Source: Gluconacetobacter azotocaptans (lineage in GTDB: Bacteria; Pseudomonadota; Alphaproteobacteria; Acetobacterales; Acetobacteraceae). Taken from it: 64,000 nucleotides of DNA. The DNA lies in contig NZ_JABEQF010000003.1 in NCBI RefSeq assembly GCF_014174355.1, positions 310,001 through 374,000 on the forward strand, read 5' to 3'. A model generated the notes under the pieces. That model saw nothing but the letters and a program-made list of their open reading frames with translations. It ran no database searches and was not told the origin of the DNA. Shown here one piece after another: positions 1-64,000 of the stretch; the stretch's first letter is position 1, and every line of letters begins with the position of its first letter. Made by a program: the position numbers and the translations under genes.

Positions 1-326
1 AGGGAAAATCCAAGGGAAGTGGTATGAGGGACGGTGATCATGTGTTCGGCAGGGCGACTGGGCCGGACCAGACCAGCCGGGGGCTGTCCAGCCGTTCTCC
101 ATGGGCGACGCGCGCATGACGTTACGTCCCCCGTTCCGCAGGCTGTGGCAGCGGATCGCGGCAGGTGGCATAACCGGCACAGATGGTATAAGTAGCGTGG
201 ACCGGCGTTCGGCAGGGCAATACCTGATGGACAGCCTGTGGACTGTATAAATATTCGTGCCCTTGGCCGGTGCCGGGGACATTGCTTGTGGCAGCCGTCA
301 GAAAACCACGAGTGGACCAGGTCGTG
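1..326. other. Left-edge non-coding stretch
   Basis: No convincing gene is seen before the MotE-like gene. Short open frames here lack a ribosome-binding site and do not resemble a known family. The stretch probably carries the promoter of the downstream gene, but no clear sigma-54 or sigma-28 motif was found by eye. Confidence 0.4.
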
Positions 327-1295
327 ATGCAAATACCCCGTCTGTCATTCGGAAAACTTGTACCCATTTCGTCAAGCCTGATGACGCTTCTGCTGGCGAT
401 GAACATGCATGCGCTTGCCAGCCACTTTAAAGACGATGGCGCGGACGCGACCGAGCCGACCATCATGCCTCAGGCCCAGGCAGCGGAAGGGCCGGCTGCC
501 GGGACGGGTTCGGACGATCCTCAGCCGTCCGGCCAGGATTCCCCGACCCAGGCCGGCGGCAGGGAGGCCATCAAAAGCACCAATGATGCCCAGGGGTGGA
601 TGTCCCTTCTGACGTCCGATGAGAACGGCACAGCCGTAAACGCGGTTTCCCCCTCCGCGCAGGCGAAGAAGGCGTCCGCGTCCGAAGGGGGGTGCCAGCC
701 GGGCGTGCCCTGCGCAAGAACAGCATCGGCGGCGACCGGCCCGGACGGGGATGTCGATCCCAAGGTCGGCAAGGCCGAGGCGGACCTGGTCAGGGATATT
801 CTGGCGCGCCGATCCGGCATCGACAGTGAACAGAAGACTCTGGACGATCAGAGGCATGTCCTCAATGCGGCCAATGCCGCGCTTGACCAGCGAATGCGCG
901 ACCTCGACGCGTCCATGGCGCAGCTTGCCCAAAAGCAGGCGGCACAACGCGAGATCATGCTGGCCGAGACCGACAGGCTGGTGAGGATATACGAGGACAT
1001 GCCCGCCAAGGAGGCTGCGGCGGTCTTCAACATCATGGATATCCATGTGCTGGTGTCTCTCGCCAACACGATGAGCCCTCGGAAGGTTTCAGCCATCATG
1101 GGGTACATGACGCCGGAACGTGTGAACCTGGTTTCACAATTCCTGGCTGGCGTGAGGAGTTTCCACACGACCCATGCATCGGACGACGGCAAGGCGGAGC
1201 AGGCGGCCGATATCGGGGCATCGCCCTGGTGGTCGCGGAACCCGCCCACGCAGCGGCTGGCCGAGCAGGGGCCGCTGAAACCTTCGCGGCAATAG
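327..1295 (+). CDS. MotE-like flagellar protein with MgtE-N-type domain
   Basis: The product (322 aa from the ATG at 327) has a hydrophobic N-terminal segment that could be a signal or membrane anchor. A low-complexity Ala/Pro/Gly-rich region of about 150 residues follows. Then comes a long charged coiled coil, and finally an MgtE-N-like domain containing the stretch AKEAAAVFNIMD and the pair MSPRK...MTPERVN. This order is typical of MotE or FliG-like MgtE-N proteins that alphaproteobacteria keep beside flagellar genes; rhizobial MotE is a periplasmic chaperone of the motor protein MotC. A GTG at 270 in the same frame is an alternative start. ATG 327 is preferred because a GGACCAGG-like stretch precedes it. 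The flagellar link is firm from context; the exact role is inferred. Confidence 0.7.
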   Translation: MQIPRLSFGKLVPISSSLMTLLLAMNMHALASHFKDDGADATEPTIMPQAQAAEGPAAGTGSDDPQPSGQDSPTQAGGREAIKSTNDAQGWMSLLTSDENGTAVNAVSPSAQAKKASASEGGCQPGVPCARTASAATGPDGDVDPKVGKAEADLVRDILARRSGIDSEQKTLDDQRHVLNAANAALDQRMRDLDASMAQLAQKQAAQREIMLAETDRLVRIYEDMPAKEAAAVFNIMDIHVLVSLANTMSPRKVSAIMGYMTPERVNLVSQFLAGVRSFHTTHASDDGKAEQAADIGASPWWSRNPPTQRLAEQGPLKPSRQ

Positions 1296-1457
1296 CCATG
1301 AACCTCGCCGGGTTTGTCACGGGGGAACGCGTCCCGGAGTGACGGCCAAAGGCGGGTCAGGATGGTCAGGATCGTGGGCCAGGTGTAGAAACGGTTTGTG
1401 GTGACACGCCAGAATTTCATAACCGATGGTAAAGAGTAACGGACGGCAGACGGTGCG

Positions 1458-1859
1458 ATGATGACTCACCCCGCAATGAAGGCTTACCGCAGCGTCGCGG
1501 ACACTTCCCTGACAGGAAGACAGGCCGACGCAGCATGTTTCAAAATGCTCGCCAATGAACTTGAGACCGCCGCGGCGAGTGCCGATCCGACTGTCCGGCT
1601 GAAGGCTCTGTCGAGGCATCAGCGGCTCTGGTCGATGATTATGAAGGTGAATGCCCTGGATGCAGGCCTCACCCCGCTCGATGAGCGCAAACTTTTTGTC
1701 ACTCTGGCAAATCAGGCCCAGAGATACGCGATCAAGGCCATGCTGGAGCCCGATTTGCCTCTCACCCCCTTGATTGAGATCGCGGAAAACGTTCGCTCCG
1801 GTCTGGAGGCAGTCGTGAGCGACAGTGAGCAGGAATTCAACACCGACATCCATCTCTAA
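1458..1859 (+). CDS. flaF: Flagellar biosynthesis regulator FlaF
   Basis: The protein (133 aa) matches the FlaF family in length and in its C-terminal half, with the pattern DERKLFVTLANQA followed by LPLTPLIEIAENVRSGL. In Caulobacter, FlaF is needed for flagellin secretion or translation and acts opposite FlbT. FlaF is alone here: the usual partner flbT was not found beside it or elsewhere in the window. It lies 160 bp after the MotE-like gene on the same strand and converges on flgE. Two adjacent ATG codons open the frame, and the second may be the true start. Confidence 0.87.
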   Translation: MMTHPAMKAYRSVADTSLTGRQADAACFKMLANELETAAASADPTVRLKALSRHQRLWSMIMKVNALDAGLTPLDERKLFVTLANQAQRYAIKAMLEPDLPLTPLIEIAENVRSGLEAVVSDSEQEFNTDIHL

Positions 1860-2015
1860 GGCAACGGCAGGCGGGGCCACCGAAGCGGAGAGGCGTCTGA
1901 GGCAGGTTACGCGGCCCTTCTTGGCCGCATTGCCCGCGAATGATCGTTCAGAGAAAAACGGCCGCGTCGCACGCGGGTCCCGAATCTTCGGGAAGGAAAC
2001 CCGCCGTCGAATACG

Positions 2016-2050
2016 AAAAGGTCGGCCCGCCCCTATCGGCAGGCCGACCG
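2016..2050 (-). terminator. Rho-independent terminator after flgE
   Basis: Read on the minus strand, a perfect 8-bp stem (GGTCGGCC with GGCCGACC, 14-nt loop) is followed by TTTT. It lies just past the flgE stop in the gap between convergent flaF and flgE. Confidence 0.65.
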
Positions 2051-2058
2051 GACCATCA

Positions 2059-3810
2059 TTATTGCTTCATCGCGATCGTGCTCTGAAGCAGCTGATCGGC
2101 TGTCGTGACGACCTTCGTATTGGCCGAATAAGCCTCCTGCGCGACGATCAGCGCGGACAGGTCGCTGGTCAGATCCGTGGTCGAGGACTCGACGTAGCCG
2201 ACCGACAGGCTTCCCGTCCCATTTTCACCAACGGTACCTGTCCGCGCGGCGCCGGACGACGCCGTGGCCGTATAGGCCTGGCCGTCGACGGCGTTCAGCC
2301 CATCGAGGTTGGCAAAATTGGTGAGCGCGACCTTGCCGATAAGCTGCGTGTCGCCATTGTCGAACACGGCCATGACCGAGCCGTCGTCCTGGATCTCGGC
2401 CCCCTGATATGTGCCGCTGGCGACGCTGTCGCTGGTCAGTGCCGTGGAATCCGTGCTCAGGGCGGTCGCGGACAGGGAGGCGCCGCTGAGATTCATGGCA
2501 TAAGTTGTGCCGTTAACGGTCGCGCTCAGAGCGCCCAATCCACCAGGAACCGCCGTCGGCGACGCCGGGTTCGAGATGTCTGTCACGGTTGTGGTGCCGT
2601 CAGCGTTGAAAACGACACTGTAAGGGACGGAACTGACCGGCGAGGTCCCTGAGGCGTCGTAAGGATCAACCGCCTGAACCGTCCACGTCGGAGGCGCGGC
2701 GGACGTCTGGGTCCACGCGGCCGATACGGGGGTTCCGCCAACATCCGTCGGCGTCGTCATGTACGTCTGCTGCGACCCTGTTTTGGTCCCCAGGGTGGTC
2801 GCCGCCATCGTCAGCGTGGGAGGAGTCGGTGTTGTGTCGAGCGTCAGGCCGGAGGCCTGGGGCGTGCTCGGGGTGCCCGTGGCGGCGGCCATCGTGGTGC
2901 CGCTGGTCCCCCCGATCGTGCCGAGGTCGAGCGTTATGTTCTGCGAAATCCCGTTGGCGCTCGTCGATGTGATGGTCGGCTCGACAGACGCCCCGCTCAG
3001 GGTCGAAGAATTGTAAGGGGCGCCGTCGCTGGTGCCGGTGACCGAGGCCAGGGCGCCATTGCTGTCGAAGGTCACCTGAAAATCGTTCGAGGCAATCTTT
3101 CCGGTGCCGTCCGCGTCATAGGCGCTGACATTCCAGACCAGAGGGTTTGTTGAACTCTGCGCCCAGGTCAGCGCAACCTTGGAGGCATTGCCGTTCGCGT
3201 CATACGTGGTGGCCGGCGCCGTCGTATAGCTCTGGTTGTAGGGACCCGTGGACGTGCTGCTCGGCAATGTTCCAACGGCGGCTGACAGCGTCAGGGTGGT
3301 CGTCTCCGTCGGGCGGAAGGCGACGTTGGCGATGTTGAGCTGCGTCAGGGACGTTCCAAGGGCGCCGGTCTTGGGGTCGACCTGGTACCCATCAAGGTAA
3401 TAGCCGCTGGTGTTGACCAGATAGCCGGCCTTGTTCTCGTAGAACTCGCCGTTCCGCGTGTAGTACTGCCGGTTCTCGAACTGCGTGGTACCGGACGTGG
3501 CCTGGCCGGTCTCCTTCGACACGTCGAACAGACCGCTGCCGGATATCGCCATGGCCAGATCATCGGTGCTGGCAGAGGCGGTGCCCTGCTGGCTCACATG
3601 CTGCACGGTGACGGCGCTGACCGAATCCGAAACGTCCTGAGACGTCGAGGAGCCGGCCATCGATCCGGCCACGAAGTCCTGGAACGCCGTCGAGTTGGCC
3701 TTGTAACCCACTGTCTGGCTGTTGGCGATGTTGTTACTGAGGTTCGTGAACGCGGTTGACTGCGCGTTGATGCCGCTGACAGCCGTGGAAAGGGCATTAA
3801 AAACTGACAT
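2059..3810 (-). CDS. flgE: Flagellar hook protein FlgE
   Basis: FlgE polymerises into the hook joining rod and filament. The N-terminus (SVFNALSTAVSGI, then NNIANSQTVGYK) is the rod/hook family signature, and the C-terminus ends with the conserved helix containing ALIVAQEAYSANTKV. At 583 aa it is longer than the usual 400 or so. The extra length is in the surface-exposed middle, where two similar blocks (about residues 170-300 and 325-455) each carry a W(A/T)Q-x-S/T...P-x-W-x-V pattern and a later VxFxxxG turn, suggesting an internal duplication. It is the last gene of the minus-strand series and is followed by a terminator. The start follows a GGGACGG-like ribosome site. Confidence 0.95.
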   Translation of the reverse strand: MSVFNALSTAVSGINAQSTAFTNLSNNIANSQTVGYKANSTAFQDFVAGSMAGSSTSQDVSDSVSAVTVQHVSQQGTASASTDDLAMAISGSGLFDVSKETGQATSGTTQFENRQYYTRNGEFYENKAGYLVNTSGYYLDGYQVDPKTGALGTSLTQLNIANVAFRPTETTTLTLSAAVGTLPSSTSTGPYNQSYTTAPATTYDANGNASKVALTWAQSSTNPLVWNVSAYDADGTGKIASNDFQVTFDSNGALASVTGTSDGAPYNSSTLSGASVEPTITSTSANGISQNITLDLGTIGGTSGTTMAAATGTPSTPQASGLTLDTTPTPPTLTMAATTLGTKTGSQQTYMTTPTDVGGTPVSAAWTQTSAAPPTWTVQAVDPYDASGTSPVSSVPYSVVFNADGTTTVTDISNPASPTAVPGGLGALSATVNGTTYAMNLSGASLSATALSTDSTALTSDSVASGTYQGAEIQDDGSVMAVFDNGDTQLIGKVALTNFANLDGLNAVDGQAYTATASSGAARTGTVGENGTGSLSVGYVESSTTDLTSDLSALIVAQEAYSANTKVVTTADQLLQSTIAMKQ

Positions 3811-4159
3811 AAGCCGTCCCTGCCTCGTGCGAGCTGCTGTCTGGCCCGTCCGCCATCCGGCAGAAAAGAACCATTGCTTTCATCGTGAGCACAACGCATC
3901 ACAATGCCGCTTGCTTCACCGTTCAGGGTAAAGCGAACATAAGCTGATGGGCCTTACGGGCATGGAATGGCGGCCGAAACATCCCCAGCGCGTCACCTGT
4001 GCCTTAACTTTGAGTGTTGAGTAGCATGCGCCCCATGAAATGCAAGGCCTTCCTTCACGGGACAGCGATGATTTGTTTCCTGTAACAGAGTAATACAACC
4101 GACGAAAACAAGGACATAATGCGCAGGCCAAGACCGTGGCAATGCGCTCAGGCGGGCCG
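3811..4159. other. Intergenic region upstream of flgE
   Basis: This 349-bp stretch separates the flhB stop from the flgE start on the minus strand. It should hold the flgE promoter, since flgE is set off from the fliQ-fliR-flhB group. No credible gene is seen, and no -24/-12 element with correct spacing could be placed by eye. Confidence 0.45.
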
Positions 4160-5245
4160 TTACGTCTGCTGCGGCGCGCGCGCGCCGGGTGTCTTGAGCT
4201 TCGTGACGTACGCGATAATCGCCGCGACCGGCTGGAAATATTCGGGCGGGATCTCGGAATCCATAGGAAGCGTATAAAGGGCGCGGGCCAGGGGCGGGTT
4301 CGACACCGTGGGCACCTTTGCGTCCTCGGCGGCATGCCGGATGCGTACCGCCAGTTCGTCGATCCCTTTGGCGACAACCTGTGGCGCGCCCCCCGAACCG
4401 GTCTCGTACAATAGGGCCACGGCGTAATGTGTCGGATTCGTCACGACGACCGTGGCCGTTTTGGCGGCCTGGATCATGCGTTGCCGCGCACGCTTGCGGC
4501 GGATCTGCTGCAGCCGTCCCTTCACCTTGGGATCGCCTTCCGACTGGCGAAACTCTTCCTTGATGTCCTGAAAGCTCATGCGCAGCTTGCGTATCCGGTC
4601 GTAGCGCGTCCACAGGTCATCGAGAACCGCTATGACGGCCTGCACGACAAGGATGACCAGCGTGGCATAGGCGAACCACGAGACGAGTTCCGAGGCGAGG
4701 CGGGTAACCGTCCATCGCTCGGCCTCCGGCGCCACGCCAAGCGTCCCCTTCGCCACGCCGTAGAGAAGAAATCCAAACACCGAGAACTTGGTGATGCTCT
4801 TGAGCAGTTCGATCACGTTGTTGAGGCTGAATATGCGTTTGAGACCCCGCAGGGGCGACAGGCGCGTGAGATCGGGGACAAGTGCCTGCGGACGGAACAG
4901 AAGGCTCGTCTGGAACAGGCTGCATGCAACGGTCACCACGACGCTGCCCAGCACCAGCGGCGCCGCGAACTGCGCCCCTTCCAGGCCCATCTGTATGGTC
5001 ACCCGGTAAATCGACGTCATATCCGGCGGGATACTGTCGAAATGGCCCATGATGCCGCCCATATGCGCGACAAACCTGCGTCCTGATGTGACGGCCGTCA
5101 CGGTGGTGAAGATGAGCAGGAATGCGCCAAGTGCCACCAGCATCTGCACTTCGCGGGACTGGGCGACGTTGCCCTCGTCACGCGCGGTCTGAAGCCTTTT
5201 GCCGGTGGGGGCCTGGCTCCGTTCGCCGGTCGATTCATCAGCCAT
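4160..5245 (-). CDS. flhB: Flagellar export switch protein FlhB
   Basis: FlhB is the export-gate protein that switches substrate specificity from rod/hook to filament. The protein (361 aa from ATG 5245) opens with a soluble segment containing GKRLQTARDEGNVAQS, the usual FlhB start. It has four membrane segments (about 33-53, 93-112, 153-170 and 189-208) and a cytoplasmic domain with the autocleavage motif NPTH at residues 270-273, so self-cleavage should work. The frame extends 20 codons further upstream into the fliR end, but MADESTGERSQ is the natural start. It follows fliR by 37 bp. The end is an Ala/Arg/Pro-rich tail over a GC-repeat stretch. Confidence 0.95.
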   Translation of the reverse strand: MADESTGERSQAPTGKRLQTARDEGNVAQSREVQMLVALGAFLLIFTTVTAVTSGRRFVAHMGGIMGHFDSIPPDMTSIYRVTIQMGLEGAQFAAPLVLGSVVVTVACSLFQTSLLFRPQALVPDLTRLSPLRGLKRIFSLNNVIELLKSITKFSVFGFLLYGVAKGTLGVAPEAERWTVTRLASELVSWFAYATLVILVVQAVIAVLDDLWTRYDRIRKLRMSFQDIKEEFRQSEGDPKVKGRLQQIRRKRARQRMIQAAKTATVVVTNPTHYAVALLYETGSGGAPQVVAKGIDELAVRIRHAAEDAKVPTVSNPPLARALYTLPMDSEIPPEYFQPVAAIIAYVTKLKTPGARAPQQT

Positions 5246-5282
5246 GCGCGCAGGTCCTCGGAATCCGTTTACAAACGGACGT

Positions 5283-6095
5283 TCAACGGTGCGATGTGCC
5301 GGCACCTATCCCGGGCAGGCCGACAAGAAGATCCCCCGCCCGTTCCTGCCACACGCCTGTCATCACCTGGATGAGCATGGCCAGAAGCAGCACCCCGCCC
5401 AGCAACTGGGCCGGCATGGCAATGGAATAGACCTGAATCGCCGGCATAAGCCGGTTCAGCACGCCCAGCATCGCGGGCCATAAGGTTCCGATCAGGACAA
5501 ACGGCGCGGCCAGCTGGATCGCCAGGGCGAAAGCCTGCGACGTGGCCTCCGTGACACTGCGCGCCATGTCGCCGACCATGGGCATGTGCCCGGGAGGGAA
5601 CAGGCTGTATGAGCCCGTGACGGCGGCCAGCGGCAACACATACAGGCCGGTCGACAGAAAAATGACCGGGATCAGCATTGACGCCATGCTGCTGATCGCC
5701 GTGCTTGATGCACCGAGTTCGGCGTCCGGTTGGAGCACGCTGGACAGGCCGGTGAAAACGGCGATGATCTGCATGGCGATATTCAGCGACACCGCGATAA
5801 GCCGCGCCAGCCACCCGATGAATGCGCCGCACAGCAGTTCGCCCGCGATGACCGCCACCGCCACGGAGGGCATACGCAAGGCGTCCCCCGATACCTCCAC
5901 GAGACGGTCCTGGACCACCGGCAGGATAACGAAGGTCGTGGACAGGGCGATCCCGGCCCGGACCACCATCGGGGAGGTGGTTTCGCCGAGACCGGGGGCC
6001 GTCATGACCAGGGCGCTGACACGGCACAGGACGACAAGAAACATGGCGGCGAGAGCGGCCACCGATCCGTCCAGGAAAGACGGATGACCCGTCAT
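5283..6095 (-). CDS. fliR: Flagellar export gate protein FliR
   Basis: FliR joins FliP and FliQ in the inner-membrane export pore. The protein (270 aa) is almost entirely hydrophobic, with about six predicted membrane helices and the family-typical stretch RVSALVMTAPGLGE near the N-terminus. The ATG at 6095 was chosen; a GTG at 6140 in the same frame would overlap the fliQ stop and cannot be excluded. It lies between fliQ and flhB in the common fliQ-fliR-flhB order, consistent with co-assembly of the gate. Confidence 0.93.
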   Translation of the reverse strand: MTGHPSFLDGSVAALAAMFLVVLCRVSALVMTAPGLGETTSPMVVRAGIALSTTFVILPVVQDRLVEVSGDALRMPSVAVAVIAGELLCGAFIGWLARLIAVSLNIAMQIIAVFTGLSSVLQPDAELGASSTAISSMASMLIPVIFLSTGLYVLPLAAVTGSYSLFPPGHMPMVGDMARSVTEATSQAFALAIQLAAPFVLIGTLWPAMLGVLNRLMPAIQVYSIAMPAQLLGGVLLLAMLIQVMTGVWQERAGDLLVGLPGIGAGTSHR

Positions 6096-6129
6096 GCGGG
6101 CGAGGCCGCCTTTGCCGCCCGCCCGTCTT

Positions 6130-6405
6130 TCACGAGCCACCGACCATGACCATCTGGTCGAAGATGAGGTGAGCGTATGTATTCAGCGTGGAATACATGA
6201 ACGATCCCGTCAGCAGCAGGGCGGCCATGGCTGCGGCGAACTTCGGCACGAAGGACAGCGTCGCCTCGCTCACCTGCGTCATGGCCTGAAACAACGAGAC
6301 CAGCATGCCGGCGCACAGCGACGCCAGCAGGGACGGGGCCCCCATCTTCACGGCCACCAGGAGTGTCTGGCGCAGCACCTCATGGATATCGACCGAATGA
6401 TGCAT
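6130..6405 (-). CDS. fliQ: Flagellar export gate protein FliQ
   Basis: The 91-aa protein has the two membrane helices and length of FliQ, with the conserved LVSLFQAMTQVSEATLSFVPK stretch shared with type III secretion homologues. It forms the export-gate channel with FliP and FliR. It is first in a fliQ-fliR-flhB group. A stem-loop repeat separates it from the upstream fliE, so transcription may pass through or be attenuated there. Confidence 0.95.
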   Translation of the reverse strand: MHHSVDIHEVLRQTLLVAVKMGAPSLLASLCAGMLVSLFQAMTQVSEATLSFVPKFAAAMAALLLTGSFMYSTLNTYAHLIFDQMVMVGGS

Positions 6406-6454
6406 ATACCAATCCGCGTTTCGAATAACTCTTCGGGGGCCGCCAAAGGTCCAT

Positions 6455-6512
6455 GATCGGGGTCCAGGGCCTCAGGCCCTGGTGGGTTCGGGCAAAGCCC
6501 GACCTGCCCCAT
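6455..6512. repeat. Stem-loop intergenic repeat, copy 1
   Basis: Two adjacent hairpins are visible: CCAGGGCCT with AGGCCCTGG, then TCGGGC-AAA-GCCCGA. The arrangement and sequence resemble the repeats at about 58.05 and 63.07 kb, so this is probably one dispersed family. It lies in the fliE-fliQ gap. Confidence 0.6.
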
Positions 6513-6537
6513 TTTCTGTGACCCAGGAGGCTGCCCG

Positions 6538-6879
6538 TCAGATCGACATTCTCATGACGTCTTGATAGGCCTGAACAATGCGGTCGCGGATCGTTGTCAC
6601 GGTTTGCAGGGTCAGCTTTGCCTCTTCGACCGACGTTGCGATGTCCGTCATGTTGCCCTGGCCCGACAGCCCGGCCGCGGTCTGCGCCTCGGCTGTCTTC
6701 CCCTGCGTGATGGCACCCTTGAGCGCATTCTGCAGTGCATCGCTGAACCCGGACACCACGTCGGACGATTGCGTGCCTCCATCGGCGTCCTGCGTGTTGG
6801 CGGACGCCTGCATGGCTTTCTGCGTCAACCCATAGGCGTTGACCGCATCGAGACCGCGTGTGGTGATATCGTTTATCAT
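6538..6879 (-). CDS. fliE: Flagellar MS-ring/rod junction protein FliE
   Basis: FliE joins the MS ring to the proximal rod and is the first exported rod substrate. The 113-aa length fits, and the C-terminus has the conserved helix VEEAKLTLQTVTTIRDRIVQAYQDVMRMSI-like pattern of the family (positions 6538-6630). In many alphaproteobacteria fliE follows flgB-flgC; here flgBC are about 29 kb away on the other strand. It sits between flgD and fliQ with gaps of over 100 bp on both sides, so it may have its own promoter. Confidence 0.93.
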   Translation of the reverse strand: MINDITTRGLDAVNAYGLTQKAMQASANTQDADGGTQSSDVVSGFSDALQNALKGAITQGKTAEAQTAAGLSGQGNMTDIATSVEEAKLTLQTVTTIRDRIVQAYQDVMRMSI

Positions 6880-7114
6880 CGTGTCCGCGCCCAGCCCCCG
6901 CGGGTCTCAGCCGAGACCGCAAGTGCACTCCTGCCAATTATCCAAAGGGTCCATAACCTAGCCATTCCGCGATCACAAGGCTGTCCGGCCCGGAAAAACG
7001 CCACGATGAGCATCGGCAACCCGCGGGCTGCCGTGGTAAATTCCGTACCCTGTCAGGGGTCTGTCGGAAGGGTTTCGCTCCAACAGACCCGGCGTGGTTC
7101 CACGGCGGCGATGA

Positions 7115-7873
7115 TCAGGAACCCGTGCTGCCCGAGTTGGTGCCGGTGCTGGTGGTGGCGCTGGACACATTCGTCACGTCGGACAACGGAATATGCGCGT
7201 CGCCCATCTCCACTTCCATGTCGGAGTCACCCTTCGCCACGCCGGTGATGGTGCCGCTGACCGTAAACGGTACATCGGAGGTGGTGCCGGAACTGCTGAC
7301 CGTCTCGACCGCCACGCTGTAGGCGCCGTTCGAAAGCTGGTTGCCGTTATTGTCCGTTCCGTCCCAGGTCCAGGTATTGGTGCCGTTGCTGGCCGAGGCA
7401 ACGACGTCCTTGACGATCACGCCGGCCGAGTTGGCCACGGCGATGGCAACCGTTTGCCCCGAGCTTCCTTCGAAGCTGAGCGAGGCCGAACCATTCTGAA
7501 GGGGCAATGTCGTCGTGTTGGCGGTTGCCGTCTGCCCGACCAGGCTGGCATCGGACGTCAACTGGCTGCCCTCGTTCAGCGAGATCAGCGAGGCGAGATT
7601 CTTGTTTGTCTGGACCTGCTGCTCCACCCCGGCAAACTGCGCAAGTTCCTGCGTAAAGGTGTCGGAACTCATGGGGCTGCTGGGATCCTGATGTTGCAGC
7701 TGCGTCGTCAGCAGGGTCAGGAAGGTGGTGTAGTTGTCGGCCAGCGACGTCAGCGCCGCCGTGGAACTGCTTGTTCCGCTCGCGCTGGTGGCGGACGAGT
7801 TCGCCGCACTCCTGGCAGAGGCCTCAGCCGCCCGGATCAGTGTGTTCTCATTGGTGATGGCTGACGTGGCCAT
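7115..7873 (-). CDS. flgD: Hook-capping protein FlgD
   Basis: FlgD caps the growing hook. The N-terminal part holds the conserved stretch TTFLTLLTTQLQHQDPSSPM followed by FTQELAQFAGVEQQ, and the C-terminal part has the FlgIg/Tudor-type beta domain with TNTWTWDGTDNNGNQLSNG. Length (252 aa) is normal. The start is supported by GAAAGAGGAA directly upstream. It follows fliK by about 40 bp, the usual hook-length and hook-cap pairing. Confidence 0.95.
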   Translation of the reverse strand: MATSAITNENTLIRAAEASARSAANSSATSASGTSSSTAALTSLADNYTTFLTLLTTQLQHQDPSSPMSSDTFTQELAQFAGVEQQVQTNKNLASLISLNEGSQLTSDASLVGQTATANTTTLPLQNGSASLSFEGSSGQTVAIAVANSAGVIVKDVVASASNGTNTWTWDGTDNNGNQLSNGAYSVAVETVSSSGTTSDVPFTVSGTITGVAKGDSDMEVEMGDAHIPLSDVTNVSSATTSTGTNSGSTGS

Positions 7874-7912
7874 TTCCTCTTTCCCTTCCTGTGACTGCGA
7901 CCTTCATCCAGG

Positions 7913-10222
7913 TCATGCGGTAATGTTGATTCCCGGCCCGCCATATGCCCGGACAAGTCCCCTGGCCCCGTCGCCGCCGTTAGTGTCATTACCCGCCTGG
8001 CCGGCGAAGACGCCCCCGGCGCTCCATGCACCACTTCCGGGCGATTGCCTTCCATTCTGCCCGGCCCCGTTGCCGGGAGCTCCCCCGGAGGAGCTCCCGT
8101 CATATGCAGCCTGCCCTCCGGCCCCCTGGTCGTTGATATTTCCGCCACTATCGCCGGCGTTCACGACATCGATCTTCAGGTTGTGCGTCTCCATGCCGGT
8201 CGCATCCAGCGCGGCGACCAGTTCATGCCTGTTGTTCGCCAGATGGCGGGCGGTTGCTTCGTCCGCACTGTGAAGAACAACGCCGGTCGTGACGCCATCC
8301 GTCCCTTCGAGACGAATATGAACAGGGGTCGAATCGGCCGTCAGAACGGTCATGGAAACAGACGTCGGGCCGGCGGAGGGGCGTGACAGGGATGGGGACG
8401 AAATGATCTGGCCCTCCGTGTCGACGTCGCCGTTCCTCTGAGCTTCGGCGTGATCCGGATGCGCATCGGCAGCTTTCGCCTCGTGGGCGACGGAGAACGA
8501 ACCGGGCTGGGACACTCCGATGGAGAGGCCGAGCGTGTTCGGGGCCTCGGCCTCTGCCTTCTGGCCGTTCCCTTCCGGTTCGCCGTCGGATGCATCCGAA
8601 TTTCCGGCCATCCCATTCTGAAAATCGGTTGCCGCGACAGTTTCCATCCCGCCCGTCGGAGGCGGGGCGACACTGTATCCCGAGGACGCCGCATGGTCTG
8701 CAGAGGCGGGGAATGGCGTCAGCCTGTCGTTCTGGCTGGATGCCGCCATGGCGACGCTGCTGACGGTGGTCGCCTGATCCTGCTGGGGGATGACCCCGGC
8801 GACGTCCTGCGGCATCTGGGCGGCCACTGGGCCAGTGGCGGGCACGGACGCCGCAGCGCCTCCGGATGGCCCGGTCCCGACGGCGGAAGATGCGCTGGAA
8901 CCGGAATGGGCCGTGGACGAAGCCAGCGCGGTCGCCGACGGCTGCGCATCTGTTCCTGCCGCCGCCGCAATGAATTGAACGCCATCAGCGCCTGACGTCG
9001 TCGATGCGCTGCTCTGCCCTGCAACCACCTGAACGGGCAGGGTCATGGGCCCGGCGGCATTCTGCGGCGTCTGGTCGGAGGGTGCGCCGACGCCGGACGC
9101 CGCGGCGCTTCCCGAAGAGACCATGGGACCGGCCGAGGCCGACGCTGCCTGAAGCTGTGGCAGGGCTGCGGAGGAAGCAAGGTCGGTCGCCAACGTCAGG
9201 GCATCCGTTCCCGTGCCCGCAATGCCTACGGCTGGCCCCGCGCTGACCTTCGAAGAGATCATGGGACCCGGCGAGGCCGATGCTGCCTGAAATTGGGGCA
9301 GGGCTGCGGAGGAAGCCAGGCCGGTCGTCAGCGCCCGTGCATCCGTTCCTGCGCCCGCAATGTCTCCGGCTGGCCCGGCGTTGACCGTAGAAGAGGTCAC
9401 GGGACCCGACGAGGCCGACGCCGTCCGGAATTGGGGCAGGGCTGCGGACGAAGCCAACCCGGTCGTTACGGCCGCCGCCGGCGCAGCTGCGGGGGGGGCA
9501 GGGACCTGGGAAAAATCGGTGCCGGTTATCTCCGCACCGGAATTCGTCGATGCCTTGCTCTGGCTTCCCTGCACGGCCGGGGATGATTGTGAGACGAGAA
9601 GAGCGGCGGTGGCAGCCGCGATATCGGCCCAACTGGCGGTTCCGGTCAGGGAGGCGCTTGACGATGTGCCTGCCGGCGCCGTGTCGGACGTCCCGTCGCC
9701 AGCATCTGATGAGCCGGCTTTTTCCTTTGGCTGCTGTTCCGGTGGAGGGGCGACCTGCATGGGCGCGGCCATCTGCATCAGGGCGACGGCAGGCCATGCC
9801 AGCGTGTTCTGCGCCTGCTGCCTTACCTTCCGCGCATCATCTGCGGCACGCCCCGGCTGCTCGTCGTCTGCATCATGTGCCGGGGACGTGGCGGGGGTAG
9901 CAGCCTGCTGAGACGTTGGTGCCGGCACGGTGCCCGGTGGTGCGCTGGCGCTGTGATCCGTTGAGGAAGCCGATGTGATCGCCGAAGCGTCCCGCGTCGC
10001 CGCCGTGTGTCCCTGCCCCTCATGGTCGCGCGACGCTGTCAGGTCCTTGACGATCGCACCGAAGGCTCCATTCCCCCTGGCCGCAGGTTTCCGTGCGGTG
10101 CCGGACGATGGAGTCACCGTTGCCGTATTCGTCTGCGGCGACACGGAAAGAAGTGGGGACGACAACGGCATTGCCTGTGCCTGATTCTTAATGGTCGCAG
10201 GTTTCGCCACCGTAATACCCAT
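7913..10222 (-). CDS. fliK: Hook-length control protein FliK
   Basis: FliK is an exported ruler whose C-terminal domain contacts FlhB to stop hook growth. The 769-aa protein is mostly Ala/Ser/Pro/Gly-rich and disordered, as expected. The C-terminal 200 or so residues hold the folded Flg_hook-like core, with VHIRLEGTDGVTTGVVLHS and a later LVAALDATGMETHNLKIDVV. The middle carries three tandem units of 46 residues (see separate entry). GGAG lies 7 bases before the ATG at 10222, favouring this start over one four codons upstream. It sits between motA and flgD. Confidence 0.88.
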   Translation of the reverse strand: MGITVAKPATIKNQAQAMPLSSPLLSVSPQTNTATVTPSSGTARKPAARGNGAFGAIVKDLTASRDHEGQGHTAATRDASAITSASSTDHSASAPPGTVPAPTSQQAATPATSPAHDADDEQPGRAADDARKVRQQAQNTLAWPAVALMQMAAPMQVAPPPEQQPKEKAGSSDAGDGTSDTAPAGTSSSASLTGTASWADIAAATAALLVSQSSPAVQGSQSKASTNSGAEITGTDFSQVPAPPAAAPAAAVTTGLASSAALPQFRTASASSGPVTSSTVNAGPAGDIAGAGTDARALTTGLASSAALPQFQAASASPGPMISSKVSAGPAVGIAGTGTDALTLATDLASSAALPQLQAASASAGPMVSSGSAAASGVGAPSDQTPQNAAGPMTLPVQVVAGQSSASTTSGADGVQFIAAAAGTDAQPSATALASSTAHSGSSASSAVGTGPSGGAAASVPATGPVAAQMPQDVAGVIPQQDQATTVSSVAMAASSQNDRLTPFPASADHAASSGYSVAPPPTGGMETVAATDFQNGMAGNSDASDGEPEGNGQKAEAEAPNTLGLSIGVSQPGSFSVAHEAKAADAHPDHAEAQRNGDVDTEGQIISSPSLSRPSAGPTSVSMTVLTADSTPVHIRLEGTDGVTTGVVLHSADEATARHLANNRHELVAALDATGMETHNLKIDVVNAGDSGGNINDQGAGGQAAYDGSSSGGAPGNGAGQNGRQSPGSGAWSAGGVFAGQAGNDTNGGDGARGLVRAYGGPGINITA
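9100..9510 (-). repeat. Three tandem 138-bp coding repeats in fliK
   Basis: The DNA word GGCAGGGCTGCGGA recurs at about 9160, 9298 and 9436, an exact 138-bp period equal to 46 codons. Each unit encodes LASSAALPQ followed by an Ala/Ser segment and a GP(M/V) turn. The units differ by point substitutions but keep the reading frame. Confidence 0.85.
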
Positions 10223-10258
10223 CAGACACTCCAAGCTTCTGGCCAGCCCGTCGCCCCG

Positions 10259-11137
10259 TCAGGCCCCCACGGGTGAGTTCGATGACTCTGCCAGAGCGGC
10301 ATCGAGTTCGCTGAACGACGGCATGAAAGCGTGCGGGATATCCTTGCGCCCGATTTCCGCACTGACCTGGGGCGGATTGCCCTGAAGATGCGCCACCAGA
10401 ACAATCCGGATAATGTCCTGATAGCGACCGTCCTGCATTACCACATTACGCATCCGTCCCGCCAGAGGGGCCACGACACCATAGGACAAGAGCACACCCA
10501 GGAACGTACCGACAAGGGCGCCGCCGATCATCGCGCCAAGAACTGCGGGGGGTTTGCTGATCGACGCCATCGTCTTGATGACGCCGAGAACGGCAGCCAC
10601 AATGCCCAGCGCGGGCAATGCATCGGCAATGCTCTGAAGACAGTCCGAGATGTGCAGCTTTTCCGTAAGGTTCTTCTTCAGCTCGCGGGCCATCACCTCG
10701 TCCAGCTGATAGGCATCGCCCATATTGAGACTGACCAGCCGCAGGTAGTCGCAGATCATGTTGCGGGTCTCGGTATCTTCACGGACACCGGGTGCCAGGG
10801 CGAAGATGCTGCTGTCGTTCGGATTCTCAATATGTTCCTCAAGGGCCATGTTGCCCTTGGCCTGTGCGAGGCGCATGAACCGGAAGAGCGTGACGAGCAG
10901 TTCGAAATAGGCCGCCTTGTCATAGCGCGCCCCGGTAAGCGTCAGCCTCAGGTAGCCAGGAGTTTGCTTGAGCGCTTCCTTGGAATTCCCCATCACGAAT
11001 ATTCCGACCGCCGACCCGACGATCGTGAGCAGTTCGAAGGGCATCGACTTCATCAGGGGCGCCAGAGCTCCCCCGGAGCCCACGAACGAGCCGAAGACAC
11101 AGACCAGCGCAAAGACCAGCCCCCCGATGAAAAGCAT
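10259..11137 (-). CDS. motA: Flagellar stator protein MotA
   Basis: MotA forms the ion-conducting stator with MotB. The 292-aa protein has the four-helix layout: helices near residues 2-20 and 34-50, a large cytoplasmic loop with FELLVTLFRFMRLAQAKG, then a helix pair around LPALGIVAAVLGVI and LGAMIGGALVGTFLGVLLSYG, including the conserved Pro-rich third-helix start. A GREDTETR-like acidic segment lies in the loop. It follows motB by 132 bp on the same strand, so the two are probably co-transcribed. Confidence 0.96.
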   Translation of the reverse strand: MLFIGGLVFALVCVFGSFVGSGGALAPLMKSMPFELLTIVGSAVGIFVMGNSKEALKQTPGYLRLTLTGARYDKAAYFELLVTLFRFMRLAQAKGNMALEEHIENPNDSSIFALAPGVREDTETRNMICDYLRLVSLNMGDAYQLDEVMARELKKNLTEKLHISDCLQSIADALPALGIVAAVLGVIKTMASISKPPAVLGAMIGGALVGTFLGVLLSYGVVAPLAGRMRNVVMQDGRYQDIIRIVLVAHLQGNPPQVSAEIGRKDIPHAFMPSFSELDAALAESSNSPVGA

Positions 11138-11269
11138 TTAGCAGTCTCCACTTCCATCCACTTGAGCCGCGCAGCAGAAGCGCCATCTGCGGCAGTTCAC
11201 GGTCCTTCCCGCCAGGTCATCCGGCGCCGCGCGCGGGATGGATCCATGCTGGTGCATACCGGTCCATGT

Positions 11270-12367
11270 CTATTGGGGCGTTGTTTCTTTCGGCGTTCCC
11301 GGACCGGCTGCCCCGTCGGACGGGGTGGGCGTGGCGGGCATGACGTCGCCGCTACCTGCCGCCGGGGCGGCAGGGTCGGGATATCGCCTGTGCAGGATAA
11401 TCACGACCCTGCGGTTCCCTGCGGCCGCCGGATCGGATGGAATGGCGAGATCCCTGTCGGCGCGGCCCGAGACGTCCAGAATGTTGCGGTCCGGATAGCC
11501 GGCCTGGACAAGAATTTTCCTGGCCTGATCGGCCCGTAGAGCGGACAGGGTCCAGTTGGACATGCCCGATTTCTGGCCGGCGCGGTAGGGGGCCCCATCG
11601 GTATAGCCGATAATGGATATGCGTTCGGGCAGGGGCGCAAGCCATTGCCCGATCTCGGCCAGCATCTTGCTGCCCAGACGGTTCGCGGCGGTCGACCCCG
11701 GGTCGAACATCGAAAAATTATTCGCGTCCCGAAGCTCGATCCGGATGTCGTCCCTTTCGACGCGGACGGACATGTTGCCGGTGGCGTCCCGCAGGACAGG
11801 ACTCTGCTCGACCGCCTTTTGAAGACCGTCGGCCATGTGTTGAATGTTCGCCTGTTCCGCGGCCGTGCCCGTCGTATTATCCGCGCCAATATAGCCCACG
11901 CCTTTGGCCGCGCCGGTTTCCGGACCGCCGATCGGAACAATGGCAAGCGGCGACGGCGTGAGGTGCGTGGCGATGCCGCGCGTTATGTCGTCGGCAGACC
12001 CGCCCTCAGGCGACGCTCGGGGGAATTCCTGTGCCCCCGGTTGCTGGTTCTGCTCCGTTTCCGACGTCTCGCCGTCCTTGACACGGCTGACCGACGTTCC
12101 TCCCGTCAGGGGCGACGGCTGGACGTCGAGCATCGCGTTCGTCGCTTGCAGATGCGCCCCTTGTTCGGCCATCGGATTGAAGAACTGCGCGATGCCCTGG
12201 CGCTGCTCGTCCGTCGTCGCGTTGAGCAGCCACATGACAAGAAAGAACGCCATCAGGGCCGTCATGAAGTCGCCATAGGCGATCTTCCACGCTCCGCCGT
12301 GGTGACTTTCCGTGCCCGTATCGTCGTCTCGCCGGATGATGACGGGGCGTTTATCGTTCTTCGCCAT
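11270..12367 (-). CDS. motB: Flagellar stator protein MotB
   Basis: MotB anchors the stator to peptidoglycan. The N-terminus holds the single membrane helix with the proton-binding aspartate, in WKIAYGDFMTALMAFFLVMW. The next segment (IAQFFNPM) is the plug region. The C-terminal OmpA-like domain carries ERISIIGYTDGAPYR, the alignment LSALRADQARKILVQAGY and RRVVIILHRR. The linker of about 120 residues is long and low in complexity. The aspartate context points to proton drive, though ion choice cannot be proven from this. It lies 17 bp downstream of a glycosyltransferase gene. Confidence 0.96.
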   Translation of the reverse strand: MAKNDKRPVIIRRDDDTGTESHHGGAWKIAYGDFMTALMAFFLVMWLLNATTDEQRQGIAQFFNPMAEQGAHLQATNAMLDVQPSPLTGGTSVSRVKDGETSETEQNQQPGAQEFPRASPEGGSADDITRGIATHLTPSPLAIVPIGGPETGAAKGVGYIGADNTTGTAAEQANIQHMADGLQKAVEQSPVLRDATGNMSVRVERDDIRIELRDANNFSMFDPGSTAANRLGSKMLAEIGQWLAPLPERISIIGYTDGAPYRAGQKSGMSNWTLSALRADQARKILVQAGYPDRNILDVSGRADRDLAIPSDPAAAGNRRVVIILHRRYPDPAAPAAGSGDVMPATPTPSDGAAGPGTPKETTPQ

Positions 12368-12384
12368 GTGGTGCTACCGCGGCG

Positions 12385-13146
12385 TCATGCGCCCCTGTAT
12401 TGTGCCGTGCCGACCCGGCAGGACGGATTTCCGCGGAATGCGGCACGCCCCGCGTGTGTCAGGCAGATGGACGTGTCCAGCCAGACCTCGCCGCCGATTT
12501 CGCGCCAGCGGCGACAGAACGTGAAATCCTCGCTCAGAAATGTTCCGGTCTCGGGATCGATGCTTCCGTCGAACAGGGCGTAATGTTCGCCCCCCGTCTC
12601 GCCTGCCGCGTCAATCCGGCGATACGCCGTTTCGGGATAGCTCTTGGCCATCATGGTGATGGCCCGCCGGCTGATCATCATGAACCCCGTTCCCGCGAAA
12701 TGGGTCTGGATGAGGGGGCCTTTCTCCCATGTCTGGTGCATGGCTTCGGTTTCCCCGACATAGCGCAGGGACGCCGTGTCCTGCGCTTCGCCACGCAGCA
12801 CGTTCTCCTGGGTCGTCTTGTCCCAGAAACGGTCCTTGATCGGATACATGCCCGCTATGACATCCTTGCCGGCGGCCAGAAGCCGCGCGGGCGCTTCCGC
12901 CGGGAAGCCGATATCGGCATCGATGAAAAGGATATGGGAGGCATCCGACAGCGTCAGGAACTTGTGCAGCAGAGTATTTCGGGCCCGACTGATCATCGCG
13001 TCGTCGCCGAGCAGCGAAAGAGTCATCGGAACCCGCAACACGCCGGCGCAGGCAACGACGGATTCCATATATTCCTGCGTCACCACACCACCGAAGCAGG
13101 GCGTGGCGACGAATATTTTCGCATCCGGCTGCTGTGTCTGTTGCAT
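12385..13146 (-). CDS. GT-A fold glycosyltransferase-like protein
   Basis: The 253-aa protein begins with KIFVATPCFGG, has the nucleotide-sugar/metal motif LFIDADIGF (a DxD-type motif), and the block SRARNTLLHKFL just before it. A later acidic block, LSEDFTFCRRW, could supply the catalytic base. These are features of GT-A transferases of the Anp1/family-2 type. No signal peptide or membrane segment is seen, so it should act in the cytoplasm. It is placed between fliJ and motB in the same direction, with only 17 bp to motB. A role in flagellin or envelope glycosylation is inferred from position only. Confidence 0.7.
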   Translation of the reverse strand: MQQTQQPDAKIFVATPCFGGVVTQEYMESVVACAGVLRVPMTLSLLGDDAMISRARNTLLHKFLTLSDASHILFIDADIGFPAEAPARLLAAGKDVIAGMYPIKDRFWDKTTQENVLRGEAQDTASLRYVGETEAMHQTWEKGPLIQTHFAGTGFMMISRRAITMMAKSYPETAYRRIDAAGETGGEHYALFDGSIDPETGTFLSEDFTFCRRWREIGGEVWLDTSICLTHAGRAAFRGNPSCRVGTAQYRGA

Positions 13147-13338
13147 GCACTTTCCTAATCGCTCATGGCCCGAGGGATAAACCGGGTTGCATCTGGCCTG
13201 ATCACATTCCGCCCCTGTCAGAAAGCGATAGCGGGCGCATGCCGGTTTCTCAAGGGCGAAACGTGAGCGGGGACCCGCCGGACCGTCTTTAGTGGATCGA
13301 TATCCGCAGTGACGGCGTCAATAATGACCGTTGCAAGA

Positions 13339-13767
13339 CTATACGGAAGCAATATTGTTTCGCCGTGACAGATCGTCGATCTCGGCTTGCTCCCGGCGGC
13401 CGCGTATCTCTTTTTCAATTTCCAGTCGCCTGTCCAGGATCGTCTGCGCCGCCTTCAGGACCGCGTTGGCCTGCACAAGGGTTTCGCGCGCCTGATCGGA
13501 CGCCTGACGGACGATGCGCAAGGCCTGCTCGGCGCGTTCGACAGCGTTCTCGCCAGCGGGCAGCCACAGGCGGAAATCATCCAGCGACGCATGCCCGCAA
13601 GAGACTTCGCGTCGCTCGCTGTCTATCAAGGCGCGGCGCCGCGCCACATTGGCCGCGGCCGCATTCTCCTCGGCCATTGCCTTGGCCAGTGCGGCGCGCG
13701 CCTTATCAACCTCCGTTTTCCGCAGGCGGATCAGGGCATGCAACGTTCGTGTCCTGCTATCCGTCAC
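13339..13767 (-). CDS. fliJ: FliJ-like flagellar export chaperone
   Basis: The 142-aa protein is almost wholly alpha-helical and charged, consistent with the FliJ antiparallel coiled coil that sits in the FliI hexamer and docks on FlhA. Sequence identity in this family is low, so the call rests on length, composition and position. It begins with GTG overlapping the fliI stop as GTGA (13764-13767), a tight translational coupling with the ATPase gene. Confidence 0.8.
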   Translation of the reverse strand: MTDSRTRTLHALIRLRKTEVDKARAALAKAMAEENAAAANVARRRALIDSERREVSCGHASLDDFRLWLPAGENAVERAEQALRIVRQASDQARETLVQANAVLKAAQTILDRRLEIEKEIRGRREQAEIDDLSRRNNIASV

Positions 13768-15218
13768 GTTGTCTCACGTAACGAGAGGACGCCACGCAGG
13801 GCATCGAAGCTTTCGGCAATCGTGGCTTTCTCGCCGCGCGACTGCTTCAGGACATCTTCAATGGCCGGCGCGACATGGACCGCCTTGTCTACCTTCGGGT
13901 CGTTTCCAGCCCGATAGGCCCCAAGGCGGACCATGTCCTGCATCTCCTCCCAGGTGGCCAGATCGGCGCGCGCTTCCTGGACGAGGATGTTCTCCTCGGC
14001 GGCATTGCATCCGGGAACGGTGCGCGAAAGGGAGCGAAGAACATTGATGGCGGGGTATCTGCCGGCCTCCGCGATCCGGCGCTCCAGGACGACATGCCCG
14101 TCCAGAATACCGCGAACCGCATCGGCGATCGGTTCGTTGTGGTCATCGCCCTCGACAAGGACCGAGAACATGGCCGTGATCTGGCCGGCCGTGCCGTTCG
14201 GGCCGACGGGGCCCGGGCCGGCGCGCTCCAGCAGACGGGGCAATTCGGCGAATACGCTCGGCGGGTAGCCCCGGGTGGCAGGCGGCTCGCCGGACGACAG
14301 GCCGATCTCGCGCAGGGCCTGGCAGAACCGGGTGACGCTGTCCATGAGCATGAGGACCGACTTGCCCTGGTCCCTGAAATATTCGGCGGCGGCCATCGCG
14401 GCATAGGCCGCTTCCCGGCGCATCAGCGGCGACGTGTCGGATGTGGCGACGACGACGACCGATTTGGCCAGCCCGTCGGGGCCAAGATCATCCTCGACGA
14501 ATTCCCTGACTTCCCGCCCTCGCTCTCCGACCAGGGCAATCACGGCGACATCGCAGTCCGTATTACGGGCGAGCATGCCCATCAGGGTCGATTTTCCGAC
14601 GCCTGAGCCGGCAAACAGACCCAGCCTCTGTCCCTCGCGGCACGTCGTGAACAGATTGAGCGCCCGTACGCCCAGATCAATGCGCGGGCCAAGACGCGCC
14701 CGGAGTGCTGCGTCGGGCGGCGGCGCATGCAGCCTCTGCGGCACGCCGTCAGGCGGCAGTGGCCCTTTCCCATCTATGGGCCTGCCCATGGGGTCGACGA
14801 CGCGCCCCTGCCAGGACCCGTTGATGCTCAGCGTACCACCGGCCCGACGTCTTCTCTGCGTCTGGTCGAACAGATGGAAAATGGCCCGGCAACCGGACCC
14901 GATGCCTTCCAGCGACCCATACGGCATGGCGATTGCCGTGTCGTCGCGGAAGGCGACGATCTCGGCCCCGGTCTCACGCCCGTCCAGGCCGAAGAGGGTC
15001 ACGCGATCGCCCACGCCGGTGAAATCCCGCAGGCCGCTGAGGGAAACGGACAATCCGGAAAGCCCGGTCACGCGTCCTTCAAGGACGCCAACAGGGACAT
15101 CGTGACGCGGCTCGGCGACGGCATGCCGGATCGCCGCCAGAATATCCGGCAGGTCGGACGCGGCCCCCATGGACGGAGAGGGCGGAGGGGCGTGCGTGCT
15201 TATTGTGGCGGACGACAT
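13764..15218 (-). CDS. fliI: Flagellar export ATPase FliI
   Basis: FliI is the hexameric ATPase that energises flagellar protein export. The 484-aa protein has Walker A as AGSGVGKST (residues 203-211), VIALVGERGREVREF, the Walker B region VLMLMDSVTRF, and the C-terminal family block. The N-terminal beta-barrel and catalytic core are complete. Its partner fliJ overlaps its stop codon, while fliH is about 36 kb away in the fliF operon. A short inverted-repeat element lies directly upstream, between it and the DUF1217 gene. Confidence 0.97.
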   Translation of the reverse strand: MSSATISTHAPPPSPSMGAASDLPDILAAIRHAVAEPRHDVPVGVLEGRVTGLSGLSVSLSGLRDFTGVGDRVTLFGLDGRETGAEIVAFRDDTAIAMPYGSLEGIGSGCRAIFHLFDQTQRRRRAGGTLSINGSWQGRVVDPMGRPIDGKGPLPPDGVPQRLHAPPPDAALRARLGPRIDLGVRALNLFTTCREGQRLGLFAGSGVGKSTLMGMLARNTDCDVAVIALVGERGREVREFVEDDLGPDGLAKSVVVVATSDTSPLMRREAAYAAMAAAEYFRDQGKSVLMLMDSVTRFCQALREIGLSSGEPPATRGYPPSVFAELPRLLERAGPGPVGPNGTAGQITAMFSVLVEGDDHNEPIADAVRGILDGHVVLERRIAEAGRYPAINVLRSLSRTVPGCNAAEENILVQEARADLATWEEMQDMVRLGAYRAGNDPKVDKAVHVAPAIEDVLKQSRGEKATIAESFDALRGVLSLRETT

Positions 15219-15281
15219 GCTGGGGTTATGGCGTCAGGTCGGACATGCCGGTACATGGCATCCCGCTCAACCCGTATCTTG

Positions 15282-15416
15282 GAGCCTGTTTGAAAATGCG
15301 CGCTGGCGGCGATCCGACGCGCATTTTCTGCGCTCCGCTTCGGTGCTCGAAAACACATGCCGGGCGCTTCACAGCGTTCCGCTCTCGCTCGCCAGCCCAC
15401 ATTTTCAAACCGGCTC
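15282..15416. mobile_element. MITE-like element with terminal inverted repeats
   Basis: The 135-bp segment is bounded by GAGCCTGTTTGAAAATG (left) and the inverse of GAGCCGGTTTGAAAATG (right), 16 of 17 matching. The similarity continues inward (CGCTGGCGGCGA against GGCTGGCGAGCGA), giving arms of about 31 bp. It encodes nothing. The right end abuts the TAA of the DUF1217 gene. Flanks are CTTG on the left and TTAG on the right, not a clean target duplication. The ends look like those of an IS5-type insertion sequence, so a non-autonomous derivative is likely. Confidence 0.6.
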
Positions 15417-16250
15417 TTAGAACAGCCCGGAGTAGATGCTTCCCGTCGACGTTGAGGAGCTGCTCGTGTCGAACAACGCCAGGATCCCTTCGTCGCTCGT
15501 GTCGCCTCCGAACAGATCCATCAGACTGGCCGGCTTGTCCGGCGTCTGGGGATTGATCTGCAGCATGGCGAGATATCGCTCGGCATATTGCTGGATTTCC
15601 TGAGGGGTCGACAGCTTCGTGAAATCAACCTTGTTCTGCAGCAGGCGGACCTGCTGGCTATAGTCGAGCGCCCCGAATTGATCGGGATCATAGCCGGAAA
15701 CCGTCTCGACGACCTTCAGCAGGGTGGGGTCCGACATCACTTGCGACAGTGTCGTGACGCTGCTCATCTTGCGCGTGAAATAGAGCGCGTTGCCGACTCC
15801 GTTGTCCTGATTGCTGTCGCTGTTCTCGAACTGGCGCTCCTGGAACATCGTGACGATCGAACTGATGGTGTCCGACGTGAATGGCGTGGTGCTCGCCGTC
15901 CCGTTGTTCTGGCCCCACGTGGTGAAGGCGTCGGCAAAGGCCAGCCATGTCGCATTGCCGGATTTCTTCGCAAGCGACGTGGAGGATGTCGGGTCCTGCG
16001 TCAGCAGGTCCTTGATCAGGGCGGTCTCTCCGGAAATGGAGCTGAGATTATAGGCGCCGAGCACAACCTGCAGCGCCGAATAGTTTTTCAGAAGACCATC
16101 GACGGAGGTGATCGAGGGCGCGGCCTTCTCGAAAGCGGCCGTCTCGTTTCTGGTCGTGGCATCCGTCTTGGCATAGTTCGCGGCCGCGGTCTCTTCATCC
16201 TTTTCGGCGCTGATATACGCGGCTACCGGAGAGATACTGCTGATGGCCAT
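15417..16250 (-). CDS. DUF1217 flagellar-associated protein
   Basis: The 277-aa protein matches the DUF1217 type, a family encoded almost only in alphaproteobacterial flagellar loci and of unknown function. Visible features are the start SISPVAAYISAEKDEE, a helical body with GYDPDQFGALDYSQQVRLL, and a Ser/Thr-rich C-terminus. The Ser/Asn/Gln content resembles exported axial proteins, and secretion through the flagellar system is possible but not shown. It lies between the chemotaxis genes and fliI in the same direction. Its stop codon touches the MITE-like element. Confidence 0.75.
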   Translation of the reverse strand: MAISSISPVAAYISAEKDEETAAANYAKTDATTRNETAAFEKAAPSITSVDGLLKNYSALQVVLGAYNLSSISGETALIKDLLTQDPTSSTSLAKKSGNATWLAFADAFTTWGQNNGTASTTPFTSDTISSIVTMFQERQFENSDSNQDNGVGNALYFTRKMSSVTTLSQVMSDPTLLKVVETVSGYDPDQFGALDYSQQVRLLQNKVDFTKLSTPQEIQQYAERYLAMLQINPQTPDKPASLMDLFGGDTSDEGILALFDTSSSSTSTGSIYSGLF

Positions 16251-16408
16251 CGGTCCAATCCTTCATTCGTGACCGCGACAGACAGGACACGACATTTCCA
16301 CTGGAAGTCAGTATACGCTTCCCATACCCCCTACCATACAGATATGGCCGGTGGAATAAAGGCCCGCGCATGGCCGCATGCACCGGCCCACGGCGAATGC
16401 CGCGCCCG

Positions 16409-16789
16409 TCAGAACAGATCGATTTCGCCGGAACGCTGCGTCGTGCCCGGCGCGTTGTCGCCGCGCAACACCCGCACGACCTCGCCAAGCTTCACCCCGT
16501 CATACAGGCCGGCCACCCGGATTGGGGTTTCAGCCTCGGAGCAGGACATCAGGTTCCTCAGAACCGTCGCGACAGCATCAATCGTCTGCGTCGCCAGGTC
16601 CAGCTTCTGCAGATCGCGTGCCCCCTTGTCGCCAAGTGCATGATTCTGCAAGCATTCGTCCACCGCACGCTGCGCATCCAGAAGGTCCCCGCAGGCCTGG
16701 TCCAGAAGCGACGCCGCCCGCCCGAGGACCTGCTGCACCGTGATCTCCGGGCTTGGCCTGTCCTGCGCAATGGCGGAATGCATTTCCAT
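16409..16789 (-). CDS. CheT/CheZ-like putative CheY phosphatase
   Basis: The protein (126 aa from ATG 16789) is mainly helical. It carries LDLATQTID with a DxxxQ pair (D64, Q68), which matches the catalytic DLTGQVI region of CheZ in spacing and surroundings. A small protein of this kind at the end of the rhizobial che operon is called CheT. The C-terminus is SGEIDLF. The start was chosen because AGGGAG lies 8 bases upstream; two upstream ATGs exist, at 16807 and 16843. It follows cheD by 28 bp and is last in the che series. Dephosphorylation of one or both CheY proteins is inferred from motif and place. Confidence 0.6.
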   Translation of the reverse strand: MEMHSAIAQDRPSPEITVQQVLGRAASLLDQACGDLLDAQRAVDECLQNHALGDKGARDLQKLDLATQTIDAVATVLRNLMSCSEAETPIRVAGLYDGVKLGEVVRVLRGDNAPGTTQRSGEIDLF

Positions 16790-16817
16790 CGTGGTCTCCC
16801 TCTCCATGCCGTGCGGG

Positions 16818-17378
16818 TCAGAACAGTTCGATATCGGAGCCACACTCCCTTGCCCATTTGCGCTCGGCTTCCGCCTCGCGCCGGCTGTAGTCGACCTCCT
16901 GACGCCCGATGCCCTGTGCGTCGTGCACCAGATTCTGCTGCGCCCGCCCGGTGGTCGGCCAGAAACGGACCCGCCGGGCCTGCGTGCCGCCGAGGCTTTG
17001 CGAGACGCAGTTTATGCCTTCGTCCGAAAGATAGTGCTGGATGAAATAGATGTTCTCCTGCCCGATGCGGCCAAGGGTGGGCACGACGGCGGCGCCCCCG
17101 AACGCCTTGCACAGCAGACGATTGCGACTTCCGCCCGCCTTGAGAATTCCGTTCACCAGCCTTTCCATCGAATGGACGCCGAACCGCATTGCCATTTCAT
17201 CGTGGCTTTCGCCGCCGCCAGGCAGCAGAAAATGATTCATGCCGCCGACATGGGCGATGGGGTCGAACATGCAGACCGAGATGCAGGACCCCAGCACGGT
17301 ACCAAGGACGACCGAAGGGTCGTCCGAGATCGCGACATCGCCCTGCACAACGGTCGTGACTTTGGACGTGTGCGTCAC
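16818..17378 (-). CDS. cheD: Chemoreceptor glutamine deamidase CheD
   Basis: CheD deamidates glutamines on chemoreceptors. The 186-aa protein has the catalytic cysteine in LGSCISVCMFDP (C32) and histidine in GGMNHFLLPGG (H49). The C-terminal block IGRQEVDYSRREAEAERKW is followed by the tail SDIELF. Translation starts at GTG 17378, overlapping the cheY2 stop as GTGA. An upstream reading frame continues through cheY2 but is not part of this gene. Its neighbours are cheY2 and the CheT-like gene. Confidence 0.93.
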   Translation of the reverse strand: MTHTSKVTTVVQGDVAISDDPSVVLGTVLGSCISVCMFDPIAHVGGMNHFLLPGGGESHDEMAMRFGVHSMERLVNGILKAGGSRNRLLCKAFGGAAVVPTLGRIGQENIYFIQHYLSDEGINCVSQSLGGTQARRVRFWPTTGRAQQNLVHDAQGIGRQEVDYSRREAEAERKWARECGSDIELF

Positions 17379-17764
17379 GTTATAGGCCCGAACACCTTTT
17401 CCAGAACCTCGCGCAGTTTCGCCACGGTATATGGCTTGGCCAGGAAGTTGTTCACGCCGGCCTTGACGGCGTCCTGAACAAGGTCCCTGCTTGCCTCGCT
17501 GGTCAGGATAATGAATGCGACTTTCTGGATCTTCGGGTTGCCTCGGACGGCGCGCAGCAATGCAAGGCCATCCATGACCGGCATGTTGAAGTCCGAAATG
17601 ACAAGATGCGTCGGGTTCTGATCGAGATACTCGAGCGCCTCCTTGCCGTCCTTCCTCTGCGCGATACTCATGAAACCAAGTTGTGCCAGGCTGTTGGCCA
17701 GGACCTGGCGAATGGAAGACTGGTCGTCGACGATGAGTGCCTTGATCTGTGAAGCGGCTGGCAT
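17375..17764 (-). CDS. cheY2: Chemotaxis response regulator CheY (second copy)
   Basis: This stand-alone receiver (129 aa) has the full set of switch residues: D13-D14, phospho-acceptor D58 in LVISDFNMPVMDG, T88 in FIILTSEA, and K110 in FLAKPY. It follows cheB by 85 bp and overlaps cheD. Two-CheY systems in alphaproteobacteria often use one CheY at the motor and the other as a phosphate sink; which role applies here cannot be told from sequence. Confidence 0.93.
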   Translation of the reverse strand: MPAASQIKALIVDDQSSIRQVLANSLAQLGFMSIAQRKDGKEALEYLDQNPTHLVISDFNMPVMDGLALLRAVRGNPKIQKVAFIILTSEASRDLVQDAVKAGVNNFLAKPYTVAKLREVLEKVFGPIT

Positions 17765-17849
17765 TGTCTTCTCGTTCTCTCTTCCTGCACATTCCGGTCA
17801 TTGTCGCCGGCGTCAATCGCTGTTTGCGGTTTCCCGCCGATATGTCATA

Positions 17850-18887
17850 TCAATACATTTGACTGGTCATGGCAGCGGCGCTGATCTGGCCAAGAGAAAC
17901 AATCCGTGCCGCCGCCCCAATCTCGGCGGCAACCCGCGGCATGCCATAGACGACTGCCGACGCCTTGTCCTGCGCGATCGTGCGGGCGCCGGCATGGCGC
18001 ATGGCCAGAAGCCCTTCCGCCCCGTCCCGCCCCATGCCGGTCAGGATGATGCCGAGCGCATCCTTGCCGGCCTGCCTGGCGACGGAATCGAACAATATAT
18101 CGACCGATGGACAATGGCCGTTGACCGGCGGGGACTTGACCAGCCGTGTCGCATATCCCCCGTCACGCCGCTCCACCACCGTGTGCCTGTCCCCACCCGG
18201 CGCGATCCGGACGGCGCCGGGCGTCAGCACCTCGCCATCCCTTGCCTCGCATATGGACAGGGCCGGGATCTTCCGGTCCAGGCTGCTGGCGAAACTCGCC
18301 GTGAAAAGGGCGGGCATGTGCTGGCAGACGATCACGGGCGGGCTCTGTTCCGGAAATCCCGAAAGCACTTCCCCAAGCGCCTCCACCCCGCCTGTCGAGG
18401 CCCCGATCGCGACCAGGCCGATCGAGTCCCCCCATGTCTTCGGCCGGTGGAGCACGGGCTCGGCACTCCGGCGCGGGGGCCTGGCGTCCGGATGGGAGTG
18501 CGCCGCCTGGATGACCAGCCGTGCCAGCCCGGCGAAGGCATCCCCGCCCACGACCGAGGCCGGTTTGGGGAAACAGTCGAACGCGCCCATCTGCAGCGCC
18601 GTTATCGCCGTGTCGGCGCCCCGTGCCGTCAGGCTGGACACCATGACCACCGGAATCGGGCGCAGCCGCATGATCTTCTCGAGAAACTGGAGACCATTCA
18701 TCCCCGGCATCTCGACATCCAGCGTGATCACATCCGGCTGGTCCTGGATGATCAGGTCCCGGGCCTCGATCGGGTTGGCCGCCTCGCCGCACACGACAAT
18801 CTCGGGCTGCTGGTCGAAAGACCGCCTGATGAGCGCCCGCATCGTCCGCGAATCATCGACGATAAGAACCTTGACCGGCTTCTCCAT
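17850..18887 (-). CDS. cheB: Chemoreceptor methylesterase CheB
   Basis: CheB removes receptor methyl groups and deamidates receptors when phosphorylated by CheA. The 345-aa protein has an N-terminal receiver with D11-D12 and phospho-acceptor D57 (ITLDVEMPG). A short linker leads to a methylesterase domain with the catalytic triad S164 (IGASTGG), H190 (CQHMP) and D288 (GMGRDG). It starts 3 bp after the cheR stop. Confidence 0.97.
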   Translation of the reverse strand: MEKPVKVLIVDDSRTMRALIRRSFDQQPEIVVCGEAANPIEARDLIIQDQPDVITLDVEMPGMNGLQFLEKIMRLRPIPVVMVSSLTARGADTAITALQMGAFDCFPKPASVVGGDAFAGLARLVIQAAHSHPDARPPRRSAEPVLHRPKTWGDSIGLVAIGASTGGVEALGEVLSGFPEQSPPVIVCQHMPALFTASFASSLDRKIPALSICEARDGEVLTPGAVRIAPGGDRHTVVERRDGGYATRLVKSPPVNGHCPSVDILFDSVARQAGKDALGIILTGMGRDGAEGLLAMRHAGARTIAQDKASAVVYGMPRVAAEIGAAARIVSLGQISAAAMTSQMY

Positions 18888-18890
18888 GGT

Positions 18891-19733
18891 TCAGGGTTCC
18901 TTCCTGTAGATGGTCGGAGCGACCTGCTCCAGGCCGCACTGATTTTTGGACGCCACCCTCTCGGAGTGACCGACATAGAGGAAACCGCCAGGTTCAAGCC
19001 GCTCGGCCAGGCGACACCACAGACGTTCGCGCGTGGCCTCGTCGAAGTAGATGACGACGTTGCGGCAGAAGATGGCGGCGAACGTACCCTTCATCGGCCA
19101 GTCGGCATTGAGGTTGAGAACACGGAACGCCGGAAGGCTGCGAATGCCGCCCGTGAAGCGCAGCGCGTCGTCGCCATAGGGTTCCATGAACCGGGATTGC
19201 TTCTCGGCCGAAATGGCCTCGGCTTCCGCCCTCGGGTAGATGCCGGCCGCGGCCTGCGAGACAACGTCGGAGTTTATGTCCGTCGCCAGAACGCGCACGT
19301 CATGCCCGTGCGCGTCCGGAAAGGCCGACAGGACAGACATGGCGATGCTCCACGGCTCCTGGCCCGTCGAACAGGCGGCCGACCACAGCCTTCCTCGCCC
19401 CCCGGCGCGGACCTGCGCGGCGAGACGCGGCACAACGACCTCTTCCAGATGCGTGAAATGGGTCTTTTCCCGGAAAAAGCTCGTCACGTTCGTCGTCAGG
19501 GCGCAGATGAGCTTTTCCATCTCGTTCCGGCCGCCAGGCGCCTGCACGAAATCGAGATACCTTTGGAACGAGGCGTGGCCGGCCTCGCGTACCCTGCGGG
19601 AAACGCGCGAATACACAAGCGTGCGCTTCGTGTCCGGGAAATATATGCCGGCTTCCTCCTGCGCTATACGTCGCACGCGCTGAAAATCGGCGTCCGTATA
19701 GTCAGGCTCACCGGCCGGCCGCATGGTGTTCAT
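18891..19733 (-). CDS. cheR: Chemoreceptor methyltransferase CheR
   Basis: CheR methylates receptor glutamates with S-adenosylmethionine. The 280-aa protein has the N-terminal helical domain (TSFFREKTHF), the SAM-binding region WSAACSTGQEPWSIAM, and the later IFCRNVVIYFDEATRE and GGFLYVGHSE blocks. It starts in an ATGA overlap with cheW (19730-19733). The upstream MCP ends in GWEEF, which resembles the pentapeptide docking site for CheR. Confidence 0.96.
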   Translation of the reverse strand: MNTMRPAGEPDYTDADFQRVRRIAQEEAGIYFPDTKRTLVYSRVSRRVREAGHASFQRYLDFVQAPGGRNEMEKLICALTTNVTSFFREKTHFTHLEEVVVPRLAAQVRAGGRGRLWSAACSTGQEPWSIAMSVLSAFPDAHGHDVRVLATDINSDVVSQAAAGIYPRAEAEAISAEKQSRFMEPYGDDALRFTGGIRSLPAFRVLNLNADWPMKGTFAAIFCRNVVIYFDEATRERLWCRLAERLEPGGFLYVGHSERVASKNQCGLEQVAPTIYRKEP

Positions 19734-20191
19734 TCAGACGCAACACCTTCGACAAGCTGGTTGACGACGGATTCCAGTCGAAGGACGCCGATCATCCGGT
19801 TGCCGATCATGACAAGTCCGCTAAGACTGCTGCAGTCGTCGGACACCGACTGGATGTCACTGCCCTGGATGTCGGCCATGTCGATGACACGATCGACCAG
19901 AAGCCCGCACATGATGCCCTGTGTCGATTCGACAATCACCACGACGCGGCGCGGGTTATCGAGCTGCGGCGGCACATTGAGATAAATCGCCAGGTCAATC
20001 AGCGTCAGGATGATGCCGCGCAGATTGATGGCGCCGCATACATAAGGCGGGGCGAAAGGCAGGACGGTCGTTTTTTCAAATCCCCGAATTTCACGGACGC
20101 TGAGGATTGGTATGCAATATTCCTGGTCGCCCACGGCGAACACGATCATCTTCACCGCTTTGGACTCCGCGGCCTTTTCTTCTTCCGTCAT
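19730..20191 (-). CDS. cheW: Chemotaxis coupling protein CheW
   Basis: CheW links receptors to CheA. The protein (153 aa) has the CheW fold pattern MIVFAVGDQEYCIPILSVRE, then PPYVCGAINLRGIILTLIDL and a terminal hydrophobic block. The ATG at 20191 was chosen because GGGAAG lies 6 bases upstream; a TTG six codons earlier (20209) also opens the frame. It overlaps cheR and follows cheA by about 40 bp. Confidence 0.95.
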   Translation of the reverse strand: MTEEEKAAESKAVKMIVFAVGDQEYCIPILSVREIRGFEKTTVLPFAPPYVCGAINLRGIILTLIDLAIYLNVPPQLDNPRRVVVIVESTQGIMCGLLVDRVIDMADIQGSDIQSVSDDCSSLSGLVMIGNRMIGVLRLESVVNQLVEGVASE

Positions 20192-20234
20192 GTCCGGCTT
20201 CCCACTCAAATGCTGATCGCTCTGATGTTGCTTA

Positions 20235-22502
20235 TTACGCCGCCAGCACTGCGCGGGCGTCTGATAATTTGGTATTGATGCGCCCGACGGCAGAGGCGAT
20301 CAGCGCGGGGGCGTCCAGGATCAGGGAAACGCTGCCATCGCCCAGAATGGTCGCCGCCGACACGCCGGGTATCCGCCGGTAGTTCTTCTCCATGCTCTTG
20401 ATGACGACATGCGCCTGATCACGGATTTCGTCCACGACAAGGCCCGCCCGTGCGCCTGATTCGTTCTCGACGATCAGCATGACGGCGCCGTCCCGGGGTT
20501 CGTCGGACACCGCAGCCGACAGGCCCAATTCCGATCCCAGCGGCACCAGCGGTATGCAGTCGCCGCGGATCGAAACCATTTTCTTTCCGTCCGGCAGGAC
20601 ATACGTGTCCTGCGGCTTGATGATCATGGTCTCGACCACGGACGAAACCGGAATGACCATCGTGGCGCCGCCGGCAACGATCAGCATGCCGTCGAGAACG
20701 GCCAGCGTCAGCGGCAGGCTGAGGCAGAACACGGTTCCGTTGCCCGGCACGCTCTGGATGGTGATCCGGCCGCCCAGGCTGAGGATCGCCTGCTTGACGA
20801 CATCCATCCCCACCCCACGGCCGGAAAGATTCGATATCGTATCGGCTGTCGAGAAGCCGGGTGCGAAGATGAGATTGTTGATCTCGTCGTCGGTCAGGAC
20901 CGCGTCCGGCGCGATGATGCCGCGCTTGATGGCCGTCGCAAGGACACGCTCGCGATTGATGCCGCCCCCGTCGTCCTTGATCGTGATCAGGATGTGCCCC
21001 GATCGGTGGCTGGCGGAAAGAAGGATATGGCCGATCGCCGGCTTGCCGGCCGCAAGGCGATCCTCCACCTTCTCGATACCGTGGTCGATCGCATTGCGCA
21101 GCATGTGGGTCAGCGGGTCGGACAGCTTTTCGACCAGCGTCCGGTCGACTTCCGTATCCTCCCCCTCAAGCGTCAGGACGACGTCCTTCCCGGTCATGGA
21201 GCAGGCCTCGCGCACCACGCGCTGCATGCGCTGGAACACGCTGCGTACCGGCTGGGCCCGGACCGCCATGACGGCATCCTGAATGTCGCGTGTCAGGGAC
21301 TGCATGCTGGCGATGCACTCCCCCAGTTCGCGCGGCATCGAAGCATTGTTCCGGCGACACTGGGATTCAAGCGCCGCCTGGGCGATGACCAGCTCGCCGA
21401 CGAGATCCATCAGATTGTCGATCCGGGGGAGATCGACACGGATCGTGGCCTGTTCGGTCCGCCGGACATTCGCTCCATTCGCGCCGCTCGCGACAGCCGC
21501 GGGCTGAATGGCGTCGGGGCGGGATACGGCAGGGGTGGCCTGCGCCGCCGTGACAGCGGAAGATGTCTCCGCAAGAGCAGGGACAGCCGGTTCCGGCGGC
21601 GCGACATCCAGCGGGGTCTCGCCCGACGGCTGCGCATCCGTGGCAGCTATTGCCTCGCCGCCTTCCGACGCCGGGTCGCCTTCGCGGGAAATCGTGAAGT
21701 CGCAGACATCGCCGCCCCAGTCGAACACCGATTGGACGGTGTCCTCCAACACTTCTGCGGGAAGAACGGCGCGCCACGACAGATAGGACCGGTCGGGCTC
21801 CAGCGCGTCGAAGGGCGGAAGAGCCGACGCGTCACAGGTCACCGTGATCTCGCCGCCCTCGACGGCCACCGCCGCGTCTGTAAGGCCGATCAGGATGTTC
21901 CTGGCGTCATCCCCGCGCGCGTACATGGCGTCATGCGGGCAAAACGTGACGATCAGCGGCGCAGGGGCCTGAACGGGGGCGGGGTCGAATCCGAAATCCA
22001 GCCCGAAATCCACCGGCACCGGCTCGAAATCCATGGGGACGGGCACGAAATCCATGGGAATCGGAACGAAATCCGAGGGGACGACGTCGTCGGTCTTATG
22101 CGCCTCCGCGTTGCCCCCGATGATGGACTCAAGTTCGATCTGGCTCTCGGCGATGCGTCCCGGATCCACCGACGGGCCGCCGTCGCGCGCCTCGACCACC
22201 AGGTCGCTGAGTACGTCCATCGCCTTGAGGAAAATCTTGACGACGTCCTGCGTGGGCGCAACACGACCCGATCGCACACCGTCGAGCGAGCTCTCGAACA
22301 CATGTGCGAAACGCACGAGGTTTTCGAGGCCGAACGACGCCGCGCCGCCCTTGATGGAATGCACGGCACGAAAGACGGCGTTGATGGTTTCCTGCTCGGA
22401 CTCGCCGTCCGACAGCGCCGACAGCCCGCGCTCGAGTTCCTGAAGCTGCTCGTCGCACTCCTGGAAGAAGACCAGGAGGATGTCGCCCATGTCACCACTC
22501 AT
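20235..22502 (-). CDS. cheA: Chemotaxis histidine kinase CheA
   Basis: CheA autophosphorylates and passes phosphate to CheY and CheB. The 755-aa protein has the Hpt domain with H48 in FRAVHSIKGGAASFG, a linker with DF-x-P-x-P repeats at about residues 144-170, and a region that may be P2. The dimerisation helices follow from about residue 350. The ATPase domain has N-box THMLRNAIDHG and G boxes IKDDGGGI and LSGRGVGMDVV, and a CheW-like domain forms the C-terminus. GGAGGAG lies 8 bases before the ATG. Confidence 0.97.
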   Translation of the reverse strand: MSGDMGDILLVFFQECDEQLQELERGLSALSDGESEQETINAVFRAVHSIKGGAASFGLENLVRFAHVFESSLDGVRSGRVAPTQDVVKIFLKAMDVLSDLVVEARDGGPSVDPGRIAESQIELESIIGGNAEAHKTDDVVPSDFVPIPMDFVPVPMDFEPVPVDFGLDFGFDPAPVQAPAPLIVTFCPHDAMYARGDDARNILIGLTDAAVAVEGGEITVTCDASALPPFDALEPDRSYLSWRAVLPAEVLEDTVQSVFDWGGDVCDFTISREGDPASEGGEAIAATDAQPSGETPLDVAPPEPAVPALAETSSAVTAAQATPAVSRPDAIQPAAVASGANGANVRRTEQATIRVDLPRIDNLMDLVGELVIAQAALESQCRRNNASMPRELGECIASMQSLTRDIQDAVMAVRAQPVRSVFQRMQRVVREACSMTGKDVVLTLEGEDTEVDRTLVEKLSDPLTHMLRNAIDHGIEKVEDRLAAGKPAIGHILLSASHRSGHILITIKDDGGGINRERVLATAIKRGIIAPDAVLTDDEINNLIFAPGFSTADTISNLSGRGVGMDVVKQAILSLGGRITIQSVPGNGTVFCLSLPLTLAVLDGMLIVAGGATMVIPVSSVVETMIIKPQDTYVLPDGKKMVSIRGDCIPLVPLGSELGLSAAVSDEPRDGAVMLIVENESGARAGLVVDEIRDQAHVVIKSMEKNYRRIPGVSAATILGDGSVSLILDAPALIASAVGRINTKLSDARAVLAA

Positions 22503-22520
22503 TCTGAGTGCTCCTCCCGT

Positions 22521-22910
22521 TCAGGCGGTAACCCGGCGGATCGCCGCAACAAGACTGTCGGTGCTGAACGGCTTCACGATCCACCCCGTGGCGCCCGCCT
22601 CGCGCGCGCGGGCCTTCTTCTCGGGGCCGCTCTCCGTCGTCAGGACGATGATCGGGATATGCCGGAACTGATCCATCTTGCGGACAGCCTCGATCAGCCC
22701 GAAGCCGTCCATGCGCGGCATGTTGATATCGGTGATGATCGCGTTGGGCGGCGGGTTTGCGGCCTGCAGCACTTCCAGCCCCGCCACCCCATCCTCGCCC
22801 TGGATGACGTCGTATCCGCCACCCTCCAAGGCCTTGCGCAGCATGCCCTGCATGGTCCGAGAATCATCAACCGTCAGGACACGTATGGCCTGTTTTCCCA
22901 CCATATTCAT
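22521..22910 (-). CDS. cheY: Chemotaxis response regulator CheY
   Basis: This 129-aa single-domain receiver has D15-D16, phospho-acceptor D61 (IITDINMPRMDG), T91 and K113 (GWIVKPF). It begins at ATG 22910 in an ATGA overlap with the STAS gene; the frame stays open upstream but that part is not expected to be translated. It precedes cheA, so it probably belongs to the same transcript as the kinase. Confidence 0.94.
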   Translation of the reverse strand: MNMVGKQAIRVLTVDDSRTMQGMLRKALEGGGYDVIQGEDGVAGLEVLQAANPPPNAIITDINMPRMDGFGLIEAVRKMDQFRHIPIIVLTTESGPEKKARAREAGATGWIVKPFSTDSLVAAIRRVTA

Positions 22911-23251
22911 TGCTCCTTGGGAGGCATGGGCAGTTCCGACAGAAACTCGCTGGCCCCGAAGAGGACATAAGCTTCCCTGATCTGCTCTGACGGAGCGACG
23001 AAAGGGCATCCGCTTGCGATGAGAATCTGCAGACACAGGCCGCCGATATAGGTGACACCCGATGCATCGAGATGGACCTTACCGGCCCCGGCCTGTTTCC
23101 GCCCCTTGGCAATCATCTCCTTGAGAGCGAAGGCGGCGGAGGTATCCAGGCGCTCGGGCAGTGTCAGGCAGACCGCAGGATCGGAAGGGGTGGCATCCAC
23201 CTTGGAGGATGACGACGTCCCGTGCTCTCTCAGCAGAGAACTGGACGCCAT
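22907..23251 (-). CDS. STAS-domain chemotaxis protein
   Basis: The 114-aa product resembles small STAS or anti-sigma-antagonist-like proteins found next to cheA in alphaproteobacteria. It shows the central pattern KVHLDASGVTYIGGLCLQIL, with a serine/threonine-bearing loop where anti-sigma antagonists are phosphorylated; the residue at that site appears to be Thr or Tyr rather than the usual Ser. The start at 23251 overlaps the MCP stop as TGATG. Its role is unknown. Confidence 0.75.
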   Translation of the reverse strand: MASSSLLREHGTSSSSKVDATPSDPAVCLTLPERLDTSAAFALKEMIAKGRKQAGAGKVHLDASGVTYIGGLCLQILIASGCPFVAPSEQIREAYVLFGASEFLSELPMPPKEQ

Positions 23252-24747
23252 CAAAACTCCTCCCATCCCTGGTCGGGCGATGTTGTCGGAAGCGGGCTGC
23301 TCAGCATGGGGGCGGGGGCACGGTTGGCCTTCTCGACCGGCCGCGGGGGCGAGAAGGCCGAAAGGGCCTCGCTGACTGCGGCGCTGTCCCGGCCATTGTT
23401 GATCTTGAACCGGCTGAGGGTCTGCGCCAGCGTCTTGGTTTCGGCGGTCAGGTTGTGGCTGGCGGCCGTCGTCTGCTCGACCATGGCGGCATTCTGCTGC
23501 GTCACCTGGTCCATGTCGCCGATCGACGCCGTGATCTCGGACAGGCGTTGCGCCTGATCCTGCGCGGAGACCGAAATTTCCTCGACACGGATCGAGATGT
23601 TCTGCGTGCTTCCGGCGAATTCGGTCAGGTAGGTGCCGGTCTGCTGCACCAGGTCGACGCCCTTGCCGACCTGATCGGCGGAAACGGAAATCAGGCGCTT
23701 GATCTCGCTGGCAGACTTTGCCGACTGCTCGGCAAGAGAGCGAACCTCCTGGGCCACCACCGCGAAGCCGCGCCCCGCGTCACCTGCGCGTGCCGCCTCG
23801 ACAGCCGCGTTCAGGGCCAGGACATTGGTCTGGAAAGCAATGCCGTCGATGACCGAAATGATCTCGCCAATGGCGTCGGACGATTTCTTGATCCCGTCCA
23901 TCGCCTGCGTCGTCAGGACCATGACGCCGGTGGCCGACTTGACCTTTTCCAGGGCATCCTTCGTTTCGGTACTGGCGGCCGTGCATGTCTTGGCGGTGCG
24001 CTGCACGCCATCGGCGATAGTACGGACGGCCGCGGCCGTCTGGCCCAGGTTCGCGGCCTGCTTCTCGGTCCGCTTCGCAAGATCGTCGGATGCGGTCGAA
24101 ATCTCGCTGGCGCCGGTGGCGATCAGGTCGGAATTGCTGGCGACGGCGCGCAGCGCCTCGCTCAGGCGCGACGCCGAGTGATTGAACGCATCACGCAGCG
24201 GCGCGAACTCTTTATCGAAGATGCTCGCCTTGATCCGGATCCGCAGGTCGCCCTTGGCCATTTCCGCCAGCGCCGAGCCCAGGGCGTCGATGACTTCATG
24301 CGTCTGGTTGTCACGTTCACGGCTGTTTGCAAGGGCGTCCCTGATCTCGGCGCTCATCGCCTCCTGGCGCGTCTTGGCCTCGGCCTGCTCCCGCACGCTG
24401 CGCGTGAACTCGACCATCACGCGGGCCAGGCGTCCCGTACCGTCCTTGTTGTCGAGGAACGGAACATCGCCCCGGACTTCACCGCGTCCCAGTCGCTCGC
24501 CGATATCGACAAGGGTTTCAAGCGGCGTGGTCACCACCAGCGTCAGCAGGCCCCAGATGGCGAACACGACCAGTTCGCCAAACCCGAGGGCAGCCATGTT
24601 CATGATGAACATATGCTCGACCGGCTCGCTGATGAAATATCCGACCGCCTCGATAATGATCTGGAGCATAAGATACGCTTCCAGACACAGCATCACGACC
24701 CTGATCTTGACGCGGAGCGGGGCGTCCTTGTTCAGCCACTTCAACAT
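23251..24747 (-). CDS. Methyl-accepting chemotaxis protein without periplasmic domain
   Basis: The 498-aa receptor has two N-terminal hydrophobic segments (about residues 16-38 and 50-72) separated by only a dozen residues, so it lacks a normal periplasmic ligand domain. A HAMP-like region follows, then a signalling domain with the hairpin tip [20 protein letters not shown] and [15 protein letters not shown]. The C-terminus GWEEF resembles the CheR/CheB docking pentapeptide. It heads the che transcript and may serve as a receptor for energy state, membrane state or internal signals; the ligand is unknown. Confidence 0.92.
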
Positions 24748-25226
24748 GCCGCTGCAACTTCCTTCATATTTTTCGGGACGCCGCGCATGGAGCTACCCGC
24801 GCACCAATCCCCTCTTCGGATGGCACGTCCGGCACCGACGGCCGTTTCACGCCCCCTCCCGTCGTCCACGGAAGAGAGGGAACGCCTTGCCGCATCCAGG
24901 ACAATTCGGATGCTGCGGGGCAGTCCCATCAGGTCATGAACCAGGCAATCATCTCTATGTCCGAACGGGTAGCCATGCGTCAATGCCTGGCCCGTGACCG
25001 AATTCCCTTGTTCATCAAGAATACATGTTTTCAGCAATAGACTGCCGACGACACAACGCGGCGATACTGTTCTCGCCGCGCGGGGCCGTTGTCCTTGATC
25101 CGGATCATTTGCCGTCGAATGTTCTGCATGACCGCCCCCTTTTCGAGACGGTTTCCCGGCGTCCCGCTTCGCGAACAGGGCTGGCCTGCGTATTCTATCG
25201 CGCTTCTGCTGGCTGCGGTCCCGCAC
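24748..25226 (-). other. Long gap between flhA and the MCP; possible decayed small gene
   Basis: This 479-bp stretch contains one minus-strand open frame (GTG at 25226 to stop at 24741, 161 codons) that would overlap the MCP start by 7 bp. Codons such as AGA, ATA, GTA and TTG are frequent, unlike neighbouring genes. The middle (DDCLVHDLMG, then LPRSIRIVLD) faintly recalls a small PilZ domain lacking its RxxxR and SxxG motifs. It is more likely non-coding or a remnant than a working gene. The che promoter should also lie here. Confidence 0.25.
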
Positions 25227-27422
25227 TCAGGAAATTGTCGCGACCGTTTTGATGCGGGAACGCGGATAGATCTCGGACTGCGAAAGAACGGAAACCGATG
25301 GGCGCACGCGCTCCACGATGGAACGCATGGGGTCGCGTACCGGCGTCGAAACGACGATGACAGGCACCTCTCCGCCCGTGGAGACCGCGTTGAAGGTGTC
25401 GCGGAGCTTGCCCACGAATGCGTTCAGCACCGAGGGGGGCATGGCCAGGCGCCGGTCGTCTGCCGGTCCGGTCATATGCGCTATGAACTCCCCCTCCCAT
25501 TCCGGCGACAGCGTAATCATCGGGATGTATCCGGCCTGGCCGACCAGGGCGTTGCATATCTGCCGGGACAGGCGAATCCGCACATGGCCGGTCAGGGCCT
25601 GCACGCCGCGCAGGCCGAGGCTGCACCCTTCCTGAATGCTCTCCAGGATGGTCGGAAGGTCGCGTATCGAGACACGCTCGGCCAGCAGCGATTGCAGGAC
25701 ACGCTGGACCGTGCTGACCGGAACCTGCGACGGAATCAGGTCATTGACAAGCTTCTGCTGTTCACGCGGCAGGTCATCCAGAAGGGACTGGGTGGCGACG
25801 TATGTCAGCAGGTCCGGAAGGTTCTGCCTGACCGTCTCGCTGAGATGCGTGACGATGACGCTGGGCGGGTCCACCACGGTGCATTGCATCGCAACGGCCT
25901 TGGCCTTGAGCGACGGGTCGATCCATACGGCGGGAAGGCCGAATGCGGGCTCCGTGGCCTTGTCGCCCGGCAGGGCCGGTGCGCCGCCCGAGGGGCTCAT
26001 GGCCATCAGCTTCGCCGGCTTCACATCGCCCGAGCCGATCTCGATCTCCTTGAGCTTGATGACGTACCTGTCCGACGGAAGATGGATGTTGTCCTGTATC
26101 CTCACCGGGGGGGTGACGAACCCCATCTCGGAGGCGATCGTCCTGCGCAGCGCCTTGATCTGCTCGGTAAGCTGCGGATTTTCGCCGCTCGTCAGGGGCA
26201 GAAGGCCGAAGCCCAACTCCAGACGCAGCAGATCCAGCTTCAGCATCTCGGAAATGGGCGCCACTGTCGGCTGCGCCGATGTTTCGGTGACGTCTCCGTC
26301 CGCGTCCCTGACCGGGGATTTGTGGCGCAGCCACGCGCCGGCGCCGGCCGAGACTGCGATGGCCAGAAACGGGAAGGCGGGAAGACCGGGCATCAGGGCG
26401 AAGATGGCCGAAAGTGCTGCGGCCAGGGCCAGCGGCTTGGTATTGCCGCCCAGCTGGCGGACAAGCGCCACGTCCGCCGATCCGTCCGTTCCGCCTTTGG
26501 TGACGACGATACCGGAGGCGGTCGAAACCAGAAGAGCGGGGATCTGCGAGACCAGCCCGTCGCCGACCGTCAGCATGGTGAAGGTGTTGACGGCCTCGCT
26601 CACGGGCATGCCGTGTCGCAGGACACCGATCAGCAGCCCGCCGACAATGTTGATCGCCGTGATGATGATACCGGCCACGGCGTCGCCGCGCACGAACTTG
26701 GCCGCGCCGTCCATCGCGCCGTAAAAGGTGCTTTCGGCTTCCAGTTCCTTGCGTTTTTCACGCGCCGTACGTTCGTTGATCGCCCCTGACGACAGGTCGG
26801 CATCGATGGCCATCTGCTTGCCGGGCATGGCGTCGAGGAAGAAGCGTGCCGCCACTTCGGCGATGCGCCCCGACCCCTTCGTGATGACCATGAAGTTCAC
26901 GACCAGCAGGATGCAGAACACGATCCCGCCGATGACGACGTCGCCGCCCATCAGGAACCCGCCGAAGGCGGCCACCACGTGGCCCGCGGCATAGGCGCCC
27001 TCGCTGCCATGGCTGAGGATGAGGCGCGTCGTCGCGATTTCGAGCGACAGGCGCAGCAGGGTCGTCAGCAGCAGCAGGGTGGGAAACGACGTGAAATCAA
27101 GCGGGCGCTCAAGGAACAGCGCCACCATGAGCACCAGCACCGACGACGTGAGCGACAGCGCCAGGCCCATGTCCAGGACCAGCGTCGGCAGCGGAAGAAT
27201 GAGGATGGACAGCAGAAGGACCACGCCAAGCGCAAGGCCGATGTCCGTGCCGGGGATCATGGACCGCCAGGGCACGTCGCGCCATCCGCCATTGCGCAGC
27301 GTTTCGGCCGAACGTGTCAGATTGCGCGAGGCGGACGAAATCTTATGTCGCGCCGCGGCGGTTCTGTCAGACAGCGTACCGCCGACCGGTTTCTTGACCG
27401 AAGTGCCATCGGCAGTACTCAA
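25227..27422 (-). CDS. flhA: Flagellar export gate protein FlhA
   Basis: FlhA is the nonameric export-gate component that binds chaperone-substrate complexes. The 731-aa protein has an N-terminal membrane domain with eight or so helices. It carries the FHIPEP-family landmark stretches LDFTSFPTLLLLTTLLRLSL and AMPGKQMAIDADLSSG, and a large cytoplasmic domain ending near the stop. The start codon is TTG (27422-27420), with a weak GGGAAA upstream. It stands alone between the che genes and a divergent regulator gene. The region before FlhA is 326 bp and should hold both promoters. Confidence 0.96.
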   Translation of the reverse strand: MSTADGTSVKKPVGGTLSDRTAAARHKISSASRNLTRSAETLRNGGWRDVPWRSMIPGTDIGLALGVVLLLSILILPLPTLVLDMGLALSLTSSVLVLMVALFLERPLDFTSFPTLLLLTTLLRLSLEIATTRLILSHGSEGAYAAGHVVAAFGGFLMGGDVVIGGIVFCILLVVNFMVITKGSGRIAEVAARFFLDAMPGKQMAIDADLSSGAINERTAREKRKELEAESTFYGAMDGAAKFVRGDAVAGIIITAINIVGGLLIGVLRHGMPVSEAVNTFTMLTVGDGLVSQIPALLVSTASGIVVTKGGTDGSADVALVRQLGGNTKPLALAAALSAIFALMPGLPAFPFLAIAVSAGAGAWLRHKSPVRDADGDVTETSAQPTVAPISEMLKLDLLRLELGFGLLPLTSGENPQLTEQIKALRRTIASEMGFVTPPVRIQDNIHLPSDRYVIKLKEIEIGSGDVKPAKLMAMSPSGGAPALPGDKATEPAFGLPAVWIDPSLKAKAVAMQCTVVDPPSVIVTHLSETVRQNLPDLLTYVATQSLLDDLPREQQKLVNDLIPSQVPVSTVQRVLQSLLAERVSIRDLPTILESIQEGCSLGLRGVQALTGHVRIRLSRQICNALVGQAGYIPMITLSPEWEGEFIAHMTGPADDRRLAMPPSVLNAFVGKLRDTFNAVSTGGEVPVIVVSTPVRDPMRSIVERVRPSVSVLSQSEIYPRSRIKTVATIS

Positions 27423-27748
27423 GGACTAGATTTCCCTTTTGCGCATCTTTGCAACGAGGTGTTTCCGGCGCAGTCTGTCATGGAAGCCGACCTGCCCGGC
27501 CATATGTCACCTGGGCATGGAGGCCATGTTTCCAGAGGGGAGAAAGTAACCGTTATCGTGAGTGTTGAGCAAGGCCGGAAAAGAGCGGTCATGAACCGCG
27601 ATCGACGCAGAACAGCGTCGCATCGTGAAATGGCAGCCTTGCCAGCAGCCGCTCTATCCACCCAGAATACCATCTGACAAACCCGGCGTGGTCACGGCCC
27701 CATGTCCCCGCGCGTGTATGGCTGTCAGCACTTATGACGGAAGTGAAT
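27423..27748. promoter_or_regulatory. Divergent regulatory region of flhA and the CtrA-like gene
   Basis: The 326 bp separate two divergently transcribed genes, so both promoters must lie here. No CtrA-type TTAA-N7-TTAA site and no correctly spaced -24/-12 element was found by eye. GGAAG lies 5 bases before the ATG at 27749. Confidence 0.4.
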
Positions 27749-28552
27749 ATGCAGGTATTATGCATCGGTGACAGTTCGATCCCAGGCGATGGACGGCCCT
27801 GCGCCGGCCTGTCAAAAGCCGCGATCGAGGGAGCCGTGTCGATAACGATGTCGGGCCCCGAAGGGGTTGTGGAAACGTTGCGCCGCGCGCAGTACGACAT
27901 CGCGGTTGTCCAGCAGATGTCGCCGGATGTGCGGCTATTGCGCCACATCCGCAACAGTCGCCTTTCGACACCCGTCATGATCATCGCCCGGAACATCACC
28001 CCCGCGGGTGTTGCCGAGGTTCTGTCGGTCGGCGCCGACGACTGCGTGCCGGCGTCGGTCGATCCCACGGAATTGCTGGCCCGCCTGCGCGCCATCGTCC
28101 GGCGGGCCAGCGGACATGACAGCCTGAGCCTGCATATCGGACGGCTGACGGTGCATGTCGACAGGCGGCAGGCCCATATCGACGGGAAGCTGATTCCGCT
28201 GACCCGGCGGGAATACGACATTGTCGAACTGCTGGCGCTGCGAAAGAACCAGGTGCTGAGCAAGGAGGCTCTTCTCGACAATCTCTATGCCGGGCAGAGC
28301 GAACCGCACGGCAAGGTCATTGACGTCATGATCTGCCAGGTAAGGAAGAAGATGCGCAGTATTGGCATTGACGAGCCGTTCACGACGCTATGGGGAATCG
28401 GCTACCGCCTCAACGAGGATGCCTTCGCCCCGGTGGGGGCCAGGATGAACGGTATCGACGGAATTATCGGGCAGGTGTCGAGGGAATCCAGTATTCCGAT
28501 GACGCCGGGCATCAATATCATGGTCCCTTCCGACGCACTGGACATCGTGTAG
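27749..28552 (+). CDS. CtrA-like response regulator with degenerate receiver
   Basis: The 267-aa protein aligns well with CtrA from end to end. The DNA-binding wing (LTRREYDIVELLALRKNQVL, then GKVIDVMICQVRKKM and LWGIGYRL) is intact. In the receiver the phospho-acceptor position is Q55 (YDIAVVQQM), the acidic pair is reduced to one Asp (IGDSS), the switch Ser/Thr is A80, and the conserved Lys is A102. It should therefore work without phosphorylation. It has a C-terminal extension of about 45 residues. Divergence from flhA suggests an orphan flagellar regulator of the kind seen with FtcR, but the target genes are unknown. Confidence 0.8.
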   Translation: MQVLCIGDSSIPGDGRPCAGLSKAAIEGAVSITMSGPEGVVETLRRAQYDIAVVQQMSPDVRLLRHIRNSRLSTPVMIIARNITPAGVAEVLSVGADDCVPASVDPTELLARLRAIVRRASGHDSLSLHIGRLTVHVDRRQAHIDGKLIPLTRREYDIVELLALRKNQVLSKEALLDNLYAGQSEPHGKVIDVMICQVRKKMRSIGIDEPFTTLWGIGYRLNEDAFAPVGARMNGIDGIIGQVSRESSIPMTPGINIMVPSDALDIV

Positions 28553-28624
28553 CGCCGCGAGATCATTCCGGACGCGGATAGTCAGTCAGGCAGGCGGTAT
28601 TCAATCCACGCCTGTCCGTATCCG

Positions 28625-29071
28625 TCAGACGTCGCTGCGCAAGGTCAGCGCCCCTCCCGAGGTGGAATCCACCGCGTAGCGACCGGAAGGGGCGTAGCCG
28701 GCACATGATTCCTGAGCGGCATCCACCACAATAAGCCGGATGACGGCGTTCTGTGCGTCGATGGCGTTTTTCAGGAGCTTGCGATTGGTCCGCACCAGAG
28801 CGCCGAACAGTTTTGCCGCCTCTGCCATGTCGGGGGGGATCAGGGCCTGCTGCTGCTCGGGCGACAAGGACCCGTCGCCAGGGGGGCTGCCAGCATGAGC
28901 GGACAACGCCTCTTCCAGCGCCGTCATCTCCTTCTGCTTCTCCGGCAGCATGGCCGCCACGTCCTTCAGTTTTCCGGCGGTCAGGAAGTCGTTCTCGCGC
29001 TCAAGGACGGCGCAGACATCCTGAAAGCAGCGCAGGAGCCGGGCTTTCGATCTGTCGCGCGCGCGCGTCAT
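28625..29071 (-). CDS. flgN: FlgN-like flagellar chaperone
   Basis: The 148-aa protein is helical and charged, with the E-x-x-x-L-x-x-G-x-(L/A) type N-terminal repeat (ERENDFLTAGKL) common in FlgN, the export chaperone of the junction proteins FlgK and FlgL. Family identity is low, so the call uses composition, length and context. It overlaps the flgJ stop as ATGA (29068-29071) and is last in flgI-flgJ-flgN. Confidence 0.65.
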   Translation of the reverse strand: MTRARDRSKARLLRCFQDVCAVLERENDFLTAGKLKDVAAMLPEKQKEMTALEEALSAHAGSPPGDGSLSPEQQQALIPPDMAEAAKLFGALVRTNRKLLKNAIDAQNAVIRLIVVDAAQESCAGYAPSGRYAVDSTSGGALTLRSDV

Positions 29072-29394
29072 GACTGCGCTTTCTCCTGCATGGCCAGCAT
29101 CTGGCGATAAATGCTGTCGGACAGACCGATGCCGCCATTATTGGCGATCTGCTTGCCCATCTCCAGAACCTGAAGCGAACGGAACTGCTGCTCGGCCGCG
29201 CCCCCCCCGAACATGCCCTCCGAGGTGTCGGCGGTGTCGAACATCGGCTGAAGAAGCTCGCCGATTGTCATCCCCTCGAACTCGACGGCCGCCTTGCGCG
29301 CCTTCTCCACCACGCTGGTGCCCGTATCGGACTGCGCGGACGACAGGTGCTGGCCTACGGATGACAGGGCGCCTGTGATGCTTCCTACACTCAT
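29068..29394 (-). CDS. flgJ: Rod-binding protein FlgJ, N-terminal domain only
   Basis: At 108 aa this matches only the rod-scaffold domain of FlgJ (also called CheL in alphaproteobacteria), with KAAVEFEGMTIGELLQPMFD and GGGAAEQQFRSLQVLEMGKQ. The muramidase domain of enterobacterial FlgJ is absent, so another enzyme must open the peptidoglycan; a lytic transglycosylase gene lies about 1.7 kb away, divergent from flgI. It starts 8 bp after flgI. Confidence 0.93.
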   Translation of the reverse strand: MSVGSITGALSSVGQHLSSAQSDTGTSVVEKARKAAVEFEGMTIGELLQPMFDTADTSEGMFGGGAAEQQFRSLQVLEMGKQIANNGGIGLSDSIYRQMLAMQEKAQS

Positions 29395-29402
29395 GATTCT
29401 GG

Positions 29403-30587
29403 CTACCTCACCTCAAGATCGGCCTGCAAGGCGCCATCGGCCTTGATGGCCTGCAGGATGCCGATCATGTCTCGTGGTCCCATCCCCAGGGCGTTCATGC
29501 CCGCGACCAGGCTGGCCAGGGTCGGGCCCTCACGCAATATCCCAAGACGATGCTCGCTATCCGTGCTTGCATTGATCTGCGTGCGTGGCGCCACGGCGGT
29601 CGTTCCGTTGGAGAACGGGCCCGGCTGGACGACCTGCGGCAATTCCGTGATCTGGATCGTCAGGTTCCCCTGGGCGATGGCGACGGTGGTCATGCGCACG
29701 TTGTCGCCCATGACGATCGTGCCGCTGGCCTCGTCGACAATCACCTTGGCCATCGTGTCCGGCTCGATCATGAGGTCACCGATACGATAGAGTGTCTGTG
29801 CGATATCCCGACCCGAGAGATCGACGAAGATAGTACGAGGATCGTCGACCCGCGCCATGCCGCCGCCGATATGCCGGTTGATGGCATTGGCGATGCGTGT
29901 CGCCGTCGTGAAATTGGGGTTGAACAGGGAAAGGTGGATGATCCCACCCGCTCCGAGCACCACAGGGACTTCGCGCTCGACCACCCCGCCGTTTGCGATA
30001 TGGCCGCTGGTCGGAATATTCCGCGTAACGCTGGCGGCCGCGCCGGTGGCGGTGAAAGCGTTCGTCACCAGGGACCCCTGGGCAACGGCATAGACCTCGC
30101 CATCGGCGGCCTGGAGAGGGGTCACAAGCAGGGTTCCGCCCGTCAGGTCGCGTGCGTCGCCAACGGCGGACACCGTGACATCGATGCGCCCGCCACCGTG
30201 CGAGAACGGGGGAAGGGTGGCGGTGACCATCACCGCGGCCACGTCGTGCGTCTGAAGCTGTATCTCACGATCGCGGATGTTCACGCCAAGGCGGTTCAGC
30301 ATGCCGATCAGCGTCTCGCGGGTGAAGATCGTGTTGGTCAGGCGGTCGCCGGTACCGCGCAGACCGACAACGAGGCCATATCCGACAAGCTGGTTTTCAC
30401 GTACGCCTTCGTAATCGACGATATCCTTGATTCGGACCGAAGCGCCATGGGCTGCCGTCATCGGGAAGAGTCCGGCGCAGACCAGGACCGCCGCGATCAA
30501 TGAGGGGACCCACCGCGACAGACCTGCCCTCTTTCCTTCCCGGCGGTGCGGCGAAGTGCACCCCTTGTCACGGCTACAGGCAGGCAT
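29403..30587 (-). CDS. flgI: Flagellar P-ring protein FlgI
   Basis: FlgI forms the P ring around the rod in the periplasm. The protein (394 aa from ATG 30587) has a Sec signal with a hydrophobic run near residues 27-48 and a likely cut after AAHGA. The mature start is SVRIKDIVDYEGVRENQLVG, the family signature, followed by GLRGTGD and later VRMTTVAIAQGNLTI. A start nine codons further upstream is possible. It is first in flgI-flgJ-flgN. Confidence 0.96.
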   Translation of the reverse strand: MPACSRDKGCTSPHRREGKRAGLSRWVPSLIAAVLVCAGLFPMTAAHGASVRIKDIVDYEGVRENQLVGYGLVVGLRGTGDRLTNTIFTRETLIGMLNRLGVNIRDREIQLQTHDVAAVMVTATLPPFSHGGGRIDVTVSAVGDARDLTGGTLLVTPLQAADGEVYAVAQGSLVTNAFTATGAAASVTRNIPTSGHIANGGVVEREVPVVLGAGGIIHLSLFNPNFTTATRIANAINRHIGGGMARVDDPRTIFVDLSGRDIAQTLYRIGDLMIEPDTMAKVIVDEASGTIVMGDNVRMTTVAIAQGNLTIQITELPQVVQPGPFSNGTTAVAPRTQINASTDSEHRLGILREGPTLASLVAGMNALGMGPRDMIGILQAIKADGALQADLEVR

Positions 30588-31140
30588 GGTCGTCACATTC
30601 AATGGTCGCCTCAAGGCGATTCCTCATAGAACCGGTCACCTTTGCATTCCAGCCAATGGCTTCCGGAGAACATACCACAGCGTCACCGCAGAATACGCCC
30701 GCCGGGCATGACATTCAATGCCTCATGACTGTAACGCCGGCCTTCGGAAGCTCGTGCCCGCGGCACAAAGATGGCGTCCAGGCAGCGGTCACGCCGTCCT
30801 ATGCCCGGTCATGAATGCGGGAAATCGCGAGGGTGACGGACTTTGCGCAAGAAGCCGAACAGACTATACGTCCTTGTTCATTTCGTTTCGTTCTCTATAA
30901 GCGGTGCGGCGCGGCCGGTACGGACATCGGGTCCGTCCTGGTCATGATCCGCCGCGATGGCCATTCGCCGGGTGGGCTTCGCGGGCTGCGGCCTATGGCC
31001 GGGAAGGACAGTTTCGGGATAATGACCTGATCATGCATGATCTCAACGGCTGTCCCGGCCAGGCCCCTGTCGCCGGCATGATAATCGGGTCGTCGGGTCT
31101 CGCCGGGGGCCTCGGGCCATCATCGGCCGACTGACCCGTC
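30588..31140. other. Divergent intergenic region between flgI and lytic transglycosylase
   Basis: This 553-bp region has no recognised gene. Small plus-strand frames ending at 31134 have no family likeness and weak ribosome sites. The only clear signal is the promoter-like pair listed separately. The flgI promoter should lie near 30600-30700. Confidence 0.4.
30874..30901 (+). promoter_or_regulatory. Promoter-like -35/-10 pair before the lytic transglycosylase
   Basis: TTGTTC (30874-30879) and TATAAG (30896-30901) are separated by 16 bases in an AT-richer island. The next gene starts 240 bp downstream. Weak prediction. Confidence 0.3.
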
Positions 31141-32004
31141 ATGCCTGTCTTCCCCATCCGCCGTCCGCTCTGCCTGGCGCTTGTTGCCGCCATTCTGTTC
31201 CCTCATGTGCCCGCGGCTGCGGGCCGGACGCCGGAGGCCGCGCTGTGTCTGGCAGCGACGGCGCAGGCTGAACGGGCGCTGCGCATCCCCGACGGGTTCC
31301 TCGCCGCCATGAGCCGGGTGGAAAGTGGGAAGCTGGAGCCGGACGGCGTCATTTCGGCGTGGCCATGGACCGTCAATGCGGCCGGTGCCGGATATCACTA
31401 CGCGACCCGTGAGGAAGCCATGGCTGCCGTCCGGATGTTTCGCCAGGAGGGGATCACGTCGATCGACGTCGGCTGCATGCAGGTCAACCTGCAACAGCAC
31501 CCGGATGCCTTTCCGTCACTCGAGCAGGCTTTCGATCCTGTCCGCAATGCGCTTTACGCTGGGACCTTCCTGCTCCAGATGCACGACAAGACAGGAAGCT
31601 GGCCACGGGCGGCGGCGGCCTATCATTCACAGACGCCCGGCCTGGGCCCGTCCTATCAGTGGAAGGTGCTGGAAGAATGGGCCGTTCCGCAGGATGGACG
31701 AGGTGCGCGGCCGTTCCCGCGCAAGGGCGGGCAGACGGCGCCCTCCGCCGTGGCGCAAATCTTCCCGCATCCGGTCGCCCCCCTCACGGCACGGCATACG
31801 CCCGTCATGGTAGCGGCCGCGCCGGGGGAAGACGGAAAACCGGCCGCAGGGCCGGCACGGGTGTTTCATCCCTATGAAGGCGACAGGCATTTTGCCGAAG
31901 CCCCCACGCACAAGGCCGTAACGAGCGGCGTGCGGGGGCGAACGCTGGCATCCTACCGCTCGGCGCCCGTGGCGCTGGCCGGATCGCAGCGGCCGATGTA
32001 CTGA
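31141..32004 (+). CDS. Lytic transglycosylase (SLT fold)
   Basis: The 287-aa protein has a signal peptide ending near PAAAG (residue 28). The SLT-type catalytic region has E61 in MSRVESGK, followed by a GCMQVNLQQHP block and AAAYHSQTPG, which fit the family 1 fold. The C-terminal 110 residues are low in complexity. It cleaves peptidoglycan in the periplasm. Because FlgJ here lacks its muramidase domain, and this gene lies beside flgI-flgJ, it may open the wall for the rod, as SltF does in Rhodobacter. Confidence 0.83.
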   Translation: MPVFPIRRPLCLALVAAILFPHVPAAAGRTPEAALCLAATAQAERALRIPDGFLAAMSRVESGKLEPDGVISAWPWTVNAAGAGYHYATREEAMAAVRMFRQEGITSIDVGCMQVNLQQHPDAFPSLEQAFDPVRNALYAGTFLLQMHDKTGSWPRAAAAYHSQTPGLGPSYQWKVLEEWAVPQDGRGARPFPRKGGQTAPSAVAQIFPHPVAPLTARHTPVMVAAAPGEDGKPAAGPARVFHPYEGDRHFAEAPTHKAVTSGVRGRTLASYRSAPVALAGSQRPMY

Positions 32005-32059
32005 CGGGAAGCCCCCGGCATCCTTGCAGGCCCCGCCGGAAAGGCGGCGGCAGGCCTGA

Positions 32060-33595
32060 TCAGTCGGCCTGCCATGTCTCCACCCATTTGTGCAGGGCTT
32101 CACCGACCTCGCGCAGGACGGGGGCGAAGCTCTTCTCGCGTGCGCGGAACACGCGCATGGTCGGATACCACGGCGAGCTGTCCCCTTCGTCGCCCCACCG
32201 CCAGCAGGCATCCCACCGGCTGACAAGCCACACCGGACGACCGATTGCACCGGCAAGATGAACCAGCGAGGTATCGACGGAAATAATCAGATCGAGGCTT
32301 CCCATGATGGCGGCGGTGTCGGCCATGTCCCGGATATCGCCCATCGGGTCGAACAGGGGCTGGCCCCGCCATGCCTCGATCTCGGCGCGCGGGGGGCCGA
32401 ACTGGAGGTTCACCAGCGTGGCGTCGACAGGGCACAGGGCCGCGCCCATCTCGGCTGGCGTCGTGGACCGGCGTTTGTCGGCGGCGACATCCTCGGACAT
32501 CACGCGCCGGCCTCCGGCCCACACCAGGCCGATCCGGGGCCGGCGGGCCGGCAGCATGGCGGCAAATCGCGCGATGTCGTCCGCATCGGCCCGGAGATAG
32601 GGAATGTGCGCAGGGATATCGCTTTCGGACATCACGCCGGCGATAAAAGGCAGGTCCGGAATGGGGGCGGCATAGCTGTAGCCGTCCTCCCGGCCGAATT
32701 CCGCGATCGACCTGACGGATACGTCTGGAAAAGACTGCGCCAGCAGGCGCACCAGGCCCGCAGGGACGGCGATCGTCACCTCCGCCCCCTGCTCCAGCAG
32801 ATAGGGAACCGAGCGGATGAACTGGATCGTGTCTCCCAGACCCTGCTCCTGATAGAGGATGATTTTCTTTCCGGCCACGTCGTCGCCATGGCGCAGGCGC
32901 GGCAATGACAGGAACCACCACTCATGGTCAGTCCTCGGGGGGCGATCGACGTAGCGCGCGAATCCGTCCCGAAAATTCCCCGCCTTGAGCAGAGTAAGCG
33001 CGTACCCGAAGGCGATGGCTTGGTTATCCGGCGCCATCGTCAGCGCCCTTTCGTACCAGGGGAGCGCCTCGGCGGAGCGGCCGAGACGCTCGAGTGCGCA
33101 CCCCATGTTGTTCAGAAGCGCGGCAGTCACTTCCCCGTCCGTGACCCAGTGGAAAAGAACCTGCAACGCTTCGAGGGGATATCCCGCATTGAGAAGCGAC
33201 ACCGAGATATATTCGCACAGGCTGGTGCGTTCCCCGGGGTGCCGGGCCATCATCTCGGAGAACAGCGCGATCCCTCCGGCGAGATCGCCACCTGCGATAA
33301 GGGTATAGGCAAGGAAGGACTGTGCCCGAATATCATGTGGTTCGCGAAGCAGAACGCTCCGCAGAAGCGTCGCCACGACGTCGTGTCGGGCCGTGTGCTT
33401 CGAGATCACGCCTGCTGCCGCCGTGGTCAGGGGCAGATCGTCCGGATGGCTGGACACGACTTCAAGTGCCAGGCGGAGGGCCTCAAGGTCCTGTCCTGTC
33501 GAGAACAGGGTGCTGCAGAGCTGAACGAGATTTTCCGGGGTCGGGGACCGCAGCACTGCGTCTTTCCCTGGCGGCACCGTTCCTGTTTTCTGCAT
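32060..33595 (-). CDS. TPR-glycosyltransferase (downstream copy)
   Basis: The 511-aa protein has an N-terminal TPR superhelix (clear unit NNMGCALERLGRSAEALPWYERAL) and a C-terminal GT-B-like domain with YQEQGLGDTIQFIRSVPYL, GLVWAGGRR and DLIISVDTSLVHLAG. The layout is that of the FlmG-type enzymes that glycosylate flagellin in Caulobacter, where the TPR part binds flagellin. No membrane segment or signal is seen. It is a near-identical tandem copy of the next gene; the C-terminal halves are nearly the same, while the TPR part differs in clusters. The flagellin gene is about 3 kb away. Confidence 0.8.
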   Translation of the reverse strand: MQKTGTVPPGKDAVLRSPTPENLVQLCSTLFSTGQDLEALRLALEVVSSHPDDLPLTTAAAGVISKHTARHDVVATLLRSVLLREPHDIRAQSFLAYTLIAGGDLAGGIALFSEMMARHPGERTSLCEYISVSLLNAGYPLEALQVLFHWVTDGEVTAALLNNMGCALERLGRSAEALPWYERALTMAPDNQAIAFGYALTLLKAGNFRDGFARYVDRPPRTDHEWWFLSLPRLRHGDDVAGKKIILYQEQGLGDTIQFIRSVPYLLEQGAEVTIAVPAGLVRLLAQSFPDVSVRSIAEFGREDGYSYAAPIPDLPFIAGVMSESDIPAHIPYLRADADDIARFAAMLPARRPRIGLVWAGGRRVMSEDVAADKRRSTTPAEMGAALCPVDATLVNLQFGPPRAEIEAWRGQPLFDPMGDIRDMADTAAIMGSLDLIISVDTSLVHLAGAIGRPVWLVSRWDACWRWGDEGDSSPWYPTMRVFRAREKSFAPVLREVGEALHKWVETWQAD

Positions 33596-33673
33596 TTAGG
33601 TATCAATCTGCATTATGAATGACTTTTCGACGGTTTGCGTCCAGGGCAACGCCCATCCTGTCGGCAGGCTGGA

Positions 33674-35257
33674 TCAACCCGCCTTCCAGGTTTCCACCCA
33701 CTTATGCAGGGCTTCACCGACCTCGCGCAGGACAGGGCCGAAGCTCTTCTCGCGTGCGCGGAACACGCGCGTGGCCGGGTACCATGGCGAGCTGTCGCCT
33801 TCGTCTCCCCACCGCCAGCAGGCATCCCAGCGGTTGACCAGCCACACCGGACGACCGATCGCGCCGGCAAGATGAACTGGCGAGGTATCGACGGAGATAA
33901 TCAGGTCAAGGCTTTCCATGAGGGCGGCGGTGTCGGCCATGTCCCGGACATCGCCCATCGGGTCGAACAGGGGCTGGCCCTGCCACGCCTCGATCTCGGC
34001 GCGCGGGGGGCCGAACTGGAGGTTCACCAGCGTGGCGTCGACAGGGCACAGGGCCGCGCCCATCTCGGCCAGCGTCGTGGACCGGCGTTTGTCGGCGGCG
34101 ACATGCTCGGACTTCACGCGCCGATCCCCGGCCCACACCAGGCCGATCCGGGGCCGGCGGGCCGGCAGCATGGCGGCAAATCGCGCGATGTCGTCCGCAT
34201 CGGCCCGGAGATAGGGAATGCGCGCGGGGATATCGCTTTCGGACATCACGCCGGCGATAAAAGGCAGGTCCGGAATGGGGGCGGCATAGCTGTAGCCGTC
34301 CTCCTGGCCTAATTCCGCGATCGACCTGACGGATACGTCCGGAAAAGACTGCGCCAGCAGGCGCACCAGGCCCGCAGGGACAGCGATCGTCACCTCCGCC
34401 CCCTGCTCCAGCAGATAGGGAACCGAGCGGATGAACTGGATCGTGTCTCCCAGACCCTGCTCCTGATAGAGGATGATTTTCCTTCCGGCCACGTCGTCGC
34501 CATGGCGCAGGCGCGGCAACGACATGAACCAGCCTACCTGGCCATTGGTCATGGGGGCGCGGTCGACGTAGCGCGCGAATCCGTCCCGAAATTTTCCCGC
34601 CTTGAGCAGCGTAAGCGCGTAACTGAAGGCGATTTCCGGGTTATCCGGCGCCATCGTCAGCGCCCTTTCGTACCAGGGGAGCGCCTCGGCCGAACGGCCA
34701 AGGCGCACGAGCGCACATCCCATATTATTTAGGAGCCAGACGGTTATTTCTCCATCCTTGAGCCAGAGGTCAAGGATTTCCAATGCCTCGAGGGGGTATC
34801 CCGCGTTGAGAAGCGACGTCGAGATATATTCGCACAGGCTGGTGCGTTCCCCGGGGTGCCGGGCCATCATCTCGGAGAACAGCGCGATTCCTCCAGTGAG
34901 ATCGTCGCCTGCGATAAGGGTATAGGCAAGGAAAGCCTGCATCGAAACAATATGCGGCACACGAAGCAGAACGCTCCGCAGAAGCGTCGCCACGATGTCG
35001 TGCCGGGCCGTGTGCTTCGAGATCACGCCTGCTGCCGCCGTGGTCAGGGGCAGATCGTCCGGATGGCTGGACACGACCTCAAGCGCCAGGCGGACGGCTG
35101 CAAGCTCCTGTCCTGTCGAGAACAGGGTGCTGCAGAGCTGAACGAGATTTTCCGGGGTCGGGGACCGCAGCACGGTATCTTTCCAAAGCGCGATGTTCAT
35201 GAGCTGGCTTGCCTCATTTTCGCATGGAGACGCCGTTTCTGCTTTCTGCATATTCAT
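33674..35257 (-). CDS. TPR-glycosyltransferase (upstream copy)
   Basis: This 527-aa paralogue has the same TPR plus GT-B-like layout. Its N-terminus is longer, with an insert of about 20 residues (near CENEASQLMNIALWK) that the other copy lacks. The GT block contains SVDTSPVHLAG where the other has SLVHLAG. The two copies are direct repeats about 1.6 kb apart with 78 bp between. Both probably form one transcript. The role is inferred as for the first copy. Confidence 0.8.
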   Translation of the reverse strand: MNMQKAETASPCENEASQLMNIALWKDTVLRSPTPENLVQLCSTLFSTGQELAAVRLALEVVSSHPDDLPLTTAAAGVISKHTARHDIVATLLRSVLLRVPHIVSMQAFLAYTLIAGDDLTGGIALFSEMMARHPGERTSLCEYISTSLLNAGYPLEALEILDLWLKDGEITVWLLNNMGCALVRLGRSAEALPWYERALTMAPDNPEIAFSYALTLLKAGKFRDGFARYVDRAPMTNGQVGWFMSLPRLRHGDDVAGRKIILYQEQGLGDTIQFIRSVPYLLEQGAEVTIAVPAGLVRLLAQSFPDVSVRSIAELGQEDGYSYAAPIPDLPFIAGVMSESDIPARIPYLRADADDIARFAAMLPARRPRIGLVWAGDRRVKSEHVAADKRRSTTLAEMGAALCPVDATLVNLQFGPPRAEIEAWQGQPLFDPMGDVRDMADTAALMESLDLIISVDTSPVHLAGAIGRPVWLVNRWDACWRWGDEGDSSPWYPATRVFRAREKSFGPVLREVGEALHKWVETWKAG

Positions 35258-35559
35258 TCCAATGGTTTTATGTCGCGCGGCCTGCCGGCGGCCCGCGTCC
35301 GTTACAGATCGGTACCCGCGCTTTCAGTGTGCATGAGATGCTTCAAGACTAATCGGTTGCCGCCGATGCGTCCATCCATCGCGCGTGGCGACGGGAGGTG
35401 CCGGCCGCTGTGCTGGCGGACGGGTCGGAATGTGCAACCGGCGTTGCACCCTCGAGAAAATTATGGTTATCGGGTTAATCGAACGTCGTTCGGTGTGGCC
35501 GGACGTCGTGCCTATGCCGTGGAATGGCGCAGGAAGAAGCGGAAGGAAACGGGCGTCAC
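35258..35559. promoter_or_regulatory. Divergent region upstream of flgB and the TPR-glycosyltransferases
   Basis: This 302-bp region lies between the divergent TPR-glycosyltransferase gene and flgB, and must contain promoters for both. It holds the perfect 18-bp inverted repeat listed separately. No coding capacity is seen. Confidence 0.5.
35432..35449. promoter_or_regulatory. Perfect 7-4-7 inverted repeat upstream of flgB
   Basis: GTGCAAC and GTTGCAC flank the spacer CGGC. It lies 111 bp before the flgB ATG at 35560, a position consistent with an operator or activator site. No T-run follows, so it is not a terminator. Confidence 0.4.
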
Positions 35560-35976
35560 ATGCTCGAAGCATTATCATCCTCGCAGGCGGCGTCAGCGCA
35601 AAGCGGGACGGATCTGCTCGGGCTGGCCGAGCGTCGGTTGAAATGGCTCGAATCCCGTGAGTCCGTGCTCGCCGGCAATGTCGCCAATGCGAATACGCCC
35701 GGTTATGTAGCGAAGGATGTTTCGCCATTCCACGGCGTCCTGCAGACGCAGATGACCATGACGCTTGCGCAGACCGAACCGGGCCATATGTCGGGGCAGG
35801 GGGGAGGCGTCCGGGCGGATCGGATCGGCGGCGCTCAGTCGCCCGACGGGAACGAAGTCTCGCTTGAAGACCAGCTTGAGAAGGTCGCTGACACCAACGA
35901 CCAGCAGCGTCTGGCGACAACCGTATATAGCCGCTACATGTCAATGTTCTCGACCGCCCTCGGCGGAAATTCCTAG
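35560..35976 (+). CDS. flgB: Flagellar proximal rod protein FlgB
   Basis: The 138-aa protein has the FlgB signature RESVLAGNVANANTPGYVAKD near residue 35 and the C-terminal helix with LATTVYSRYMSMFSTALGG. It forms part of the proximal rod. The frame is open to an ATG at 35524, but the homologous region begins at MLEALSSS. It precedes flgC by 15 bp. fliE, often third in this operon, is 29 kb away. Confidence 0.94.
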   Translation: MLEALSSSQAASAQSGTDLLGLAERRLKWLESRESVLAGNVANANTPGYVAKDVSPFHGVLQTQMTMTLAQTEPGHMSGQGGGVRADRIGGAQSPDGNEVSLEDQLEKVADTNDQQRLATTVYSRYMSMFSTALGGNS

Positions 35977-35991
35977 AGGCGGGAGTAAGAT

Positions 35992-36399
35992 ATGGATTTC
36001 TCGAGCACCATGGGTGTCTCCGCCGATGGGATGCGTGTGCAAGCGCAACGGCTGCGGGTCGCGGCGGAGAATCTAGCCAACAAGGACACTACGGGCACGA
36101 CCCCCGGCGCGAATCCCTATCGGCGGAAAACGATCACGTTCAAGGAGGCCCTGGATCAGGAATCCGGCGCTTCCAGCGTGAAGGTCAAAGAGATCGGGCA
36201 GGATCAGACACCGTTCGAAACGCGGTACGACCCGTCACATCCGGCCGCGGACGCCCAAGGCTATGTCAAGATGCCGAACGTGAACTCGATGGTCGAGATC
36301 ATGGACACGCATGAGGCCCAGCACTCATACGAGGCCAATCTCAACACCATGCAGATCACCCGCTCCATGCTGACACGTACCATCAACCTGATGAAGTAA
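35992..36399 (+). CDS. flgC: Flagellar proximal rod protein FlgC
   Basis: The 135-aa protein has the rod signature MRVQAQRLRVAAENLANKDT at the N-terminus and the typical C-terminus PNVNSMVEIMDTHEAQHSYE followed by the hook-family helix. GGGAG precedes the ATG by 7 bases. It forms a two-gene operon with flgB. Confidence 0.96.
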   Translation: MDFSSTMGVSADGMRVQAQRLRVAAENLANKDTTGTTPGANPYRRKTITFKEALDQESGASSVKVKEIGQDQTPFETRYDPSHPAADAQGYVKMPNVNSMVEIMDTHEAQHSYEANLNTMQITRSMLTRTINLMK

Positions 36400-36570
36400 G
36401 CGAGAGCGTGCGCTTTTCTTTTACCGCGTGGCACGGGCGCGCGCGGCACATTCGGTAACGACGGACTATTTTCGGCGAGGTGGTCCCGCGTCGTCCTGTA
36501 CGCCACGCGCAGCCAAACCCCAAAATATGCAGCAGCAGACGCGGGCGGTCGCCATCCGTGGCCTCCTCGA

Positions 36571-36612
36571 CAAAAAAATGCCCCCGACCGAAGTCGGAGG
36601 CACATTTTTCCG
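36571..36612 (-). terminator. Rho-independent terminator after flagellin
   Basis: On the minus strand a 10-bp stem (TGCCTCCGAC, loop TTCG, GTCGGGGGCA) is followed by seven T residues. It starts about 20 bp past the flagellin stop. On the plus strand the same stem is followed by ATTTTT, so it may also end the flgB-flgC transcript. Confidence 0.85.
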
Positions 36613-36632
36613 TGCTGTGAGCGCGGAGACGA

Positions 36633-37601
36633 TTAGCCCTGGAACAGCGAGAGGATGTTCTGGGACTGGCCGTTCGCGATCGTCAGCGACTTGATCGCCA
36701 GCGACTGCTTGGTCTGCAGCGAGGTCAGCTGCGCGCTCTCGGCCGACATGTCGGCGTCCGTCAGCGCGCCGATGCCGGCGGTCAGGTTGTCCGAGACGCT
36801 TTGGCCGTACGAGGCCATGCTGGAGAGAAGGTTCGTGGCGGAGCCGAGTTGCGACGTGACGTTCGTCATCGCAACAATGGCCTTCTGCACCTGGGCGATC
36901 ATCGTGCTGACGTCGCCGGTGCTCGCAGCGGCGGAGAAGCCGGCGCCGATGCCGCCGCTTCCATCCAGAAACACGTTCGAGGTCACCGTGGTGGCAGAGG
37001 CCGCCTGGCCGGATGTCAGGCCCAGTGCATCCGTCAAGGACGCGCCCGTCGTGCCCGTGACCGTCGCGCCACTCATGTCGCCGTTGATGGTGCTGTTGAA
37101 ACCACTGACGGTTGCAAAATTGCCCTGCAGGCCCGTCACATAGTACAGGTTGTTCGACTGGATTGCGCTGCTGTCAGTGGTGCCGGCCAGCAGATTCACG
37201 CCGTTGGTCGTCGCGGTCTGGGCGATAGTGTCGATCTGCTGGAGATAGCCGTTGATCTGCTGGCTGATCTGGTTGAGGGAGTTCTGGTCGCCCGTGTTGC
37301 CGCCCACCGAGGTAACGGCCGCCTGGACGCTGTTCAGCAGAGTAATGATCTTGCTGGCGGCGGTATTCGTGGAGCTGACCACCTGGGACGCGAAGGACAG
37401 GCCGTCATTCACGGCGCCCTGGCCGGAGACGTTGCCCTGCATCTGCTGCGAGATGCCGAAGGCGGCCGCGTTGTCGGCGGCGGTCGAGACCTTCTTGCCG
37501 GTGGAGACGGCGTTTTCCGTCTGGCTCAGCTGGGTCTGAGTCGCGTTCAGGGTCTCGAGGGCGACCATCGCCGAGAGGTTGGTATTAACGGAAAGAGACA
37601 C
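36633..37601 (-). CDS. fla: Flagellin
   Basis: The 322-aa protein has the D0/D1 N-terminus SLSVNTNLSAMVALETLNAT and the C-terminus with LTSLQTKQSLAIKSLTIAN, with a variable middle of about 100 residues rich in Ser, Thr and Gly, which are potential O-glycosylation sites. It forms the filament. Only one flagellin gene is seen here. It is followed by a strong terminator and flanked by flgBC and DUF6468. Confidence 0.96.
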   Translation of the reverse strand: MSLSVNTNLSAMVALETLNATQTQLSQTENAVSTGKKVSTAADNAAAFGISQQMQGNVSGQGAVNDGLSFASQVVSSTNTAASKIITLLNSVQAAVTSVGGNTGDQNSLNQISQQINGYLQQIDTIAQTATTNGVNLLAGTTDSSAIQSNNLYYVTGLQGNFATVSGFNSTINGDMSGATVTGTTGASLTDALGLTSGQAASATTVTSNVFLDGSGGIGAGFSAAASTGDVSTMIAQVQKAIVAMTNVTSQLGSATNLLSSMASYGQSVSDNLTAGIGALTDADMSAESAQLTSLQTKQSLAIKSLTIANGQSQNILSLFQG

Positions 37602-37711
37602 GGTGTTTGCTCCATATCGAGTCAGACCAGCGGGTAAGCCAGTGCAAGGCTCAGTAGAGCGGTAAATGGCTAAGAGAAGGTAAGGCGAGGGGCTTTTTTT
37701 GGATTTTCATC

Positions 37712-37743
37712 GAGAAAAAATGCCGGAAGACGCCGTGCCGGCG
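37712..37743 (-). terminator. Possible terminator after fliL-fliM-DUF6468
   Basis: A 5- to 6-bp stem (GCCGG with CCGGC, 11-nt loop) is followed by ATTTTTT on the minus strand. It lies between the DUF6468 stop and the flagellin start and could separate the two transcripts. Confidence 0.35.
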
Positions 37744-37861
37744 ATCTGATCCGCCCTTTCCGCCCGCGCACCGCGCGCGCGGACCAAGATGGTTCTATTG
37801 CCGTCTGCAATCCCGGGATCATGATCCCCGTGGATCGGCACCAGGCCGTTTCAGGTCCGGA

Positions 37862-38539
37862 TCAGTCCGCAAACAGCTTTTTTTTGAGCGTCTTCTTGTA
37901 TGACCGGCTGCGGGTAATGGAGCTGGGCGCGGAAATGGTGACGCTGTCCGCGATTGCCGCCTCCTTGGCGGGGGTATCCGGCTTCAGGCGGTGCACGGAC
38001 GCGCCGGCCCCATCTTTTTCCGTGTCGATCGCCACACTATTCGTGTCGACCTGAGAACCGGTGACGGAATCGGATGGGTCTGGTGCGCGCGCGGTCGTGT
38101 CGGCGGGCTCGGCTTTCACGTGTGACGGGGTGTGCGGTGACTCCGCATGGGGACCCGGATCCCTGACGTTCTCGGCTTTCTCGATCAGATTTTTAAGCTG
38201 GCTCTCCCGGGTGATGGCCTGGGTGACCAGCGCCTGGAGACGATCGGCCGAGGCATCGGCCTTGCCCGCCAGGCCGTCGAGTTCCGTCATCGCCATCTTG
38301 GCCTCCTCGATCATCCTGCTCAGCGGGCGTCCGCTGACCTCGCCGGCGATGCGCAGCTTCTCGACGGAGTCCTCGGCACTTTGTACGCTGCTTTCCAGTT
38401 TCTCGACGAAAGCGAGAAGGCTGGAACGGTCCCGCTTCAGGTTCGACAGGACCCGGCCGAGGTAGAAGCTGTAGATTATTCCCAAAAGCAGGAAGAACGA
38501 CAGCATGACCTCAATGATCATCTGGATCTGTGTCAGCAT
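37862..38539 (-). CDS. DUF6468 flagellar-associated membrane protein
   Basis: The protein (225 aa from ATG 38539) has one N-terminal membrane helix (VMLSFFLLLGIIYSFYLG), a long coiled coil of about 90 residues, and a charged C-terminus ending in KKTLKKKLFAD. This matches the DUF6468 type found after fliM in Rhodospirillales and relatives; its function is unknown. The ATG lies about 60 bp inside the stretch just past the fliM stop; earlier starts inside the fliM end are less likely. A role near the C-ring or motor is inferred from the constant place after fliM. Confidence 0.65.
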   Translation of the reverse strand: MLTQIQMIIEVMLSFFLLLGIIYSFYLGRVLSNLKRDRSSLLAFVEKLESSVQSAEDSVEKLRIAGEVSGRPLSRMIEEAKMAMTELDGLAGKADASADRLQALVTQAITRESQLKNLIEKAENVRDPGPHAESPHTPSHVKAEPADTTARAPDPSDSVTGSQVDTNSVAIDTEKDGAGASVHRLKPDTPAKEAAIADSVTISAPSSITRSRSYKKTLKKKLFAD

Positions 38540-38597
38540 CTGCTCAATGGTCTCCAGTCTGGTCCGGCTGCGCGGCTGCGGGCTGATAATGGAATGA

Positions 38598-39758
38598 TCA
38601 GGCCTTGCTCTCGGGCCTGCCGGATGAGGGCGGGGTGGGAGCGTGCGCATCGTTGTGGTGCTGGCTGTCGGACGGAACCAGCCGCCGCTCGATCTTTACG
38701 GCCGCCTTGCCATGCAGTTTGCCGAGTCGCCCCTCGAACAGCGGGGTCTGGCCGCTCTGAAGCCTGACATGGATCGGCGTTCCACGCTGGTGGGGAAAGG
38801 TGATCCGCATGCCGGGCTGAAGGCCCAGAAGCTCGGAAAGGGCAACGGTCTTTTCCTCGAACACCGCGGAAACCTGCACGTCGGTTTCCAGAATCTCGGA
38901 AACCAGATGATCCTCCCATATCGAATCGCGGCCGAACCTTTCGCCCATGAACTGCTGGGACAACTGGTCGCGGACGGGCTCAAGCGTCGCATAGGGAATA
39001 ACGAGGTCCAGATTGCCGTTCCGGTCCTCCATATCGATGTGAAGCTTGGCCGTCACCACCGCATTCGAGGCGCGTGCGATCGCGGCAAAGCGCGCGCTGA
39101 TCTCAAGCCTCTCGAATGCAAGGGAAATGGTGGAAACGGGGCTGAAGGCGATCGAAAGATCATTGAGCGTCAGTGTGATGAGCTTCTCGATCAGCGACCT
39201 CTCGATGGCGGTGTGCGGGCGTCCCGCAACACCTGCGTGGCCGGATCCGCGCAGGCCGCCCATCAGGGTGTCGATGACCGAATAGGACAGCGAGGAATCG
39301 ACCACGACGAGGCCGTAATTCTCCCATTGCACGGCCTTGAAGACCGCGAACAGGGATGATGACGGCACGGCATTCATGTAGTCGCCGAAGCGCATCGACC
39401 GGATGCTCTCGATCGTGATTTCGACATTGTCGTTCGTGAAACTGCGGAGCGTGGACGACAGGATCCTGACAAGCCGGTCGAACACGATCTCGAGCATGGG
39501 CAGGCGTTCGTACGCGACGAAACCGGCCTTGATGACCCGTTCCATGCCGCTTTCTTCCCGGACGGGAAAACCGGCGAAACTGTGCCCAAGAAGACTGTCG
39601 ATCTCGGACTGGTCCAGCACATGGCCGCCCAGCACGTTGCTTCCCATCGACTCCGGGGCCTCTTTCTGCGCGGCGTGGGCGCTGGTCGCCTCATGCTGCG
39701 CCTCGGCGGCCGCCTCGTGGTGTTCGGCGCCTTCCGTCGTGTCGTTCTCATCCTGCAT
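38598..39758 (-). CDS. fliM: Flagellar motor switch protein FliM
   Basis: FliM is the C-ring protein that binds CheY-P. The CheY-docking motif LDQSEIDSLL is intact at about residues 48-57. It is preceded by an unusual Ala/Glu/His-rich N-terminal extension of about 45 residues, whereas the motif is normally at the very N-terminus. The middle (GERFGRDSIWEDH region) and the C-terminal SpoA-type domain (GMRITFPHQRGTP, then GRLGKLHGKAAV) are typical. A TTG start at 39782 is an alternative to the ATG at 39758. It follows fliL. Confidence 0.94.
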   Translation of the reverse strand: MQDENDTTEGAEHHEAAAEAQHEATSAHAAQKEAPESMGSNVLGGHVLDQSEIDSLLGHSFAGFPVREESGMERVIKAGFVAYERLPMLEIVFDRLVRILSSTLRSFTNDNVEITIESIRSMRFGDYMNAVPSSSLFAVFKAVQWENYGLVVVDSSLSYSVIDTLMGGLRGSGHAGVAGRPHTAIERSLIEKLITLTLNDLSIAFSPVSTISLAFERLEISARFAAIARASNAVVTAKLHIDMEDRNGNLDLVIPYATLEPVRDQLSQQFMGERFGRDSIWEDHLVSEILETDVQVSAVFEEKTVALSELLGLQPGMRITFPHQRGTPIHVRLQSGQTPLFEGRLGKLHGKAAVKIERRLVPSDSQHHNDAHAPTPPSSGRPESKA

Positions 39759-39818
39759 GTCGTCTGCCGCCCCGGTTCCCAACTGCGTGCCTTGTTCGGT
39801 GTTCCAGAAGCCTGCGAT

Positions 39819-40349
39819 CTACTGGACGAGAAATTCGACGAAATACACGTTCGTCACCTGCAGAGGTAACAGAGTGATCCTCAGGCGGCGTGTTATGGCC
39901 TCGCGCAGCCGGTATATCCCGTCGCCGCGGATGTCCTGCGGCCGCGTCTCGTGCAGGTACGTCTGAAATATGTCCTGAATTTCAGGGACCGTGTTCTGCA
40001 GGGACGCTTCGTCATTCGCCCCCTGTATCTCGACCTTGGCGGTCAGTTTCACGTAGACCGGACGCCCGTCCCCGCTGTCGAGGTTGGAGACGATGGTCGG
40101 GATGCCCAGCATAATGGGCGGATGCAGAGCGGCCTGGGTTCTTTCGCTCGCGACCCGGAACAGCTTTGCCTTTTCCAGGACCGTCGCGCCACCTCCGACC
40201 AGGATGAGACCTGCGAGGCCGGCGACGATCAGCTTCCCCTTCGACTTCTTGCCATCAGCCTTGCGAGATGCTTCAATTCCGGCAGCCTCTGGCTCTTTCC
40301 CCCCTCCAAGCAGCGAGGTGCGGGCGCCGCCGGTTACAGTCTCGCTCAT
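39819..40349 (-). CDS. fliL: Flagellar basal body-associated protein FliL
   Basis: The 176-aa protein has a short cytoplasmic part, a membrane helix (KLIVAGLAGLILVGGGATVL), and a periplasmic domain ending in the family-typical RITLLPLQVTNVYFVEFLVQ. FliL associates with the stator and basal body. It is first in the fliL-fliM-DUF6468 group. The C-terminal FVQ-type ending is conserved in the family. Confidence 0.92.
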   Translation of the reverse strand: MSETVTGGARTSLLGGGKEPEAAGIEASRKADGKKSKGKLIVAGLAGLILVGGGATVLEKAKLFRVASERTQAALHPPIMLGIPTIVSNLDSGDGRPVYVKLTAKVEIQGANDEASLQNTVPEIQDIFQTYLHETRPQDIRGDGIYRLREAITRRLRITLLPLQVTNVYFVEFLVQ

Positions 40350-40637
40350 GTCTGGGTGGCTCCGGAATGGTTGGATAAAATATTTGTCGCTAGTTTAGCC
40401 ACCGGATCATCCTGACTCAAGGCAAGGAGAGGATGGTTCGAAAGGCCGGCGTATTTCCGCGCCCCGGATCCGCCCTTGAACGGCAGGTCACGGACCCGAA
40501 CAGGTACTGCAATAGCTGGCAAGCCTTCATAGGCTGGATTGCCGGAAACCATCCGTTTTTCATAAAATGAAAGTAATAAAGACAGAATTACGAAGCAATT
40601 CCGAGTCCCATATCGCCGTCGGCGCCGAAGGACATGC

Positions 40638-41060
40638 TTACCAGTATCCGCCGGTCACGTGTCGAGGCTGGTTTCCGCCGGGGTCGGCGTTGGGCGACCA
40701 GGCGCTCCAGTCCCACGCGGCGGTGTCACGCCTGTTCTCCGCCGCCATCGCCTGCATATCCGCCAGCAAAGGCGCTGGCTTCTTTCCTTTCTGCTGTCCG
40801 GTCGAGAATATTCTATAGGCCGCTTCCGACCCCATATAGACGCAGCCACAGCCGATCGGGTCGGCATAGAGATAGATAAATCCCGCCGGGGAGGGTCGGT
40901 ACGTCAACTGCCCCGGCGGAAGCGTGTTCATCATGGCGTAGCGCGCGGTCGTGTCGGCCGGATGGGCGATGAAGCCTGCTTCCGACAAGGTCATGCCCTT
41001 GTCCAGGTAAGGTTTTGCCGGCGCGCATCCAACCAGACTTGCGCAGAGCAGCGTGGCCAT
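40638..41060 (-). CDS. Putative lipoprotein of unknown function
   Basis: The 140-aa protein (ATG 41060) has a lipobox, LLCASLVGC, in its first 15 residues, which predicts an acylated cysteine. Cysteines also occur in the motif IGCGCVYMG further on. I do not recognise a family. It is 70 bp downstream of the GT25-like gene in the same direction and upstream of fliL by 288 bp. A link with the flagellum is possible only by position. Confidence 0.55.
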   Translation of the reverse strand: MATLLCASLVGCAPAKPYLDKGMTLSEAGFIAHPADTTARYAMMNTLPPGQLTYRPSPAGFIYLYADPIGCGCVYMGSEAAYRIFSTGQQKGKKPAPLLADMQAMAAENRRDTAAWDWSAWSPNADPGGNQPRHVTGGYW

Positions 41061-41130
41061 GAACCGGGCCGCGTAACAATGCGGTCTTGCCGTCAGGCCT
41101 TGGGAACGCGCGTTTGGCACCATCGGACTG

Positions 41131-41853
41131 TCAGAGATTGGGGCTGTTGGCGCTGACGTTGTCAGTCAGGCACAGGGGTGGGAAGCTGGTGTAGGCCATC
41201 ATCTCGGCGTAATGGCGGTTCATCAGGATGTCGATGGAATTCGCCGTAATGATGCGCCCCCCAAGGCAGGGGTGGGAGACGTTGACGGTTGTCAGTGGAA
41301 GGCAGCTCTTGATTAACTTCATGGCGCCGGCCGGCGAGACCGCATAGCCGCACAGGCCGAAGGCCTGGGTCAGCCTGAGCGGAACGGACGTTACATCCAT
41401 GTCCCGGAACGTCTGGACGCCTTTCCGGACGGATTCTTCAGAGGTCACCGCAACGCATTGCGTGATTCCGGGCAGGAGTTCGAACTGAAGCGGGGTGTCC
41501 GAGTTGCTCCCCCACAGGATGATGTCCCAATCGCCTGGCAGGCTGGCGATGATCCGCGCGCTCTCCTGCTCGAAATTGCGGCAGAGAAAGGCGTCATCCT
41601 CAAAAATATGGGCCGGGACATTTCTCTGCGCGATATTTCCCCACAGTGCGACATGGGCAAGCCCCGACCCGATCGCCTCGCGTGTGAACTGGCACGCGTC
41701 CGCCACGAGGCCTTTTTCTTTCATCTCATTGACGTCGACCGTGCTGCCGTCGACGCCAGGCGAATGCACCAGTCCCGGAACGTGGGCATTGACCGCCAGG
41801 AACCTTTCGGCGCGTTCCGGAGTCTGCGCTGGGCTGATGAAGAATTTGTCCAT
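41131..41853 (-). CDS. GT25-type glycosyltransferase
   Basis: The 240-aa protein matches family 25 glycosyltransferases (LPS-type galactosyltransferases) in the acidic motif AHIFEDDAFLC and in the nearby spacing of hydrophobic strands. No signal or membrane segment is apparent, so action would be cytoplasmic. It lies between flgL and a lipoprotein gene. It could modify flagellin, lipid A or envelope glycans. AGGA precedes the ATG. Confidence 0.75.
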   Translation of the reverse strand: MDKFFISPAQTPERAERFLAVNAHVPGLVHSPGVDGSTVDVNEMKEKGLVADACQFTREAIGSGLAHVALWGNIAQRNVPAHIFEDDAFLCRNFEQESARIIASLPGDWDIILWGSNSDTPLQFELLPGITQCVAVTSEESVRKGVQTFRDMDVTSVPLRLTQAFGLCGYAVSPAGAMKLIKSCLPLTTVNVSHPCLGGRIITANSIDILMNRHYAEMMAYTSFPPLCLTDNVSANSPNL

Positions 41854-42198
41854 GTCGGGTCCTGTTACGAGGGTATAAACGGTAGCGATGTGATCACGCG
41901 GGCGTCGGCTGCCTCGCGCGCCGTGGCGTTGATCGCGTCCGTGTCGGTATCTTTAGCCACCGTGCGCCTGCGGCCGTCAGCCCATGCGTGAATGGTCGGC
42001 GCATTCCGGTCAGGACAGAAGGCGCCGCATGTGCGACGCCCATGCGACGGGACCGGATGTCAGATGTCCAGCCGAAAAATCCTCGCAAGCGCGCGACCGT
42101 GGACATAGCGTAAAGAGATACGATAGCGCATGGCGAATGCAAAGCCCCGTCTGCCGGCCCGCCCGCACCCGTCTTGAGGACCCCGCCGCCCAGAGCCG
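41854..42198. other. Intergenic region between flgL and the GT25-type gene
   Basis: The 345-bp stretch has no gene and no strong hairpin. It should contain the promoter of the GT25-lipoprotein pair. Nothing else is seen. Confidence 0.4.
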
Positions 42199-43278
42199 TC
42201 AGATGTAACTTGCGAGCGTCATATCCTTCATGTCGGCAACCAGTATGTACGAGGCCTTGAGGCTTGTGCTGAGGTTGGACGACTGCGTGGCCACTTCGGC
42301 GATGTCGACGTTCCTGGAGTTCCCAAGCGCCGTCTTCAACATCGTCTCCATGTTCGACAGCAGGGTGGATCTGGACGTCAGCGCATTCTGCGTCACGCCG
42401 ACCGACGTTTCCATGTCCGTAAGCTGGCTGATCGTGCTTTCGAGAGACGAATGCAGTTGGTTGACCAGATCCGAAAACCCGTTCGTCGAGGACGACATGC
42501 CGTTCATCGAGGAAACGATCATCATGTCGCGCATCAGGTCACGGATCGGGGACCCGGTCGAATTCGAGGTGGCGGACGTTCCCTGTGTCGCCACCGTGCC
42601 GATCACGGTTGCCGTATTGTCACCGGTGAGGACCGACTGCTGAAGCGCGGTTGCCGCACTCCCCGAAACCGACAGCGACGCCGAGAAGACCGAGACACTG
42701 TCCGTATTGTCAGCCGCGGCCGAGGTGGTCTTCGTCATGACGGACGCGGGGTCCTCGGAAGAACCGAGCGAACCGACGATGCCGGCGATCGTCGTGGCAA
42801 GGGTGCCGCTTGAGATCGACGTCGGATCTTTGAGCGGAGGCTCAGTCGAGGCCTGCCCGGCGAAGACGTACCCGACGCCGTTTGAGGTATTGAGCGTCGT
42901 TGCCAGTGCGGTCAGCGCATCCTGGGCCTGGGTTGTCGCGGCCGCGACCGTGGTGGGTGTTGTCGTTCCCCCGATGCTCAGCAGGCTTGTGGCCAGCGCC
43001 TGGGCTTGTGTCACGATCTGCTGCAGTGCAGTCGATGTGGCGCTCAGGTTGTTCTGCGCGCTCGAAACATTGGACTGCCAGGCCTGAACCTGCGTGATCT
43101 TCGGCGTAAGGCTGATGGCGGACGCCCGCGTCGAGCCAAGCCCTGCGTAGGTTTCCGAAAGCGTTCCCGCAGACTGCTGCCAGGACAGGGTCTGCTGGCT
43201 CAGCGTCATCTCCTTGATCCCTGCGGCAAGGATAAGGGCAGCGCCGGCGTTTCCATACTGGCCGATGGACGTGCTCAT
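42199..43278 (-). CDS. flgL: Hook-filament junction protein FlgL
   Basis: The 359-aa protein has flagellin-like terminal helices: an N-terminal stretch with LSQQTLSWQQSAGTLSETYAG and a C-terminal stretch with SLKASYILVADMKDMTLASYI. The middle is divergent. It forms the second junction zone. It follows flgK by 20 bp, and GGAAGAG precedes its ATG. Confidence 0.88.
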   Translation of the reverse strand: MSTSIGQYGNAGAALILAAGIKEMTLSQQTLSWQQSAGTLSETYAGLGSTRASAISLTPKITQVQAWQSNVSSAQNNLSATSTALQQIVTQAQALATSLLSIGGTTTPTTVAAATTQAQDALTALATTLNTSNGVGYVFAGQASTEPPLKDPTSISSGTLATTIAGIVGSLGSSEDPASVMTKTTSAAADNTDSVSVFSASLSVSGSAATALQQSVLTGDNTATVIGTVATQGTSATSNSTGSPIRDLMRDMMIVSSMNGMSSSTNGFSDLVNQLHSSLESTISQLTDMETSVGVTQNALTSRSTLLSNMETMLKTALGNSRNVDIAEVATQSSNLSTSLKASYILVADMKDMTLASYI

Positions 43279-43298
43279 GACAGTCTCTTCCGCTCTTC

Positions 43299-44861
43299 TT
43301 AGTCGATCGCGTTAAGTAATGCGCTGAACATCGACTGCACGGCAGTCACCACCTTGGCGTTGGCCGCATAGGCGTTCTGCAGCGCGACGATATTGGACAT
43401 TTCATTGTTCACGTCCACGCCCGAGACATTGGTGACCGTCGTCTGCAATGTCGTCTGTACCGAGGTGGCGGAGGTCAGGTCATCGCTGGCCTGGCCGATG
43501 GTCGCGCCCTGGTCCGAGGTCAGGGCCGTGGCCAGGGCAACCAGACCCTGGGTACCGGAATATCCGGTCGACAGGCTGCCGGTCGGGCCAAGGCCGGTCG
43601 AGGGAGCCGCCAGAGACCCATCAGACCCGCTCACGTCGTCCGAGGAGGTTCCGAACGCCGTGCTGAGGACCGCTGCAATGGTCGTCACATCGCCGTTTGT
43701 CGCAAGCGACGAAGGTGTGTTGACGTACGACGAACTGACGGTGAGCGTTGACGAAAGGCCAACGAGCCCAGCGGGTGTCGTTGCCGCCTTCGTCGTATCC
43801 GAGAGTGGAAGGGTCGCACTTGATAACGGCACCGCGCCGGTACCATCCGTAAACAGCGAAAGCCCCGCATTGCTGAACCGCGAGGCAAGCGTGTAGGAGA
43901 ACGAATCCAGCTGCGCCTGCATTTTGGGATAGGTGACATCGCGCAGCGTGATGTTCGCTCCCAGCGTCCCGCCGGTCAGATGTGACGTAATGTCCTTGCC
44001 CGCAAGCGTGATCCCGGGGATCTGCGCGTTTGTATCTCCAGCCTTGTAGTACATCGCCGACGTGACGGCAGCGCCGGACGTGGACAACGGCCAGGTGCTG
44101 GTCGGCAGGGCAACCGTGCTGTCGCTCTGTCCGATCTGGTCGGGACGGGTCGGAAGTTCGGTTCCGTCCGCGGTGCGGACGACCATATCGCCGTTCGACG
44201 TCTCGGAAAACGTGACCGAGAGATCGGACGACAGGCTGGACATGACTTCCAGGCGCTGGTTCTCAAGGTCGGCCGTGTCCGAGCCAAGGGCCTTGAGATT
44301 CATGATCTGCTTGGAAAGCTGCCCGATCTGCGTCAGGCCCGAGTTGATGGAGGATACCGTCGAAACGGTGTTGTCTTCCGCCGCCTGGCGCTGGTCCGTA
44401 TAGGCCGCGGCAAGGGTGTGAATGGTACTGGTCAGGGATTGCGCGGTCGAGATCACCAGCGACTGCGAGGCGCTTTGCAGCGGGGTCGCCGTCAGCGAGA
44501 TCAGGGCGTTCTGCACATTGCCCAGTTCGTCGGAAAGCGTATCCGTGCTGCCGGAATCCGAGGACGTCGATCCCTGGATGGACGACAGCGGCGCGAGCGA
44601 GTTGCTCGTCGCGGTCAGGGACGCGACCTGGGCATTCTGGCTGTAGAGGGCCGTCTGCAGCGCCGTGTTCACGTTCAGCGACGTTTGGCCGATCTTGACG
44701 CCCGCGCCGACATGGCCCGCCATCGCCATTGTCACCGTGGCGTTCTCGCGCACATAGCCCGCCGTGCCCGCGTTCGAAACGTTTTCAGACGTGACGGCCA
44801 GCTGATACTCGATCGCGCTCAATCCGCTGGTAGCTATTGACAGCGATGATGTCAGACCCAT
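43299..44861 (-). CDS. flgK: Hook-associated protein FlgK
   Basis: The 520-aa protein has the rod/hook N-terminus (SSLSIATSGLSAIEYQLAVT, then VSNAGTAGYVRE) and the C-terminal helix VDVNNEMSNIVALQNAYAAN. It forms the first hook-filament junction zone. The middle is Ser/Thr-rich. It lies between flgF and flgL on the same strand. Confidence 0.94.
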   Translation of the reverse strand: MGLTSSLSIATSGLSAIEYQLAVTSENVSNAGTAGYVRENATVTMAMAGHVGAGVKIGQTSLNVNTALQTALYSQNAQVASLTATSNSLAPLSSIQGSTSSDSGSTDTLSDELGNVQNALISLTATPLQSASQSLVISTAQSLTSTIHTLAAAYTDQRQAAEDNTVSTVSSINSGLTQIGQLSKQIMNLKALGSDTADLENQRLEVMSSLSSDLSVTFSETSNGDMVVRTADGTELPTRPDQIGQSDSTVALPTSTWPLSTSGAAVTSAMYYKAGDTNAQIPGITLAGKDITSHLTGGTLGANITLRDVTYPKMQAQLDSFSYTLASRFSNAGLSLFTDGTGAVPLSSATLPLSDTTKAATTPAGLVGLSSTLTVSSSYVNTPSSLATNGDVTTIAAVLSTAFGTSSDDVSGSDGSLAAPSTGLGPTGSLSTGYSGTQGLVALATALTSDQGATIGQASDDLTSATSVQTTLQTTVTNVSGVDVNNEMSNIVALQNAYAANAKVVTAVQSMFSALLNAID

Positions 44862-45042
44862 CTCGTTTTCCCCGCGCAGTCTTGACTATGTATTCGCTCT
44901 GCAACAGCCACGATATATGCCGGGTGTCAATTGCGGCTACAAGGTTCCGCGCACGCTAGCAGTTTCGGTAGATTACGTAAAGCAAGGCTGTTTCGCGCTA
45001 TCAACATTCCCGATTACGAGGGCGCCCCTCGGATCAGGCGGC

Positions 45043-45786
45043 TTACGCGCTCGGTTCGGTGGTGATCTTGTCTATCGCATTCTGGCGGCGGGTGGCTTCG
45101 GTCTGGATCAGCTGGAAGTTCAGATCGTAATCACGTTGGATCTCGACCATTTTCGTCGCCTCGGATACCGAATTCACGTTGCTCGACTCCAGCATCGCCT
45201 GCCGTATTTCCTTTCGGGCCACGGTATGCGTGGCCGTCGTCGGCCGGAGCAGATAATTACCTTCCTGTTGCAGCGTGTTGAGGTTGTCGACGGTGACGAG
45301 GCCGATGGTCGAGGAGACTCCGTTTTGAGTGGAGATCGTTCCGTCTGACGCCACCGATAGGATCTCGTCCTGCGGGGGGATGACGATGTTCCTGCCGTTC
45401 GTGTCCAGAAGCGGGTTTCCCGAACCGTCGGTGAGCGTCCCATCCGACCGGATATGGAACTGGCCGCTGCGGGTCAGCCGAACGCCCTGCGTCGTCCGAA
45501 CGGAAAAGAAACCTTCGCCATTGATCGCGAAATCCGTCAGGTTTCCGGTCTGCCGCAGCTCCCCCTGAAGGTGGTCCTGATATGTCGCCTGGTCCTGCGT
45601 GTACGCCTCGTCCTTTTCCCCGGCCAGGCCGTGGACGTCCTTCTGGTGAACGAGAAATTCGGAAAAAAGCTGTTTCGACGTCTTGAATCCGTCGGTATTG
45701 GCGTTGGCAAGATTGTTGACGGTCAGATCGAGGGCACGTGTCAGCACATCGATGCGGGACAAGGCGATATACGTCGTGTTGTCCAA
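45043..45786 (-). CDS. flgF: Flagellar rod protein FlgF
   Basis: The 247-aa protein has the rod signature LTVNNLANANTDGFKTSK and the central pattern NLTDFAINGEGFFSVRT, with the C-terminal helix TKMVEIQRDYDLNFQLIQTEA. TTG at 45786 is the likely start: GGAGG lies 7 bases before it, and the family-typical start LDNTTYIALSRI follows. flgF heads a flgF-flgK-flgL series and is divergent from flgG, although these two rod genes are normally adjacent in one operon. Confidence 0.91.
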   Translation of the reverse strand: MDNTTYIALSRIDVLTRALDLTVNNLANANTDGFKTSKQLFSEFLVHQKDVHGLAGEKDEAYTQDQATYQDHLQGELRQTGNLTDFAINGEGFFSVRTTQGVRLTRSGQFHIRSDGTLTDGSGNPLLDTNGRNIVIPPQDEILSVASDGTISTQNGVSSTIGLVTVDNLNTLQQEGNYLLRPTTATHTVARKEIRQAMLESSNVNSVSEATKMVEIQRDYDLNFQLIQTEATRRQNAIDKITTEPSA

Positions 45787-46153
45787 TGTCTGCCTCCAGA
45801 AGGGGGATCGGGTCCGCGCAGGCAGACCGGTGCCGCGCCCGCCTCCTGACCGTGGTCTTGTAGAAGATATGGCAGAAAGCCGGCTATTCGAAAGATATTG
45901 GATCATTACCCGGACGGCAACATACGATGCGCGGCCCCATGGTCTTGATCGCAGGAATGCTGCAGGAAAGCCGACAAGGCCGCCTTTTCTCCGGAAAAGA
46001 CCTTGCCATGTTCGTGAACGTGGTCTTACTTGCGGGCGCAAGCCGTACGTAGCGTGGGCACCATTCGGGCATATATGGCCATGCATGACATGCCTCCTGC
46101 CTGCGTGGTGGGATGACCACGAAGTTAAGGTACACCCGGAGGACTGTCCGCCT
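45787..46153. promoter_or_regulatory. Divergent promoter region of flgF and flgG
   Basis: The 367 bp separate divergent flgF and flgG and must hold promoters for two flagellar operons. Ribosome sites are clear: GGAGG before the flgF TTG on the minus strand and GGAGG at 46138-46142 before flgG. No -24/-12 promoter with good spacing was found by eye. Confidence 0.5.
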
Positions 46154-46942
46154 ATGATGCGTTCCCTTGATATCGCCGGCACGGGCATGCAGGCTCAGAC
46201 GACGAACGTCGAGACGATCTCCAATAACATCGCCAACATGACGACCACCGGCTACAAGCGGCGCCGTGCCGAGTTCCAGGATCTCATCTATCAGGATCTC
46301 CGGCGGGCAGGGACCATGAGCTCGGATACGGGCGACCTCGTGCCGGCGGGCGCGCAGATCGGTCTTGGCGTGCGTACCGCCGGGATTTACCGGATCAACG
46401 AGCAGGGCACGCTGTCCCAGACCAGCAATGCCCTCGACCTTGCGATCGAGGGACGCGGCTATTTTCAGGTGACGCTGCCGTCCGGCGAATACGCCTATAC
46501 CCGTGACGGAACGTTCTCGCTGTCCGAGGACGGCACCATCGTCACGGCGGACGGCTATCCCCTCAATCCGAACATTACCCTGCCGAACAACGCCGAGAAT
46601 GTGACCATCGACCAGAGCGGCCAGGTCCAGTATACGGTGTCCGGCGACGGGACGGCGCAGGTGGCCGGCCAGATCCAGATGTCGACCTTCCAGAACGAGA
46701 ACGGTCTTGCCGCCATGGGTCAGAACCTGTTCACGGCGACGACATCCTCCGGTGACCCGATCACCGGCACGCCCCAGAGCGTGGGGTTCGGCTCGGTACG
46801 CCAGGGCTTCATCGAGGAATCCTCGGTCAACGTGGTGACCGAGATCACGGACCTGATCACCGCGCAGCGCGCCTACGAAATGAACAGCAAGGTCATCACG
46901 GCCTCCGACGAGATGCTCCAGACGCTGACGAATCTGAGATAG
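46154..46942 (+). CDS. flgG: Flagellar distal rod protein FlgG
   Basis: The 262-aa protein has the signature RSLDIAGTGMQAQTTNVET, then NNIANMTTTGYKRRRAEF, and the C-terminus VNVVTEITDLITAQRAYEMN, all highly conserved. It forms the distal rod. The frame continues upstream without a suitable start. Two ATG codons (46154 and 46157) are possible; GGAGG lies 11 bases before the first. It is followed by flgA with a single-base gap. Confidence 0.96.
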   Translation: MMRSLDIAGTGMQAQTTNVETISNNIANMTTTGYKRRRAEFQDLIYQDLRRAGTMSSDTGDLVPAGAQIGLGVRTAGIYRINEQGTLSQTSNALDLAIEGRGYFQVTLPSGEYAYTRDGTFSLSEDGTIVTADGYPLNPNITLPNNAENVTIDQSGQVQYTVSGDGTAQVAGQIQMSTFQNENGLAAMGQNLFTATTSSGDPITGTPQSVGFGSVRQGFIEESSVNVVTEITDLITAQRAYEMNSKVITASDEMLQTLTNLR

Positions 46943-46943
46943 C

Positions 46944-47966
46944 ATGCCCGTGCGCGCAGCAATCGCGGCAGCGGTCGCCGCGGGCATCATGACAGTCTGC
47001 ACGGCGACCCTGTCGGCGGCGACGCTGCGAAGCGCCACGGTGATCACCTCCGACGTTGTAAAACTGTCGGATCTTTTTGCCGATCTGGAACCGCGGCAGG
47101 ACAAAATCATCGGCCCGGCGCCCAAACCCGGGGCCAGCATCTATGTCGGCGGCCGGCAGTTGATCGCCATCGCCGACCAGTACGGCGTTGACTGGCTGGA
47201 CGAGTCGCCGTCGGCGATGGCGACGATCACACGGTCGGGCCGTGTCCTCGACAAGGAATTCTTTGTCGGTCTCGTGCAGAAAAGCCTGCCGGACATCGGA
47301 ACGGGTCCTGTCTCGATCGACCTTGCCGATTTCCATCCCATAACGGTTGCGTCGGACGACCCGAAGCCGGTCGTCCTGTCGGACGTCGATTGGGACCAGA
47401 GGACCGGGCGGTTCTCCGCCACCGTCTACCGGACCCATCCGACCGGCGACATAACGCAGGATTCCTTCCTCCTGACCGGAATCGTGCGTGCCCCGCGCAG
47501 GGTGCTGGTGTTTTCCCGCTCTCTGCCCGCCGGGGCCGTGATTTCCGCGTCTGATGTCAATATAGACGAATCCTATACTGGCTACGCGACCGCGAAAATA
47601 TTCACGGATGAGACCGAAGTGGATGGCATGACGCTTCTGCACACCGTCGTCGCCGGCGAACCTGTTCTTGAGCGCGATCTGCACAGGACCGTGCTGATGC
47701 ACAAGGGGGACCCCGTCCTGATCGTCTTTACCGCCCCGGGCGTTCATCTGACTGCAACCGGCAGGGCTTTGGAAGATGGGGGCAACGGCCAGTACGTGCA
47801 CGCCCTCAACCTGGCGAGCAGCATGATCGTGACCGGCCGCGTGGCAGGTGCATCGCAGGTCGATGTCGATGCCGGGTCAGGCGCCGTTCCTTCGGACCCG
47901 AACATGTTGCGGCGTCTGACCGCGTCTGCCCGCGCAAACACGCGGTCGGACCTGTCAATCCGGTAG
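46944..47966 (+). CDS. flgA: P-ring assembly chaperone FlgA
   Basis: The 340-aa protein begins with a signal peptide (cut near AATLRSA) and has the SAF-type domain with LPAGAVISASDVNIDE and the FlgA C-terminus. FlgA helps FlgI assemble in the periplasm. It starts one base after flgG and is followed by flgH after 25 bp. Confidence 0.92.
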   Translation: MPVRAAIAAAVAAGIMTVCTATLSAATLRSATVITSDVVKLSDLFADLEPRQDKIIGPAPKPGASIYVGGRQLIAIADQYGVDWLDESPSAMATITRSGRVLDKEFFVGLVQKSLPDIGTGPVSIDLADFHPITVASDDPKPVVLSDVDWDQRTGRFSATVYRTHPTGDITQDSFLLTGIVRAPRRVLVFSRSLPAGAVISASDVNIDESYTGYATAKIFTDETEVDGMTLLHTVVAGEPVLERDLHRTVLMHKGDPVLIVFTAPGVHLTATGRALEDGGNGQYVHALNLASSMIVTGRVAGASQVDVDAGSGAVPSDPNMLRRLTASARANTRSDLSIR

Positions 47967-47991
47967 ACGCCGCGTGCGCAGGAGACCTGCT

Positions 47992-48726
47992 TTGACAAAA
48001 TACCGCCTGCCGGGTGCGCTCGTGACCGGATTGCTGTGCCTGTCGGGATGTTCCGGCCTGTCGGAAATCAGCGAGATGGGCCACCCGCCGCGCATGACCA
48101 CAACGTCGGACCCGACGCAGGCCCCTGAGTACCGCCCCGTGACAATGCCGATGCCGCCGCTTCAGGCGCCCCCCACCGAGATCGGCAGTCTGTGGCGGCC
48201 CGGAAGCCGGGCCTTCTTCAAGGACCAGAGGGCGTCGCAGGTCGGCGACCTTCTGACCATCAAGGTCGGGATCGCCGATAATGCCGCGGTGACGAACAAC
48301 ACGACGGCCAGCGGCAGCGGGTCCGAGGATTACGGTGTTCCAAGCCTGTTCGGCTTTCACGGTACGGCGCTGCAGCACATCACCGGCGCATCCGCCGTCA
48401 ACACAAGCAGCGCAAGCGCCAACACGGCCACGGGCAGGATCACCCGGACCGACGCCGTCGTCCTGACGCTGGCCGGGACGATCACGCAGGTGCTTCCCAA
48501 TGGCAATTTCGTCGTGGTCGCGCGCCAGGAGGTCAGGGTTAACGGCGAACTCCGTCAGCTCATGGTCAGTGGCGTCGTCAGGCCGCAGGACATCACGGAA
48601 GACAACACGGTGACCCATGACCGGATTGCCGAGGCAAGGATTTCGTACGGCGGGCGCGGCCAGCTGACCAAGCTCCAGACGCCGCGATACGGGCAGCAGG
48701 TTCTCGACAGCGTCCTGCCGTTCTGA
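47992..48726 (+). CDS. flgH: Flagellar L-ring lipoprotein FlgH
   Basis: FlgH forms the outer-membrane L ring. The 244-aa protein has a lipobox (GLLCLSGCSG) and the conserved DQRASQVGDLLTIKVGIADN-type core (here FFKDQRASQVGDLLTIKVG), ending with GQLTKLQTPRYGQQVLDSVL. TTG at 47992 was chosen because AGGAG lies 7 bases upstream and the signal peptide begins soon after; a GTG at 47974 opens the same frame earlier. It is last in flgG-flgA-flgH and converges on fliP. Confidence 0.93.
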   Translation: MTKYRLPGALVTGLLCLSGCSGLSEISEMGHPPRMTTTSDPTQAPEYRPVTMPMPPLQAPPTEIGSLWRPGSRAFFKDQRASQVGDLLTIKVGIADNAAVTNNTTASGSGSEDYGVPSLFGFHGTALQHITGASAVNTSSASANTATGRITRTDAVVLTLAGTITQVLPNGNFVVVARQEVRVNGELRQLMVSGVVRPQDITEDNTVTHDRIAEARISYGGRGQLTKLQTPRYGQQVLDSVLPF

Positions 48727-48774
48727 TCCTGGCATCACGGGACGCACCGCCCGCGTTATGGCGCGGACGGCTTC

Positions 48775-49551
48775 CTAGCCGCCGAAGCTTCTGACCAGAC
48801 CTCCGGCCACCATCTGCCACCCGTCGACCATCACAAAGAAAATCAGCTTGAACGGCAGCGAGATCGTGGCAGGCGGCAGCATCATCATGCCCAGGCTCAT
48901 GAGGACGCTCGAGGTGACGAGGTCGATGACGAGGAACGGCAGGTAGAGCAGGAACCCCATCTCGAAACCGCGGCTGAGTTCGCCAATCATGAATGCCGGC
49001 ATGAGCACGCGCCATGGCGTCTGGGCGGGGGCGGCGGGTGGCGGCAGATTTGCAAGATGCAGAAACGTCGTGATGTCGGCAGGCCGCGCATTGGCAAGCA
49101 TGAACGTCCGGAAGGGTTCGGCCGCCGCGGCCAGACCATCCATTTCGCTCACGCGGCCATCCATCATCGGAACGATGCCGTGCGTCCAGGATTGTTCGAG
49201 AACCGGCTGCATGACGAAGAACGTCAGAAACAGCGCAAGACCGATCATGACCGTATTGGGCGGCGTTCCCTGTGCCCCGATCGCCCCGCGCAGCAAGGAC
49301 AGGACGATGATGATCCGCGTAAAGGCGGTAACCATCACCAGCAGGCTGGGCGCAAACGAGAGAACCGTAACGAGGGCCGTCAGCTGCACAAGGCGGCTGG
49401 TCGTTCCCGTATCACCCATGCCCTTCCCGAGATCGAGCGTCACGGACTGGGCGTACGCACATGCCGGCATGACAACCAGCATGGCGACGGCCACGCACGC
49501 GGCAATGGTGCCGACCTTGACGACCCGTCCCGTGAACAACCCTGATATCAA
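48775..49551 (-). CDS. fliP: Flagellar export gate protein FliP
   Basis: The 258-aa protein has the FliP signature SFAPSLLVMVTAFTRIIIVLS and the C-terminal membrane block with VLMSLGMMMLPPATISLPFK. An N-terminal signal-like segment precedes it. FliP forms the core of the gate with FliQ and FliR. The TTG at 49551 follows GGAG by 8 bases and is the preferred start; the true start is uncertain because no ATG lies in the right place. It is last in the fliF to fliP operon and is far from fliQ-fliR-flhB. Confidence 0.92.
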   Translation of the reverse strand: MISGLFTGRVVKVGTIAACVAVAMLVVMPACAYAQSVTLDLGKGMGDTGTTSRLVQLTALVTVLSFAPSLLVMVTAFTRIIIVLSLLRGAIGAQGTPPNTVMIGLALFLTFFVMQPVLEQSWTHGIVPMMDGRVSEMDGLAAAAEPFRTFMLANARPADITTFLHLANLPPPAAPAQTPWRVLMPAFMIGELSRGFEMGFLLYLPFLVIDLVTSSVLMSLGMMMLPPATISLPFKLIFFVMVDGWQMVAGGLVRSFGG

Positions 49552-49573
49552 CGCGTCCGCTCCACTACTCGTA

Positions 49574-49948
49574 TCACTCGCCTGGATCGGTGTCGGGCCG
49601 CGCCGGGGGGACTGTGCGCGGTAGATGGCCGGCCTCGTCTTCAATCCAGCCAAGGAACAGGTCATTTCCGCCGCCCGTCAGGATCAGGCCCTTTTTCTTG
49701 CCGCAGCTTATGAGGCTGACGCGCCGGCGCGGATCTATGGCCAGAGTCTCCAGCACCGCAAGGTTGCGCGTCCGGCGTCCCCGCGACAGGTAAGGTTCCA
49801 GGAATTTCAGGCCGTAGCGACTGAGCAGGATGAGTGCGACCACGATCACGAACGACAGCAGGCACGTCAGCCACGAGGCGCCGAACGTACCCGGATCATG
49901 CGCAAATGACCCCGTCAGAGGGGCTGCGAGAGCATTTGCCCCGGACAC
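49574..49948 (-). CDS. fliO: Flagellar biosynthesis protein FliO
   Basis: The 124-aa protein has one membrane helix (LSFVIVVALILLSRYGLKF) and the cytoplasmic beta-rich domain with VLETLAIDPRRRVSLISCGK, typical of FliO. It stabilises FliP during gate assembly. It starts 9 bp after fliN, before fliP. Confidence 0.9.
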   Translation of the reverse strand: MSGANALAAPLTGSFAHDPGTFGASWLTCLLSFVIVVALILLSRYGLKFLEPYLSRGRRTRNLAVLETLAIDPRRRVSLISCGKKKGLILTGGGNDLFLGWIEDEAGHLPRTVPPARPDTDPGE

Positions 49949-49957
49949 CGCCGATTC

Positions 49958-50335
49958 CTATCCAGGTGCGGTGGACGACGACAGGATTTCGGTCATGGTG
50001 ACACCGATGTGGTTATCATCGACAACCACCACCTCGCCACGGGCGATCAGCCGGTTGTTCGCGTAGATGTCCACCGCTTCCCCCAGCTTCTTGTCCAGTT
50101 CCACGACAGCGCCACGTCCCAGCCGCAGAAGCTGGCTGACCGGCATCGTCGCCGTGCCGATGACGGCGGTGATCTTCACCGGGATGTCGTAAACCGCCTC
50201 CATCTGGCTGACCCCGCTCGCTGCACCGTCGGCAGGGTGCTCGGGGCCAGCCGTCTTGGCACCATCCGCCGTCCCGGTCGGATCCGACGACGTGCTGGCG
50301 AACTCCTCAAGTCCGATATCGTTGCCTGTGCTCAT
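49958..50335 (-). CDS. fliN: Flagellar motor switch protein FliN
   Basis: The 125-aa protein has the SpoA domain: YDIPVKITAVIGTATMPVSQ, VVELDKKLGEAVDIYANNRL and ARGEVVVVDDNHIGVTMTEI. It makes the C-ring base with FliM. ATG 50335 was chosen because GGAGAG precedes it; the frame is open upstream only by chance. It lies 17 bp after fliH. Confidence 0.95.
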   Translation of the reverse strand: MSTGNDIGLEEFASTSSDPTGTADGAKTAGPEHPADGAASGVSQMEAVYDIPVKITAVIGTATMPVSQLLRLGRGAVVELDKKLGEAVDIYANNRLIARGEVVVVDDNHIGVTMTEILSSSTAPG

Positions 50336-50352
50336 GGTTCTCTCCGCCTGCC

Positions 50353-51048
50353 CTATGCCTTCTGCACGCTCTGTTCCCCGCGCTGCCGCGCGAGGGCCGT
50401 AACAGCGGCAATAATTTTCTCCGCAACGGATTTTCGCCACTGTTCGGGATCAATAACGATTGTATTCGTTACAGAAACGACGCGTATCGTATCCGCTCCG
50501 GCATCCTGCGCCACTTCTATGCGGACGTTCGCATCATCTTTGAAGGTGGCCTGCAGGCGCTGTGCGTCGGCCTCGCCGCATTGGACCGTCACGGCGCCCT
50601 CGCATTCCTTCGCGAAGGCCGATGCGTCGGAAATAAGATCCCGCTGCAGGCCGGCCAGCACGGTCCCATCAAGCGCCGTCAGGCTGCTGACAACATCCGT
50701 GACCGTCAGCAGAAAGGCATTCGCGGCGTCGCTCAGAACCTGATTGCGCTGCTCGTTCTCCGCACTGAATGCTGCCGTGAGGGACGAAACGCAGGCTGCA
50801 AAACGCGCCTGCAGCGCCTCCTCCTTGTCCCGCGATCCTTTCTCGAGCCCCTCGCGGAACGCGGATTCACGCACGGCATCCACCTGGGCATGGGTCATCG
50901 TGACAAGGTCGGGATCGGGAACGGCATCCGCTTCCGCCGCTGCTGTGTCCGCGTCCGTCGCGGGGGCGGCCCCGAAATCTTCCAGATCGAGAAGTTCCAG
51001 CCGGACTGGCGCGGGCGCCGATTGCAGGGAGGCAGACACCGCTGTCAC
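50353..51048 (-). CDS. fliH: FliH-like flagellar export regulator
   Basis: The 231-aa protein has the features of FliH: an N-terminal acidic segment, a helical middle with AFREGLEKGSRDKEE, and a C-terminal V1/VATPase E-like domain. FliH binds and restrains FliI. It begins with GTG in a GTGA overlap with fliG (51045-51048). Sequence identity in this family is low, so context carries weight. Confidence 0.82.
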   Translation of the reverse strand: MTAVSASLQSAPAPVRLELLDLEDFGAAPATDADTAAAEADAVPDPDLVTMTHAQVDAVRESAFREGLEKGSRDKEEALQARFAACVSSLTAAFSAENEQRNQVLSDAANAFLLTVTDVVSSLTALDGTVLAGLQRDLISDASAFAKECEGAVTVQCGEADAQRLQATFKDDANVRIEVAQDAGADTIRVVSVTNTIVIDPEQWRKSVAEKIIAAVTALARQRGEQSVQKA

Positions 51049-52094
51049 GGAATGATCTCGTCGTTGCCGCCGCTTTCGGTGAGATCGATTTCACCGGCAT
51101 TTGCCATGTTCTTGATGGTGCCGACGATTTCCGCCTGTGCCGCGTCGGCGTCCCTGACACGGACAGGCCCAAGGGCCTCGATCTCTTCCATGAGAATACT
51201 CCCGGCACGTTTCGACATGCATTGCAGGAACATCTTCCGTACCGTCTCGGAAGCCCCCTTCAGGGCCAGCGGCAATTTGTCGCGATCCATCTCGTTGACG
51301 ATCCGCATAAGGGATTCATGCGGCAGACGCTTGATGTCCTCGAAGGTGAACATCAGCGCCTTCACCTTCTCCATGTCGTCGTGATTGCGGTTGTCCATCG
51401 ACGCCATCAGGCGTGTCTCGGTCTTGCGATCGAAATTGTTGAAGATTTCCGCAAGAAGCTCGTAGCTGTTCCGCTTGGACGAACGTCCCAGAGACGACAT
51501 GAATTCCGAGCGAAGCGTGGCCTCGACGCTGTCCAGAACGTCTCTCTGCACCGTTTCCATGTGCAGGACCCGCATCATGACGTCGGTTGCATAGTCTTCG
51601 GGAAGCAGCGCGAAAATGCGCGCGGCATGCGCGGGCTGGAGCCTGCTCAGAATGACGGCGGCCGTCTGCGGGTATTCGTTCCGCAGATAGTTGGCCAGCA
51701 CGGTTTCCTGAACGTTCCCCAACTTGTCCCACATCGTCCTGCCGGCCGGACCACGGATCTCGTCCATGATCTTGGCGACCTGATCTTCCGGCAGGGCCTT
51801 GCGCAGCATTTCTTCCGTGGTTTCGTACGTGCCCACCAACCCGTCGGCCGATTCAAAATTCCGGCTGAACTCATGGCAGACGGATTCCACCAGATCGGCC
51901 CGTACAAGGCCGAGGCTGGCCATGGTGACGGAAATGTCGCGGATTTCATCCTCGTGCAGCATCTTCAGAAGTTTGGCCGATTTCTCACGCCCTACGGCAA
52001 GCATGAGGATGGCGGCCTTCTGCCTGCCGTTCAGATGCGCTGTAACAGTATTCTGACCGCCGGAAGCGACGGGGGATATAGCGGCCTCGGTCAT
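51045..52094 (-). CDS. fliG: Flagellar motor switch protein FliG
   Basis: The 349-aa protein has the FliG layout: an N-terminal FliF-binding part (GRQKAAILMLAVG), the middle domain with LRNEYPQTAAVILSRLQPAH, and the C-terminal MotA-contact domain with MFTFEDIKRL and LPLALKGASETVRKMFLQCM. It transmits torque. It overlaps fliF by ATGA (52091-52094) and fliH by GTGA. Confidence 0.97.
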   Translation of the reverse strand: MTEAAISPVASGGQNTVTAHLNGRQKAAILMLAVGREKSAKLLKMLHEDEIRDISVTMASLGLVRADLVESVCHEFSRNFESADGLVGTYETTEEMLRKALPEDQVAKIMDEIRGPAGRTMWDKLGNVQETVLANYLRNEYPQTAAVILSRLQPAHAARIFALLPEDYATDVMMRVLHMETVQRDVLDSVEATLRSEFMSSLGRSSKRNSYELLAEIFNNFDRKTETRLMASMDNRNHDDMEKVKALMFTFEDIKRLPHESLMRIVNEMDRDKLPLALKGASETVRKMFLQCMSKRAGSILMEEIEALGPVRVRDADAAQAEIVGTIKNMANAGEIDLTESGGNDEIIP

Positions 52095-53728
52095 GCCTGT
52101 TTTCCTGGCTCGGGTGTGGCCAGCCAGTTCCGAATGATCAGAACGCTCTCGTCGAGGCTTTCTTCAACGCGATCCGAGACCTTTGCGATCGCCTCGGTCC
52201 GCAGTTTTCCTTCGACGCCCTCGATCCTGATCGTTCCATCTCCGGTTCCGTCGGAAGGAATCAATGCCCCCGCGGCGCCGCCGGCCAGGCGGGTGGCGTT
52301 TGCGGACATGCCCAGAGCGCCTTCATGCGCCGACCGCCCGGCGAGGGCAAGAATATTCCCCTTGCCACGCCGCAGCATCGGCCGGACGGCTATGAAAATG
52401 GCTCCAAGTGCCAGAATGATGGGGATGACCCATTCCGCGACGTAGATAAGGGTGTCACGGTTGAACAGGCTGCTGCCCGCGGTCGCGAATTCATTCCCGC
52501 CATCAGGCATGAACCGCATCGAAACGACATTCACCTCGTCGCCACGGTTCTTGTCGTACCCGATCGCCGTCTTCGCGAGCGTGGTGAGTCTTTCGATCTC
52601 GCTGCTGTCCAGCGGCTGCCAGACGTCTTTCCTGCCACTTCTGACCACCGTGCCGTCGACCATGACGGCAAGGCTGATCCGGGCCAGCCGCGGGCGTGTC
52701 TGGTTTATGACGCGGACGCGCTTGCCGATCTCGTAATTGTCGGTCTCTTCCTCACGGTCGTCGTTCGAACCGTTCCTGTTGTCCTGGTTCGCATTGGCGT
52801 TCGGCAGGTTGTTCGACACCGAAGTATTCGGGTTGGCCTCGGTATTGACGCTCTTGTCCGAACTGGTCTGCTGCGAGCGGAGAACCTGCTGGTTCGGATC
52901 GTAGCTTTCGTCCGTCTCGTGGATTTCGTCCGTATCCATGGTGACCGCTGCGCGGGCACGCACATGCCCCGCACCCAGGGTCGGCACCAGCATGTCTTCC
53001 ACGGCTTCGGCCAGACGCTGTTCCTCGGCGTGGCGCAACTTCTCGACCGTGGTTTCCTGACCGGCGGCGCTGTCGGGGTCGCCGGGCTTCAGCAGGACAT
53101 CGCCCCGCGTATCGACGATCGAGATATTCTGCGGGCGCAGGCTGGGGACAGCCGCCGCGACCAGGTTCTGAATGGCCTGGATGCCGTCGGGGGCCATGCG
53201 GCCCGCCCTGCCGATGTCAAGGATGACGCTGGCCTGAGACGGGCTGGTCTGGGTCGAAAAGAGATCGCGATGCGGAAGAACGAGGTGAACCCGGACGTTG
53301 CGCACCCCATGGAGAAGACGAATGGAGCGCTCAAGCTCGCCCTCCATGGCCCGTGTCTCGTTGATGGTCTGCTCGAACTGCGTGCTGGTCAGCGTCCCGC
53401 TCTTGTCGAACAGTTCGTAGCCGACAGCCCCCCCGCTCGGGAGCCCATCCTTTGCAAGCAGAAGCCTTGCGCTGGCGACCTTGTCGCGCGGAACGTAGAT
53501 GCTCGTTCCGTCGGAGCTGGTCGTGGTGTTGATATGGGCCTTTCCCAGATCGTCGATCATTTCAGCGGCTTCGTTAAGATCGAGGTCGCCGTAAAGCAGG
53601 GCCATGGGCTGGACGCTGCCCCGAAAGACGAAAAGTCCGATTGCCGAGAGAAGAACGGCAGCCGCGATCCCCAGCGCCGCCAGTCGCTTGCGCCCAAGGC
53701 CCTTCAGACCAGCCAATATGTTCTGCAT
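52091..53728 (-). CDS. fliF: Flagellar MS-ring protein FliF
   Basis: The 545-aa protein has the N-terminal membrane helix (LAALGIAAAVLLSAIGLFVF), ring-building motif regions (MALLYGDLDLNEAAEMIDDL), and a second helix (VAEWVIPIILALGAIFIAV) before the FliG-binding C-terminus (VEESLDESVLIIRNWLATPE). It forms the MS ring and is the first gene in the fliF-fliG-fliH-fliN-fliO-fliP operon. Confidence 0.97.
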   Translation of the reverse strand: MQNILAGLKGLGRKRLAALGIAAAVLLSAIGLFVFRGSVQPMALLYGDLDLNEAAEMIDDLGKAHINTTTSSDGTSIYVPRDKVASARLLLAKDGLPSGGAVGYELFDKSGTLTSTQFEQTINETRAMEGELERSIRLLHGVRNVRVHLVLPHRDLFSTQTSPSQASVILDIGRAGRMAPDGIQAIQNLVAAAVPSLRPQNISIVDTRGDVLLKPGDPDSAAGQETTVEKLRHAEEQRLAEAVEDMLVPTLGAGHVRARAAVTMDTDEIHETDESYDPNQQVLRSQQTSSDKSVNTEANPNTSVSNNLPNANANQDNRNGSNDDREEETDNYEIGKRVRVINQTRPRLARISLAVMVDGTVVRSGRKDVWQPLDSSEIERLTTLAKTAIGYDKNRGDEVNVVSMRFMPDGGNEFATAGSSLFNRDTLIYVAEWVIPIILALGAIFIAVRPMLRRGKGNILALAGRSAHEGALGMSANATRLAGGAAGALIPSDGTGDGTIRIEGVEGKLRTEAIAKVSDRVEESLDESVLIIRNWLATPEPGKQA

Positions 53729-54191
53729 GGGAAGCGTTATGCCGTCATGACACTAAAGCGGAAAGGCACAAAAATCCTCCGGCGGCTTGACCATGCGATA
53801 TCCCCTGCATCTCGCCTTATAACGATGCATACGCCATCAGGAAGGCTAAAAAGACCGTCCATGACGAAATGCATATAGAGCGGGTCGATTCTTGACTTGA
53901 ATCATTTCTCGATCGCCGTCAGACAGTCCGCCGACCGCGCGGCACGTCTCCACAGGATTATGAGGATTATGTGCCGATAAAGCACAGTCTGATGTTTCTG
54001 AATAGTTCAGACGTTATTATACTTAATAAAAGATGGGAAAAGACTGCTGCATGAATGGTCCGGGGGCATCGGGTCGCGTCATCGACTGCGTCTGCCGGGG
54101 GCAGTCCATGAAGGGCGCGCATCCTGCCACGGCTGGCACGGAAGTACCCAACCTGATCGGGGTGACAAAGCTGGCAGGCATTTTGGAAAAT
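53729..54191. other. Region upstream of fliF, end of the flagellar locus
   Basis: The 463 bp between fliF and the tRNA are richer in A+T than the flanks around 53990-54040 (TTATTATACTTAATAAAAG). The fliF promoter must lie in the left part. No gene is recognised; a small plus-strand frame at 54033 has no support. Confidence 0.45.
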
Positions 54192-54268
54192 TGGCGCACC
54201 CGAAAGGACTCGAACCTCTAACCCCCAGATTCGTAGTCTGGTGCTCTATCCAATTGAGCTACGGGTGC
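54192..54268 (-). tRNA. tRNA-Arg (ACG)
   Basis: The 77-nt gene folds with acceptor stem GCACCCG/CGGGTGC, a D arm with AGCTCAATTGGATAGAGC, anticodon loop CTACGAA (anticodon ACG), the TTCGAGTCC T arm, and an encoded CCA end. It lies on the minus strand between fliF and the thioesterase gene. Confidence 0.96.
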
Positions 54269-54361
54269 GCTGTGGGGCGCTGTGTAACCGAGTGTCGGGG
54301 AAACGGCAACCCCCTTCCGCATTTTTTTTCCGGAGCCACCCAGGGGACATCGGACCCCGCG

Positions 54362-54883
54362 TTACGGGGCCATGCCGCCGCGGGGGGCGACGGTGTGGCC
54401 CAGAAGGCCGCGCAGCAGGGCGCCGATATCGGGTTCGTGGGCGTCGCCGGGGGGCAGGCGGTGGTAGATCGCGTCGGCCCGCACGGCGGGTGTGCCGTCC
54501 ACGGTGGCCAATCCCTGGACGAAGACCAGGCTGCGCGTGATGCGCAACGTTTCGGCCCGCAATTCCACCCATACTTCGCGCGGGACCGCCGCCATGAAAT
54601 CCAGGCTCAGCGAGATCGTCGGCAGGAAGCCCGTCTGCAAATCCTCGCGGAACAGGGCGGCCATCGCCAGATAGGTGTCGCAGACGCTGGCCAGCTTCCC
54701 GCCGTGGCAGAGCCCTGCCCGATTGCAGCAGGCCGGCGTGACGCGGAACCCGCCCACCAACTGCCCGGCTTCGACGCCGACCAGGAAGCCGCCCGACAGG
54801 GCATCGAACCCGCCGGGGGCAAGGTCGGGCAGGGGGACGAAGCCCGGCGGGGACGAACTGTCCTGCGCGGGGTCGGCGGTCAC
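54362..54883 (-). CDS. PaaI-type hotdog thioesterase
   Basis: The 173-aa product has the hotdog core with NRAGLCHGGKLASVCDTYLA, close to the HGG-x-x-x-x-x-D pattern of PaaI-type acyl-CoA thioesterases. GTG 54883 was chosen because AGGGGCC lies about 6 bases upstream and the frame ahead is Arg/His-rich non-family sequence. The substrate is unknown. It is 168 bp after the beta-lactamase-fold gene on the same strand. Confidence 0.75.
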   Translation of the reverse strand: MTADPAQDSSSPPGFVPLPDLAPGGFDALSGGFLVGVEAGQLVGGFRVTPACCNRAGLCHGGKLASVCDTYLAMAALFREDLQTGFLPTISLSLDFMAAVPREVWVELRAETLRITRSLVFVQGLATVDGTPAVRADAIYHRLPPGDAHEPDIGALLRGLLGHTVAPRGGMAP

Positions 54884-55050
54884 GATCCGGCCCCTGTGTC
54901 GGGATGGCGGATGCGGGCGGTGGCGGCAGCGATGGTCATGGGGGGCGGCCTCCCGGCGGGATCTCCGGCTCATGCCGCATTACGCGGCAGGTCGGTCCCG
55001 GATGCCGGGGGCAGGACAACTGCCGGAAAACAATCCGTGACCGCGCCGGA

Positions 55051-56208
55051 TCAGCTTCCCGGAAGCAGCACCCGCGCGGCCGCCGTGGCGACGTCGTGGC
55101 GCAGGCGCACGACGCTGTGCCCGCCTTCGGGATGAACCCGGTTCGTCAGGATCAGGACATAGCTGTCGCTGCCGGGATCCAGCCACAGCGACGTGCCGGT
55201 GAAGCCGGTATGGCCGAACGACCCCACCGGGAAGACGTCGCCGCGCGGGGTCGAATAATGGGTGTGGATGTCCCAGCCCAGGCCGCGCAGGTCCTGCCGG
55301 CCGGCGGGCTGCTGCGGCGTGGTCATCAGCACCAGCGTCTCGGGCTTCAGCGGATAGGCGCTGGGCCGCCCGGCGCGGCGATCCAGCAGCGCCTGGGCAT
55401 AGACCGCCATGTCGGCGGCGTCCGAAAACAGGCCCGCATGGCCCGCGACCCCACCCATGCGGCGCGACGTAGGGTCGTGGACGACCCCGCGCAGCATGAC
55501 GTGATGCTCGTCGAACTGGGTGGGCGCGATGGATGGCAGCCAGGCGGGCGGCGGCAGGAAGCGCGAGCGCGCCATGCCCAGCGGGTCCAGCACCCGGGTC
55601 TGGACGTAATGGTCCAGCGTGTCGTGCGAGAAATGCTGCACCAGCAGGCCGAGCGTGATGAAATTGATGTCGCTGTAGACGAAGCATTCGCCCGCCGGAT
55701 GGTCGGGGCGCGTCTCCATGACCCGGCGCACGGCTTCGTCGCGGCCGGTCCAGGGCGTGGACAGGTCCAGGTCGGGCGGCAGGCCGGAATAATGCGTCAG
55801 CAGGTGGCGGATCGTGATCGCCGCCTTGCCGTTGTGGGCGAAGTCCGGGAGATAGCGGCACGCCGGGTCGTCCAGCCGGAAGGCCCCGGCCTCGTAAAAC
55901 TGCATGAGCGCGACGGTGGTCGCGACCGGCTTGGTCAGCGACGCCATGTCATAGAGCGTGCCTTCGTCCAGCGCCTCGCGCGCCGGGACCAGGGCGCGGC
56001 ACCCGTAGGCGCGGTGATGGACGATCCGCCCGCCATGGCCGATGACGATGACGGCCCCCGGGGTCTGCCCGTCGGCGATCGCGCGGTCCACCAGCCGGTC
56101 GACCGGGGTGAACGGGCCGGCGACGCCGGCCGCGCAGCCCCCCGCCATTCCGGCGCCGCCCGCGGCCAGCATCAGGCGCAGCATGGTCCGTCGGCTCGGT
56201 ACCGTCAT
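55051..56208 (-). CDS. Serine beta-lactamase-fold lipoprotein (AmpC-like hydrolase)
   Basis: The 385-aa protein has a twin-arginine-like N-terminus (SRRTMLRLML), a lipobox (MAGGC, Cys25), and the beta-lactamase core: S90-x-x-K93 (MASLTKP), Y178-S-D in place of the usual Y-x-N, and a HTG motif (FGHTGFTG). It is probably a periplasmic, membrane-anchored esterase, amidase or peptidase rather than a true beta-lactamase. It overlaps the upstream transporter gene by ATGA (56205-56208), so the two are translationally coupled. Such pairs occur in peptidoglycan-sugar recovery loci. Confidence 0.85.
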   Translation of the reverse strand: MTVPSRRTMLRLMLAAGGAGMAGGCAAGVAGPFTPVDRLVDRAIADGQTPGAVIVIGHGGRIVHHRAYGCRALVPAREALDEGTLYDMASLTKPVATTVALMQFYEAGAFRLDDPACRYLPDFAHNGKAAITIRHLLTHYSGLPPDLDLSTPWTGRDEAVRRVMETRPDHPAGECFVYSDINFITLGLLVQHFSHDTLDHYVQTRVLDPLGMARSRFLPPPAWLPSIAPTQFDEHHVMLRGVVHDPTSRRMGGVAGHAGLFSDAADMAVYAQALLDRRAGRPSAYPLKPETLVLMTTPQQPAGRQDLRGLGWDIHTHYSTPRGDVFPVGSFGHTGFTGTSLWLDPGSDSYVLILTNRVHPEGGHSVVRLRHDVATAAARVLLPGS

Positions 56209-57713
56209 CGTGTCTCGTGCTCCATCTCGGTCGGATCCAGCGTAGGGCGGGCCGCCGCGTCGCGAAAGGCCGGGCCGGGCCGCAGCCGGCAGGGCAGCCC
56301 GATGGCGAAGGTCGCGGCCACCCCGATCGGCACCAGCCATGGAAAGGCGATGTTGCGGCCGCCCGGATGCACGAACAGGATCAGCACCGCCATGACCGCC
56401 AGCGTGCCGACGAAGGCCGGAACGGTGTCGCGCTGCCGCGCGCCCGGCACCAGCAGCCCGAACAGGAACGCCCCCAGCAGCGCGCCGTAGGAATAGCCTG
56501 CGATCGACAGGCCGAAGACCACGGCCGACCGACCGGTATTCGAAAAGCACGACGCCGCCCCGATCAGCAGCACCGCCCACAGCACGGTGATGCCGCGCGA
56601 CAGCGTCACTGCCCCGATCCGCCCCCGCCATGCCGCGGGCGGCAGCAGGTCCGCCAGGGTCGATCCGGTCATCGCGTTCAGCGCCGAGGACAGCGACCCC
56701 ATCGTGGCGCTGATGATGCCCGCGATCAGCACCGCCGACAGGGACGGCGGCAGGTCACGGGCGATGAAGGCGGGAAACAGCGCGTCGGGCGAACGCAGCC
56801 CCAGCGCGGCGGGCGACGCCCCGCCATTGCGGATCCACAGCAGCACCCCCACCGCCGACAGCAGGGCGAACAGGCCGGTGACGACGACCGCGCTGCCGAC
56901 CATGGCGATCCGCGCCGCGCGCAGCGACCGGGCCGCCAGTACACGCTGGACCATCAGCTGGTCCGCCCCGTGCGAGGCCATGGACAGGATCGCCCCGCCC
57001 ACCAGCGCCGTCGCCGGGGCATAGGGCGACGTCAGGATGGCGCCGTCGCCGTGGAAGACCGCGAGGCGTCCGGCGCGCCATGCCGCCCCCAGCGTCGCGC
57101 GGTCGGCATAAGGCCACAGCAGGCCGACGCACAGGATGGCCCCCAGCGTATAGAGGCCGAACTGGATGCTGTCGGACCAGACGACGGCCCGCAGCCCCCC
57201 GGCCGCGGTATAGGCGGCGGTCAGCGCCGTCAGCCCGACCAGCACCGGCAGCGGCCCCGCGGGCAGGTGCGCCGCCGCCAGCAGCGCGCAGATCGGCAGG
57301 GTGGAGGCGAACAGCCGCACCCCCTCGGCCAGCAGCCGCGTGCCCAGGAAGACGGCCGAGGCCAGGCGCTGCATCCCGCGTCCGAACCGTTCGCCCAGAT
57401 ACTGGTAGGCGCTGGAAAATCCGTCGCGCGCATACAGCGGCAGCAGCAGCCACGCCACGACGATGCGTCCGGCGACGTAGCCCAGGCCCAGCCCGACGAA
57501 CACCAGGCCGCCGCCGTAGGCCACCCCCGGCACGCTGATGACGGTCAGGGTCGAGGTCTCGGTGGCGACGATGGACAGGCAGATGGCCCAGGTCGGCAGG
57601 TCATGGGGCCGCCGTCCGTCCGGCGCGCCGGTGCGCCCCCGCGACAGGCGCAACGACAGGGCGGCGAGGGCCAGCAGGCACAGGCCGATGATCGCGGGTT
57701 CGGTCAGGGACAT
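56205..57713 (-). CDS. Sodium:solute symporter (SSF family)
   Basis: The 502-aa protein has about 13 predicted membrane helices and SSF stretches such as SIVATETSTLTVISVPGVAY, AAGGLRAVVWSDSIQFGLY and AGIISATMGSLSSALNAMTG. GGAGATCC precedes the ATG at 57713. The substrate cannot be read from sequence. Coupling to a beta-lactamase-fold lipoprotein suggests a peptidoglycan-derived sugar such as MurNAc. Confidence 0.88.
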   Translation of the reverse strand: MSLTEPAIIGLCLLALAALSLRLSRGRTGAPDGRRPHDLPTWAICLSIVATETSTLTVISVPGVAYGGGLVFVGLGLGYVAGRIVVAWLLLPLYARDGFSSAYQYLGERFGRGMQRLASAVFLGTRLLAEGVRLFASTLPICALLAAAHLPAGPLPVLVGLTALTAAYTAAGGLRAVVWSDSIQFGLYTLGAILCVGLLWPYADRATLGAAWRAGRLAVFHGDGAILTSPYAPATALVGGAILSMASHGADQLMVQRVLAARSLRAARIAMVGSAVVVTGLFALLSAVGVLLWIRNGGASPAALGLRSPDALFPAFIARDLPPSLSAVLIAGIISATMGSLSSALNAMTGSTLADLLPPAAWRGRIGAVTLSRGITVLWAVLLIGAASCFSNTGRSAVVFGLSIAGYSYGALLGAFLFGLLVPGARQRDTVPAFVGTLAVMAVLILFVHPGGRNIAFPWLVPIGVAATFAIGLPCRLRPGPAFRDAAARPTLDPTEMEHETR

Positions 57714-57831
57714 GGATCTCCGTTCGGGGCAGGGAAGGCGGAGGCGGGGGCGGAGGCCGGGCAGGGCCGAAGGGAACTTTGCCCCGCCCGCAGGGTTTTT
57801 GGGAGGATACCAATCTGTAAAGGAGGCTTCC

Positions 57832-58038
57832 ATGAGCCACGACCGTTTTCCGACATCCAGCCTGTGCCGCGCCGTTTTCCTGGTGGTGGCGATGCTGGGC
57901 GTGTCGGCGGGACTGTCGGCCTGCAACACCGTGCGGGGGGCTGGCGAGGACGTCAGCTCGGTCGGTCATGACGTCTCGCGGGGGGCAAACGCGACGCAAG
58001 GACATATCACCCATTCGACCGGCGCATCCCCCCAGTAG
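57832..58038 (+). CDS. Entericidin-like small lipoprotein
   Basis: The 68-aa protein has an N-terminal hydrophobic segment, lipobox GLSACN, and then NTVRGAGEDVSSVGHDVS, the typical entericidin A/B pattern. AGGAGG lies 6 bases before the ATG. In enterics the pair EcnA/EcnB affects cell lysis in stationary phase; a single gene is seen here. It is divergent from the transporter gene. Confidence 0.8.
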   Translation: MSHDRFPTSSLCRAVFLVVAMLGVSAGLSACNTVRGAGEDVSSVGHDVSRGANATQGHITHSTGASPQ

Positions 58039-58044
58039 TTTTGT

Positions 58045-58145
58045 CGTCCGAGCCGTCAAGGGCCGAGACCCTTGCACCCCGACATGCATGAAGTCGGGGG
58101 TTTCCAAAGGGCCGAGCCCTTTGGTGGGTCAAGGGCAAAGCCCTT
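58045..58145. repeat. Stem-loop intergenic repeat, copy 2
   Basis: Three hairpins are visible: CAAGGG...CCCTTG, CCCGAC...GTCGGG and AAAGGG...CCCTTT, followed by CAAGGGC-AAA-GCCCTTG. On the opposite strand the sequence aligns with the copy at about 63.07 kb (shared CTTGACCC, CCCTTTGGAAAC). It sits after the entericidin-like gene. Confidence 0.65.
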
Positions 58146-58239
58146 GCCGTTGGTTTGCTGCCCGCCCCGAAGGCCCGCAACATCGGCTTGAATCCGTGCC
58201 GGTCGAGCATGGCCCCGCGCCTCAGGCGTGACGCGAGCC

Positions 58240-58269
58240 TTGCTTTTTGGTTCATTCTTTCCCAATAAT
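58240..58269 (+). promoter_or_regulatory. Promoter-like -35/-10 pair before the FMN riboswitch
   Basis: TTGCTT (58240-58245) and AATAAT (58264-58269) are 18 bases apart, about 35 bp before the riboswitch begins. Placement is right for the rib transcript; the prediction is by eye only. Confidence 0.35.
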
Positions 58270-58299
58270 AGCGCATTCCGGTTCGTGTGACCGGGTTAT

Positions 58300-58470
58300 T
58301 GACGTTCTCGGGGCGGGGTGAAAGTCCCCACCGGCGGTATTTGCGCCCGGTTTTCGGGCCGGCGCATCAGCCCGCGAGCGCCCGCACGGCCTTCCAGCCG
58401 GGCGGGGACAGCAGACCCGGTGTGATTCCGGGGCCGACGGTATAGTCCGGATGATAGAGAACGAGGTCCG
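58300..58470 (+). ncRNA. FMN riboswitch (RFN element)
   Basis: The conserved 5' part TTCTCGGGGCGGGGTGAAAG, the ACCGGCGGT segment, the stem containing CAGCCCGCGAGC, and the 3' part with CAGACCCGGTGTGATTCCGG, CCGACGGTATAGTCCGGATG and AGAGAACGAG are all present in order. It directly precedes ribD and should shut off the riboflavin genes when FMN is high. Confidence 0.95.
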
Positions 58471-58533
58471 CGCGGAGGCGCCACGTGGTGGCGCGTCCTG
58501 TGTGGTCCGTTGCGCCCCGGGTCCGTCCGAAGG

Positions 58534-59637
58534 ATGGGACCGCTTGTCTTGGCTGAGGTTTCGGTAAGCTCAGGGGTGCGTCGTCCGGATTGCGATCCGG
58601 CGGGTCTTCCCCCCGTCATCGGCCGGGCGTTCCGGGCCGCGCTTGCCGAGGCGTCGCGCCACATGGGCGCCACCGCTCCCAATCCCCCCGTCGGCTGCGC
58701 CATCCTGGATGCCCAGGGCCAGATCCTGACCGTTGCCGCCCATCACCGCGCCGGTGCCCCCCATGCCGAGGCTCTGGCCCTGCGGACATGCGCGCAGCAG
58801 GGTCTGATCGACCGCGCGGCGACGGCCGTCGTGACCTTGGAACCCTGCAATCATACCGGCCGCACCGGCCCCTGTTCCGAGGCGATCCTGGCGTCGCCCA
58901 TCCGCGCGGTCTGGGTCGGGGCCGCCGATCCCAATCCCCGGGTTGCCGGCGGCGGGGCCGCGCGCCTGCGCGCGGCCGGATGCGATGTCCGCCTGCTGGC
59001 GGATCTGGCCGGCCCCGATGCCGTTGCCCTGGCCGCCGGCTGCCGGGCACTGATCGCCCCCTTCGTCCACTGGTCGCGCACCGGCCGGGCGTGGATGACG
59101 GTTAAGCAGGCCGTCGCGGCCGACGGCTCCATGATCCCGCCGGCGGGGCGGACGACCTTTACCTCCGACAGCGCGCTGGACGTGGCGCATCGCCTGCGCC
59201 GGGCGACCGACGCCGTGGTGACCGGCATCGGCACCGTGCTGGCCGACCGGCCGGGCCTGGATGTGCGCCGGATGCCCGACCATGCCGCCCGCGCCGGGCG
59301 CCTGCTGGTGGTGTGCGACCGGCGGGGCCGCCTGCCGGATGACTGGCGCGCGGCGGCCACGGCCCGGGGGTTCGATGTGCGGACCTGCGACGACGTGGCC
59401 CGGGTCCCCGCTTTGCTGGGCGAGGCCGGCGCGCTGTGGGCGCTGGTCGAGGCCGGGCCGGCCCTGCTGGACGCGATGCGGGCGGGCGGAATCTGGGACG
59501 ACTGGCTGACCATCGGGGTCACGCCGGACGGGCGCGAACGGATGGATATCACGGTCAGGAACGGGACGGACACGCCGCTGCGCCTGATCCCGGGCCTGGC
59601 TGCGTCGAGGGAGGAAGCATGTTTTCCGGCATCATAG
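58534..59637 (+). CDS. ribD: Riboflavin deaminase/reductase RibD
   Basis: The protein (367 aa) has the deaminase domain with zinc residues in PHAEALAL and EPCNHTGRTGPC, and the C-terminal reductase domain (WMTVKQAVAADGSM, then VVTGIGTVLADRPGL). It converts the GTP-cyclohydrolase product to the pyrimidine for lumazine synthase. The start is uncertain: ATG 58534 was used; TTG 58510 and a later GTG are alternatives. The gene lies 64 bp after the riboswitch and overlaps ribE by 19 bp. Confidence 0.94.
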   Translation: MGPLVLAEVSVSSGVRRPDCDPAGLPPVIGRAFRAALAEASRHMGATAPNPPVGCAILDAQGQILTVAAHHRAGAPHAEALALRTCAQQGLIDRAATAVVTLEPCNHTGRTGPCSEAILASPIRAVWVGAADPNPRVAGGGAARLRAAGCDVRLLADLAGPDAVALAAGCRALIAPFVHWSRTGRAWMTVKQAVAADGSMIPPAGRTTFTSDSALDVAHRLRRATDAVVTGIGTVLADRPGLDVRRMPDHAARAGRLLVVCDRRGRLPDDWRAAATARGFDVRTCDDVARVPALLGEAGALWALVEAGPALLDAMRAGGIWDDWLTIGVTPDGRERMDITVRNGTDTPLRLIPGLAASREEACFPAS

Positions 59638-60236
59638 AACATCTGGGCACCGTCACGGCCGCCAGCCATGGGGACCGGTCGCTGCGTATCGGGGTGGCGA
59701 CGGGCATCGGCGACCTGTCGATGGGCGAAAGCATCGCGGTCAACGGCGTGTGCCTGACCGTCACCGACTATGACGCGACGGGGAACGCGGCGTTCTTCAT
59801 CAGCACGGAAACGCTGGACCGCACGACGCTGGGCCTGCTGGCCGAAGGCAGCCGCGTCAATCTGGAACGCGCGGTCACCCCGGCCACCCGCCTGTCGGGC
59901 CATATCGTGCAGGGCCATGTGGACGGCACGGCGTGCCTGCTGTCGGTCGAACGGGCCGGCGAGGCACGGCGCGTCGTCTTCGGCGTCCCCGCGAGCCTGC
60001 GCCGCTATCTGGTGGAAAAGGGGTCGATCACGCTGGACGGCATCAGCCTGACCCTGAACGAGATCGGCGAAGTCGGGGCCGGGGACGCCGGCCCCGACGC
60101 CTTCGCCGTCGCCCTGATGATCATCCCCCATACCTGGACGCATACCACCCTGGGCACCATGGCACCGGGCGACGCCGTGAATGTCGAGGTCGACGTGATC
60201 GCGAAATATGTGGAGACCCTATGTCAGTATCGGTGA
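59619..60236 (+). CDS. ribE: Riboflavin synthase alpha chain
   Basis: The 205-aa protein starts with MFSGIIEHLGTV, the family signature, and shows the duplicated lumazine-binding halves, with NGVCLTVTDY and HIVQGHVDGTA in the first and DGISLTLNEIG in the second. It makes riboflavin from two lumazine molecules. GAGGAAG precedes the ATG. It overlaps ribD at the start and ribBA by 16 bp at the end. Confidence 0.96.
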   Translation: MFSGIIEHLGTVTAASHGDRSLRIGVATGIGDLSMGESIAVNGVCLTVTDYDATGNAAFFISTETLDRTTLGLLAEGSRVNLERAVTPATRLSGHIVQGHVDGTACLLSVERAGEARRVVFGVPASLRRYLVEKGSITLDGISLTLNEIGEVGAGDAGPDAFAVALMIIPHTWTHTTLGTMAPGDAVNVEVDVIAKYVETLCQYR

Positions 60237-61483
60237 TGAGCCCCGCGCTGGAGGCTGCGATCGCGGCGATCCGGGCGGGCGGCATGGTGGTTCTGGTCGA
60301 TGACGAGGATCGCGAGAACGAAGGCGACCTGGTCATGGCCGCCGACCTGGTCACGCCGCAGGCGATCAATTTCATGGTCACCCACGGGCGCGGCCTGGTC
60401 TGCCTGCCGCTGGAGGCCGAACAGGTGGACCGCCTGGGCCTGCCGATGATGACGCAGGTGAACACCTGCCCGCGCGAAACCGCGTTCACCGTGTCGATCG
60501 AGGCGCGCGAGGGCGTGGACACCGGCATTTCCGCCGCCGACCGCGCCCGCACCATCCAGGCCGCCGTGGCGGCGGATGCCCGCCCGGCCGACCTGGTGTC
60601 GCCCGGCCATGTCTTTCCGCTGCGCGCCGTCCCCGGCGGCGTGCTGGCGCGCAACGGCCATACCGAGGCGTCGATCGAACTGGCGCGCCTGGCGGGCCGG
60701 GCGCCCTCCGCCGTGATCTGTGAGATCATGAACGAGGACGGATCGATGGCGCGGATGGACGACCTGCGTCCCTATGCCGCGCGCCATGGCCTGCCGATCC
60801 TGTCGATCGCCGAACTGGTCGGCTGGCTGGAACGCCGCGCCGCGACGCCGGCCGACTCCGAAGGACGGATCGAGAAGGTGGCCCAGGCCGCGCTGCCCAG
60901 CAGCTACGGCGGCGAGGACCTGGTGATCCACGCCTTCCGCGCCCCCGACGGGACCGAGCATGTGGCTCTGGTCAAGGGCGATCCGGGCCGGGCCGGCGCG
61001 GTGCCGCTGGTGCGGCTGCATTCCGAATGCGTGACGGGCGACGCGCTGGGCTCGCTGCGCTGCGATTGCGGGGCGCAGCTCCAGACCGCGCTGCACCGCA
61101 TCGGCGCGGCCGACAGCGGCGTGCTGCTGTACCTGCGCGGGCATGAGGGGCGGGGGATCGGCCTTGCGAACAAGATCCGCGCCTATGCCTTGCAGGACAA
61201 GGGGTTCGACACGGTCGACGCCAATCACCGGCTGGGGTTCGAGACCGACGCCCGCGACTGGACGGCGGCGGCGGCGATCCTGCGGGCGCTGGGGGTCCGG
61301 ACGCTGGACCTGATGACCAACAACCCGGCCAAGATCGTGGCGGTGGAACGGCATGGCTTTGCCGTCCGCAGCCGGATCGGGCTGGAAATTCCGCCCAACC
61401 CATTCAACCGCGCCTATCTGGACGCCAAGCGCACGCGCATGGGCCACCAGCTGTGCACCGCCCTGAGCGCGGCGGCCGAATAA
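60221..61483 (+). CDS. ribBA: Bifunctional RibBA (DHBP synthase / GTP cyclohydrolase II)
   Basis: The 420-aa fusion has the DHBP synthase half with VLVDDEDRENEGDLVMAADL and GHVFPLRA, and the GTP cyclohydrolase II half with HSECVTGDALGSLRCDCG (zinc cysteines intact) and LRGHEGRGIGL. Both halves look active. It feeds both branches of riboflavin synthesis. TGGAGA lies 6 bases before the ATG. Confidence 0.96.
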   Translation: MSVSVMSPALEAAIAAIRAGGMVVLVDDEDRENEGDLVMAADLVTPQAINFMVTHGRGLVCLPLEAEQVDRLGLPMMTQVNTCPRETAFTVSIEAREGVDTGISAADRARTIQAAVAADARPADLVSPGHVFPLRAVPGGVLARNGHTEASIELARLAGRAPSAVICEIMNEDGSMARMDDLRPYAARHGLPILSIAELVGWLERRAATPADSEGRIEKVAQAALPSSYGGEDLVIHAFRAPDGTEHVALVKGDPGRAGAVPLVRLHSECVTGDALGSLRCDCGAQLQTALHRIGAADSGVLLYLRGHEGRGIGLANKIRAYALQDKGFDTVDANHRLGFETDARDWTAAAAILRALGVRTLDLMTNNPAKIVAVERHGFAVRSRIGLEIPPNPFNRAYLDAKRTRMGHQLCTALSAAAE

Positions 61484-61504
61484 TAAAATCGGAAAGACCC
61501 TGAC

Positions 61505-61987
61505 ATGAGCACCCATACCCCGTCCCCCGCCCCCGACCTGACGTTCGCGCGCGCGCCCCGCCTGGCGATCGTGGTCAGCCGTTTCAACGAACCCGTGACC
61601 CATGGCCTGCGCGACGGGGCGCTGGAGTGGCTGCGCGAACACGACATCACGGTGGCCGAGGGCGACGTGCTCTATGCCCCCGGGGCCTACGAACTGCCGC
61701 TGCTGGCGCAGACGCTGGCCCGCACCGGCCGCTACGACGGGGTGATCTGCCTGGGCTGCGTCATCAAGGGCGACACGGCGCATTTCGAATTCATCAGCCT
61801 GGGGGCCGCCATGGGGCTGATGCAGGCGTCGCTGGCGACCGAAGTCCCGGTCGCGTTCGGCGTGCTGACCACCTACACCGACGAACAGGCCCGCGTGCGC
61901 TCGGGCGCGGACGAACATAACAAGGGCCGCGAGGCCGCGGCGGCCTGCGTGGAAAGTCTGGCCTTGATACAGAAAATCAAGGGCTGA
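61505..61987 (+). CDS. ribH: Lumazine synthase RibH
   Basis: The 160-aa protein has the lumazine synthase pattern: AIVVSRFNEPVTHGL, PGAYELPLLAQ, and the catalytic His region GDTAHFEFIS. It condenses the pyrimidine and the four-carbon unit before riboflavin synthase. It starts 22 bp after ribBA and ends the rib operon. Confidence 0.96.
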   Translation: MSTHTPSPAPDLTFARAPRLAIVVSRFNEPVTHGLRDGALEWLREHDITVAEGDVLYAPGAYELPLLAQTLARTGRYDGVICLGCVIKGDTAHFEFISLGAAMGLMQASLATEVPVAFGVLTTYTDEQARVRSGADEHNKGREAAAACVESLALIQKIKG

Positions 61988-62051
61988 TACGCTCGACCCG
62001 CGGACCGCCGCCGTCGCCCGGACGGCGACCCGGCTGGCGCGGGGGCATGGG

Positions 62052-63059
62052 ATGAGGCTGGTTACGTTCACGGCCGGGCTGTTCGGCATGGCGCTGACGG
62101 TCTGGCTGCTGTCGCGGTTCGGGTTTCACGCGATCCTGGGACTGGTCGCGCAGGGCGGATGGGGCATCGTAGCGGCCATCCTGTTCCATGCCGTGCAGGT
62201 GCTGCTGGCGGCCGCGTCGTGGCGCACCATCGCGGGGCACGACACCCCGGCGCTGCCGTTGCGCGACTGGATCGCCCTGCGCTGCGTGCGCGAGGGGGTG
62301 AACAATCTGCTGCCGGTGGCCCAGGTGGGGGGTGAAGTCATGTCGGCCCGCCTGCTGGCCCGCCGGGGGGCCGGGCTGCGCCGGGCCGCCGCCGCGACGA
62401 TCTGCGACCTGACGATCGAACTGCTCAGCCAGGTGGTGTTCACGCTGGCCGGCCTGGGCATCCTGCTGGTCCTGGTGAAGCGTTCGGCCCTCACCGACGA
62501 ACTGGTCGAAAGCGCCGGCGTCGCGCTGCTGCTGGGCGCAGTGTTCCTGGGCAGCCAGTGCCTGGGCGCGATCTCGATCGTCGAGGGGCTGCTGATCCGC
62601 ATCGCCGCCCATCTGGGATGGAGCGGCGTGGACGGCATACGCGGCCTGCATGCCGAGATCCTGGGCCTGTACAAGGCGCCCGGCCGGTCGTTGCGCGCCG
62701 GGACACTGCAATTGGCGGGATGGGCGCTGGGCGCGGTCGAGGTCTGCCTGATCCTGCATTTCATGGGCCATGACCGGTCGCTGGCCAGCGGCTTCGTGAT
62801 CGAAAGCGTGGGCCAGGCCGCGAAATCGGCGGGGTTCGCCGTCCCCGGCGCCCTAGGCGTGTCCGAGGGCGGGTTCGTCATCATCGGCAGCCTGTTCGGC
62901 CTACCGCCGGCCGTCTCGATCGGCCTGTCGCTGATCAAGCGCCTGCGCGAGATCGCCTGGGGCCTGCCGTCGCTGGCGGGCTGGCAATGGATGGAAACCC
63001 ATTGGCGGCCTAGCCACAAGGGCAGGCTGGGGCACGGGGTCGGCCTGTCCGGGTCCTGA
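62052..63059 (+). CDS. hpnL: HpnL-type membrane protein (hopanoid locus)
   Basis: The 335-aa protein has about eight membrane helices and belongs to the lysylphosphatidylglycerol synthase-like/UPF0104 type, with REGVNNLLPVAQVGGEVMSA and FVIESVGQAAKSAGFAVPGA, the pattern of HpnL. The next gene is hpnN, which supports this. HpnL is tied to hopanoid metabolism but its precise role is not settled. It is 64 bp after ribH. Confidence 0.78.
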   Translation: MRLVTFTAGLFGMALTVWLLSRFGFHAILGLVAQGGWGIVAAILFHAVQVLLAAASWRTIAGHDTPALPLRDWIALRCVREGVNNLLPVAQVGGEVMSARLLARRGAGLRRAAAATICDLTIELLSQVVFTLAGLGILLVLVKRSALTDELVESAGVALLLGAVFLGSQCLGAISIVEGLLIRIAAHLGWSGVDGIRGLHAEILGLYKAPGRSLRAGTLQLAGWALGAVEVCLILHFMGHDRSLASGFVIESVGQAAKSAGFAVPGALGVSEGGFVIIGSLFGLPPAVSIGLSLIKRLREIAWGLPSLAGWQWMETHWRPSHKGRLGHGVGLSGS

Positions 63060-63344
63060 TCCGGCTTGACCCGCCGGAGGGCATAGCCCTTTGGAAACAC
63101 GTGGCTTTATGAAACGAATGGGATGCAGGGGCCGAGGCCCCTGCCGGGTTTGGGGCGGCGGCCGCCGGGCTGACGGCCGAACATGCGTCTTGCATCCGCA
63201 CCGCATCCTGGGTCAAACGATGCCGCATCGCGCGGTGTCATGCCCGCCGCCATCGCGCCGCCCCCCTTTCCTCAGCCGGCATCCTGCGCCAGTTTTCCTT
63301 CCTTCGTTTCCGCCGTCAGCTTCTCAAGGGCCGAATTACGCATC
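63060..63344. repeat. Stem-loop intergenic repeat, copy 3, in the hpnL-hpnN gap
   Basis: Hairpins include GGAGGGC...GCCCTTT and CAGGGGCC-GA-GGCCCCTG. The order of CTTGACCC, CCCTTTGGAAAC and the second hairpin repeats that of copy 2 on the opposite strand. The rest of the 285-bp gap shows no gene. Confidence 0.6.
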
Positions 63345-64000
63345 ATGCAGTCCCTTCCGATCGGTCGCCTCGTGGCGGTCTGTTCCCATCGCGCCGTGCT
63401 CGTGCTGCTGCTGTTCGTGGTCCTGGTCGGGGGCGCCGTGGCATGCAGCATGAAGCGGCTGGACGTCACGACGGACACCGGCACGATGTTTTCCGCCAGC
63501 CTGCCGTGGAAGAAGCGGTCGAACGAGCTGGCGCGCCTGTTCCCGCAGAACCAAGATCGCCTGGTGGCGGTGATCGACGCCGACCTGCCGGAAGAAGCGC
63601 AGGTGACCGCGCGCGAACTGGCGGACAGGCTGCGCGACGACACGGCGCATTTCCAGTCGGTCGACCTGCCCCAGCAGGACCCGTACCTGGTCCGCAACGG
63701 GCTGATGTTCCTGGACAACAAGACCCTGGCCTCGGTGCTGGACACCACGGTGACGGCGCAGCCCTTCCTGGGCGGGCTGGCGGCCGATCCGTCCGGGCGG
63801 GGGCTGTTCGACGCGCTGTCGCTGATCGCGCTGGGCGTGTCGCAGGGCCAGGCGGACCTCAAGAATTTCCAGCCGGCGCTGAACGCCTTCGCCACCACGC
63901 TGGAGCAGGCGGCCGACGGCCACGCCCAGCCCCTGTCGTGGGAACGGATGCTGGCCAGCGACCTGGCCGACCTGGGCGGGAAATTCCAGTTCGTGGTCAC
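63345..64000 (+). CDS. hpnN: Hopanoid transporter HpnN (5' part)
   Basis: The visible 218 codons begin MQSLPIGRLVAVCSHRAVLV and contain one membrane helix, then a large periplasmic domain with KRLDVTTDTGTMFSASLPW and LARLFPQNQDRLVAVIDA. This is the start of the HpnN RND-type hopanoid exporter, normally about 870 aa. The frame stays open to the window edge. No start-site RBS is obvious. Confidence 0.88.
   Translation, partial: MQSLPIGRLVAVCSHRAVLVLLLFVVLVGGAVACSMKRLDVTTDTGTMFSASLPWKKRSNELARLFPQNQDRLVAVIDADLPEEAQVTARELADRLRDDTAHFQSVDLPQQDPYLVRNGLMFLDNKTLASVLDTTVTAQPFLGGLAADPSGRGLFDALSLIALGVSQGQADLKNFQPALNAFATTLEQAADGHAQPLSWERMLASDLADLGGKFQFVV

Follow-up and report, generated by a model that had tools for sequence, protein, structure and literature searches.

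The window under study, i.e. the whole analysed stretch of 64,000 nucleotides from Gluconacetobacter azotocaptans, harbours on its minus strand a chemotaxis operon with the gene order STAS-CheY-CheA-CheW-CheR-CheB-CheY-CheD, the neighbours being assigned by Pfam, which terminates in a short open reading frame starting 28 nt past the cheD stop codon (Table 1). The initial annotation had proposed this frame, without a strand, as the gene that follows cheD at the end of a che operon; its position is confirmed and the identification of CheD and of the operon by Pfam supports the proposed context. A purine-rich GGAGAGGGAG is located just 5' of the start codon (judged by eye), and a second ATG is found two codons downstream of the chosen one, with which the residue numbers would drop by two. 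The next gene past the CheT-like one, also on the minus strand and immediately adjoining, is that of a DUF1217 protein (PF06748; window 15417-16250).

Table 1. Chemotaxis genes and protein features of the locus (window coordinates)
Feature	Position	Strand	Basis and remarks
CheT-like open reading frame	16409..16789	-	126 aa plus stop, ATG to TGA; conservation and profile homology
C-terminal tail GEIDLF of the CheT-like protein, proposed docking peptide	16412..16429	-	alignment, tail count, model (low confidence, probably disordered)
LQKLDLATQ motif, residues 60-68 (Q61, D64, Q68), putative catalytic site within helix 2	16586..16612	-	sequence, alignment, model
cheD	16818..17378	-	PF03975, E 1.9e-21; GTG start picked by eye
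C-terminal tail SDIELF of CheD, of one kind with that of CheT	16821..16838	-	sequence, tail count
Second cheY, between cheB and cheD	17375..17764	-	PF00072, E 4.6e-26
cheB	17850..18887	-	Pfam
cheR	18891..19733	-	Pfam
cheW	19730..20209	-	Pfam
cheA	20235..22502	-	Pfam
First cheY	22521..22907	-	Pfam; start position tentative
STAS protein in cheS position	22907..23266	-	PF13466, E 1.2e-5, 25.9 bits, under the Pfam cut-off of 29.2
MCP with GWEEF end (ordinary CheR/CheB pentapeptide type)	23251..24747	-	Pfam

The open reading frame is kept in 13 of 14 genomes of the genus and displays, compared with the 83%-identical copy in genome G006, a dN of 0.089 and a dS of 0.32, which together rule out a chance open frame. 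In the one exception, G011, neither the CheT-like gene nor CheD was found (the CheD search being run without a positive control), as if the whole operon had been lost together. Beyond the genus, a search of 150 genomes of the family gave matches at E 0.01 in 14, of which 8 were counted as real, and 6 (G067, G159, G135, G056, G132 and G116; E 3e-4 to 9e-3) were set aside as frames without Q..D...Q. A scan of a viral collection gave no relative of the open reading frame.

As stated by the initial annotation, the 126-aa product contains LDLATQTID with D64 and Q68 in a DxxxQ arrangement; the motif reads L60-Q61-K-L-D64-L-A-T-Q68 and continues with T-I-D71. In CheZ, the glutamine positions the water that attacks the phospho-aspartate of CheY, and the aspartate orients the active-site lysine of CheY. 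Q61, D64 and Q68 of the CheT-like protein lie on the polar face of helix 2, at 144-176 degrees from its hydrophobic face irrespective of whether the three residues are included in the calculation.

With respect to established families, the product finds no match in Pfam at E 1 beyond a sub-threshold HTH_ParB (E 0.09), with CheZ (PF04344), CheC (PF04509) and CheX (PF13690) all unmatched, and no match in NCBIfam at E 10. The CheT model NF047973, which has a curated cut-off of 200 bits, leaves the open reading frame unmatched up to E 10, with the HMMER filters dropping most weak matches, and a class-wide profile search with the genus-level alignment A1 identified 3 of 387 genomes, including its own, and did not reach rhizobial CheT. 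As plain family and class-wide searches thus failed to connect to the rhizobial proteins, cheD was taken as the anchor: named genomes were scanned with a CheD alignment and the best 80 of 585 relatives kept, so that the locus set leans towards close relatives of the window CheD. Relatives were picked as open reading frames in which [LIVMF]Q..D...Q has an appropriate spacing from the C-terminal end, which gave 54 loci, or 53 after dropping a CheW-like frame (by eye) in L112, the CheT of which was later found by HMM. An HMM of the 53 picks and the window protein detects CheT-type genes at E <1e-3 in 61 of these best 80 of 585 cheD loci, 53 of the 61 being training rows; all 8 newly found proteins possess Q..D...Q, preceded by A or S and hence outside the regex. 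The loci come from Sinorhizobium, Rhizobium, Agrobacterium, Hoeflea, Hyphomicrobium, Caulobacter, Brevundimonas, Phenylobacterium, Rhodobacteraceae, Acetobacter, Gluconobacter, Bombella and Acidocella, among others, and in all seven Rhodobacteraceae matches the CheT gene lies upstream of cheD. In the resulting alignment A3 (52 rows; L116 and L132 excluded), Q61, D64 and Q68 are invariant, by construction for the regex-chosen rows because the motif had been used to pick the 53 relatives, while L101, L108 and F126 are nearly invariant without having been selected for. The three motif residues are also invariant in 14 of 14 rows of A1, derived from a plain protein search and with motif-less rows set aside beforehand.

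An HMM of 45 CheT sequences, excluding Acetobacteraceae and also a Proteobacteria MAG (L104), ranks the open reading frame first among 548 window ORFs at E 8.6e-15; the value is 5.9e-8 with the motif masked and 9.9e-6 with motif and tail masked, and the next-best ORF in the searches of the window reaches only E 0.3-0.5. Among the same 548 ORFs it also comes first with HMMs of 11 Rhodobacteraceae and Caulobacterales CheT (E 1.2e-10), of 3 Acidocella-like CheT (E 0.0029) and of 29 rhizobial CheT alone, here at just E 0.0017; with the motif masked in the rhizobia-only HMM, it is not among the three matches listed. By hhalign, Acetobacteraceae CheT reach 94.9% against the rhizobial set and 97.9% against the 45 others. 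The product is outside PF04344 and outside NF047973 as curated. Applied to 12 CheT proteins, NF047973 matches 7, with 235 bits for Sinorhizobium americanum (L094), 46 for Hyphomicrobium (L088), 28.5 for L107, 20 for L104, 18.9 for Caulobacter (L096), 17 for Acidocella (L134) and 16.3 for L015, which is from the Acetobacteraceae and shares 46% identity with the window product; it misses 5, namely the window protein, L003, L016, L058 and L062. Judged by these results, CheT looks like one graded family, the rhizobial end of which would be spanned by NF047973.

In S. americanum, the order assigned by Pfam is CheA-CheW-CheR-CheB-REC-CheD, followed by the gene with the 235-bit score, so that, with Sinorhizobium compared from CheA on, the window frame occupies the operon slot of CheT, directly after cheD at the end. 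Operon position, homology by profile and a matching order of predicted elements thus uphold the proposed kinship with rhizobial CheT, and the identity and anatomy of the gene are established. That the family is little described outside rhizobia roughly holds, but Caulobacter crescentus is listed among species with CheT homologues in the accessible part of PMC12654446, and an NCBIfam model, NF047973, exists.

The notion that this lineage is without a standard CheZ is upheld, as the best PF04344 score in the genome is 12.7 bits, under the cut-off of 30.7. CheC and CheX are also CheY phosphatases; the best CheC (PF04509) score is 16.7, under the cut-off of 22, and CheX (PF13690) has no match in the genome at E 10. 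A direct profile comparison of CheT and CheZ by hhalign is negative (0.9%). Among 289 genomes of the class, CheZ occurs in 111, CheD in 32 (E 1e-15) and CheT in 8 (E 1e-5), the last count stemming from a loose first look that may miss CheT. CheZ is found in none of the 8 CheT genomes (p 0.025) and, among the 32 CheD genomes, in 0 of 7 with CheT versus 18 of 25 others (p 0.001), p-values that are generous because four of the eight CheT genomes belong to one family (f19). The weaker, uncounted CheT matches in G250, G296 and G376 concern frames of 674-731 aa, and CheZ is present in all three genomes.

The C-terminal tails of CheT and CheD follow the common pattern [ILVMFYWT][DET][LFMIAV][FW], with up to two residues more. 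It ends 45 of 54 CheT and 72 of 80 CheD (best 80 of 585 cheD loci) and is found in 5 of 1680 other stop-to-stop frames of at least 150 aa on those loci, all five of them chemotaxis proteins, namely one CheA, a second CheD and three CheT that the set had so far lacked. Within the window, the pattern is restricted to CheT, CheD and one 90-aa frame, of 354 frames. The alphaproteobacterial CheD tail is mostly [IVL]E[LF]F and CheT-like (72 of the best 80 of 585 loci); L119 carries a tandem cheD pair (1649-2197 and 2339-2878, plus strand) with a DVELF end on each, and a CheA (Pfam) of Allosediminivita pacifica (L081:3-1307, plus strand) has an end of the same kind, DMELFDA.

Receptor pentapeptides are aromatic at positions 2 and 5 and mostly acidic elsewhere, according to the accessible part of PMC7390727. 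The corresponding pattern x[HFYW]xx[HFYW] fits 29 of 54 CheT tails and 0 of 80 CheD tails (best 80 of 585), and the window tail EIDLF, with Ile at position 2, is outside it, so that a reading of the tail as receptor pentapeptide is no more than a half fit. Receptor-type ORFs without Q..D...Q possess a W..F or W..Y end in 19 of 31 cases in 33 cheD regions and in 15 of 17 cases in the 80 loci (best of 585); this receptor end is a signal different from the CheT/CheD tail. On the other hand, FliM of the window (PF02154) contains LDQSEIDSLLG near its N-terminus, alphaproteobacterial CheZ end in peptides such as SQAEIDALLASFD (among the 17 of 20 loci listed), and GEIDLF resembles, by eye only, the EID.LL of FliM and CheZ. 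Because of the FliM EIDSLL, the CheZ end peptides and the conserved C-terminal region of CheZ, described as the CheY-P-binding part in the accessible part of PMC7750401, we lean towards CheY~P as the partner of the tail, with CheR second.

A partner CheR is at the centre of the likeliest alternative, in which the CheT homologue would mainly bind CheR via an MCP-like C-terminal peptide and so tune the methylation of receptors, while acting on CheY as a phosphatase weakly or not at all. S. meliloti CheT complexes with CheR (PMC12654446, accessible part), and 29 of 54 CheT tails fit the receptor pattern, receptor pentapeptides being aromatic at positions 2 and 5 (PMC7390727, accessible part); however, the window EIDLF and all 80 CheD tails (best of 585) are outside that pattern, and nothing would then explain why Q..D...Q sits on the polar side of helix 2. 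This alternative we regard as improbable.

The description of the product as helical is upheld by an AlphaFold model of moderate confidence (mean pLDDT 73.9) with four helices (18-49, 54-83, 92-95 and 102-108), which supports a helical hairpin with D64 and Q68 within helix 2; residues 113-126 are under pLDDT 50. The order of helices agrees with the model of S. americanum CheT (strand 5-7, helices 8-35 and 44-72, strand 80-82, helices 83-88 and 93-100; mean 81.9), the tail of which is equally of low confidence. Foldseek against the PDB, with both models as single-chain hairpins, yielded no match that reached E 0.001, and CheZ is absent from the best 50 of 267 matches for the window model and the best 50 of 114 for the S. 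americanum model, so that the hairpin is supported and the CheZ fold unconfirmed. When PDB sequences were searched with A3, most matches were helical proteins and coiled coils, both natural and designed, with CheZ again absent. The CheT model published for S. meliloti has been likened to CheZ (PMC12654446, accessible part). Among the weak Foldseek rows of the window model, 4qpk, a bacterial phosphotransferase, and the DHp-containing kinases 6paj and 4q20 would accommodate a receiver-binding hairpin related to DHp or ChpT-like proteins, which sequesters or localises CheY rather than dephosphorylates it; yet every E-value in that table is above 0.5, the S. americanum model has other top rows, the only two histidines of the product are H4 and H50, with H50 in the hairpin turn of the model, and sequence homology points to CheT. 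This alternative we regard as very unlikely.

An additional context for the motif is provided by 33 cheD regions taken from the remaining 31 CheD genomes. CheT (E <1e-5) is found in 6 of them, and 16 of the 33, none of the 6 CheT regions among them, encode an MCP-like ORF with QFQDxxxQ, here termed MCP-Z and selected by the rule of an MCP core combined with Q..D...Q close to the C-terminus. The tail is present in 15 of 16 MCP-Z versus 3 of 31 motif-less MCP ORFs. MCP-like proteins with Q(F/V)QDxxxQ were observed in cheD regions of CheT-less alphaproteobacteria (L163, L170, L172-L175, L177 and L180-L191), and an [IV][DE]LF tail on every listed MCP-Z except that of L189; L177, L182 and L185 have tail and motif and fall outside the MCP-Z rule. 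In the 80 named loci (best of 585), the only match to the rule, a 1025-aa protein of L074 with TQDSDQLMQ and a DWEEF end, was read as a chance motif. In six MCP-Z tested with Pfam, the MCP signalling domain is the sole match above cut-off. The C-terminal module of MCP-Z (an alignment of 13 proteins, one of which, L179, is without the Gln) aligns by hhalign with CheT at 89.7% and with CheZ at 82.1%, compared with at most 8.5% for three upstream MCP pieces, at most 0.5% for reversed alignments and at most 0.8% for 20 column-shuffled modules; by subset of CheT, the values are 84.6% for the 45-sequence set, 74.6% for Acetobacteraceae and 26.6% for rhizobial CheT alone. These profile comparisons are suggestive of MCP-Z as a bridge between CheT and CheZ, and MCP-Z proteins are possibly receptor-like CheY phosphatases. 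Two proteins of 180-195 aa with LQS.D...Q, weak CheT profile matches (E 0.03 and 0.017) and VTFF and DVLF ends, in L169 (7815-8399, minus strand) and L179 (7060-7605, minus strand), respectively, are possible intermediates. In the literature searched, with most subscription journals outside its coverage, neither a CheD or CheT tail nor a CheZ-like receptor is named.

A role of the shared tail in proteolysis or localisation, and not in docking to CheY or CheR, would suit its C-terminal position, its low model confidence and its occurrence on CheT, CheD, MCP-Z and one CheA; against it, many receptors of the same clusters end differently, with W..F/Y. We regard this reading as highly implausible.

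The open reading frame is thus, with good probability, a divergent acetic-acid-bacterial CheT that would dephosphorylate CheY as CheZ does. Taken as a whole, the initial annotation is supported and right in substance; the role as CheY phosphatase we infer from the Q..D...Q motif, the absence of CheZ and the activity of S. meliloti CheT, which contains DXXXQ and accelerates the loss of phosphate from one CheY (PMC12654446, accessible part). In the proposed picture of catalysis, substrate choice and tail partner, the hairpin would dimerise into a four-helix bundle, with the polar face of helix 2 presenting Q61, D64 and Q68; by analogy with CheZ, Q68 would position the water that attacks the phospho-aspartate of CheY, with D64 setting the orientation of the active-site lysine of CheY, whereupon one of the two CheYs would be dephosphorylated faster and the signal end. 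A flexible linker would carry the C-terminal GEIDLF, a peptide proposed to tether the enzyme to CheY~P in the first place, given the likeness of EIDLF to the EIDSLL of the organism's own FliM and to IDALL-type CheZ ends, or else to CheR.

A wider proposal, which we put forward tentatively and consider doubtful at present, is that CheT represents the compact form of a class-wide module, a Q..D...Q helix with an x[IVF][ED][LF]F-COOH tail, that is also fused to a soluble MCP domain in MCP-Z and links to CheZ, while the tail shared with CheD constitutes a new docking code. If so, phosphatase and receptor deamidase would meet at a common partner, either CheY~P or CheR; the ending of the signal and the adaptation of receptors would then respond to a single output and be linked in a simple way, and MCP-Z would be an unrecognised kind of receptor-like phosphatase. 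The switch-off of CheY in CheZ-less alphaproteobacteria is little explored, and the analysis provides a named candidate in an organism whose protein is left without a name by Pfam and NCBIfam; relatives from several orders are at hand for comparisons.

Compared with known systems, CheC and CheX are families other than that of the open reading frame, with none above cut-off in the genome. CheZ (PF04344) has in common with the product the DxxxQ on a hairpin helix, followed by a linker and a short C-terminal peptide (anatomy from the accessible part of PMC7750401), but carries FQ at -2/-1 of the Asp where the product has Q at -3; its hairpin is much longer, and the profile link runs via MCP-Z proteins only. 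MCP-Z proteins differ by a length of 354-547 aa (stop to stop) and the MCP signalling domain (six tested) and share the Q..D...Q spacing, the following helix and the tail, with the 89.7% of hhalign extending over the C-terminal half of CheT. CheT of Sinorhizobium meliloti and other rhizobia (NF047973) shows 17-26% identity to the product in the aligned rows and ends mostly in DF[DE]xF, whereas EIDLF is without the aromatic second pentapeptide residue and the product is unmatched by NF047973. The two have in common, on the other hand, the last position in the same che operon, a similar length, the LQ..D...Q motif, the predicted helix order, a G[DE]x[DE]xF C-terminus and profile homology.
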